From: Ardenticatenaceae bacterium
Lineage (GTDB): Bacteria; Chloroflexota; Anaerolineae; Promineifilales; Promineifilaceae
Direction of reading: 5' to 3'
DNA length: 34,652 nucleotides
Assembly: GCA_027054335.1 (NCBI GenBank)
Contig: JALUPA010000203.1
Span: 1 to 34,652 of the forward strand
Part shown: in pieces, positions 1 through 34,652 of the stretch
Layout of the letters: the number at the start of each line of letters is the position of its first letter
How positions within the stretch are numbered: the first letter of the stretch is position 1
Program-made: the position numbers and the translations under genes
The notes under the pieces: generated by a model
What the model was told of the DNA's origin: nothing
What the model saw: the letters and a program-made list of their open reading frames with translations, nothing else
Database searches by the model: none

Positions 1-2
1 GG

Positions 3-1607
3 GCAGAAACGTACCCTAATTTATGCCGGTTGGAGAGCCTGGGAAAAAGCTATGAAGGCCGGGATATCTGGATTCTGATTTTGACCAATTTTGATACGGG
101 GCCGGATACGGAAAAGCCAGCATATTGGGTGGATGGAAATATTCACGCGACAGAGGTATCGGGATCAACGGCCGTTCTCTACCTTGTCCATAAGCTACTC
201 ACCCAATATGGTCAGGACGACCGGGTGACCTATGCCCTGGATACTCGCACCTTTTATGCTGTGCCCCGCCTGAACCCTGATGGCGCCGAATGGGCACTGG
301 CCGACAAACCCCGCTTTATTCGCAGTAGCACCCGCCCTTACCCCCGCATGGATGAACTGGATGGTCTGCATTCGGAAGATATTGACGGAGACGGCCGTAT
401 CCTCCAAATGCGCATCAAAGACCCCAACGGAGCCTGGAAACCCCATCCCGACGATCCACGCCTCATGATTCTGCGCGAGCCTGATGATCCACCCGGTGGC
501 AACTACTACCGCCTACTCCCCGAAGGCCGCATCAAAAATTACGACGGTGTGATCATCAAAATGGCCCCGCCCCTGCAAGGCTTAGACCTCAACCGCCAGT
601 TCCCCGTCTTTTGGGAACCGAACCAGCAAGGAGCCGGCCATTACCCCGGCAGCGAACCGGAACCGGGTGCAGCCATGAAGTTCATCGCCGATCATCCCAA
701 CATCACCGGTTCCGTCAGCTTCCACACTTTCAGCGGCGTCTACCTGCGCCCGCCCACCAAAGGGGCTGACGATACCCTGCCCACGCAGGACCTGTTCACC
801 TACAAAAAACTGGGCAAGCTGGCCGAGGAAACCACCGGCTACCCCGCCGTTTCCGTCTTCCACGACTTCAAATATGACCCCAAAGAGTTCATCAAAGGCA
901 CGTTTGACGACTGGATGTATGAGTATCTGGGCGTTTACGCCTGGACGTGCGAAATCTGGAGTGTGCAGCGGCAGGCAGGCATCACCGAGTACAAATATAT
1001 TGACTGGTTCCGCGAGCATCCCGTCGCAGATGACGTCAAAATCATGCGGTGGAATGATGAGGTGTTGGGCGGCAAAGGGTATATTGATTGGTACGAATTT
1101 GACCATCCCCAACTGGGCCAGGTAGAGTTGGGCGGCTGGCATACTTTTGAGACGTGGCGCAATCCGCCTTACCAACTGTTGGAAAAGGAAGTGGCGCCTC
1201 TAGCTGAGTACGCCATCACGTCCTGCCTGGTTTCGCCTAAACTGGAATGGTACGACGTGAGCCATACGGCCGTAGGCCACGTCCACACCATCCGCGCCGT
1301 CGTCCACAACACCGGCTGGCTGCCCACTAACGTCACCGAGCAGGCGCTCAAGATGAAGGTGGTGCGAGAACTGGAACTGGACATCAAACTGCCGGAAGGG
1401 GCTAAACTGCTCTCCGGCGAACGGAAAACGATGCGGGGCCAGCTTAAAGGGCGGGATCACAAATGGCAGTACAACGTGTGGAGCGACGACAGTACCACAG
1501 AGCGGGCCAAAGTGGAATGGGTGGTAGAGGCTGAAGCGGGGACAGAGGTGGAGATTACGGCCGTACATCCCCGCGCCGGAACCATCCGCCAAACCATCAA
1601 ACTTTAG
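3..1607 (+). CDS. M14 family zinc carboxypeptidase (5' end cut off by window edge)
   Basis: Metallopeptidase that removes C-terminal residues from peptides, probably outside the cytoplasm. The reading frame is open to the first base, so the true start lies upstream; the TTG at 30 is not needed, because the residues before it (AETYPNLCRL) fit the family's usual YPN...LESLGKSYEGR entry. Counting from codon 1 at base 3, the zinc ligands appear as His48 and Glu51 (HATE), with the third ligand His241 (SFHTFSG) and catalytic Glu317 (TCEIW). NPDG and DLNRQFP motifs are also present. The last ~150 residues form an extra domain resembling the beta-sandwich tail of large M14 peptidases. The stop is 1605-1607 and a palindromic repeat begins at once. 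No signal peptide can be judged. Family is sure, substrate unknown. Confidence 0.93.
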   Translation, partial: AETYPNLCRLESLGKSYEGRDIWILILTNFDTGPDTEKPAYWVDGNIHATEVSGSTAVLYLVHKLLTQYGQDDRVTYALDTRTFYAVPRLNPDGAEWALADKPRFIRSSTRPYPRMDELDGLHSEDIDGDGRILQMRIKDPNGAWKPHPDDPRLMILREPDDPPGGNYYRLLPEGRIKNYDGVIIKMAPPLQGLDLNRQFPVFWEPNQQGAGHYPGSEPEPGAAMKFIADHPNITGSVSFHTFSGVYLRPPTKGADDTLPTQDLFTYKKLGKLAEETTGYPAVSVFHDFKYDPKEFIKGTFDDWMYEYLGVYAWTCEIWSVQRQAGITEYKYIDWFREHPVADDVKIMRWNDEVLGGKGYIDWYEFDHPQLGQVELGGWHTFETWRNPPYQLLEKEVAPLAEYAITSCLVSPKLEWYDVSHTAVGHVHTIRAVVHNTGWLPTNVTEQALKMKVVRELELDIKLPEGAKLLSGERKTMRGQLKGRDHKWQYNVWSDDSTTERAKVEWVVEAEAGTEVEITAVHPRAGTIRQTIKL

Positions 1608-1634
1608 TAGGGCGATTTGCCAAATCGCCCAACA
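1606..1634. repeat. Family A palindrome (GTAGGGCGATTTG type), copy 1
   Basis: Arms gggcgatttg (1610-1619) and caaatcgccc (1621-1630) are perfectly complementary around a single base. It overlaps the end of the peptidase gene and lies 10 bases before the AGGAG of the ABC ATPase. The same sequence recurs before mutS at 18841, and related ones at 17132 and 26451. Confidence 0.85.
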
Positions 1635-1651
1635 CATTCAAGGAGAAAAAT

Positions 1652-2425
1652 ATGGCAGATAACACTAACCCCTTACTGGAACTCAAAGGCGTCTCCAAAA
1701 GTTTTGGCGCCGTCCAGGCGTTGCAAAAGGTGGATTTTGACGTCAGGGCCGGGGAGATAATGGCCCTCGTTGGTGACAATGGCGCCGGTAAGTCTACCCT
1801 CATCAAGGGTATCGCCGGTATTTACCCTTTTGACGAAGGCGAGATTTACTTCGACGGCCGTAAAGTAAACATTCACGGCCCGAAAGAGGCTGCCAACCTG
1901 GGCATCGAAATCGTCTACCAGGATTTAGCCCTGGCCGACAACCTCGACGTAGTAGCCAACATGTTCCTGGGCCGGGAGCGCGTCCAATGGCCGGGGCGGT
2001 TGGATGAGGTCAGCATGGAACAAACCTGCCTGGAAACGCTGGATTCCCTCTCCGTAACCACTGTGCAATCGGTACGCTTGCCAGTCGCCTCCCTCTCCGG
2101 CGGGCAGCGGCAGGCCATTGCCGTGGCCAAAGCCGTCATGTGGAACTCCCGCCTGGTCATTCTGGATGAGCCAACGGCCGCTTTAGGCGTAGCCCAAACG
2201 CGGCAGGTCCTCGATCTGGTCAAACGGCTGCGGGACAAAGGGTTAGGCGTCGTCGTCATCTCCCACAATCTGCACGATATTTTTGAAGTATCCGATCGCA
2301 TCACCGTCCTGCGCCTGGGCCAGCGGGTTAAGGTATTTGAATCGGCCCACACCAACCAGCAAGAAGTCGTACACGCCATTACAGCAGGAACACTCAACCA
2401 CGTTCCAGGGATGGATGAATTATGA
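1652..2425 (+). CDS. Sugar ABC transporter ATP-binding protein (CUT2 / XylG-like, single domain)
   Basis: ATPase of a monosaccharide importer acting on the inner face of the membrane with the permease that follows. Visible in order: Walker A GDNGAGKST, Q-loop YQDLAL, signature LSGGQRQAIA, Walker B VILDEPTAALG and switch histidine VISHN. At 257 residues it is a single nucleotide-binding domain; many CUT2 ATPases (RbsA, XylG) are fused doubles near 500, so this one would work as a homodimer, as FrcA-type proteins do. The start ATG has AGGAG at 1641-1645. It overlaps the permease by ATGA at 2422-2425, so the two are translationally coupled. No substrate-binding protein is visible nearby; it may lie upstream of the window or elsewhere. 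Confidence 0.93.
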   Translation: MADNTNPLLELKGVSKSFGAVQALQKVDFDVRAGEIMALVGDNGAGKSTLIKGIAGIYPFDEGEIYFDGRKVNIHGPKEAANLGIEIVYQDLALADNLDVVANMFLGRERVQWPGRLDEVSMEQTCLETLDSLSVTTVQSVRLPVASLSGGQRQAIAVAKAVMWNSRLVILDEPTAALGVAQTRQVLDLVKRLRDKGLGVVVISHNLHDIFEVSDRITVLRLGQRVKVFESAHTNQQEVVHAITAGTLNHVPGMDEL

Positions 2426-3654
2426 GCGAGACCCAACAAACCGTTTCCCCCAACATGGCGGCTCAGCCTGCCCAATCCATAGCCAACTACGCCCGCGCCT
2501 ATGTTGTGCGGATGAAGTCCGGTGATTTAGGTTCCCTGCCCATTATTTTTGGCATGATTGTTATTGCTGTCATCTTCCAATCAGCCAACGAAAATTTTCT
2601 GACGCCGCGCAACTTTGTCAATCTCATTGTGCAGATGGCCGGCATTACCACCATCGCCATCGGCGTGGTCTTTGTCCTTCTTTTGGGTGAGATTGACCTT
2701 TCTATCGGCTATGTCAGCGCGGTGGCGGCCGTTTTTCTGGCTTTACGCCTGCGTCCCCCGGAACCGTGGCCCTGGTATGCGGCCGTTGTCGTTGCCCTGA
2801 TATTCGTGTCTGTTATCGGCATTATTCAGGGAGGTATTGTGACCAAGTTCCGGCTGCCTTCCTTTGTGGTCACGTTGGCTGGCTTGCTGATTTGGAATGG
2901 TGTGGTGCTGCTCCTGATTGGCAGCGCCGGCACGGTAATCATTCAGGATGACATCATCGTCGGTATTGCCAACACGTTTTTACCGGCGCAAATGGGTTGG
3001 GCTGTGGGGGCTGTTGTGGTGGCCTTTTTTGCCATTGGCCGGGTCTGGCGCTGGTATTCCCGGCGTCAACGAGGCGTGTCTACCACACCGCCAGTCGTTT
3101 TGGTTGTCCAGATTGTGGCTGTAGCTGTTATGATCGGCGCGGTGATCTACATCTGTAATGCAGACCGCGGCGTACCCCTGGTGGGCGTAATTCTGGTGAT
3201 TTTGCTGGCGGCGTTTTCCTTCCTGGCTTCCCGAACCCGCTTCGGCCGTTACGTGTACGCTGTCGGCGGCAATATCGAAGCCGCCCGGCGCGCCGGTATC
3301 AGCGTGGATCGGGTGCGGGTGACGGTATTTATGATTTCCAGTTTGATGGCCGGTATGGGCGGCCTCATTCTGGCCTCGCGCTTACGCTCGGTGGATACGG
3401 CCGCCGGCGGAGGAAACTTGCTTCTGATTTCTATTGCCGCGCCGGTCATTGGCGGCACCAGCCTGTTTGGCGGCCGCGGCCGGGTGATGAGCGCTTTGCT
3501 GGGCGCGTTGATCATCGCCAGTGTGGAAAATGGGATGGGCTTGCTCGGTCTCAGCGCGGGCGTTAAGTTTGTAGTGACGGGGTTGGTGCTGCTGGCAGCT
3601 GTTTTGGTGGATGCTATTACGCGGCGCGGCCGAACGCAATCGGGTACAGCGTAA
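2422..3654 (+). CDS. Sugar ABC transporter permease (CUT2 / XylH-like)
   Basis: Integral membrane permease, 410 residues, with about ten to twelve hydrophobic helices. The CUT2 hallmark region around residues 275-310 (GGNIEAARRAGIS followed by VFMISSLMAGMGG) and the later SLFGGRGRV motif are clear. It resembles xylose-type permeases more than the shorter ribose type, because of an extra hydrophobic section in the middle (residues ~190-250, with a basic RRQRG loop). The first ~35 residues are polar and cytoplasmic. Its ATG overlaps the ATPase stop. A strong hairpin follows 16 bases after the stop, before the convergent helicase gene. Substrate cannot be read from the sequence. Confidence 0.92.
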   Translation: MSETQQTVSPNMAAQPAQSIANYARAYVVRMKSGDLGSLPIIFGMIVIAVIFQSANENFLTPRNFVNLIVQMAGITTIAIGVVFVLLLGEIDLSIGYVSAVAAVFLALRLRPPEPWPWYAAVVVALIFVSVIGIIQGGIVTKFRLPSFVVTLAGLLIWNGVVLLLIGSAGTVIIQDDIIVGIANTFLPAQMGWAVGAVVVAFFAIGRVWRWYSRRQRGVSTTPPVVLVVQIVAVAVMIGAVIYICNADRGVPLVGVILVILLAAFSFLASRTRFGRYVYAVGGNIEAARRAGISVDRVRVTVFMISSLMAGMGGLILASRLRSVDTAAGGGNLLLISIAAPVIGGTSLFGGRGRVMSALLGALIIASVENGMGLLGLSAGVKFVVTGLVLLAAVLVDAITRRGRTQSGTA

Positions 3655-3670
3655 TTGTTGGATTTTCCGC

Positions 3671-3703
3671 ATACCTCCGCGGTCTACCAGACCGCGGAGG
3701 TAT
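3671..3703. terminator. Hairpin between convergent genes (family B palindrome, copy 1)
   Basis: Arms atacctccgcggtct (3671-3685) and its exact complement (3689-3703) give a 15-bp stem with a 3-base loop (acc). It sits between the ends of the permease (+) and helicase (-) genes, where a bidirectional terminator is expected, though neither side has a clear T-run. A related palindrome occurs at 31529-31559. Confidence 0.7.
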
Positions 3704-3712
3704 ACCCAGGGA

Positions 3713-5332
3713 TCAGGCGCGCACGGCCGTAACAGTTTGGCGGTGAATCTGGTAACTGCCGGCTAAAACCTGCTCGCTGAACTGGGCCGGTACGTCCACC
3801 AGGGTATGGTCGTTTTGAATGCGAATGGCCCCAATGATTTTGCCGGGGATGTTGGCGTTGTAAGCAATTGTGCCCACGACGTCGTTGGGGCGCACGCCAT
3901 GAACCCGCCCGACATTGAGTATCATACGTACCATGCCCTTTTCGTGAGAACGACGGCCGTTTTCCCGCTTGCCGCGACGGCCGTTCGGCCGTGATTGACG
4001 GGCAGGCTGGAGTTTCAGTTCGCCAATAGGGGCGATGGGGCGTTGTTTTTCTTCGGCGCGGGCCAGTTTCAGAGCAGCGGCGGCAATTTCGACGGGATCA
4101 AAACCAGCAGCTATCATTTCTTCCACCATATCCCGCTCGCGGCGGGCGCGGCCGCGGCGCAGCCAGACTTCCATTTGCTCGCGCAGCAGCCCTTCCCGGT
4201 GGGTCTGGATTTCGCTGATGGTGGGCACGGCCGTTTCTGCAATCTTCTGCCGGGCGTATTTCTCGATTTTCCGCAAATGCCAGCGCTCTTTCGGCGTCAC
4301 CAGAGAAATAGCGATGCCGGTTTTCCCGGCGCGTCCGGTGCGGCCCACGCGATGGACAAACACCTCCGGGTCGCGGGGCAGATCATAGTTGAAGACGTGC
4401 GAGATGTCGTCAATGTCCAAACCGCGGGCGGCCACGTCAGTGGCTACCAGGACGGAAAATTGCTTTTTACGGAAGCGATTGAGAACCCGCTCACGGGCCT
4501 CCTGGCTCAAATCCCCGTTTAACACCTCGGCCGGAAAGCCGCGCGCCGCCAATTCATTCGCCAAGTCACCTGTGCCCACCCGCGTCCGGGCAAAAATGAG
4601 GGCGCTGCTGATCGGTTCCACTTCAAAAAGGCGGGTCAGCGCGGCCAGCTTGTCCTGTTCATTCACCAAATAATAACGCTGCTCAATGCTGGCGACGGTC
4701 ATCTGCTGGCGGGCAATGGTGATAGTTTGCGGGTCACGCAGGTAACGTTTGGCCAGGTGGCGAATGGCCGGGGGCAGGGTGGCGGAGAAGAGGGCGGTTT
4801 GACGGTCGTCCGGCGTTTCCTGCAGGATGGTTTCGATGTCTTCGATAAAGCCCATGCTCAACATTTCGTCTGCTTCGTCCAGGACGACGGTGCGCACGCT
4901 GCTCAAGTCGAGCGCGCCTTGCTTGATCAAATCCAGTAGGCGGCCCGGCGTACCCACGACGATGTCCACGCCCTTTTTCAGCCGGTTTTTTTGACGGCCG
5001 TAAGGCGTACCGCCGTAAATGGCCAGCACCCGCACGCCGAGAAACTGGCCGTAATCGTGGACAGCCCGGGCTACTTGCAGCGCCAGTTCGCGGGTGGGGG
5101 CTACAATTAACCCTTGCACCTGGCCCTGGCCGGGGTTGAGGTTGTGCAGGATGGGGAGGGCGAAGGCGGCCGTTTTGCCGGTTCCGGTTTGGGCCTGGCC
5201 GATAATGTCTTGTCCGGCAAGCATGGGGGGGATGACGGCCGTTTGAATGGGGGTAGGTTCCGTAAAGCCCAGTTCAGCTACAGCCTGCACCAACTGCGGG
5301 TGCAGGTTTAACGCGGTAAATTCGTTTGTCAT
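3713..5332 (-). CDS. deaD: DEAD-box ATP-dependent RNA helicase with DbpA-like RNA-binding tail
   Basis: Cytoplasmic RNA helicase that remodels RNA duplexes, typically in ribosome assembly, mRNA decay or cold adaptation. 539 residues from the ATG at 5332, which has GGAG eight bases upstream; the frame continues further upstream but without support. Motifs: Q motif PTPIQ (26-30), motif I AQTGTGKT (47-54), PTRELALQ, TPGRLLD, DEAD (152-155), SAT (183-185), motif V ATDVAARGLDI and motif VI HRVGRTGRAG. The tail has a basic stretch (RPNGRRGKRENGRR) and then a DbpA-type RNA-binding domain (roughly 455-530; VGRVHGVRPNDVVGTIAYNA). This matches DeaD/CsdA or CshA architecture. A 5' leader of about 220 bases holding an intrinsic terminator precedes it, suggesting regulated readthrough. 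Confidence 0.95.
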   Translation of the reverse strand: MTNEFTALNLHPQLVQAVAELGFTEPTPIQTAVIPPMLAGQDIIGQAQTGTGKTAAFALPILHNLNPGQGQVQGLIVAPTRELALQVARAVHDYGQFLGVRVLAIYGGTPYGRQKNRLKKGVDIVVGTPGRLLDLIKQGALDLSSVRTVVLDEADEMLSMGFIEDIETILQETPDDRQTALFSATLPPAIRHLAKRYLRDPQTITIARQQMTVASIEQRYYLVNEQDKLAALTRLFEVEPISSALIFARTRVGTGDLANELAARGFPAEVLNGDLSQEARERVLNRFRKKQFSVLVATDVAARGLDIDDISHVFNYDLPRDPEVFVHRVGRTGRAGKTGIAISLVTPKERWHLRKIEKYARQKIAETAVPTISEIQTHREGLLREQMEVWLRRGRARRERDMVEEMIAAGFDPVEIAAAALKLARAEEKQRPIAPIGELKLQPARQSRPNGRRGKRENGRRSHEKGMVRMILNVGRVHGVRPNDVVGTIAYNANIPGKIIGAIRIQNDHTLVDVPAQFSEQVLAGSYQIHRQTVTAVRA

Positions 5333-5467
5333 TTTTGCTCCTATTAACGTTTTGCTGAGTCGTTGCGGCCCGGGCCCCTTGCGGGACATGTACTCCTTAC
5401 GGAGCGGGCCTTCCTTAGTTTGTCTACAGCGGACTCATCTCGTCAATAAGAACCTGCCGCTGGTCAC

Positions 5468-5495
5468 AAAAAAACCCGACCACATGGCGTCGGGT
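5468..5495 (-). terminator. Intrinsic terminator upstream of the helicase gene
   Basis: On the minus strand acccgac pairs with gtcgggt (bases 5489-5495 and 5474-5480, 8-base loop) and is followed directly by seven T (5474-5468). It can end the ugd transcript arriving from upstream, or act as an attenuator in the helicase leader if the promoter at 5562-5589 is real. Confidence 0.8.
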
Positions 5496-5561
5496 GTCCA
5501 GGCGAAATATACAAAACAATCTATCAGTGATAATGTCTATCCAATGGGGACAGCGGCGGGC

Positions 5562-5589
5562 AGTATACCACCTTTCCGGGAATGCACAA
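5562..5589 (-). promoter_or_regulatory. Candidate sigma70 promoter for the helicase leader
   Basis: Minus strand TTGTGC (5589-5584), 16-base spacer, TATACT (5567-5562). A transcript from about 5555 would have a leader near 220 bases crossing the terminator at 5468-5495. The rest of the 5333-5666 gap holds a GC-rich stretch around 5360-5420 and a family C repeat at 5635; no gene was seen. Confidence 0.4.
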
Positions 5590-5634
5590 CAACAGATCGA
5601 CTACATCAGCAATTCCAAATCTAAACGCCGTTTG

Positions 5635-5661
5635 GTAGGGGCGAGGTGGCGCGATACGACT
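5635..5661. repeat. Family C repeat (GTAGGGGCGAGGTGGCGCG type), copy 1
   Basis: The sequence starting gtaggggcgaggtggcgcg closely matches both arms of the inverted repeat at 22308-22372. A short gatacg/cgtatc hairpin follows. It lies directly downstream of the ugd stop codon. Confidence 0.55.
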
Positions 5662-5666
5662 ACGTA

Positions 5667-7103
5667 TCAGGCTGGCTCCAGTTCTACAGACACCCCATTA
5701 TCCGGTGGTTGGGACACAGCTGCCTTGCCGGGCATGAAGGGGCCGCCTACGGCCAGGAAATCGTATCCTTTTTCTACCAGCATATCATAATCAGGCATCA
5801 TGCGACGGCCGTCAATGACCAGATAGGGCGGGGAGACTGTCTTCTCAATCGTGCGGGACAGGCCGCGGAACTCCTCCCAATCGGTGGAGATGAACACGGC
5901 GTCGCTGCTGCGCAGAGCTGCCTGCGCAGACTCGTGGTAAGTGATGCGCTCAAACAGGTGGTTCTTTTCCGGGTTGAACCAGTACGCCTGAGCCGCCTCC
6001 ATCGCCAGCGGGTCATAGGCGCGGATTTCCTTGACGCCTTTGCCCAGCAGCGCTTCCACCGCCTTCAAGGCCGCCGAATCGCGCATATCGTTGGTGCGCT
6101 TTTTGAAGGCCAGTCCTAGCAAGGCTACCGTCTTCTGGTTAAAATTGAAATCGGCTTCGTGGATAGCCCGGTCTACCAAATACGTTTTCTGATATTCGTT
6201 GATGTTGTATACTGCCTGGAGTAAATCGGTGGAAGCCCCGGCCTGGTTCAACTGGTAAATGAGGGACTGGATGTCCTTGCCAAAGCAGCTCCCCCCAGCC
6301 CCGTTGCTGACGTAAGACCCCCAGGTGCTGATGCGGGAATCAGCCGTCACGCCAATCTTCAAATCTTCCATGCGCACGTTGGGCAGGCTTTCCGCTACCC
6401 GCGCCCCTACGCCGTTCCAGAAGGAAATATAGGTAAGCAGGAGGGTGTTGCCCATATATTTGATGGATTCGGCCGTTTCCGGCGTCGTTTCCACATATTT
6501 GATGCGCACGTGGTTGACAAACTGGGAATAAACCCGGCGCAAAATCTGGAAATCTTCTGCCGTATCCGCACCGACCACGACGCGATCCGGCCGGCGGGAA
6601 CCCTCAATGGCGTTCCCCTGAGCTAAAAATTCCGGGTTGGAGGCCACACCAAAATTCTGCACGCCATGCTCCTGCATAATCTGCTCCAGCAAGCGGGCTG
6701 TGCCTACGGGAACTGTGCTTTTGTTCACCAGAATCACCCGGCTATCATTTTCTCGCTCAGCCAGGAGAGTGGCAATGTCGTGGGCGGCATTGAGGTAGTA
6801 GCTCAGGTCGGTCGAACCGTCCCGTTTGGGCGGCGTGTTGATGCACATGAAAAAGACGTCGGCGTCATGGGCAATTTCGCTGATGTCGGTAGTGAAAAAG
6901 AGGTAGCGGTTGTGGGTTTCGGCGATGGCGGCCGCCAGCCCTGGCTCATTGACATAATACTCGATCTGGGCGCGATCACAGCTTTCATAGGCGGTAATTT
7001 TTTGGGGATCAATGTCGTATGCGTAAACTTCGTGTCCCGCTTCGGACAAAACGGCCGCGTGAGGCAGCCCCACGAATCCGGTACCCACTACAATTATCTT
7101 CAT
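5667..7103 (-). CDS. ugd: UDP-glucose 6-dehydrogenase family protein
   Basis: NAD-dependent oxidation of UDP-glucose to UDP-glucuronate (or a related nucleotide sugar) for surface polysaccharide or glycolipid synthesis; cytoplasmic. 478 residues. N-terminal Rossmann motif GTGFVGLP (residues 7-14), FMCINTPP with the family's conserved Cys-x-x-Thr-Pro element, NKSTVPVGT, and the catalytic cysteine Cys273 in GAGGSCFGKD. The C-terminal UDP-binding domain contains LLGLAFKKRTNDMRDS. The start at 7103 has AGGAG on the minus strand; a longer frame to 7151 lacks one. It follows the FAD protein by 191 bases on the same strand, suggesting one functional cluster. The exact substrate is not certain, since UDP-ManNAc dehydrogenases share the fold. 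Confidence 0.93.
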   Translation of the reverse strand: MKIIVVGTGFVGLPHAAVLSEAGHEVYAYDIDPQKITAYESCDRAQIEYYVNEPGLAAAIAETHNRYLFFTTDISEIAHDADVFFMCINTPPKRDGSTDLSYYLNAAHDIATLLAERENDSRVILVNKSTVPVGTARLLEQIMQEHGVQNFGVASNPEFLAQGNAIEGSRRPDRVVVGADTAEDFQILRRVYSQFVNHVRIKYVETTPETAESIKYMGNTLLLTYISFWNGVGARVAESLPNVRMEDLKIGVTADSRISTWGSYVSNGAGGSCFGKDIQSLIYQLNQAGASTDLLQAVYNINEYQKTYLVDRAIHEADFNFNQKTVALLGLAFKKRTNDMRDSAALKAVEALLGKGVKEIRAYDPLAMEAAQAYWFNPEKNHLFERITYHESAQAALRSSDAVFISTDWEEFRGLSRTIEKTVSPPYLVIDGRRMMPDYDMLVEKGYDFLAVGGPFMPGKAAVSQPPDNGVSVELEPA

Positions 7104-7129
7104 TTGATTAACTCCTATAGAACATCTGC

Positions 7130-7250
7130 CACGAATTTCACAAATTCTCACGAATTAGGCGTTATTTTCGGGCAATCAAGGTGATTTTTGGCAAAAATTT
7201 TTAACTTGCAACTTTCCAGATTGATTCAATCTTGAGAATTGAACCAATCG
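7130..7250. repeat. Short periodic repeats and small hairpin upstream of ugd
   Basis: Around 7135-7156 cacgaattt / cacaaattct / cacgaatta form a 9-10 base period. At 7219-7249 gattgattcaa pairs with ttgaaccaatc (one mismatch) around a 9-base loop. No gene is seen in the 7104-7294 gap. Confidence 0.5.
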
Positions 7251-7294
7251 AATCCAACCTCCACAATACCACAGAGCAGGCTAGTTTTCCCAGC

Positions 7295-8647
7295 TTACAT
7301 TTGTACTTTCAACGGCCGTTCATCCACCGGCAGCCCTGCGGCATCGTCCAGCATCAATTGGGCCGTGTTCCGGCCGATTTGCACGGCGTAATTGGTGCCC
7401 CGATCCCAGGGGTACACCTGGCTCATGCTGGCAAAATAAAGGCCAGGGATGGGCGTGCGAATGTCCGGGATGTTGTGCGAATGGTTGACCAGGGGTACCG
7501 GCTGGGCGTAGGCAGCCCGGAACAGCCAGCTTTTCCGCACCCATTCCAGCCGGAAATCCGGGTTGATTTGGGGCAGGGCGGCGACAAATATCTCTTGCAA
7601 TTCCGCCTGGCTCATACGCATGTAGGGGTGATCCGGCGTGACGTAATCGCCGCAGTAGATGATGTGGTCGCCGCCGTAATGCTGCCGGTCAATGTAGTTG
7701 GTGTGTTCTACCAGGGCCAGGAAAGGGATGTCGTTCTGGCTTTTGTCGGGGGAATCGGCGGGGATGTTGAGCCAGTAGGTGCGGGTTTCGGGCATCAACG
7801 GCCGTGTCAAAGCCAACGTCATCACCACTGCGCCCATGCTTTTCAACTGAAGCAGTTTATTCAGATAACCGGGCGGCAAATCGGGGGCCATACGGCTAAA
7901 CAAATGGGGGGATGTCGTGACCAGGCAGGCATCATAGGTGCGTAAATGGTTGTCGGCGGTGACGGTGATACGGCCGTCCCCTTCCGGGCGGATGGCTTGT
8001 ACCGGGCAGTTCAATTTCAGTTCGCCGCCTCGTTCCTGGACGACGGCCGTTAACCGGTCCACAAACGCCTGAAAGCCGCCCTCAAAATAGCCCAGCTTCG
8101 GGCTACGCACGTGCAGCCGCGCCCACATCCAGGCCATGTTCACTTCCTTATAATAAGGGCCAAACTTGCCGATGAGGAGGGGACGCCAAACGGTTTCGTA
8201 AATTTTACGGCCGTACCATTTTTGCAGCCAGGCATCGGCCGTTTCCTGCTCTAGTTTGCGCCACGGCTTGGAAAAACGCAGATAGGCGCTCACCGCGCCA
8301 AAACGAGCCACGTCCAGCAGATTGAAGCCGGGAAACGTAATCCAGCGCTGCGGCGAATCGAAAGGCACGATTTTACCCTGGTACATCACCGACGTCGTAG
8401 GGTGCGGGAAAAACAGAGCGTCCCCCAGGCCTACCTCGTTGACCAGCTGAATAATCGCCTTGTCCGACTGGAAAATGTGATGGTAAAATTTCTCCAACGG
8501 CCATTCCCATTTTTCATCCCGGAAGCCGGTCGCCAGGCCGCCCGTCTGCTCGCCAGCTTCACATAACGTTACTTCGTGGCCGGCGGCCAGCAAATCATAC
8601 GCGGCCGACAGTCCGGCCAGTCCCGCGCCTACCACAATAATTTTCAT
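7295..8647 (-). CDS. FAD-dependent oxidoreductase, protoporphyrinogen-oxidase / amine-oxidase-like
   Basis: Flavoprotein of the NAD(P)-binding Rossmann/amine oxidase superfamily, 450 residues. The dinucleotide-binding start is textbook: VGAGLAGLSAAYDL with GxGxxG, then an acidic residue in CEAGEQTGGLATG. The middle (ETVWRPLLIGKFG) and the C-terminal FAD motif (PGLYFASMSQVYPWDRGTNYAV) match proteins usually annotated as protoporphyrinogen oxidase but commonly found beside sugar-nucleotide genes. No other haem gene is present, so a role in lipid or glycan modification is inferred. The chosen ATG at 8647 is two bases past the upstream stop; a TTG at 8653 would overlap that stop by four bases and is equally possible. 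Family confident, reaction unknown. Confidence 0.85.
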   Translation of the reverse strand: MKIIVVGAGLAGLSAAYDLLAAGHEVTLCEAGEQTGGLATGFRDEKWEWPLEKFYHHIFQSDKAIIQLVNEVGLGDALFFPHPTTSVMYQGKIVPFDSPQRWITFPGFNLLDVARFGAVSAYLRFSKPWRKLEQETADAWLQKWYGRKIYETVWRPLLIGKFGPYYKEVNMAWMWARLHVRSPKLGYFEGGFQAFVDRLTAVVQERGGELKLNCPVQAIRPEGDGRITVTADNHLRTYDACLVTTSPHLFSRMAPDLPPGYLNKLLQLKSMGAVVMTLALTRPLMPETRTYWLNIPADSPDKSQNDIPFLALVEHTNYIDRQHYGGDHIIYCGDYVTPDHPYMRMSQAELQEIFVAALPQINPDFRLEWVRKSWLFRAAYAQPVPLVNHSHNIPDIRTPIPGLYFASMSQVYPWDRGTNYAVQIGRNTAQLMLDDAAGLPVDERPLKVQM

Positions 8648-8649
8648 TG

Positions 8650-9660
8650 TCAAAGAACCGCCTCATTTTCAGAAATTTGTGTCGCCCGACCAAAATCAGC
8701 CCAGCGCATGCCCGCCCGCACCATGTAGTAAGCGCCCAACAGGGTGATGGGCAGCCAGAGGGCAGCGTGTAAGACCAGGGTGTACGCCGTAGCGATTTCC
8801 TGGGGCACGCCGTACAGCACCAGCACAGCAATACCGGGGCCGTCAAACGTGCCAATGTAGCCGGGGGCCGAGGGCAGCGTGGTCGCCAGATTGACGACGC
8901 CGTTCATCAGCATCAGGGCAAAAAAGGAGACTTCAAAGTCAAAGGCGTGCATCACAAACCAGTATTTTACCGTTTCCAGCAGCCAGATGACGATGGAAGT
9001 AAGAAAGATCATCATCACGCTGCGAAAACTGCGCAGGGAGGCCAGCCCGTCCAGAAACCGCTGCAAAAAAGCCAGCAAGGGGTGATGGATGCGGTGGGGC
9101 AGCAGTTTGTAACTGACGGTTTCGGCCAGACCATAAAACTTTTCCGGGAAAGCGGCCATCACAAAGAAGACGGCCAGGGCGGCAAAAAAAGCAACGCTGG
9201 CCACGATGACCAGTTGGCGGATAGCGTCGTTATCGCCCGGTATGGGGGTGAAGGGCAGGGCCACAAAGACAAAGATGAGCATCACCAGGCCGTCAAAGAC
9301 GCGCTCGACGACAATGGTAGCCACACTGCCGCTCATGGGGACTGCTTCCCGTTCGCGCAGGACGAAGGAGCGTAGTAGTTCCCCGGCGCGGAAGGGATAA
9401 ACGTTGTTGCCCATGTAGCCGATGACGACGACGGGGAACAGCCGGGCAAGGGGGATGTGCTTGAACGGCCGTAACATATAATCCCAGCGCCACGTCCGCG
9501 CCCACACTGCCAGAAAATAGACCAGAATGCCGGGAATAATCCAGACGTAGTTGGCGCTGCGCATGGAGAGCCATACGTCGCCCAGCTTCAGCCCGCGCAG
9601 CGCCAGCCAGATAAAAAAGGCGCTGATGAACAGCCCCAGCCATAAGTGCCATTTTTTCAA
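8650..9660 (-). CDS. Flippase-like / lysylphosphatidylglycerol synthase TM domain protein (UPF0104)
   Basis: Polytopic inner-membrane protein of 336 residues with about eight hydrophobic helices, related to the membrane part of MprF and to YbhN-type proteins, often linked to glycolipid export or modification. Family features: early ARTWRW, YMGNNVYPFRAGELLRSFVL (about residues 88-107), VERVFDG (132-138) and the late APGYIGTFDGPGIAVL. It starts with TTG at 9660: no in-frame ATG precedes an upstream stop (9676-9678), and AGAGG lies nine bases before the TTG. Downstream, the FAD protein begins within a few bases, so the two are co-transcribed. No soluble aminoacyl-transferase domain is present, so it is not a full lipid-lysylation enzyme. 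Confidence 0.85.
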   Translation of the reverse strand: MKKWHLWLGLFISAFFIWLALRGLKLGDVWLSMRSANYVWIIPGILVYFLAVWARTWRWDYMLRPFKHIPLARLFPVVVIGYMGNNVYPFRAGELLRSFVLREREAVPMSGSVATIVVERVFDGLVMLIFVFVALPFTPIPGDNDAIRQLVIVASVAFFAALAVFFVMAAFPEKFYGLAETVSYKLLPHRIHHPLLAFLQRFLDGLASLRSFRSVMMIFLTSIVIWLLETVKYWFVMHAFDFEVSFFALMLMNGVVNLATTLPSAPGYIGTFDGPGIAVLVLYGVPQEIATAYTLVLHAALWLPITLLGAYYMVRAGMRWADFGRATQISENEAVL

Positions 9661-9719
9661 ATCGAATAACCTCTTTTAACGATATACACGCCTGTCAGGT
9701 GTGAAGCGTAATTGTACCA

Positions 9720-9772
9720 GAGATTGACGATTAGAGATTGCGTCCATTCTCCAATCTCTAATCGCCAATCTC
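9720..9772. repeat. Heptamer-periodic inverted repeat
   Basis: Units such as agattga/cgattag/agattgc (9721-9741) are answered by the complementary ccaatct/ctaatcg/ccaatct (9751-9771), forming a stem of about 21 bp with one G-T mismatch and an 11-base loop. The stop codon of the small ORF at 9758 lies inside it. Confidence 0.75.
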
Positions 9773-9880
9773 CTCCATAATCTCCCGATAATGTTCCCGG
9801 ATGATTTCCAGCGATCTGGTGGACTCGCGAATTAATTGCCAAGAAGCATAAACCAGGCTGACAATGCCGACAAACGCCAT
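9758..9880 (-). CDS. Possible small membrane protein (perhaps frameshifted at its start)
   Basis: Forty codons from ATG 9880: one hydrophobic helix (MAFVGIVSLVYASW) and then a charged helix rich in Arg and Glu (RESTRSLEIIREHYREIMEE). The hydrophobic stretch continues upstream in frame (NIIVIG) without a start codon. In the next frame an ATG at 9918 with GAGG ten bases upstream encodes MIDTAL and runs into a stop; removing one base there would join it to the helix and give a protein of about 53 residues. It may be a real small gene with a recent frameshift, a sequencing error, or chance. It lies in the gap 9661-10113, head to head with the reductase. Confidence 0.4.
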   Translation of the reverse strand: MAFVGIVSLVYASWQLIRESTRSLEIIREHYREIMEEIGD

Positions 9881-9974
9881 GCCAATGACAATAATGTTTA
9901 CAGCGCCGTATCTATCATCTTATCCCATCCTCGAAAAAGGTTGAAGACGCCATTATACTCATCATCCTTACAAA

Positions 9975-10003
9975 TTGACGAAGACTCTTATGCGCCGCAT
10001 AAT
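9975..10003 (+). promoter_or_regulatory. Sigma70-type promoter for the 3-hydroxyisobutyrate-dehydrogenase-like gene
   Basis: TTGACG (9975-9980), 17-base spacer, CATAAT (9998-10003): five of six consensus bases in each box. The predicted start near 10010 gives a leader of about 100 bases containing the hairpin repeat at 10040-10091. Confidence 0.65.
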
Positions 10004-10020
10004 AGGAACAAAGATACAGG

Positions 10021-10091
10021 TTGCCAGGCGGCGGAGTTGCCGGGTGGCAAAGTGGCAGAGTGGAATGTTACCTGGCTACTTTACCGCCCGG
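10021..10091. repeat. Hairpin repeat in the 10114 gene leader
   Basis: Semi-periodic ttgcc/ggtggca/aagtggca units. The arm 10040-10058 (ccgggtggcaaagtggcag) is nearly complementary to 10072-10091, giving an imperfect stem of about 20 bp just before the ribosome binding site at 10102. Confidence 0.55.
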
Positions 10092-10113
10092 CCACCCCAA
10101 AAAGGAGAACCAA

Positions 10114-11007
10114 ATGACAGAAACAATCGGATTTGTCGGATTAGGCATTATGGGACAGGGAATGACCCGAAATTTACTCAAAGCCGGCTTTGCAGTTCAC
10201 GTCTGGAACCGCTCGCCAGGCAAAATGGACCCGCTGATCGCCGAGGGCGCCATCGGCGCTACCAGTCCGGCTGATGTAGCCGCCCACGCCGACATCACCA
10301 TCATCTGTGTTAGCGACACGCCAGACGTAGAGGAAGTGCTGCTGCACGAAAACGGTATCATGTTTGGCGCTAAAGAAGGGGATTTGATCATTGATTGCAG
10401 CACCATCAGTCCCCAGGCCACGCAAAAGATGGCGGCCGTTTTGGAGCACGCCGGGGTACACATGCTGGACGCCCCTATCAGCGGCGGCAGCGAAGGTGCG
10501 GCCAACGGCACGCTCAGCATCATGGTGGGCGGCGACGCGGCGCAGTTTGAGCGCGCCTTGCCCGTGTTCCAGGCGATGGGCCAGACAATTACCCACGTGG
10601 GCGGCCACGGCGCGGGGCAGATGGTCAAACTGGTCAACCAAATTTTGGTGGTGATCAATATGTGGGCGGTGGGGGAAGCCTTGCTTTTCGCCCAGGCGGG
10701 CGGCCTGGATTTGCAAAAAACGCTGGAGGCAGTTTCCGGCGGGGCGGCGGGAAGCTGGATGTTGTCCAATCGCGGCCCGCAGGTTATTCGACGGGATTGG
10801 CGGCCCGGTTTTACTATTGATTTGCAGCAAAAGGATTTGCGTCTGGCCCTGGGCGCGGCCGATGAGATGGGCGTGCCTGTTTTGGGGACCAGCACCATTT
10901 ACAACCTGTACCGCACCTTGCAGCAGCAAGGATTGGGGGGTGAAGGTAATCACGCCCTGGTCAAAGCGTTGGAGCATTTAGCTGGATTTGAGATTGGAGC
11001 TTCTTAG
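10114..11007 (+). CDS. NAD(P)-dependent 3-hydroxyisobutyrate dehydrogenase-like oxidoreductase
   Basis: Beta-hydroxyacid dehydrogenase family (3-hydroxyisobutyrate dehydrogenase, tartronate semialdehyde reductase GarR and relatives), soluble, 297 residues. Visible: Rossmann motif FVGLGIMGQGM (residues 6-16), the cofactor-specificity region WNRSPGK, substrate motif DAPISGGSEGAANGTLSIMVGG, and the catalytic lysine region GAGQMVKLVNQ. WNRS favours NADPH by family precedent, but this is not proof. The ATG at 10114 has AAGGAG at 10102-10107; upstream in-frame residues are repeat sequence and not part of the protein. It has its own promoter and ends seven bases from the convergent gene. The in vivo substrate cannot be told. 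Confidence 0.9.
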   Translation: MTETIGFVGLGIMGQGMTRNLLKAGFAVHVWNRSPGKMDPLIAEGAIGATSPADVAAHADITIICVSDTPDVEEVLLHENGIMFGAKEGDLIIDCSTISPQATQKMAAVLEHAGVHMLDAPISGGSEGAANGTLSIMVGGDAAQFERALPVFQAMGQTITHVGGHGAGQMVKLVNQILVVINMWAVGEALLFAQAGGLDLQKTLEAVSGGAAGSWMLSNRGPQVIRRDWRPGFTIDLQQKDLRLALGAADEMGVPVLGTSTIYNLYRTLQQQGLGGEGNHALVKALEHLAGFEIGAS

Positions 11008-11014
11008 CCGCGGC

Positions 11015-11563
11015 TTAAGCCTGGCTGCGGCGCAGCAGCGCCCGGACGCCGCCCCAGAGGGCGTAGAGAATAGCCAGGATCAACAATAAAAACTTAAAAG
11101 CAGCGCACCAGTAGGCAAGTTGGGGCAGCAGCGCATTACTGGAACCTTGCAGGAGCTGCCAGAGGGCGATGTTCTCAATGTAATCGAGGGCGGCAGCCAG
11201 CCAGACGCCCCAGGCCAGCCAGGCGCCCAATTGCGCCAGCCGGCCCTTAAATGTGCCGGAAGCGGCAACCACGGCCAGAGAAATGGCCAGCCCATACACC
11301 ACAGGATACAGAAAATCAATCCCCAGACCAAAGGCGGCTCGCAGCTTGGCTTGGGCGTCCCAGGAGTTGATGATGGCTTGGGCTGTGGCCAGGTCGCCGG
11401 CAAATTCAAAGGAAACAATGCCTTGGGGGGCAACGGCCGTGCGCAAGGGCTGGTTGATACCTGTGGAAATAAAGGTCAGCAACAATGCTAAACCGATAAA
11501 AATCCACATCAAGCGGCGGCGGCGGGCGGCGGGTATGGACGCAAAGGGAGGGGAAACAGTCAT
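11015..11563 (-). CDS. Unknown four-helix membrane protein
   Basis: 182 residues with a short polar N-terminus ending in a basic patch (ARRRR), then hydrophobic helices near residues 17-35, 72-92, 100-125 and 150-172. The first extracytoplasmic loop (about 36-70) is polar. I recognise no family motif. The ATG at 11563 has AAGGAG eight bases upstream on the minus strand. The gap to the divergent kinase-like gene (11564-11760) contains an ACGGCCGT and an AT-rich stretch but no clear promoter. Confidence 0.75.
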   Translation of the reverse strand: MTVSPPFASIPAARRRRLMWIFIGLALLLTFISTGINQPLRTAVAPQGIVSFEFAGDLATAQAIINSWDAQAKLRAAFGLGIDFLYPVVYGLAISLAVVAASGTFKGRLAQLGAWLAWGVWLAAALDYIENIALWQLLQGSSNALLPQLAYWCAAFKFLLLILAILYALWGGVRALLRRSQA

Positions 11564-11760
11564 AAGATTTTCTCCTTTGTTTAATTATCCCTGCGCGGCA
11601 AGAAACCGCGGCTACCAGAGTATACTGAACGGCCGTATTTTTCCCAACTTCTGCGCCAGACAAATTCAATCGGCTGTTTTCACGGGAATTGCATGGAAAG
11701 CGAACCAGCAGGCTTTATACTTCATCCTAGAAAAAGTGTTGTCATTGCGTTGGGGTATAA

Positions 11761-14124
11761 ATGGGAAAATTTATCGGGCAGCAGTTTGACCAGTATGTTA
11801 TTGAAACAGTCATTGGCCGCAGCCAGTTGGGCACGGTTTTCCGCACCCGCACAGTGAACACCAGTCGGCCGGTGGCGCTGAAATTGATTGACGCCAATAT
11901 CACCGAATCACCGGAAATTGAACAGTTTGTTTTACGGACAGCCCAGCTTACCTCCTGCCTGACCCACCCCAATATCGTCCCGTTGCTCAATTTTGGTAAA
12001 CGCAACGGCCGTATCTATCTCGCTTCTGAATTTATTGCCGGACGCAGCCTGGATACCATTCTAAGCGCCCTGAAAAAGCACCGGCGAGTCATGCAGATGG
12101 ATCAGGCGCTGCACATCGCCGCCCAAATAGCCGATGGTCTGGATGTGGCCCATCAGGAAGGGCTGGTACACGGCAACCTCAAACCCAGCAACGTGCTGAT
12201 TGTCCGGCCCAACGATCCCCCGCCGGGTAGCGGGCCATCCTTCCGCGCTTTGTTGAGCGATTTTGGCCTGTCGCTTATCCCGGAGCAGGGGATTGCCGCC
12301 GCTCGTTTTACCCCCGCCAAACTGCTACCTTACCTTTCTCCGGAACAATGCACCGGCGCTCCGCTGGACGGCCGTTCTGATATTTACAGTTTAGGCGTTA
12401 TCCTCTACCAGTTGATGGCCGGGCGTATCCCTTTCAACGTCGCCTCATCTACCGAAGCCATCATGCGCCACTCTCTGGAGCAGCCATTGCCGGTTAATAC
12501 TTTGCGGCCCGGCCTGCCGCCTCCTGTGACCCACATTATAGATATTGCTCTGGCTAAAAATCCGGCAAACCGGTATCAGCACGCTTCAGAAATGGCTCAG
12601 GCCCTGCGCCAGATCACCCAATCGCCAGAAGTCAATCCGGCCTTTAATACGCCGGTGATGATCCATACCGAAAGCCAGATAACCGTAGAATCTTCGCCGG
12701 ACATTAAGCCATCCTATCATGTCCGGCCCGATACCAAAAACGTGACGGCTATTCTCAAAGATTTGAATGAAGAAGAAGATGACCTGACAAAAATTTCTCC
12801 AGAGCAAAATGGCACAGCCTCTGAGCGGAACCCGGCTTCTGGCGCGGACGGTTCAGCCCAAAGCCATCATGCCCCCATCATCTTGGAGCCTGATCCGGTT
12901 TTGGTAGCGCCGGCCGAAAAAGAAACGGCTGAATATGGCGCTGTCGTCGTGCCGGAAAGCCCCACCCAGATTTTCCAGGCGTCACTCACCGAGACATATA
13001 TTGTCATCTCTCACCAGGGGCGACCGCCCCGTTACATCAATATGGACCGGCCTCGCTTTCGTATTGGCCGGGCGGCCAATAACGATATTGTCTTGCAAGC
13101 GCCGGACGTTTCCCGCCATCACGCCTTCCTGGAAATGACCAAAGAAGGCTGGCAGATAACTGACCTGGGCAGCACAGGCGGCACGTACTGGAATCGCCAA
13201 AAACTGGAGCCGCAAAAGCCGGAATTATGGCCGGCGGATCAAACGGTGCAAATTGGCCCGTACTATTTGCATTGGCAGGATGAGAAACCGCTGGAAGCGG
13301 TTGATCCGCTGGTGGTGAATGAGCAAATGACCCAGTTGTTCCAGGTACCGGCCGGAGCCAGCCAGCGGCAAAGCGTACACGGCCGTTTCAATGCCGTCCT
13401 GTACCCTTCTCTGATGACTCTGGGGCCAGGCCAGGAAACGACGCTGCAAATTGAACTGTTTAACCAGGGGTCTGTGATTGATACCTTCAAATTAGTTGTC
13501 AGCGGCCTGCATCGCACTGTTTTTACCTTGTCACAAAATATGCTGTCGCTGGCGCCAGGGGCGCGGGCTTCGATTCCCCTGGTCATCCATTTGCCTCAGC
13601 CGGGCACGCTGTTGGCGCGCCGTATTCCGGCCGGCCCTCGTCCTTTCAAGCTGACCATTCAATCCATCACCTTCCCGGATGAGATGTCGGTTTTGGCCGG
13701 GCAGTTAACGGTTTCGCCTTACGAATCCTTTTCCATTGGTCTCTGGCCGGGTGAAATTGACAATGGCGGCGCCTGCCGGGTTTTGACGCGCAATGAGGGG
13801 AATACGACGACGACTTTTTCTCTGACCAGCCATGACAAGGACGGCCGTATCCAATTTGTCAGCAAGCAGCAGCGGGTCAAACTGGAGCCAAGCGACACGG
13901 CCACGCAGGATGTTACCCTGTATTACCGGGAAAAACCATTATTTGGCCGCACCCGCCGCATTCCATTTGAACTGGAAATTGCCACAGATAACGGCACGCG
14001 CCAGACCAAATCCGGCGTGCTAAACGTCAAACCCAGAATCCCCCTCTGGGTCATTATTTTCCTGGAAATGGCGCTGATTTTTATGCTGGTACTGGCGATT
14101 CTTTCTAACAGGTTTACGGGGTAA
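11761..14124 (+). CDS. Membrane-anchored Ser/Thr kinase-like protein with FHA domain (probable pseudokinase)
   Basis: 787 residues. N-terminal protein-kinase domain about 8-275: glycine loop IGRSQLGTVF (18-27), Lys41 in VALKL, catalytic loop HGNLKPSN (137-144), DFG (167-169) and SPE near 194. The HRD-type aspartate is Asn139 (codon AAC at 12175), while Lys141, Asn144 and DFG remain. The middle glycine of the ATP loop is also lost. A low-complexity linker leads to an FHA phosphothreonine-binding domain (about 418-500; RIGRAANNDIV, SRHHAFLE, GSTGGT). A beta-rich region follows and then one C-terminal transmembrane helix (about 762-783). It therefore looks like a tail-anchored sensor or scaffold facing the cytoplasm; loss of the aspartate predicts weak or no catalysis. 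No good Shine-Dalgarno is seen; the ATG is preceded by ggggtataa. Confidence 0.9.
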   Translation: MGKFIGQQFDQYVIETVIGRSQLGTVFRTRTVNTSRPVALKLIDANITESPEIEQFVLRTAQLTSCLTHPNIVPLLNFGKRNGRIYLASEFIAGRSLDTILSALKKHRRVMQMDQALHIAAQIADGLDVAHQEGLVHGNLKPSNVLIVRPNDPPPGSGPSFRALLSDFGLSLIPEQGIAAARFTPAKLLPYLSPEQCTGAPLDGRSDIYSLGVILYQLMAGRIPFNVASSTEAIMRHSLEQPLPVNTLRPGLPPPVTHIIDIALAKNPANRYQHASEMAQALRQITQSPEVNPAFNTPVMIHTESQITVESSPDIKPSYHVRPDTKNVTAILKDLNEEEDDLTKISPEQNGTASERNPASGADGSAQSHHAPIILEPDPVLVAPAEKETAEYGAVVVPESPTQIFQASLTETYIVISHQGRPPRYINMDRPRFRIGRAANNDIVLQAPDVSRHHAFLEMTKEGWQITDLGSTGGTYWNRQKLEPQKPELWPADQTVQIGPYYLHWQDEKPLEAVDPLVVNEQMTQLFQVPAGASQRQSVHGRFNAVLYPSLMTLGPGQETTLQIELFNQGSVIDTFKLVVSGLHRTVFTLSQNMLSLAPGARASIPLVIHLPQPGTLLARRIPAGPRPFKLTIQSITFPDEMSVLAGQLTVSPYESFSIGLWPGEIDNGGACRVLTRNEGNTTTTFSLTSHDKDGRIQFVSKQQRVKLEPSDTATQDVTLYYREKPLFGRTRRIPFELEIATDNGTRQTKSGVLNVKPRIPLWVIIFLEMALIFMLVLAILSNRFTG

Positions 14125-14147
14125 CGGCCGTTCTCCATAATAGAATA

Positions 14148-14175
14148 GGCGCTTCGGACAATCATCCGAAGCGCC
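14148..14175. terminator. Hairpin between convergent genes
   Basis: Arms ggcgcttcgga (14148-14158) and tccgaagcgcc (14165-14175) pair perfectly around a 6-base loop, between the ends of the kinase-like gene and the DsrE2-like gene. It is probably a bidirectional terminator. Confidence 0.7.
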
Positions 14176-14205
14176 GGCCAACAGGGAAAAAACCTTCCCG
14201 TAAAT

Positions 14206-14688
14206 CTAAATGAAGATGATTTGGGCGCCCTCGCTCATCTCAATAAAATCAGTCGCTCCGACGACGCCTTCAAGGCCATCGTAAAGGTCATCTTCCGTTA
14301 TCATATTCATATCTTCAAACATATCCACCGACATCTTGCAGGCGTACAGCTTCCCGCCGCTGTCCACAATGATGTCCAGAAATTCGCCGACTTCCGGGAA
14401 ATCTAACTGGGCAATTTCCTTCTTCATCATCTTGGTAGCGATATTGGTCATACCCGGCAGCCCGCCCACAGCATTGGGGATACCCATTGTGGGATTGCCG
14501 ATGGGGACAAACTTCAGGTCATTCATCTTCTTCTTGTTTATCATATCCAGCCCCCAGAAAGTGAAGAACATCGTTACTTCCAACCCTTCCATCAAGGCTG
14601 CATTAGCCAACACCAACCCCGGATAAGCCATGTCCAGCGTACCCTTTGAACAAATAATGCACAATTTCCGATCCGTTTCCTCAAACAT
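14206..14688 (-). CDS. DsrE2-like sulfur-carrier protein (DsrE/DsrF/DrsH-like)
   Basis: 160 residues of the DsrE2 branch of the DsrE/F family, which moves persulfide sulfur between carriers (TusA, DsrC, rhodanese) in sulfur oxidation. Family marks: early ICSKGTLDMAYPGLVLANAAL, then FFTFWGLDMI, and Cys117 in LYACKMSVDMF, the position of the conserved sulfur-binding cysteine of DsrE2. Two extra cysteines (10 and 13) sit at the N-terminus. It is the last gene of the five-gene minus-strand sulfur operon; the start at 14688 has AGGAG. The 60-base gap before it is filled by a short periodic repeat. DsrE2 proteins are often membrane-associated; here the only strongly hydrophobic stretches are short. 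Confidence 0.85.
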   Translation of the reverse strand: MFEETDRKLCIICSKGTLDMAYPGLVLANAALMEGLEVTMFFTFWGLDMINKKKMNDLKFVPIGNPTMGIPNAVGGLPGMTNIATKMMKKEIAQLDFPEVGEFLDIIVDSGGKLYACKMSVDMFEDMNMITEDDLYDGLEGVVGATDFIEMSEGAQIIFI

Positions 14689-14701
14689 GAGCCTGTCTCC
14701 T

Positions 14702-14750
14702 TTAAGTAATTGGTAACTGGTAATTACTCAATTACTAATTACAGATGACT
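14702..14750. repeat. Short periodic repeat, taattgg/taactgg/taattac type
   Basis: 7-8 base units fill the gap between the DsrC and DsrE2 genes. The opening gtaatt and the repeated aattac are complementary, so a small hairpin can form. Confidence 0.65.
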
Positions 14751-15069
14751 AAATACAACCCGACGGTTTCTTCAACCCGGATACATACGCCACTTTCTTG
14801 GCCGGGCCTTTGGGGAACAACTTGTACAGTTCCTTGGTGGGGACCCCGCCAACCTTGCTGATGCGGCGTAACGTGGGGGCGTCGCCTTGCTCTTCGTAAT
14901 CTTTCCGGCAAAAATTGATGACATCCCAGTGCCGGTCCGTTAAGGGATCAATACCAATTTCCTTAGCCAGCTCTACGGCTACATCCTGGTTCCAATCATC
15001 CGGGTTCAGCATGTACCCGTCATCACCGAATTCAATTTCTTTTCCCGCAATCGTTCTTACTGTTGTCAT
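14749..15069 (-). CDS. DsrC/TusE-family sulfur relay protein lacking CysB
   Basis: 106 residues, small cytoplasmic carrier of the DsrC/TusE family. The core DGYMLNPDDWNQDVAVELA and the C-terminal arm LFPKGPAKKVAYVSGLKKPSGCI are typical. The penultimate Cys105 (CysA) is present, but the position eleven residues earlier, occupied by CysB in respiratory DsrC, is Ala94. By family rule this makes it TusE-like: it can hold a persulfide but cannot form the DsrC trisulfide used with dissimilatory sulfite reductase. An additional Cys54 lies in the core. Its position between DUF1641 and DsrE2, with no TusBCD or MnmA, suggests sulfur transfer linked to sulfide oxidation rather than tRNA thiolation, which is inference. 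The start at 15069 has an AGGAG on the minus strand. Confidence 0.9.
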   Translation of the reverse strand: MTTVRTIAGKEIEFGDDGYMLNPDDWNQDVAVELAKEIGIDPLTDRHWDVINFCRKDYEEQGDAPTLRRISKVGGVPTKELYKLFPKGPAKKVAYVSGLKKPSGCI

Positions 15070-15080
15070 GGTTATCTCCT

Positions 15081-15132
15081 TATATTTCGTATTGCGTATT
15101 ACATAGTGAAAACTTTTTGCGTAATACGCGCA
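15081..15132. repeat. Short inverted repeat in the DUF1641-DsrC gap
   Basis: tcgtatt/gcgtatt units, with gcgtattac (15094-15102) complementary to gtaatacgc (15121-15129). The stop codon of the DUF1641 gene lies just beyond it. Confidence 0.6.
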
Positions 15133-15135
15133 AAA

Positions 15136-15798
15136 CTAATCTGCTACTGTCTTCAATATATTTAACGTTTTAGCCAACCCGCGTTTAACTTCGGGGTCAT
15201 TCAATTGCCGCAAGATAGAGAACATAGAAACGTCTTTGTCGGCGTATTCATCGTCACGGATGGCTACGGCCGTATCCTGCAACATCCGCATAATCTCCGG
15301 CTGCGTCATTTCCTTTACCGTATTTAGAATCAGGACAATATTCTCGCCCAACTGGCGCACATCCTCTTCCGAATATTCCTCCACCACCCGATCCATAATG
15401 GCCAGCCCTTCCTGCATAAAGGAAAAGTAACCTTTATGCTCCATCTCTTCCAGCCGTCCCATCAACGCCAGAAATGCTTGCTGCGTCAGCGGGCTGATGT
15501 CCTGGCCCAACTCCATCAGGCTTTCCATCTGATCCAGCATCTGTTCCAGATTGCGCGTATTACGCATCAGCCGCTTCATCAGCCGCAGCATGTCTTCCAG
15601 TTCCACATACCCGTCAATTTCATCCAGCTCGCGTACCGAAAGCTGGTACATTTCCTGCATCACCGGCGTCAGGTCATTCTTTAACTCGTCAAGCTCCTGC
15701 CGCCGCACTCTCTGGATGCGGGACTCTTCTGCCAGGAAAGCCACCTGCTCGGTCAGGGCGTCAATCTTTTGGTTTAGTTCAAGCAATTGCTCTTCCAT
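15136..15798 (-). CDS. DUF1641 domain protein, partner of sulfide:quinone oxidoreductase
   Basis: 220 residues, almost entirely helical and rich in Glu, Leu and Met; no membrane segment. A coiled-coil-like N-terminus (MEEQLLELNQKIDALTEQVA) leads to the DUF1641 signature at the end: SILRQLNDPEVKRGLAKTLNILK. DUF1641 proteins are commonly encoded next to sulfide:quinone oxidoreductases or similar flavoproteins, as here (SQR immediately upstream), so a structural or regulatory partner role is inferred; biochemical function is unknown. The start at 15798 is preceded on the minus strand by a GGAG. Flanked on both sides by short periodic repeats. Confidence 0.88.
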   Translation of the reverse strand: MEEQLLELNQKIDALTEQVAFLAEESRIQRVRRQELDELKNDLTPVMQEMYQLSVRELDEIDGYVELEDMLRLMKRLMRNTRNLEQMLDQMESLMELGQDISPLTQQAFLALMGRLEEMEHKGYFSFMQEGLAIMDRVVEEYSEEDVRQLGENIVLILNTVKEMTQPEIMRMLQDTAVAIRDDEYADKDVSMFSILRQLNDPEVKRGLAKTLNILKTVAD

Positions 15799-15814
15799 TA
15801 TTGATCTCCGTAAT

Positions 15815-15884
15815 TTTAATTGGTAACTGGGTAATTGGGTAATTACTCAATTACTTGATTACTCAATTACGCAATTACTAACTC
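15815..15884. repeat. Short tandem array, tcaattac/ttgattac type
   Basis: Eight-base units (tcaattac, ttgattac, tcaattac, gcaattac) preceded by seven-base aattggt/aactggg units fill the whole gap between SQR and DUF1641. The two halves are partly complementary. Confidence 0.75.
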
Positions 15885-17110
15885 CACTTACCAGCCATAG
15901 ACATCTGCGACGTAATACCCATTTCTTTGCCCTTGAGCAGCAGATTCCAGTACATCCAGCGGAACATCATCTTGCCCCAATGGTTCATTTCTGACTCTTG
16001 CAGCAGGGAGAAGGGGCCAATACCCGGTAAGGGAAACTTGCCTGGCAGCGGTTCCACATCGTAGTTAAAGTCAATCAAAATACCCTTGCCAAAGCCGGAT
16101 TCAATAAAGCAGTTGGCGTGACCGTCAAAGGTAGGTTGCAACTCCAGGCCGTCAATGTAGCGCAGGAAGTTTTCTACAAACACTTCCCCGGCAAAATGGG
16201 CCACCGAACCAGCTTTGGACGTGGGCAGCGCCGCCGCATCCCCCAAAGAGAAGATGTTGTCATACTGTTTGGAAAGGAGCGTGTGTTTGTCCACCGGCAC
16301 AAAGTTCGACTCGTCACCCAACCCGGAACGGCCGATAACGTCTGCGCCCATGTGTACCGGCACTGTCACCAGCAAATCATACTCTACTGCTTCCTCTTCA
16401 TAAGAAATCAGCTTATGCGCTTCCGCATCTACCCGTTCCGGCAAAAAGTCGGGTACCAGGTTGATGTTTTTCTCTTCCAGGATGTTACCCAACAGGGAAG
16501 AGGCGCGCGGTTTAGTAAAAGCGCCGGGCAGCGGTGTGACCAGGGTCAAATCCACCTTGTCCCGCATTCCCTTGTCGTGGAAGTACCAGTCGGCCAGGAA
16601 GATGAATTCCAACGGGGCTACCGGGCATTTATACGGCAAATCCATAATATTCAGCACTAAACGGCCGCCTTCCCAGGTACGCAATTTCTTGGCCAGAGCC
16701 ACAGCGCCATCATAGGTATAAAAATCATAGATGCTCTTACGCCATTCCGGGCCAAGCAGCCCCGGCGTTTCTTCCGGACGGGGGCTGGCGCCGGTCACAA
16801 TGATCAGATAGTCGTACACTAACGTCCGGTTATCTTTGGCAATACGCACTTGATTTTTTTCCGGCTCAATCAACTCAATCTCCGATAAAATCATCTCGAC
16901 CGAGGGTGGCAAATAGTCACGTTTGGCTTTGATGACGTCATTGGGGCCATAAATGCCAAAGGGAATGAAAAGGAAACCTGGTTGGTAGTAATGAACCGTA
17001 TCCTGATCGACGATGGTGATCTTCCATTCTTCCTGGCTCAGTTCATGGCTGAGTTTATTGGCCAACATGGTGCCGGCTGTGCCTGCGCCTAAAATCAATA
17101 ATTTTTTCAT
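15878..17110 (-). CDS. sqr: Sulfide:quinone oxidoreductase-like FAD protein
   Basis: Membrane-associated flavoprotein expected to oxidise sulfide to polysulfide or protein persulfide and pass electrons to quinone. 410 residues. FAD motif GAGTAGTMLA (residues 8-17), second motif VTGASPRPEETPG, third FSLGDAAALPTSKAG. The redox cysteine pair is present: Cys162 (YKCPVAPLEF) and Cys333 (ANCFIESG), matching the two cysteines essential in characterised SQRs; the third, N-terminal cysteine of some types is absent. The C-terminal hydrophobic/aromatic helices (MMFRWMYWNLLLKG) suit monotopic membrane binding. The start at 17110 has AGGAG. Context with DUF1641, DsrC and DsrE2 supports sulfide rather than NADH as substrate, although NDH-2 relatives share the fold. 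Confidence 0.88.
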   Translation of the reverse strand: MKKLLILGAGTAGTMLANKLSHELSQEEWKITIVDQDTVHYYQPGFLFIPFGIYGPNDVIKAKRDYLPPSVEMILSEIELIEPEKNQVRIAKDNRTLVYDYLIIVTGASPRPEETPGLLGPEWRKSIYDFYTYDGAVALAKKLRTWEGGRLVLNIMDLPYKCPVAPLEFIFLADWYFHDKGMRDKVDLTLVTPLPGAFTKPRASSLLGNILEEKNINLVPDFLPERVDAEAHKLISYEEEAVEYDLLVTVPVHMGADVIGRSGLGDESNFVPVDKHTLLSKQYDNIFSLGDAAALPTSKAGSVAHFAGEVFVENFLRYIDGLELQPTFDGHANCFIESGFGKGILIDFNYDVEPLPGKFPLPGIGPFSLLQESEMNHWGKMMFRWMYWNLLLKGKEMGITSQMSMAGKWS

Positions 17111-17131
17111 TTAGAACTCTCCTCTAATTGG

Positions 17132-17159
17132 GTGGAGCGATTTTGTAAATCGCTCTACA
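17132..17159. repeat. Family A palindrome, diverged copy
   Basis: gagcgattt (17135-17143) pairs with aaatcgctc (17147-17155) around tgt, in the gap between the regulator and SQR. It is the same design as the copies at 1606 and 18841. Confidence 0.65.
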
Positions 17160-17175
17160 ATTATTTTCTGAAATT

Positions 17176-17934
17176 TCAGACGGCCGTAATTGTGGCAATC
17201 TGATCCAGCTTTCGCATCAAAACAACTCTTTCATGCAAAATGTGCGAGACGACGTCAGCCACCGGCTGAATCAACGACAAGATATGCGCTTGCTCCGTCT
17301 CGTCCAGCATATAAACATCTTCCACATGGTCGGTAAACAACGAAAAGTCTACATCCAGATCGGCCGCAATTTCCCGGATTTTTTCCGGTGGCGGCGGCCA
17401 ATTGTCGGGGGCAATACCACCCACAAAAACCATCCCTTGTAAGGTAGCGCCTACGCGGATGTAAGCGCGGGAACAAAGCAGCCCCAGGTAGCCCTCTTCA
17501 AAGCGGGGGTCCAGGCTCAAATCCACGGCCATGTCCCGCCAATGATCAATGCAGCGCTGCCACAGAGTCGGTGTATTGCTTAACGCCTCGAACAAACCGC
17601 AGGGGTTACTCAACTGAGTTGCGGGACGGCCGTCCATATCCGTAATAATGACCATCACACCCAACGCCTTGGCAAACGTGTCCTGAATCAATTGCACACA
17701 GGTCACAGGCAGCTTGTTCAGCAAATCATCGTCGTCCCCATTGTCTGGCGACACAGACGATACCATTGGCGCACTCTGGGCAATCAGCCACGCCTCCACT
17801 TGCTCTGCCGGAAAACGCCACTGCCGGCCCACCTTAATGGATGGTAGCCGCCCTGATTCTGCCATGCGGTAGATCGTAGACCGATCCACATCCAGTAACT
17901 CTTGTACATCCTTTGCCGTCAACATCTTACTCAT
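17176..17934 (-). CDS. Excisionase-type helix-turn-helix regulator with PocR sensory domain
   Basis: 252 residues. Residues 1-55 form a MerR/excisionase-like winged helix (MLTAKDVQELLDVDRSTIYRMAESGRLPSIKVGRQWRFPAEQVEAWL). A short linker leads to a PocR-type ligand-binding domain (about 75-245) with its cysteine pattern: NPCGLF, QRCIDHW and LLCSRAYIRVGATLQGMVFVGGI; in this family such cysteines may bind a metal, cluster or thiol ligand. It heads the sulfur operon and is the obvious candidate to control it, possibly sensing a sulfur species (inference). Two starts are possible: ATG 17934 with a weak AAGGG, or ATG 17925, which would be leaderless if TATAAT at 17938-17933 is the -10 box. A TGTGA-N6-TCACA site lies just upstream. 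Confidence 0.85.
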   Translation of the reverse strand: MSKMLTAKDVQELLDVDRSTIYRMAESGRLPSIKVGRQWRFPAEQVEAWLIAQSAPMVSSVSPDNGDDDDLLNKLPVTCVQLIQDTFAKALGVMVIITDMDGRPATQLSNPCGLFEALSNTPTLWQRCIDHWRDMAVDLSLDPRFEEGYLGLLCSRAYIRVGATLQGMVFVGGIAPDNWPPPPEKIREIAADLDVDFSLFTDHVEDVYMLDETEQAHILSLIQPVADVVSHILHERVVLMRKLDQIATITAV

Positions 17935-17938
17935 TATA
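17933..17938 (-). promoter_or_regulatory. Candidate -10 box of the sulfur operon
   Basis: Perfect TATAAT on the minus strand. A start seven bases on would be at 17926, adjoining ATG 17925. No good -35 is seen; the TGTGA-N6-TCACA site at 17948-17963 takes that place, so the promoter may depend on, or be blocked by, a CRP/FNR-family protein. Confidence 0.4.
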
Positions 17939-17947
17939 CAAACCCTT

Positions 17948-17963
17948 TGTGAATATCATCACA
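17948..17963. promoter_or_regulatory. CRP/FNR-family-like operator, site 1
   Basis: TGTGA-ATATCA-TCACA, a perfect match to the symmetric half-sites of the CRP consensus. It is centred about 30 bases before the predicted start of the sulfur operon. Confidence 0.55.
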
Positions 17964-18023
17964 ATACGCATATATCATAAGGCGAATACATATGCAGTAG
18001 AAGTGACAATCGGCAGATTCGTC

Positions 18024-18039
18024 TGTGACAAATGTCACA
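18024..18039. promoter_or_regulatory. CRP/FNR-family-like operator, site 2
   Basis: TGTGA-CAAATG-TCACA, again a perfect pair of half-sites, 76 bases from site 1, in the region shared by the regulator and the phosphatase gene. Confidence 0.55.
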
Positions 18040-18071
18040 ATCTGCATATTGTGCAGATAATGCAGATTGTG
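18036..18071. promoter_or_regulatory. 12-bp inverted repeat, possible operator
   Basis: cacaatctgcat (18036-18047) and atgcagattgtg (18060-18071) are perfect complements with a 12-base spacer that itself contains attgtgcagata, a partial copy of the same motif. It overlaps operator site 2. It is a possible binding site for the PocR-type regulator. Confidence 0.5.
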
Positions 18072-18117
18072 CATAAGCAAGCCCTTCGAGAAATATCCCC
18101 GTCAGGGAAAATTCCTC

Positions 18118-18146
18118 TTGCCGACTTCTCGACTGTACGTTATTCT
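18118..18146 (+). promoter_or_regulatory. Candidate promoter of the phosphatase gene
   Basis: TTGCCG (18118-18123), 17-base spacer, TATTCT (18141-18146). The predicted start is about one base before the ATG at 18154, which has no Shine-Dalgarno, so the mRNA may be leaderless. Confidence 0.35.
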
Positions 18147-18153
18147 TTTCGTT

Positions 18154-18699
18154 ATGAATCCTTTCCATTGGGCTTTTGACAAACTGTATCCGCTGATCCG
18201 CTATCTTTATGAGCAGATATTGGACAATGTCTGGTTCAGCCAAATCACACCGGCGGAGGGGATTACGGCCGAATTATGGCTGGGGGGTGCGCCCACCTAC
18301 GCCCGCGACTACGAATTTATCAAAGCGCACGACATAGGGGCCGTGGTCAACATTCGCGCCGAACGGGAAGACGATACAAAATTCTACCAAGAAAATGACA
18401 TTACCCATTTGCAATTAAAAGTGCTGGACGTCACTGTGCCGGAGGAAGATATTTTGTCGGAAGGGGTGGCCTGGATGAAAGAGCAAGTGGCTGACGGCCG
18501 TTCCGTGCTGGTTCACTGCGCCAAAGGGAGAGGCCGCTCGGCTACCCTGCTGGCAGCTTACCTGATGCAGGAAGAGGGTTTAACCTACGAGGAAGCTCAC
18601 ACCCTGCTCAAAGGCAAACGTTCCCTCACCAAACTGGAAGGCCGCCACAAAAACCGCTTAAAAACCTGGCGGGAAAAACGTAAATACCAAAAACAGTAA
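18154..18699 (+). CDS. Dual-specificity protein phosphatase family protein
   Basis: Cysteine-dependent phosphatase of 181 residues. The P-loop HCAKGRGRS (121-129) has nucleophile Cys122 and Arg128. The likely general acid is the aspartate in LDVTVPEED. The N-terminal 30 residues are hydrophobic and aromatic ([23 protein letters not shown]) and may associate with membrane. The C-terminus is strongly basic ([17 protein letters not shown]). Proteins of this plan act on phosphotyrosine or phosphoserine, or, in the PTPMT1 group, on phosphatidylglycerophosphate; the sequence does not decide between them. I chose ATG 18154 because upstream in-frame codons run into the operator region. It is divergent from the sulfur operon and followed by an intrinsic terminator. 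Confidence 0.85.
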
Positions 18700-18740
18700 A
18701 AACTGGTAATCAGCGTTCAGTTGAAAGCTGACTGATAAGG

Positions 18741-18773
18741 GAGTCTCGTGTGGGCGAGGCTCTCTTTTCTTTT
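18741..18773 (+). terminator. Intrinsic terminator after the phosphatase gene
   Basis: gagtctcg (18741-18748) pairs with cgaggctc (18755-18762, one G-T pair) around a 6-base loop, followed by tcttttctttt. Confidence 0.75.
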
Positions 18774-18840
18774 GGGAAATACCCGCGTTTCTTTTGCCTT
18801 TTACCTTTGTTCTGGCTATGCTTAACCGGCACACCATTTC

Positions 18841-18870
18841 GTAGGGCGATTTGCCAAATCGCCCAACACA
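18841..18870. repeat. Family A palindrome, copy before mutS
   Basis: Identical in its core to the copy at 1606: gggcgatttg, one base, caaatcgccc, then aaca. The mutS AGGAG begins four bases after this stretch. Confidence 0.85.
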
Positions 18871-18880
18871 AGGAGTTTTT

Positions 18881-21478
18881 ATGGCTAAAGGCAAGCTCAC
18901 CCCCAGCCGCCAGCAATATCTGGACATCAAGGCCCAATACCCGGATGCGATTTTGTTTTTCCGCCTGGGAGATTTTTATGAGATGTTTGACGATGACGCC
19001 AAAACGGCCGCTAAAGAACTAGACCTGGTACTCACCAGCCGGCCGCAGGGCAAAAACCAGCGCACCCCCATGGCCGGCGTGCCCCATCACGCCGCTGAAG
19101 GGTACATCGCTAAACTGATCAACAAAGGGTACAAGGTGGCCTTGTGTGAGCAGGTGGGCACGGAACCAATCAAGGGGCTGATGCCGCGGGAAGTGGTGCG
19201 GGTGTTCACCGCCGGGACGGTGATTGAGCCGGGGATGCTGGATGCGGCGCGAAATAATTATTTGACGGCCGTCATCACCGATGGCGAGCGGGCAGGGCTG
19301 GCCTACGCAGACATCACCACCGGCGAATTTGCCACCACACAGATTGACGGCCGTCGCCCCCTCATCGAAGAACTGGCCCGCCTGGCCCCCGCCGAACTCC
19401 TCCTGCCTGACAGCGAGCAAACGTTGTACGAACACGTCAAATCCGTCAGCCATTTGCCGGACTGGCGCTTTGAGGAGGGGAACGCCCGGCAAACGCTGCT
19501 ACGCCACTTTGGCGTGAGCAGCCTGGCCGCATTTGGCTGCGAAAGCAAGTCGTTAGCCACCCGTGCTGCCGGAGGCATCCTCCATTATTTGCAGGAAACG
19601 CAAAAAGGGGCGGTGGGGCAGATTCAGCGGCTGTCCACTTACAGCGTAGAAGGGTTTATGGCTCTGGATACGGCCACGCGGCACAATCTGGAATTGACGG
19701 AATCGCTGGGGGGCGAGCGGGCCGGGTCGCTGCTGGGAGTGTTGGACAAGACGGTGACGGCGATGGGGGCCAGGTTATTGCGGGATCGGGTGTCACGGCC
19801 GTTACTCTCCGTCCCCGAAATCAACCAACGCCTGGACAAAGTGGAAGCATTCTACAACGACGCCCTCCTCCGCGCCGACGTCCGCGCTGCCCTCAAAGGG
19901 CTGCCCGACCTGGAACGGCTGACCAACCGCGTCCTCAGCGGCAGCGCCACACCGCGGGATTTGGCGCATATCGGGCTGGCGTTGGATACAGTAAAAACAA
20001 TCAGTGAACAGTTTTCAGTGTTCAGTGTTCAGTCTTCAGGTGAGCCATCTCCAATCTCCAGTCTCCAATCTCTCATCTCTAAACTGGACCCCTGCCCCGA
20101 AGCGGCCGATCTCATCCAACGGGCCATCGTGGCCGATGCGCCAACCAATCTGAACAAAATGGGCGTCATTCGGCCCGGTTTTGCGGCGGAACTGGACGGG
20201 GTGATGAACTCGTCGGCGCACGCGCGGGAATGGGTGGCCAATCTGGAGCCGCGGGAGCGGGAACGGACGGGGATCAATACGCTCAAGGTGGGCTTTAACA
20301 AGGTGTTTGGCTACTACATCGAAATTACCCGGGCCAATTCCCATCTGGCCCCCGACGATTATATCCGCAAGCAGACGCTGACCAATGCGGAGCGGTACAT
20401 CACGCCGGAATTGAAGGAGTACGAGACGCTTATCCTGAATGCGGAGGAGCGGATTTTGCAGATTGAGCGGCGGGTGTTTACGGAAGTGCGCCAGCAAGTG
20501 GCCCAATATGCCCCCCGTCTGCTGGAAACGGCCCGCATTCTGGCCCGGCTAGACGTGGCGGCGGGGCTGGCGGAAACGGCCGCGAATCTGAATTATGTAC
20601 GGCCGTCCCTGACCGAAGATAACACGCTGGAAATCAGGGACGGCCGTCACCCCGTCGTGGAGCAAAGTTTGCAACTGGAACGGTTCGTCCCCAACGACAT
20701 CCACATGACCGAGGGGGAGTGCATCCAGATCATCACCGGGCCGAATATGTCGGGTAAAAGCACATACCTGCGGCAAACGGCGCTCATCACCCTCATGGCC
20801 CAGATTGGCAGCTTTGTCCCGGCGGATGAGGCGCACATCGGCCTGGTAGACCGCATCTTCACCCGCATCGGGGCGCACGACGAACTGCACGCCGGCCGTT
20901 CCACCTTTATGGTGGAGATGGTGGAAACGGCGCAAATCCTCAACCACGCCAGCCACCGCTCCCTGCTCATCCTGGACGAAATCGGCCGGGGCACCAGCAC
21001 TTACGACGGTCTGGCGATTGCCTGGGCGATCATCGAATATCTGCACAACCACCCCCGCCTCAAACCGCGCACCCTGTTCGCCACCCATTACCACGAGCTG
21101 ACCGGCCTGGCCGATCTGCTGCCGATGGTTGCCAACTACAACGTCGCCGTCGCCGAGGAGGGGGATTCGGTCGTTTTCCTGCACCAGATCATCCCCGGCG
21201 GAGCGGACCAGAGCTACGGCATCCACGTGGCCCAACTGGCCGGGCTGCCCCGCGACGTGATTAACCGGGCCAATGAGATTTTGCGGGAACTGGAGGCACA
21301 TGCGCCGACGACGGCCGTAGAACCCAGCCGCCTCAACACTGTCCAGCAAATGGCCCTCTTCCCGGAAACCAGCCCCATCCTGGAAGAATTGAAGGAGCTT
21401 GACATAAATTCCATGTCTCCCCTGGAAGCAATGACCAAGCTGTACGAATGGCAAAGGAAGTATGGAGAGAGCGATTAG
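18881..21478 (+). CDS. mutS: DNA mismatch repair protein MutS
   Basis: Recognises mismatches and small loops and starts mismatch repair; cytoplasmic dimer with ATPase. 865 residues from ATG 18881, which has AGGAG at 18871-18875; an upstream TTG in the palindrome is not the start. Mismatch-reading FYE is at 32-34; Walker A GPNMSGKST starts at 620; Walker B ILDEIGRGTS has Asp699-Glu700; HYHEL and the C-terminal dimer helices follow. Odd: residues about 375-400, in the lever domain III, are encoded by two arrays of seven-base repeats (see 20002-20082), giving a Ser/Gln/Phe-rich insert (SEQFSVFSVQSSGEPSPI) not seen in ordinary MutS. The frame stays open across it, so the protein is probably functional, but this should be checked. 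No mutL is present in the window. Confidence 0.96.
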   Translation: MAKGKLTPSRQQYLDIKAQYPDAILFFRLGDFYEMFDDDAKTAAKELDLVLTSRPQGKNQRTPMAGVPHHAAEGYIAKLINKGYKVALCEQVGTEPIKGLMPREVVRVFTAGTVIEPGMLDAARNNYLTAVITDGERAGLAYADITTGEFATTQIDGRRPLIEELARLAPAELLLPDSEQTLYEHVKSVSHLPDWRFEEGNARQTLLRHFGVSSLAAFGCESKSLATRAAGGILHYLQETQKGAVGQIQRLSTYSVEGFMALDTATRHNLELTESLGGERAGSLLGVLDKTVTAMGARLLRDRVSRPLLSVPEINQRLDKVEAFYNDALLRADVRAALKGLPDLERLTNRVLSGSATPRDLAHIGLALDTVKTISEQFSVFSVQSSGEPSPISSLQSLISKLDPCPEAADLIQRAIVADAPTNLNKMGVIRPGFAAELDGVMNSSAHAREWVANLEPRERERTGINTLKVGFNKVFGYYIEITRANSHLAPDDYIRKQTLTNAERYITPELKEYETLILNAEERILQIERRVFTEVRQQVAQYAPRLLETARILARLDVAAGLAETAANLNYVRPSLTEDNTLEIRDGRHPVVEQSLQLERFVPNDIHMTEGECIQIITGPNMSGKSTYLRQTALITLMAQIGSFVPADEAHIGLVDRIFTRIGAHDELHAGRSTFMVEMVETAQILNHASHRSLLILDEIGRGTSTYDGLAIAWAIIEYLHNHPRLKPRTLFATHYHELTGLADLLPMVANYNVAVAEEGDSVVFLHQIIPGGADQSYGIHVAQLAGLPRDVINRANEILRELEAHAPTTAVEPSRLNTVQQMALFPETSPILEELKELDINSMSPLEAMTKLYEWQRKYGESD
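20002..20082. repeat. Two heptamer arrays inserted in frame inside mutS
   Basis: First array: cagtgaa, cagtttt, cagtgtt, cagtgtt, cagtctt (20002-20036). Second: ccatctc, caatctc, cagtctc, caatctc, tcatctc (from 20045). The exact seven-base period and the low complexity contrast with the GC-rich code around them. The intergenic element at 9720-9772 uses very similar units (ccaatct). Confidence 0.85.
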
Positions 21479-21547
21479 AGATTATGTAGGGTACTTTTCA
21501 AAATCGCTCCGCACACACAACAAATGGAAACAGGAAATTGATGAGTC

Positions 21548-21637
21548 TTCCGAAAAAAGCCGCGGATTACGCGGATTTATCTGGATTTTCTCTGGTAGTT
21601 CTTGGCGATCTTAGTGTTCTTCGCGGTTTTTTCGGAA
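21548..21637. repeat. Inverted repeat with periodic interior
   Basis: ttccgaaaaaagccgcg (21548-21564) is complementary to cgcggttttttcggaa (21622-21637) apart from one bulged base. Inside, cgcggatta/cgcggattt/atctggatttt units recur with about nine-base spacing. It fills most of the 21479-21713 gap. Confidence 0.7.
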
Positions 21638-21658
21638 AGTCAATTGATGCCACTTTCC

Positions 21659-21667
21659 TGCTATAAT
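21659..21667 (+). promoter_or_regulatory. Extended -10 promoter of the toxin-antitoxin pair
   Basis: TGC followed by a perfect TATAAT (21662-21667); the -35 region is poor, as is usual for extended -10 promoters. It gives a leader of about 40 bases with aaggacgag before ATG 21714. Confidence 0.6.
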
Positions 21668-21713
21668 AGGTCTGTTCGCAAACATATTTACCTCAGACAA
21701 AGGACGAGTAATT

Positions 21714-21956
21714 ATGGAAAAGACAATTTCAACCATGTCGCCCCAGGAATTTGAAACGATGGTGGAACAGGCCATTGACCGGCGAATGCAGGTATGGCTA
21801 ACGCAATTGCTTGATGCTTTGGGAGATTCTGGGGAAGGGAATAACGTGCCTTTGCAGCCTGATTTCGTTGCTGCTTTAGAACGTTCCATCGAGCAAGCTC
21901 GCGCCGGCAACGTCACAGACCTTTATGAATTTCGTCGATCATTAGCCGATGGCTGA
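21714..21956 (+). CDS. Probable antitoxin of a RelE/ParE-type pair
   Basis: 80 residues, acidic overall. Helical N-terminus (MSPQEFETMVEQAIDRRMQVWLTQLLDALG), then a C-terminal segment (PDFVAALERSIEQARAGNVTDLYEFRRSLADG) of the kind antitoxins use to wrap a RelE-fold toxin. No recognisable ribbon-helix-helix or HTH motif was seen. The assignment rests on overlap with the toxin gene (21949-21956) and on having its own promoter. It may bind toxin without binding DNA. Confidence 0.75.
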   Translation: MEKTISTMSPQEFETMVEQAIDRRMQVWLTQLLDALGDSGEGNNVPLQPDFVAALERSIEQARAGNVTDLYEFRRSLADG

Positions 21957-22218
21957 TTTCAGAATTGTACTCACTGAAGAAGCGCAATCCGATATTCGCA
22001 AACTGGAAACCCGGCTGCAAAACAGGATTCTGGACAAGCTGGAGTGGATGGGAGTCAATGCCGCTTTCTTGCGCCACCAGGCGCTCCAGGGTCATACGTG
22101 GAAAAATACATTCAAATATCGGGTAGGCGACTATCGTATCATTTACCATATAAACCATCAAAGCCGGGTTTTAACTGTGCTAAAGGTTGGGCATCGCCGG
22201 GATATTTATCGTTTTTGA
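21949..22218 (+). CDS. RelE/ParE-family toxin (type II toxin-antitoxin)
   Basis: 89 residues with the RelE fold pattern: FRIVLTEEAQSDIRKLETRLQNRILDKLEWM at the start and the diagnostic VGDYRIIYHI...LTVLKVGHRRDIYRF at the end. RelE-type members cut mRNA at the ribosome; ParE-type members poison gyrase. The basic GHRRDIYR terminus fits either, with RelE-like mRNA interferases more often carrying it. The start overlaps the antitoxin by eight bases, so expression is coupled. It may form a boundary or stabiliser of the block with the following EAD and NACHT genes. Confidence 0.85.
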   Translation: MADFRIVLTEEAQSDIRKLETRLQNRILDKLEWMGVNAAFLRHQALQGHTWKNTFKYRVGDYRIIYHINHQSRVLTVLKVGHRRDIYRF

Positions 22219-22286
22219 CAAAGGTGGCAAACCCCGAAAATTTTTCTCTAATCTTCTGGCAGCCATGTCCAATTCTGCCTGTCTCA

Positions 22287-22375
22287 CCCCATGCGCGGCC
22301 GGGCATGGGGGCGAGATGGCGCGGAAGGACGTTGTTTTGTTTGCCGACGGCCATACCGCGCCATCCCGCCCCTAC
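22287..22375. repeat. Family C inverted repeat plus adjacent hairpin
   Basis: ggggcgagatggcgcgg (22308-22324) and ccgcgccatcccgcccc (22356-22372) form a 17-bp stem with one mismatch and a 31-base loop. Just before it ccccatgc/gcatgggg (22287-22294, 22303-22310) makes a second hairpin. The gap 22219-22465 has no gene. Related sequence occurs at 5635. Confidence 0.65.
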
Positions 22376-22405
22376 GAAAATGTGTTTGGGAATTTATACG
22401 GCCTT

Positions 22406-22433
22406 TTGCGTTTTGGGATACAGTTGTTATAGC
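22406..22433 (+). promoter_or_regulatory. Weak candidate promoter of the EAD-ATPase / NACHT pair
   Basis: TTGCGT (22406-22411), 16-base spacer ending TGT, TATAGC (22428-22433). It lies 32 bases before ATG 22466. Confidence 0.3.
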
Positions 22434-22465
22434 CTGATTAGACCATTGATGGAAATATTCGCGCC

Positions 22466-23482
22466 ATGACGCACACCTTGCTGGCTAATTACGAAAAAGA
22501 ACAGGCAATTCTGTCAGAATTTGTCCGGAGCGACGCCGAACCGAACATCTTGCTGCTACGAGGCGAGAGCGGCAGCGGCAAGTCCAGTCTGGTGGCCCAT
22601 TGCCTGCGCATTGCCCCAGAAATGCCTTCCCTTTCGCTGACGTTGGAAAGCGAAGGGGATTCGATTCCCACTTTGTTTAACAGCATGGGCGGACGCTGCG
22701 GCTGGGACAAGCTGCCCCGCTTTACCCGCGTGGTGGCGGGACTGCTGGAAACGTCGGACAGCGTTGACGACCCGGTTTGGCAGATGGGGATGCACCGGCA
22801 TTTACGCCAGATTGGCCGGATTGGCGATCTGGAAAGCCGCCTTTCCCGCTACCAACTGCTTTCCGATGTCTGGTTTGCCGACGCCATGCAGTTTGAAACC
22901 CCGTTTTTGCTGGCGATTGACGCCTACGAATCAGCCCCCACTTTGTTTGACCGTTGGTTCAGCCAGGATTTTCTGGTGGGCGCGGCCAACTCGCGGCGGA
23001 TGCGGGTATTGGTGGCCGGGCAAAAGACGCCGGCCGTCCAGGCAGCCTGGAGTTTTTGCGCCAGCTTGCAGGAGTTAACCGGTATCCACCAGGCAAAGGA
23101 TTGGCTGGCGTGGGCGGAAAAAGCCGGCTATCAGGTTCCTTCGCTGGAAGTGTTGGCCGGAGTGGTGTTGGCTCTGAAAGGAAACCCCAGCCAGATTATT
23201 GAAGTCATCCAGGCAGAGTTTCCTCGCGCCAGCGGCCCCATCAGGCCCAAAGAATCGCTTATAGCGCAGCGCCGCCGCTTTTTCCGCAATATGACCCAAG
23301 CCTTTTCCCTCAAGGAACTGAAAAATATCTGCTTTTTCCTGGGGATTGATTACGAAAATTTGCCGGATCACGATCAAAAAGATGGCTTTGTACGCGAATT
23401 GTTGGCCTTTGCGGAGCGGATCGGCCGTTTGAAAGAGTTGATTCAGGAATGCCAGGCCGAACGGCCGCATCTGGAATGGTAG
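22466..23482 (+). CDS. P-loop ATPase with C-terminal death-like effector-associated domain (EAD)
   Basis: 338 residues. STAND/AAA-like ATPase: Walker A GESGSGKSS (33-41), Walker B FLLAIDAYES (about 149-158). The last ~60 residues (about 275-338; SLKELKNICFFLGIDYENLP...FVRELLAFAERIGRLKELIQECQAERPHLEW) match the small helical effector-associated domains described in prokaryotic conflict systems (closest in memory to the EAD7-like type), which couple proteins by like-with-like binding. Only four bases separate it from the NACHT gene, so the two act together. The start ATG lacks a strong Shine-Dalgarno. The role as adaptor or sensor in a defence or cell-death circuit is inference from domain type; the ATPase family itself is certain only at P-loop level. 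Confidence 0.75.
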   Translation: MTHTLLANYEKEQAILSEFVRSDAEPNILLLRGESGSGKSSLVAHCLRIAPEMPSLSLTLESEGDSIPTLFNSMGGRCGWDKLPRFTRVVAGLLETSDSVDDPVWQMGMHRHLRQIGRIGDLESRLSRYQLLSDVWFADAMQFETPFLLAIDAYESAPTLFDRWFSQDFLVGAANSRRMRVLVAGQKTPAVQAAWSFCASLQELTGIHQAKDWLAWAEKAGYQVPSLEVLAGVVLALKGNPSQIIEVIQAEFPRASGPIRPKESLIAQRRRFFRNMTQAFSLKELKNICFFLGIDYENLPDHDQKDGFVRELLAFAERIGRLKELIQECQAERPHLEW

Positions 23483-23486
23483 GCCC

Positions 23487-26441
23487 ATGGAGACGGATTT
23501 GTTACAACGACTGACCGCCGCCGCCACAGACGCGGAACGAGAAGCCATCGTCCTGGAAATGCGCCTCTCGACGCTTGACCCCGACGCGCGGGCAGCGGCG
23601 CTGGCGGCCGCCATCCCCCATTGGTTTGACGCCCTCTTTCTGGAAGCGCTGCTGGAAGACGAGGACAGCGATATTTTGTACGGGCAACTGCTGGCGTTGA
23701 GCTTTGTCCAGCAGATTCCGGGCAAAGGGTACGCCGTTCACGAGCGGACGCGGCGGCAGATGTTGGACAATTTGTGGCGGGAGGCACCGGAACGCTTCCG
23801 GGCGTTAAGCAGGCGGGCGGCCGATTACTGCGCGGCGCAGGCAGAGCAGACGGATGATCCGGCGTGGGCGGCGGAGGCGATTTACCACCGGCTGGTGAGC
23901 GACCCGGAGGCGGGCATTGCCGGGCTGCGCGGCCTGGCAACGAAGTGGGCCAATTATGAATACCACACGTATGACGAGATTGAGCGGGCGGTGCGCCTGG
24001 CCCAGGAGCAGATTGAGGCGGGGCGGCTGACCGGCGCGGGGGCGGACTGGACGCGGTTGTGGCAGGCGAAACTGGCTTTGCTGTACGGCCGTCCCGATTT
24101 GGCCGCCGCTCCTCTGAAACAAATAAGCGCGGACCCCGCCGTTGACCCCGCGCTGGCGGCAGAAACGGCCGAAACCCGCGGCGACGCGCTGGCCGAAACA
24201 GATGACCGGGCCGGGATGGAAGCTGCCTGGCGCGCTGCCTGGGAACTTTACCGGCAGATGGACGGCCGTCAACTGGACGCTTACCTGGTGGCGGAGAAAA
24301 TGCGCCAACACAGTTTAGCGGAGCCGGACGCAGAACCTGTGCCAGACACGCCGCCGGAAACACGGCCGTCGCGTGACAGAGAACGCCTGATTGACAACAT
24401 TACCGCCGCCTGGATTGACGGCGTGCTGAAAACGTCGCTCAACCAGACGCTGGAGTTGGGCATGTCCCGCGCCGGGGGGCAGTTAGCCAACCTGGTTTAC
24501 CACCGGCCGCAAACGCTGGACCGCCCGGTGACGGCCGAGCGCCGTTTGAGCCGCCTTTTTGCCGCGGCGGACCATTCCCTGCTCATTTTGGGCGCGCCGG
24601 GCAGCGGCAAGACGATAACCCTGCTGCAACTGCTGGACGACCTGCTGCAACAAGCGCGCCAGGACGCCAGCGCTCCCATCCCCCTGCTTTTTAACCTCTC
24701 CTCCTTTGGCGCGTATGCCCAGGAAAAAGGGGCGGATTTACGCGGCTGGCTGGCGGAGCAGGCGTATGACCAATACCGCCTCAAACGAGAAGCGACGCGC
24801 CAACAATTGGCCGAGGTCGGCCGCTTTACCCTGCTGCTGGACGGCCTGGACGAAGCGCCGCCGGCGCAGCGGGAGCAATGCGTGGCGGCCATAAACGAAT
24901 TTGCGCGGGCCTACCCCGGCGGGCTGGTGGTGTGCAGCCGGATTGGGGATTATGCAGCGCTGCAAAACAAACTGGCTTTGCGCCAGGCCCTCGTCTTGCA
25001 GCCGTTAGCCAACCGGCAGATCGAATCGTTCCTGGAAGTTGTGGGTGGCGGGCAAACCCCGGCGCTGCTCCAGCGGCTGCAAACGGATTGGCAGTTGCGG
25101 GAGACGCTGCGCTCACCGCTTTTGCTCAATTTGTACCCGCAGGCGTTTACCGCGCTGGAAGCGCAATTTGACGAGGGTGGTTTTTCCGCAAACGATACGG
25201 TGGAAACACGGCGCAAAGCGTTGTTTGCCGCCTACGTGGATACCGTTTTCGCCCGGCCGGAAAAGGCGGCCGCCGGGAAAGACAGCGCAATTTCTAAAGA
25301 AAAAAATATACATTGGTTGTCCTTTCTGGCCAACCGGATGCAAAAGGTGGGCAGTTCCCTCTTTTTTATCGAAGAAATGCAGCCCACCTGGCTGCCCCGG
25401 TCCCTCGTGCGCCGTTATCGCGGCTTGTACGGTTTATTCATTGGGTTGAGTGTCGGGCTGATTGGTGGGCTGATTTTCGGACTGGTTGGTAAGCAGGTTG
25501 ACAGGATGATTGTCGGGAATATTGTTGGATTAATTGTTGGGTTGTGTGTCGGGGGAACCATAGTGACTGGTCTAACGACTGGCATTCGCCGACCCAAACT
25601 ACGTGCTATTATTGGTGGCCCGATAGTCTGGCTGATTGTCGGGCTGAGTGGCGGGTTAAGCAACGGGCAGATTAGCGTTCAACGTGGTAATCTGTTTGGC
25701 GGATTGAGTGTCGGGTTAGGGGCGATTATCGGTGTGGGGGTTCTTTCCAGTTGGGCCTCTGCGATTCAACTACGAGAGATTGTGGTTCCTTTATGGCCCT
25801 CACGGCACAGGATTTTACGCATTATTAAACAAAGTAGCTTCTATGGGCTGATTTTAGGACTGATTTTGGGGCTGATTGTCGGGCTGATTGTCGAGCTGAT
25901 TGATTGGCTGGTTGCCGGACTGGGGTCCTGGCTGTTTGGCGGACGAGGTTTTAGATCGATTGATTGGCTGATTGAGCTACTAATTATTGGGCTGATTATC
26001 GTGATGATTGGTGGGCTGATTGGCGGGCTGGTTGGGGTTGTCATGGCTTTTCTGGATACACCTTTGGTGGATAAACGGCCGCAAGCGGGAATGGGGGTGC
26101 GCGCTTCGCTGCGCAACAGCTTACGCATGACCCTCCTGGCCGTTTTGTTTTTTGGCTTGCCCACTTTGTTTATTGACCGAGCCGTGGGTGGTGATTATCT
26201 TTGGCTCTTTCTTGTTTTAATCAATATTTTGCCGCCTACATTCAGTTGGTTTGGCGGGCTGGCGTGGTGCCAGCATTGGGCGCTGCGGGTTGTCATTGCC
26301 CGCCAGGGGTGGCTGCCGCTGCGGCTGGTTCCCTGGCTGGACAGGATGGCGGCATTGGGGCTGCTGCGCCGGGTGGGCGGCGGCTATATTTTTATTCATC
26401 GCTCGCTGCTGGAGTATTTCGCCTCATTGGAGGAGTGGTAG
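23487..26441 (+). CDS. NACHT NTPase with N-terminal winged-helix/helical repeats and glycine-rich multi-pass membrane region
   Basis: 984 residues. Residues 1-270: helical, with a winged-helix-like stretch (LALSFVQQIPGKGYAVHERTRRQMLDNLW, about 69-97) and TPR-like helices. About 298-350: the conserved lead-in seen before many bacterial NACHT domains (RERLIDNITAAWIDGVL). NACHT: Walker A GAPGSGKT (369-376), Walker B LLLDGLDEA (449-457), sensor SRIGDY. About 650-930: many hydrophobic segments built from GLI/GLIVG repeats. The final ~20 residues GGGYIFIHRSLLEYFASLEEW repeat the C-terminal motif of NACHT proteins of this group, so the membrane part is placed between NACHT and that tail. Related bNACHT proteins act against phages; here a membrane-disrupting or membrane-tethered effector is inferred. 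Confidence 0.85.
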   Translation: METDLLQRLTAAATDAEREAIVLEMRLSTLDPDARAAALAAAIPHWFDALFLEALLEDEDSDILYGQLLALSFVQQIPGKGYAVHERTRRQMLDNLWREAPERFRALSRRAADYCAAQAEQTDDPAWAAEAIYHRLVSDPEAGIAGLRGLATKWANYEYHTYDEIERAVRLAQEQIEAGRLTGAGADWTRLWQAKLALLYGRPDLAAAPLKQISADPAVDPALAAETAETRGDALAETDDRAGMEAAWRAAWELYRQMDGRQLDAYLVAEKMRQHSLAEPDAEPVPDTPPETRPSRDRERLIDNITAAWIDGVLKTSLNQTLELGMSRAGGQLANLVYHRPQTLDRPVTAERRLSRLFAAADHSLLILGAPGSGKTITLLQLLDDLLQQARQDASAPIPLLFNLSSFGAYAQEKGADLRGWLAEQAYDQYRLKREATRQQLAEVGRFTLLLDGLDEAPPAQREQCVAAINEFARAYPGGLVVCSRIGDYAALQNKLALRQALVLQPLANRQIESFLEVVGGGQTPALLQRLQTDWQLRETLRSPLLLNLYPQAFTALEAQFDEGGFSANDTVETRRKALFAAYVDTVFARPEKAAAGKDSAISKEKNIHWLSFLANRMQKVGSSLFFIEEMQPTWLPRSLVRRYRGLYGLFIGLSVGLIGGLIFGLVGKQVDRMIVGNIVGLIVGLCVGGTIVTGLTTGIRRPKLRAIIGGPIVWLIVGLSGGLSNGQISVQRGNLFGGLSVGLGAIIGVGVLSSWASAIQLREIVVPLWPSRHRILRIIKQSSFYGLILGLILGLIVGLIVELIDWLVAGLGSWLFGGRGFRSIDWLIELLIIGLIIVMIGGLIGGLVGVVMAFLDTPLVDKRPQAGMGVRASLRNSLRMTLLAVLFFGLPTLFIDRAVGGDYLWLFLVLINILPPTFSWFGGLAWCQHWALRVVIARQGWLPLRLVPWLDRMAALGLLRRVGGGYIFIHRSLLEYFASLEEW
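25425..26050 (+). repeat. Quasi-repeated DNA coding the GLI/GLIVG membrane segments
   Basis: Imperfect 12-base units of the type gggctgattgtc recur, most densely at 25846-25920 and 25975-26035, encoding Gly-Leu-Ile-Val/Phe tetrads. Codon use is more T-rich than in the rest of the gene. Confidence 0.7.
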
Positions 26442-26450
26442 AGATTACGC

Positions 26451-26474
26451 AGGTCAAGTTTGCAAACTTGACCT
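26451..26474. repeat. 24-bp perfect palindrome (family A design)
   Basis: aggtcaagtttg joined directly to caaacttgacct, then acat. It lies between the NACHT stop and the methyltransferase start, which has no Shine-Dalgarno of its own. Confidence 0.75.
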
Positions 26475-26483
26475 ACATATGTC

Positions 26484-27356
26484 ATGTTTGATACTCCCCA
26501 AAAGTTACGCGACGCCCTTTGGCACATCTACCGGCGGGCGGCACGGCCGTCTCCCTGGCAAAACAGCGGCAATCTCCCCTGGGACGACCCGGCCTTCTCC
26601 GAGCGGATGCTGCGGGAACATCTGGACGACGCGCACGGGGCCGCCTCCCGGCCAACGGCCGAGCGGCAGGCGCAAATTGAATGGTTGTGGCAAAAACTGG
26701 CCCTGCGGCCGGGTCATCACCTGTTCGACGTGACCTGCGGCCCCGGTTTGTACGCCGTGGCATTGGCCCAACGGGGCTGCCGCGTCACCGGCGTGGATTT
26801 CAGTCCGGCGGCTGTTGCCTATGCCCGCGATCTGGCCGTTGGCTACGAAGTGAGCGGCCGCTGCGAGTTCATCCAGCAGGACATCCGCCAGTTTGCTTAC
26901 CCTGTGGAGCAGTTTGACGCGGCCATCCTGCTCTACGGGCAGTTGGCCGTCTTCCCCCGCGAGCAGGCGCAGGAGATTTTGCGCCGCGTGGCCCAATCGC
27001 TGCAACCGGGTGGCCGGCTGTGCCTGGAACTGCTCAACCCGGACAAAGTGGACAAGGAAAACAGCAGTTGGTGGTACACAGACGATACCGGCTTGTGGGG
27101 GGACGGCCCGTACCTGCACCTGGGGGAGCGTTTTTGGGATGAGGCGGCCCGGCTCTCCACGGAGCGGTACCTGATTTTGCATCTGGATGACGGCCGTCTC
27201 GATGAAATCATCCTCAGCGACCAAACCTACGCCCCGGACGAGATGCGCCAGATGCTGCGGGACGCCGGCTTCGGCCGGGTGGATATTTATCCTGGCTGGG
27301 ACAGCCTGCCCCTGTACGACGCAGATGAATGGCTGGTGTACGTGGCCGCCAGGTGA
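26484..27356 (+). CDS. Class I SAM-dependent methyltransferase
   Basis: 290 residues. SAM-binding motif I DVTCGPGLYAVALAQRG (from Asp82), followed by VTGVDFSPAAVAYARDLA, an acidic second-strand end (Asp), and FDAAILLYGQLAVF as motif post-I/II. The N-terminal 75 residues (including WDDPAFSERMLREHLD) and the C-terminal lid are typical of small-molecule methyltransferases near the Methyltransf_25/11 group; the substrate is unknown. It follows the NACHT gene by 42 bases, mostly palindrome. No DNA-methylase (NPPY/DPPY) motif is present, so it is not a restriction-modification enzyme. Confidence 0.88.
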   Translation: MFDTPQKLRDALWHIYRRAARPSPWQNSGNLPWDDPAFSERMLREHLDDAHGAASRPTAERQAQIEWLWQKLALRPGHHLFDVTCGPGLYAVALAQRGCRVTGVDFSPAAVAYARDLAVGYEVSGRCEFIQQDIRQFAYPVEQFDAAILLYGQLAVFPREQAQEILRRVAQSLQPGGRLCLELLNPDKVDKENSSWWYTDDTGLWGDGPYLHLGERFWDEAARLSTERYLILHLDDGRLDEIILSDQTYAPDEMRQMLRDAGFGRVDIYPGWDSLPLYDADEWLVYVAAR

Positions 27357-27371
27357 GATAACTTAAAAACG

Positions 27372-27471
27372 GCGAATAAATTCGCGGCAACGGCTGCAAA
27401 ACCGGTCTGCGCCGGTTCGGTCCCAGTCGGCGCAGGCCGACTTTGTAGATGTGGCCGCGATTTTAATCGCC
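27372..27471. repeat. ~100-bp structured repeat element
   Basis: The ends ggcgaataaattcgcggc (27374-27391) and gccgcgattttaatcgcc (27453-27470) are near-complementary. Inside, accggtctgcgccggt and agtcggcgcaggccgact are each self-complementary and also pair in part with each other (ctgcgccg with cggcgcag). It occupies the whole gap between the methyltransferase and esterase genes. Confidence 0.6.
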
Positions 27472-27478
27472 AGGCAGC

Positions 27479-28417
27479 ATGAACATGAACAAAAGACACC
27501 TTTTACCTCTCATCGCCTTGCTGGCCGGCATTTTGGCTTGCGGGCGGACCGCACCTTCCACGCCTACCCCGCTCCCGGCCGGCGATGCGACCCGGACGCT
27601 GCATTACGACGGCCGGGAACGCAGCTACATCCTGCACACGCCGCCCGATTACGACGGAACAAGTCCCATCCCTGTCGTCCTGGTCTTTCACGGTGGTGGA
27701 GGCAGCGCGGCCGGAGCCGTCACGATGACCGGCTTCAACGATTTGGCCGACCAGTTTGGCTTTCTGGCCGTCTATCCCAACGGGACGGGGCGGCTGGACG
27801 ACAAACTCCTCACCTGGAACGGCGGGACGTGCTGCGGTTACGCCCAACGGCAGGGGGTGGACGACGTAGGCTTCACGCGGGCGGTTATCGCCGATTTGCA
27901 AACGATTGCTGCCGTGGATACGCAGCGGATTTACGTTACGGGCATGTCCAACGGGGGCATCATGGCGTACCGGCTGGCGTGCGAGGCGTCTGACCTGATT
28001 GCCGCCATCGGCCCGGTGGCGGGAACGCAAAATTTCGCGCCCTGCGCCCCACAGTCGCCCGTTTCCGTTATCCACTTTCACGGCGCAGATGACACGCGCC
28101 TGCCTTACGCAGGCGGCCACGGCCCGGATTCGCTGGTGGACGTGGATTTTGCTTCCGTGGCTGACTCGATTGATTTCTGGGTTAATTTCAACGGCTGCGA
28201 TCCCGCGCCGCAAACGAACTCTTTTGCCGACGTGCGGTATGAGAGTTATGGGGGATGTGTGGAGGATACGGCCGTAGACCTCTACGCCATCATTGGCGGC
28301 AAGCACGCCTGGCCCGGCAGCCCCGGCCCCGGCTGGCCCGGCGGCGACGAACCGACAACGACCATTTCGGCCTCGCAAATCATCTGGAAATTTTTCGCCG
28401 CGCATCCGAAGCCGTAA
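27479..28417 (+). CDS. Secreted lipoprotein, PHB-depolymerase / feruloyl-esterase (LpqC-like) family
   Basis: Alpha/beta-hydrolase, 312 residues, exported and lipid-anchored: the lipoprotein signal LLPLIALLAGILACG has its modified cysteine at 21, followed by a Pro/Thr linker. Catalytic triad: Ser157 in GMSNG, an aspartate in HGADDTRLPY (204-205), His276 in GGKHAWPG. FHGGGGSA forms the oxyanion region, and NGGTCCGYA carries the paired cysteines usual in this family. Members cleave polyhydroxybutyrate, acetyl-xylan or feruloyl esters; the present substrate is unknown. The start has a weak AGG; a second ATG at 27485 is possible. Strong hairpin after the stop. Confidence 0.9.
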   Translation: MNMNKRHLLPLIALLAGILACGRTAPSTPTPLPAGDATRTLHYDGRERSYILHTPPDYDGTSPIPVVLVFHGGGGSAAGAVTMTGFNDLADQFGFLAVYPNGTGRLDDKLLTWNGGTCCGYAQRQGVDDVGFTRAVIADLQTIAAVDTQRIYVTGMSNGGIMAYRLACEASDLIAAIGPVAGTQNFAPCAPQSPVSVIHFHGADDTRLPYAGGHGPDSLVDVDFASVADSIDFWVNFNGCDPAPQTNSFADVRYESYGGCVEDTAVDLYAIIGGKHAWPGSPGPGWPGGDEPTTTISASQIIWKFFAAHPKP

Positions 28418-28443
28418 GTCTTCCGGGTTTCAGGTAAACCTTC

Positions 28444-28475
28444 ATTTTCCCGGAAACCGGAGTTTCCGGGAAAAT
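28444..28475. terminator. Hairpin between convergent genes
   Basis: attttcccggaaac (28444-28457) and gtttccgggaaaat (28462-28475) form a perfect 14-bp stem with a 4-base loop, between the esterase (+) and the membrane protein (-). Confidence 0.75.
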
Positions 28476-28478
28476 AAA

Positions 28479-28907
28479 TCAAAAATCCTTTCTCGTCAAT
28501 AGAAGCGGCAGCCCCAGCAGCACAAGCAGTGTCGTATTAAACAGAACGTTAAACCCTACTTGGTAATAGGCAGAGACGACCGTGTCCGCAATATACCAAA
28601 CCGCGATACCCACAGCAAAACAGTTCCAGGCCCATTTTTCTCGCGCCTTAAAGGGATAGTGCGCTAGGAAAGCCATAAAGATGCCCCACCCTGTTACTGT
28701 TGTCCCCAATACGCCGTAAACCCACGCCTGGAATACGGCCGCATTGCCGGGGGCATCCCCTTCTGGCCAAAAAACGGGATCGATTTGCTTGTTGAAAACA
28801 AAATCCAGCAACGGTGATTGGCCCCAGAAGGCCAGGACAAGGCCAAACAGGACGAGGTATATGGCGACAAACAGGAGCCACTTTTGCCAAAAATAGAAAT
28901 TTTTCAT
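28479..28907 (-). CDS. Unknown four-helix membrane protein
   Basis: 142 residues with hydrophobic helices near residues 9-30, 57-80, 93-113 and 118-135; the loop after helix 1 contains DPVFWPEG. I do not recognise a named family. The start ATG at 28907 overlaps the upstream stop by ATGA, which decides it over a TTG at 28925. It is translationally coupled to the SRPBCC gene, so a joint role is likely. Confidence 0.75.
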   Translation of the reverse strand: MKNFYFWQKWLLFVAIYLVLFGLVLAFWGQSPLLDFVFNKQIDPVFWPEGDAPGNAAVFQAWVYGVLGTTVTGWGIFMAFLAHYPFKAREKWAWNCFAVGIAVWYIADTVVSAYYQVGFNVLFNTTLLVLLGLPLLLTRKDF

Positions 28908-29413
28908 CGTGAATTGTGTGCCCAAAGCTGTTTCTGCTTTCGCGGATGTGGTTCGTCATTTTCCACAAAATACTTAAGTTCCTCCGCCATTTGGTCTCCT
29001 TTACGGCCCAGCACCAGCTTAAAAATAGGTATCAGGAACAGACCGGGGAAAACAGGAAAATCTATCTCCCCCCGCATGGTGACTTCAGATTTTTCCGGCC
29101 CCAGCGAACGCACTGACCAGTTGTTTTCTGCCCGGCTGATGAACGAGGGCAGCCCTTCGGCGGCGCTATAACCAAAACGCCTGGCCGCCTCATCGTAATA
29201 AGTGAATTGTTCCCGGACATCGCCAAAACCTTGCGTCGAGCAAACCCGGCCAGCCACTGGCGCCCCGTCTGGAGCCGGCATACCGGTAATGGCTGAAGAT
29301 GCCGGGATCATGACAGCCCATTGCCCAATGTCGCCATAGTTGTGAGCGATAACCTGCCAGACTTTATCCGCCGGGGCGTTAATCTCTATTTTCCCTTTTA
29401 GCTGTAAGTGCAT
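28904..29413 (-). CDS. SRPBCC (START/polyketide-cyclase-like) family protein
   Basis: 169 residues of the helix-grip fold that holds a hydrophobic ligand: it begins with LKGKIEINAPADKVWQVIAHNYGDIGQW, the classic first strand and helix, and ends with GLFLIPIFKLVLGRKGDQMAEELKYFVE, the long C-terminal helix. The ligand is unknown. GAGG lies upstream of the ATG at 29413. The gene overlaps the downstream membrane protein and follows another membrane protein by 10 bases, forming a three-gene operon. Confidence 0.85.
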   Translation of the reverse strand: MHLQLKGKIEINAPADKVWQVIAHNYGDIGQWAVMIPASSAITGMPAPDGAPVAGRVCSTQGFGDVREQFTYYDEAARRFGYSAAEGLPSFISRAENNWSVRSLGPEKSEVTMRGEIDFPVFPGLFLIPIFKLVLGRKGDQMAEELKYFVENDEPHPRKQKQLWAHNSR

Positions 29414-29423
29414 TATGGAATCC

Positions 29424-29849
29424 TCAATCTTTTTGCAGCCGGCGCAAGCCTACAAACTCTAAAAGGGCAAAGACGGCAACTACGTCGGCCAGGATTGCTA
29501 CCAGCCAACGGCCGTTTGTCGTCAAAACCGGCCAGCCGATCAACAAAATAGCTATGCTGCCCCCTATCCAAAGCAAATCCATCACCAGGATTTCCTTGAT
29601 AAAGAGTGGATTGACGGCCGTCATCGTGGACACTTTGTAGACGAGAAAGGCAAAGGGCAGCAAGCCCACACCGATGACCACTAAAATGAGCGGTGAGGCC
29701 AGGCCCATAAAAGCGGCAATCGGGGCCGCGGCCAAAATGGCAATCACACCACTCACGGCCGAAATAGCTGCATTGCCGCGCAGGGTGTAACGCAGCAGTT
29801 TGTTGTTTTCACCGCTGTAACTCTCAGACTTCACAGAATTCGTTTGCAT
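29424..29849 (-). CDS. Unknown four-helix membrane protein
   Basis: 141 residues: a polar 22-residue N-terminus, then four hydrophobic helices (about 28-48, 52-72, 85-105, 112-133) and a basic end (LRRLQKD). No family was recognised. The ATG at 29849 has GAGGTG at good spacing. First gene of the three-gene operon with the SRPBCC protein; upstream lies the repeat at 29871-29930. Confidence 0.75.
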   Translation of the reverse strand: MQTNSVKSESYSGENNKLLRYTLRGNAAISAVSGVIAILAAAPIAAFMGLASPLILVVIGVGLLPFAFLVYKVSTMTAVNPLFIKEILVMDLLWIGGSIAILLIGWPVLTTNGRWLVAILADVVAVFALLEFVGLRRLQKD

Positions 29850-29870
29850 GGAAACACCTCTATTGGTGAA

Positions 29871-29935
29871 CCGCAGATGACGCTGATTTCGCAGATGGGG
29901 TTGTTTGCCGGATAAAAATCTGCGTCATCTATGGT
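29871..29935. repeat. Nonamer-periodic inverted repeat
   Basis: cgcagatga/cgctgattt/cgcagatgg units; agatgacgctgattt (29875-29889) is complementary to aaatctgcgtcatct (29916-29930) with one mismatch. Confidence 0.7.
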
Positions 29936-30035
29936 TGAATTCGATTGTCAATAAGGTTTGTTTGACAATTCGTTCGGTTAGATGGTTCCAGCATACGGCC
30001 GTACCCCTGCCAAATCTATGAAAAACGGCGCCAAA

Positions 30036-30100
30036 CAGTGCCAGGCACGGGACAGACAACTCCAGTCTGCCAAGCTTGTTTTGTCCCGTGCCTGGCACTG
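30036..30100. repeat. 19-bp perfect inverted repeat downstream of the 30105 gene
   Basis: cagtgccaggcacgggaca (30036-30054) and its exact complement (30082-30100) with a 27-base loop. It starts four bases after the stop of the minus-strand gene, so it may end its transcript or protect the 3' end. The element family is unknown to me. Confidence 0.75.
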
Positions 30101-30104
30101 CCAC

Positions 30105-31322
30105 TTAACGCGAACGTTCCCGCAGGTCGCGGGCGATGAGGCGGGCGGCCTCATTTTGCCAATTGTAGAGGGTGCGTTGGGGAACCTGGCTGCGGAACCA
30201 ATCGGCGGCCTGGGCTGCGGGCGTATCCCCATTTTCCGCAGAAATGTGGCGGCGGGTGTACGGCCGTAAGCCCACCACGTAAGGAAAATAGAGCGCATTG
30301 TAATGCCGCCAGGCGGCCGTTGTGCCAAACGCTTCTTCCCCCGGTGGTTTGATCTGGGCAATGCTTTCCGTCAGAACTTCTTTCAGTTCGGCGGCGCGGG
30401 AGAGAGTGTGGTCTTCACGGCCGTCTGCCAGCAAGCGTGTTTCCACCAACGGCAGGAAAATTAGAGGATTGGTCGCCAGCCGGGGCAGGTTGCCCAACTG
30501 GCTCAAGGCGCGGCGCGTGTGTTGGGTAAATGTCGCTTCATCCAGGGCCAGCAAATCCAGGGCGGGGTTGGCTAACTGCGCGGCGTCCGATTCTGCCCGC
30601 AGTTCGGAACGGGTGTGGCGAATTTGAGGTAGGTGGGAAAAGGCGATGTGGTCTACGGCCGTTTGCACCGGCCCGGCAAACACAATCACCAATACGGCCG
30701 CTGTTATCACCCCCAGCAGCAACAGTAGCGTGGGAAAAGTGACGCCAAAGAAAAAGACCATCGCCAAAACAATCTGACCGCCAAAGAGAACGGCCGTAAA
30801 AAAGGCATAATCCAATGAGCGAATCATATGTGGATACCACACCTGCCCGGCATCTTGCGCATAGATGATGACTGTACCCAATCCCACCAGTAAAAGCACC
30901 AGCCCTGTCCCCGCAATGGCCCACAGCCGCCAGCCAGAAGCGGCTGGCAGCAAGAACAGCAGCGCCAGACCCAGAGAGTAGAGAATGAGACTAATCCAGA
31001 TCAGAGTGAACGGCCGTTTCTGCTGTTCCAGCCGTTGGTTCCAGGCGGCAAAACCGGGGGCGATGGCTACCACTGCCCCCAACAAAAATAGCGTCGCCAG
31101 CAGGATAAACAGGGGGATTAAACGCAGCATTTGTACAGCCGTCTGCGTCGAGACCGTATATCGGTTTAGCGTGGCCAGGGCTGCCGCCGCCGCATAAGCC
31201 AGCAAAGCCAGCCCCGCCAATCGCATCCACCACCGCGGCCAGCCGCGCTCCAGCAGATAGAAGCCCAGCCATGCCGTAAAGCCATACAATAAAACAAATA
31301 AGGTTAACTGCCAGTTAATCAT
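30105..31322 (-). CDS. Unknown multi-pass membrane protein with soluble C-terminal domain
   Basis: 405 residues. The first ~235 hold seven or eight hydrophobic helices; the remaining ~170 are soluble, Ala/Leu/Arg-rich and mostly helical (HTRRALSQLGNLPRLATNPLIFLPL; RLIARDLRERSR at the end). The layout resembles a 7TM-sensor or regulatory protein, but I recognise no family. Start ATG at 31322 with AGGAAGG upstream on the minus strand. A TGT-TACAAT extended -10 lies at 31357-31349. Confidence 0.8.
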   Translation of the reverse strand: MINWQLTLFVLLYGFTAWLGFYLLERGWPRWWMRLAGLALLAYAAAAALATLNRYTVSTQTAVQMLRLIPLFILLATLFLLGAVVAIAPGFAAWNQRLEQQKRPFTLIWISLILYSLGLALLFLLPAASGWRLWAIAGTGLVLLLVGLGTVIIYAQDAGQVWYPHMIRSLDYAFFTAVLFGGQIVLAMVFFFGVTFPTLLLLLGVITAAVLVIVFAGPVQTAVDHIAFSHLPQIRHTRSELRAESDAAQLANPALDLLALDEATFTQHTRRALSQLGNLPRLATNPLIFLPLVETRLLADGREDHTLSRAAELKEVLTESIAQIKPPGEEAFGTTAAWRHYNALYFPYVVGLRPYTRRHISAENGDTPAAQAADWFRSQVPQRTLYNWQNEAARLIARDLRERSR

Positions 31323-31348
31323 AAACCTTCCTTTCTACTCACCAAAAG

Positions 31349-31357
31349 ATTGTAACA
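31349..31357 (-). promoter_or_regulatory. Candidate extended -10 promoter of the 30105 gene
   Basis: Minus strand TGT followed by TACAAT (31354-31349), about 27 bases before the ATG; no clear -35. Confidence 0.35.
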
Positions 31358-31466
31358 CAGACCTTTGGCAAAACAGGCGTTGACAAAACAGCTTTTTGAT
31401 GGCGCCGCTTGGTGGATAATCAGCTTATGGGCGGGAACAATCTTGGCGCTTACCGCAATCTGATAT

Positions 31467-31493
31467 TTGACTACTTGATTCCCGTGCTATAAT
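31467..31493 (+). promoter_or_regulatory. Promoter of the GAF-protein gene
   Basis: TTGACT (31467-31472), 15-base spacer ending TGC, perfect TATAAT (31488-31493). The short spacer is offset by the extended -10. The leader to ATG 31698 is about 200 bases and contains the palindrome at 31529. The gap 31323-31697 otherwise shows only a nine-codon ORF at 31580-31609. Confidence 0.6.
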
Positions 31494-31528
31494 GTTCTTT
31501 GTAACCGTCTATAAACAAGTTTTCCCTA

Positions 31529-31559
31529 AACCTCTGAGGTCTTGGAGACCCCAGAGGTT
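31529..31559. repeat. Family B palindrome, copy 2
   Basis: aacctctgaggtct (31529-31542) pairs with agaccccagaggtt (31546-31559, one mismatch) around tgg. Same design as 3671-3703: acctc..ggtct, 3-base loop, agacc..gaggt. Confidence 0.7.
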
Positions 31560-31697
31560 GGAAAAGTGGACAATTACTTATGAGAAAAAGATTCCTTGCC
31601 TGTTGTTAGTCAGCAGTGTGCAGGTCTAACGTGGCCAAATAGCGTCTGGTTTGTCACGGCCGTAACCCCGTCACAAATCGCATTTACGGAGGTAGCT

Positions 31698-32309
31698 ATG
31701 GTGACCAATGAAGTCCGCGGTACTTTTCACTTTTTACAGCAAGAGAACATCCGGCTCAAAGAAGAAAACGAGATGCTGCGGGATGAAGTCGTCCATTTAC
31801 GGCTCATTCTGCGCACATTAGGCAAACTGAACCAAACGGCCGTAACCATCTCCCCCCGCACCAACATTATGAAACTCCTGGATGAAATCCTGTCGTCGGC
31901 CTTGACCAGCATCAGCGCCCAGGATGGCTCGCTGCTACTGGTAGACGAGGAGAAAGAGGAACTGGTGTTTGTGGCCGTGAATGGCCGTATCCGGGAAAAG
32001 TTACTGCATCACCGCATCCCTATCGGCATGGGTATTGCCGGCTGGGTGGCCCAATACGCCGAACCGCAAATCATTGCCAACGTTTACACCGACCCGCGTT
32101 TTTCCGGGAACGTAGACAAGATTTTCGAGTTCAAAACCCGCTCCATGCTTTGCGTCCCCATCCTGCGGGATAACCGGGTGATGGGCGTCATCCAGGCTCT
32201 CAACAAAAGCAACCGCAAAGAGTTCACCCAGACGGACCTCATCCTCCTGGGGATTGTGGCCCAACTGGCTGCCAACGCTCTGGTGAAGGCGGAAAGCGTG
32301 AGTGACTGA
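31698..32309 (+). CDS. GAF-domain protein with N-terminal coiled coil
   Basis: 203 residues, soluble. Residues 11-40 form a coiled coil (FLQQENIRLKEENEMLRDEV) for dimerisation; 52-195 a GAF domain (LLDEILSSALTSISAQDGSLLLVDEE, GMGIAGWVAQ, MLCVPILRDNRVMGVIQALNK). GAF domains bind small ligands, cyclic nucleotides or chromophores; no output domain is attached, so it would signal through a partner. The start is fixed by GGAGGT at 31688-31693, better than any upstream codon. It has its own promoter and a long leader. The 3' end runs straight into a heptamer repeat. Confidence 0.88.
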   Translation: MVTNEVRGTFHFLQQENIRLKEENEMLRDEVVHLRLILRTLGKLNQTAVTISPRTNIMKLLDEILSSALTSISAQDGSLLLVDEEKEELVFVAVNGRIREKLLHHRIPIGMGIAGWVAQYAEPQIIANVYTDPRFSGNVDKIFEFKTRSMLCVPILRDNRVMGVIQALNKSNRKEFTQTDLILLGIVAQLAANALVKAESVSD

Positions 32310-32365
32310 TTCGGTAATCGGTATTCGGACACCGTTTACCGATTACTGTTCACCGATCACCGTAC
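32310..32365. repeat. Heptamer-periodic inverted repeat spanning two gene ends
   Basis: cggtaat/cggtatt/cggacac then ccgttta/ccgatta/ctgttca/ccgatca. gtaatcggt (32314-32322) is the complement of accgattac (32338-32346). The array supplies the stop codon and last residues of the convergent gene at 32343. Confidence 0.75.
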
Positions 32366-32909
32366 ATCCCACCTTGCTGGGATGGTCTTTCACCATCGTC
32401 TTGCCTGGTAAAGAACGGATAGCCAGAAGAACGGCCGTATCCCCGCCGGCCGCCATAAACATCAACGCCCCGTACACCATCAGCCACCAGTTCCCCAAAG
32501 CAATGCCCAGGATGGCCGGCAGCACCCCCAATACCAGCCCTGGCAGCGCCAGAGTCCAACGATAGGCTGTCGCCGTAACGGCCGCGCGGCAATGGGCGTA
32601 GGGAGCCAGCCCCCGCCATAAAATACCAAAACGAATTGAGGAACGGGGCGCTTTGCCGATCCAGATAAAGCCCAGGGCGTGCAGCCCCTCGTGGGCTACA
32701 ATCCCTGCCGCAAACGCCGCCATGAAGAGCAGAAAATCCAGAAACGGCCGTGCCGAAAACTGCCACAAACTGTCCGGCCCCCAAATCAAGCGATAGGGCA
32801 GGTAGAACAGGGCAAAGGCCACCGGAATCATGGCCAAGGCAATGGCGTTGGCTTTGCCCATGGATACGGTCACATCATAGCCGTGTTCATCCATCTCATC
32901 TACACTCAT
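32343..32909 (-). CDS. DUF3267-type membrane metalloprotease-like protein
   Basis: 188 residues with about four hydrophobic helices. The zinc-site motif HEGLH (73-77) lies inside a helix, as in site-2-protease-like DUF3267 proteins, and the C-terminal GDTAVLLAIRSLPGKTMVKDHPSKVGC supplies the later Asp and the conserved DHPSKVGC. It may cleave or chaperone membrane proteins; the substrate is unknown. The start is uncertain: ATG 32909 has no Shine-Dalgarno, and ATG 32894 is an alternative. It follows ychF by six bases. The last residues (CTVIGEQ) are encoded by the heptamer repeat, so the C-terminus has probably been remodelled. Confidence 0.85.
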   Translation of the reverse strand: MSVDEMDEHGYDVTVSMGKANAIALAMIPVAFALFYLPYRLIWGPDSLWQFSARPFLDFLLFMAAFAAGIVAHEGLHALGFIWIGKAPRSSIRFGILWRGLAPYAHCRAAVTATAYRWTLALPGLVLGVLPAILGIALGNWWLMVYGALMFMAAGGDTAVLLAIRSLPGKTMVKDHPSKVGCTVIGEQ

Positions 32910-32915
32910 CTGTAG

Positions 32916-34007
32916 TTACAAATTAAACTTGATATTGATCACGTCGCCATCCTGGACGACGTAAGTTTTGCCTTCCTGGCGCAGTTTGCCGGCATGACGA
33001 GCGGCGGCCATACTGCCCAGGGTGATAAGATCGTCGTAGGCGACTGTCTCGGCCCGGATGAAGCCTTTGGCCAGGTCGGTGTGAATGGTGGCGGCAGCCT
33101 CTACGGCCGTAGCCCCCCGCTTAATCGTCCAGGCCCGCACTTCATCTTCCCCCACCGTAAAGAAGGATTGCAGCCCCATTAAATCATAGCTGAGGCGAAT
33201 CACCTTATCCAGGCTCAATTCCGTAACGCCGTACTCCGCCATGAACATCTCCAAAGATTCCACGTCTCCTTCCGCACTCAGTTGGGCCAGCTCCATTTCC
33301 AGCTTGCCCCGCAGATTGGTCACGACGGTGTGGGGATGGTCGTAATCCAGCATTATTTCTGCCTGATCGTCGCCGATGTTGATGACGACGATGGTAGGCT
33401 TGAGGGTGAGCAGGCCGTAGCCGCGCAGGGATTTAAGTTGGCTTTCTGTGAGATCGAGGGCGCGTAACGGCCGTTCCTCCCCTAACGTCTCATTCAACAA
33501 CTGGAACAAATGTAACTCCGCCTGCGCTTCCGCCTTGTTATTCTTAAACACGCCCCGCGCCAGCCCATTTTCCAACTTTTCGATGCGTCGTTCTACAGCC
33601 GCCATATCATTCAGCAAAAATTCCATGTCCAACGCTTCCAGATCGCGCGCCGGGTCTACGCTGCCGTCCGGGTGAGGGTGTAAATCGCTCTCAAAAGCGC
33701 GCACTACGTGAACAAAGCCGTCCAGACCGGCCAAATGGTTCAGCAGTTCGCCGGGTAGTCCGCCTTTTTCGTTAGCCCCTTTTTGCAGACCGGCCACGTC
33801 GGTATAGGTGATGCGGGCATAGGTGGTCTTTTTGGGCTGGAACATTTCCGTCAGCACGTCCACCCGCTCATCGAGTACGTCTACGACGGCCGTCAGCACG
33901 TCAAACCGCCCCCCCATACTCTGCCCTGTCGGCGCATCCCCTTTAGTCAGCGCATTAAAAATCGTCGTTTTGCCTGCTCCGGGCAGGCCAATAATGCCTA
34001 ATTTCAT
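32916..34007 (-). CDS. ychF: Redox-regulated ATPase YchF (OLA1 family)
   Basis: Obg-related P-loop protein of 363 residues that prefers ATP and binds ribosomes. G1 GLPGAGKTT (7-15), G3-equivalent TDVAGLQKGANEKGGLPGELL, the degenerate G4 VVINIGDD typical of YchF instead of NKxD, a coiled-coil middle, and a C-terminal TGS-like domain (FFTVGEDEVRAWTIKRGATAVEAA, then HTDLAKGFIRAETVAYDDL and YVVQDGDVINIKFN). The start at 34007 has GGAGAAG upstream. It is followed closely by the DUF3267 gene and preceded by a secreted protein gene 15 bases away. Confidence 0.97.
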   Translation of the reverse strand: MKLGIIGLPGAGKTTIFNALTKGDAPTGQSMGGRFDVLTAVVDVLDERVDVLTEMFQPKKTTYARITYTDVAGLQKGANEKGGLPGELLNHLAGLDGFVHVVRAFESDLHPHPDGSVDPARDLEALDMEFLLNDMAAVERRIEKLENGLARGVFKNNKAEAQAELHLFQLLNETLGEERPLRALDLTESQLKSLRGYGLLTLKPTIVVINIGDDQAEIMLDYDHPHTVVTNLRGKLEMELAQLSAEGDVESLEMFMAEYGVTELSLDKVIRLSYDLMGLQSFFTVGEDEVRAWTIKRGATAVEAAATIHTDLAKGFIRAETVAYDDLITLGSMAAARHAGKLRQEGKTYVVQDGDVINIKFNL

Positions 34008-34022
34008 AAAACTTCTCCAGCC

Positions 34023-34652
34023 CTACTCCAACTTCAATAATTCCCAATTATCAAAAAACCAGCCATCATTTTGCAGCGCATAGCGGCCGCGCACGCCTAT
34101 ACCATAATAAACTGTTTGCGGTTCCGTAATGGTAAACGTGTGTTCCAACGTATTCCAGACGCCAAAAGCGGGCACGGGGAACCAGGCCGTACCGCCGCCA
34201 GGCGCAATAAACCGAATCTCTCCGGCCAAAGGATCACCGGCAAATATCTTCTGCCCGTTTTGGTAACCCTCCACCAGATCGGGGTAAGCCCGCACGCGAA
34301 AAAGGTAAGTTCCCGGCCCCAAATTCAACTCCTGAAACAGGCGAAAACTGATGGCGCCATTCCCTTTGAATATCTTAATTGTATAATCGCCATCCAGGAT
34401 GAAATAATCCCGCTCACCCTCCGGCAGTTGAAAATAGGGCAAAACGCGCGTTTCCGGTCGCACCCACACGTCCCAGGCCTGGTTGCCAAAACCAGTTGGC
34501 CCCTCGTCCCATTCAAACGCCCAACCGGTGGGTAGTTGCAGTTCGGGAATGCCATACATATTGTACCAGCCTCCTTCAAAAGAAGGATAGACAGCTATAT
34601 TGCCGCTGTAGGTGGGATTGGGCGGGGTTGTTGGTTCGGCCGGAGGTGGAGG
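34023..34652 (-). CDS. C-terminal part of a secreted protein with Pro/Thr linker and beta-sandwich domain (cut by window edge)
   Basis: The frame is open to the last base, so the start lies outside. The visible part begins with a linker rich in proline and threonine (PPPPAEPTTPPNPTYSG), then a ~190-residue beta-rich domain (VYPSFEGGWYNMYGIPELQLP, WAFEWDEGPTGFG, ending GWFFDNWELLKLE) that looks like a carbohydrate- or surface-binding module. I cannot name the family. The linker implies an extracellular location, with an unseen N-terminal domain. An internal ATG at 34559 is not the start. Confidence 0.75.
   Translation of the reverse strand, partial: PPPPAEPTTPPNPTYSGNIAVYPSFEGGWYNMYGIPELQLPTGWAFEWDEGPTGFGNQAWDVWVRPETRVLPYFQLPEGERDYFILDGDYTIKIFKGNGAISFRLFQELNLGPGTYLFRVRAYPDLVEGYQNGQKIFAGDPLAGEIRFIAPGGGTAWFPVPAFGVWNTLEHTFTITEPQTVYYGIGVRGRYALQNDGWFFDNWELLKLE

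Follow-up and report, generated by a model that had tools for sequence, protein, structure and literature searches.

The promoter of a five-gene operon in the 34,652-nucleotide stretch of DNA analysed here (the window) appears to combine three layers of control: a CRP/FNR-family activator, Rex, and the operon's own HTH_17-PocR regulator. We put the probability of this reading at about 0.6. On the same sequence comparisons, the operon is probably switched jointly by the redox state of the cell, an energy/oxygen regulator and its own sensor protein. The individual parts are of known kinds; their combination and the repeat array of the sensor appear to be undescribed. The window lies in a draft genome of 5.85 Mb, to which all genome-wide counts below refer, and all of the evidence comes from comparing sequences of draft genomes, among which related promoters are not independent of one another.

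The operon and its neighbours

The five genes are read leftwards, on the minus strand, and are predicted to form an operon for sulfide oxidation. The first encodes the regulator (17176-17934), in which an N-terminal HTH_17 winged helix (BldC/excisionase-like) precedes a PocR sensor domain, both recognised by Pfam. It is followed by a type III sulfide:quinone oxidoreductase (SQR; 15878-17110; NF049943, 643.5 bits against a cut-off of 525), whose PDB matches are sulfide:quinone oxidoreductases (best E 4e-40). The remaining genes encode a DUF1641 protein (15136-15798; Pfam PF07849), a DsrC/TusE-like sulfur relay protein (14749-15069; TIGR03342, above cut-off) and a DsrE2-like sulfur carrier (14206-14688; PF13686, with NF047629 below cut-off). 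We note that the NCBIfam model matched by the SQR is the selenoprotein subtype of type III SQR (643 bits), and that the gene has no in-frame TGA.

We fetched 80 loci encoding relatives of the regulator from Chloroflexota and Actinomycetota, the latter mostly Acidimicrobiia. In most of them the five genes recur in unchanged order, headed by the regulator. These loci supplied 28 Chloroflexota and 44 Actinomycetota promoters for comparison, and 20 core Chloroflexota promoters were aligned. By sequence, the same regulator and promoter cassette also heads other genes: an FAD-linked oxidase-like ORF at locus L102, and cytochrome c-like and molybdopterin oxidoreductase-like ORFs at L114.

Between the start of the regulator gene (17934) and the ATG of a divergent, rightward gene (18154) lies a gap of 219 bp (17935-18153). 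The divergent gene encodes a dual-specificity phosphatase (18154-18699, plus strand; PF00782), which the earlier note had suggested may share control with the sulfur operon. It has a separate promoter of its own on the plus strand (18118-18146), with TTGCCG at 18118-18123, a 17-bp spacer and TATTCT at 18141-18146, and a TTGC plus TAT-N-CT box is conserved in the six phosphatase-promoter sequences that we aligned. Of the 80 loci, just 5 (L078, L086, L087, L091 and L093) have the phosphatase gene as a neighbour. Because of this conserved promoter and this infrequent adjacency, shared control is possible but unsupported. Elsewhere in the window, adjoining genes at 22466-26441 encode EAD7/EAD1 effector-associated domains and a NACHT ATPase, and look like a defence or conflict system.

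Two similar sites of different kinds

The gap contains two exact TGTGA-N6-TCACA sites, TGTGAATATCATCACA at 17948-17963 and TGTGACAAATGTCACA at 18024-18039, just as the earlier note had reported. The pair is far above chance: dinucleotide shuffling of the gap 20,000 times produced one exact site in 9 cases and two in none. The genome as a whole contains 9 exact sites, and a reversed-pattern control finds 3. The 7 outside the window are all intergenic, in loci of which ORFs make up 84%, and the two in the window are as well.

Conservation in relatives, the check that the earlier note had proposed for its sites, holds for the promoter, and the conserved forms bear on its further claim that a single CRP/FNR family accounts for both of them. 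The proximal site keeps TTCACAA and the distal site, together with a neighbour described below, keeps TGACA-N2-TGTCA; no interchange between the two forms was seen in the aligned promoters. For these reasons we regard the two sites as different elements by sequence, the proximal one Rex-like and the distal one CRP/FNR-like. The proposal of dual control by a CRP/FNR protein and the local regulator thus survives in part, in that the promoter has CRP/FNR-like sites along with a probable one for the PocR-type regulator, and fails in treating the two TGTGA sites as one family. The earlier note had overlooked a degenerate second dyad at 18002-18017 and a four-copy TGCA array.

Tandem dyads at a fixed distance from the -10 box

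On the minus strand, the distal site is dyad 1 (TGTGACATTTGTCACA, 18024-18039) of a CRP/FNR-like pair. Dyad 2 (TCTGCCGATTGTCACT, 18002-18017) has a degenerate left half and a conserved right half, TGTCACT. In the 20 aligned Chloroflexota promoters the TGACA-N2-TGTCA dyads of the pair are spaced 22-23 bp apart, and the right half of dyad 2 is invariant at columns +3 to +5 and +7. The form TGTGACANNTGTCACA, at up to 2 mismatches, is found in 17 of 28 Chloroflexota promoters where 0.1 would be expected.

We scanned for a -10 box by anchoring on the centre of dyad 2 and scoring offsets 18 to 43 against TATAAT, with no tie-breaking. Offset +30 had a mean of 1.35 mismatches, with at most 2 in 19 of 20 promoters, and every other offset had a mean of at least 3.1. 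In the window the corresponding hexamer is TATGAT (17974-17979, minus strand), which begins exactly 30 bp past the dyad 2 centre. Identity between promoters is 0.34 in the spacer from dyad 2 to the -10 box, against 0.73 in dyad 2 itself, and with a spacer so poorly conserved the fixed distance is not simply the shared ancestry of a conserved block. With the -10 box placed at -12 to -7, the predicted start point of the regulator transcript falls near 17967 and the dyad centres fall near -42 and -64. These are the usual positions of a class II activator and its upstream partner. Counted from this predicted start point, the arrangement has the class II features of a dyad near -41.5 and a fixed distance to the -10 box, and no clear -35 is visible in the regulator-operon promoter. 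A -10 box at the +30 offset gave no clear signal at the other dyads of the genome. The fixed distance should nonetheless help in reading promoters of the same type in other genomes.

Eight CRP/FNR candidates in this genome scored above cut-off, and no candidate group was found in all 11 dyad-positive relatives. The best candidates are the L066, L067 and L069 types, and we gave up assigning the dyads to any one gene. Dyads precede the operon of the L066 type itself, but a search at 60% or more failed to find its orthologues in several of the dyad-positive genomes. The L067 and L069 types, the most widespread (10 and 9 of the 11), have no dyads upstream of their own genes. Elsewhere in the genome, sites resembling TGTGACANNTGTCACA adjoin genes for multihaem cytochromes, a prismane/CO dehydrogenase gene, COX genes, and SCO1 with a CRP gene. 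These neighbours suggest a regulon of respiratory function; the genome-wide count is just twofold above control when 2 mismatches are allowed. Sites of the form TTGTGATATTCTTCAC occur in three places, at L008 before nrfHA-type genes beside a CRP gene and at two further sites on another contig (L047 and L048), the former by a multihaem cytochrome, and perhaps mark a second CRP/FNR regulon.

A Rex-like site just past the predicted start point

The proximal site extends to an exact TTGTGA-N6-TCACAA (17947-17964), just past the predicted start point. On the minus strand it reads TTGTGATGATATTCACAA, a putative Rex-like operator spanning +4 to +21 as counted from the predicted start of the regulator transcript. 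Nineteen of the 20 core Chloroflexota promoters keep the half-site TTCACAA exactly (the other, L083, has ATCACAA); the left half drifts in relatives, and the site does not change to the TGTCACA form of the dyads. At up to 2 mismatches, the Rex-like site is present in 18 of 28 Chloroflexota promoters (0.2 expected in shuffles) and in 13 of 44 Actinomycetota promoters (0.1 expected).

The Rex site has been described as TTGTGAAW4TTCACAA (PMC2883068). In the window the half-sites TTGTGAT and TTCACAA flank GATA, so that the inner A/T match is found on one side only; the full TTGTGAA-N4-TTCACAA form is found at L119, L122, L139 and L140. The genome encodes one Rex, and TTGTGA-N6-TCACAA at up to 1 mismatch occurs 21 times in it, against 2 in the control. 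Genes that have such a site upstream include atpA, nuoB and one for a molybdopterin oxidoreductase. Rex is proven to target atp and nuo in Streptomyces avermitilis, and the cydA1 Rex operator of that species sits downstream of the start point (PMC5355995). Position and target set together make Rex more likely than CRP at 17947-17964. The presence or absence of Rex did not serve as a discriminating test, since most genomes have it with or without the site: Rex was found in 44 of 50 genomes, and among Actinomycetota in 13 of the 13 checked that have the site and 16 of 19 that lack it.

The TGCA array and the regulator

Upstream of dyad 1 lie four TGCA direct repeats at 9-bp spacing (18043-18073, minus strand; units start at 18043, 18052, 18061 and 18070). 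A perfect four-copy array arose in none of 20,000 shuffles, and four TGCA in a row are found nowhere else in the genome; other 9-bp TGCA triplets are near control level genome-wide (37 against 22 at up to 1 mismatch). Pairs of TGCA at distance 9 number 62 in the 28 Chloroflexota promoters, against 0.9 expected, and 61 in the 44 Actinomycetota promoters, against 0.3. The array thus accompanies the regulator gene across two phyla; it was not found upstream of four regulator relatives outside the SQR operon (L101, L109, L118 and L132). Two distant relatives (L027 and L029, about 32-34% identity) have, by eye, upstream TGCA-type repeats roughly 9-11 bp apart. BldC, which has a winged helix broadly like that of the regulator, binds in head-to-tail fashion to direct repeats of 9 bp (PMC5859096), and by analogy the operon's own regulator is the probable binder of the array.

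The regulator has a MerR-like winged HTH, as indicated by HTH_17, TIGR01764 (excise) and the AlphaFold model, and its PocR domain (PF10114) scores 63.5 bits against a cut-off of 23.9. The model (pLDDT 88.7) comprises the winged HTH, a flexible linker, the sensor domain and a long C-terminal helix. The only PDB match of the HTH is BldC, and a weak one (E 0.04); a PDB search with the whole regulator gave nothing at E 0.01, the top Foldseek PDB hits of the model are IclR-type regulators and not BldC, and the curated HTH_BldC model (NF033787) is matched at 23 bits, below its cut-off of 77. Given the weak PDB match and the failed family model, we do not file the protein as a member of the BldC family, but by analogy it probably works like BldC.

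Proposed control of the operon

We propose the following mechanism; the assignment of proteins to sites, the sign of their effects and the ligand are predictions. A CRP/FNR-family activator would bind the two tandem dyads, 22 bp apart with centres near -42 and -64, and would recruit RNA polymerase to a promoter that has a good -10 box and no clear -35. Rex, bound to TTGTGA-N6-TCACAA just downstream of the start point, would block transcription at high NAD+ and leave its operator as NADH rises. The HTH_17-PocR protein would bind the four TGCA repeats head to tail, from -76 to -106, and would tune the operon and itself in response to a PocR ligand, perhaps a sulfur species.

Two other readings concern the proximal site. 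A single CRP/FNR protein might bind both TGTGA-N6-TCACA sites, as an activator site and as a repressor site over the start point; both are exact matches to one 10-base consensus, and such CRP-type sites are common. We consider this unlikely, because in relatives the proximal site is TTCACAA with a loose left half and the distal dyads are TGACA-N2-TGTCA with variable outer bases, and because the TTGTGA-N6-TCACAA sites outside the window include atp and nuo promoters. Still less does the proximal element look like a 5'-leader hairpin acting in RNA. It falls inside the predicted leader and has arms of 5-6 bp that are able to pair, but the left arm varies (TGTGC, TGTGT, TTGTT) against a fixed right arm, so that pairing is lost in relatives, and there is no Rfam match; we rejected an RNA structure here and give it hardly any credence.

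The other two concern the upstream region, where the earlier note had pointed to a 12-bp inverted repeat (CACAATCTGCAT / ATGCAGATTGTG, 18036-18071). The repeat is real: its arms (18036-18047 and 18060-18071) are 100% complementary, and they consist of the TGCA iterons and the edge of dyad 1. Were it the operator of the PocR-type regulator, bound by a symmetric dimer as with a classical MerR protein, its near-perfect form within the same genus would fit. At the 24-bp offset, however, the repeat is perfect only in the window, with 1 mismatch at L078 and L114 and 2 at L102, and 17 of 20 relatives have at least 3 mismatches at the window's spacing. It is the 9-bp direct repeats that are conserved, over two phyla. 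TGCA is itself palindromic, so that its direct repetition creates inverted repeats, and by sequence the 12-bp repeat is a by-product of the array; we discarded it as a conserved operator, and a symmetric-dimer operator seems very improbable. A different protein on the array, whether a nucleoid protein or another MerR/excisionase-like regulator, is more plausible than that and still rather unlikely: some members of the regulator family lack the array, but it accompanies the regulator gene in both phyla and is likewise found before the regulators that head other redox genes at L102 and L114. Binding of the array by the operon's own regulator remains the preferred reading.

If the three-layer reading is true, it provides a testable rule for the onset of sulfide oxidation in uncultured Chloroflexota and Acidimicrobiia, makes Rex the link between SQR and the NADH/NAD+ state, and predicts a BldC relative that has a fused sensor and a precise DNA target.

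Comparison with known systems

The dyads resemble class II CRP/FNR-activated promoters in having a site near -42, a good -10 box, no clear -35 and a second dyad two turns upstream, and differ in the site itself, GTGAC-N4-GTCAC, whose right half is invariant and whose left half is loose. The proximal site shares the 18-bp TTGTGA(A)-N4-(T)TCACAA form with the Rex operators of S. avermitilis and Staphylococcus aureus (PMC5355995, PMC2883068). As with S. avermitilis Rex, the atp and nuo operons here carry such sites, in a genome that encodes Rex, and as with the cydA1 operator, the site lies downstream of the start point, here a predicted one (PMC5355995). Unlike those operators, its target is a sulfide:quinone oxidoreductase operon, and its left half is degenerate in many relatives. 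A limited literature search found no earlier report of Rex at SQR.

Most Actinomycetota promoters lack the CRP/FNR-like dyads. In this phylum GGGACTT-N2-GGCCCTA is a conserved box, with 36 of 44 promoters at up to 1 mismatch to GGGAC-N4-GNCCC where about 2 would be expected. Among the actinobacterial promoters (L094-L157) the box often lies about 19 bp downstream of a Rex-like site; the -10 position relative to it showed no sharp peak. It resembles the DosR/DevR consensus of mycobacteria, TTSGGGACTWWAGTCCCSAA (PMC2275270), in sequence only, and is absent from the window; we offer a DosR-like box in Actinomycetota as a lead only.

Taking the two phyla together, we tentatively suggest, as an idea that we hold with considerable doubt, that the regulator represents a ligand-sensing BldC-like family that would form head-to-tail polymers on TGCA arrays of 9-bp spacing, sense a sulfur or redox ligand through a PocR domain with conserved cysteines, and control sulfide oxidation in both phyla, with the other inputs swapped between them (CRP/FNR-like dyads in Chloroflexota, the DosR-like box in Actinomycetota). 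The regulator is like the BldC family in its HTH_17/MerR-like winged helix and, for its putative target upstream, in the variable number of 9-bp head-to-tail repeats (PMC5859096). It differs in the core of those repeats, TGCA here and AATT-N4-C for BldC, in its weak sequence similarity, and in the fusion of its HTH to a PocR sensor domain.
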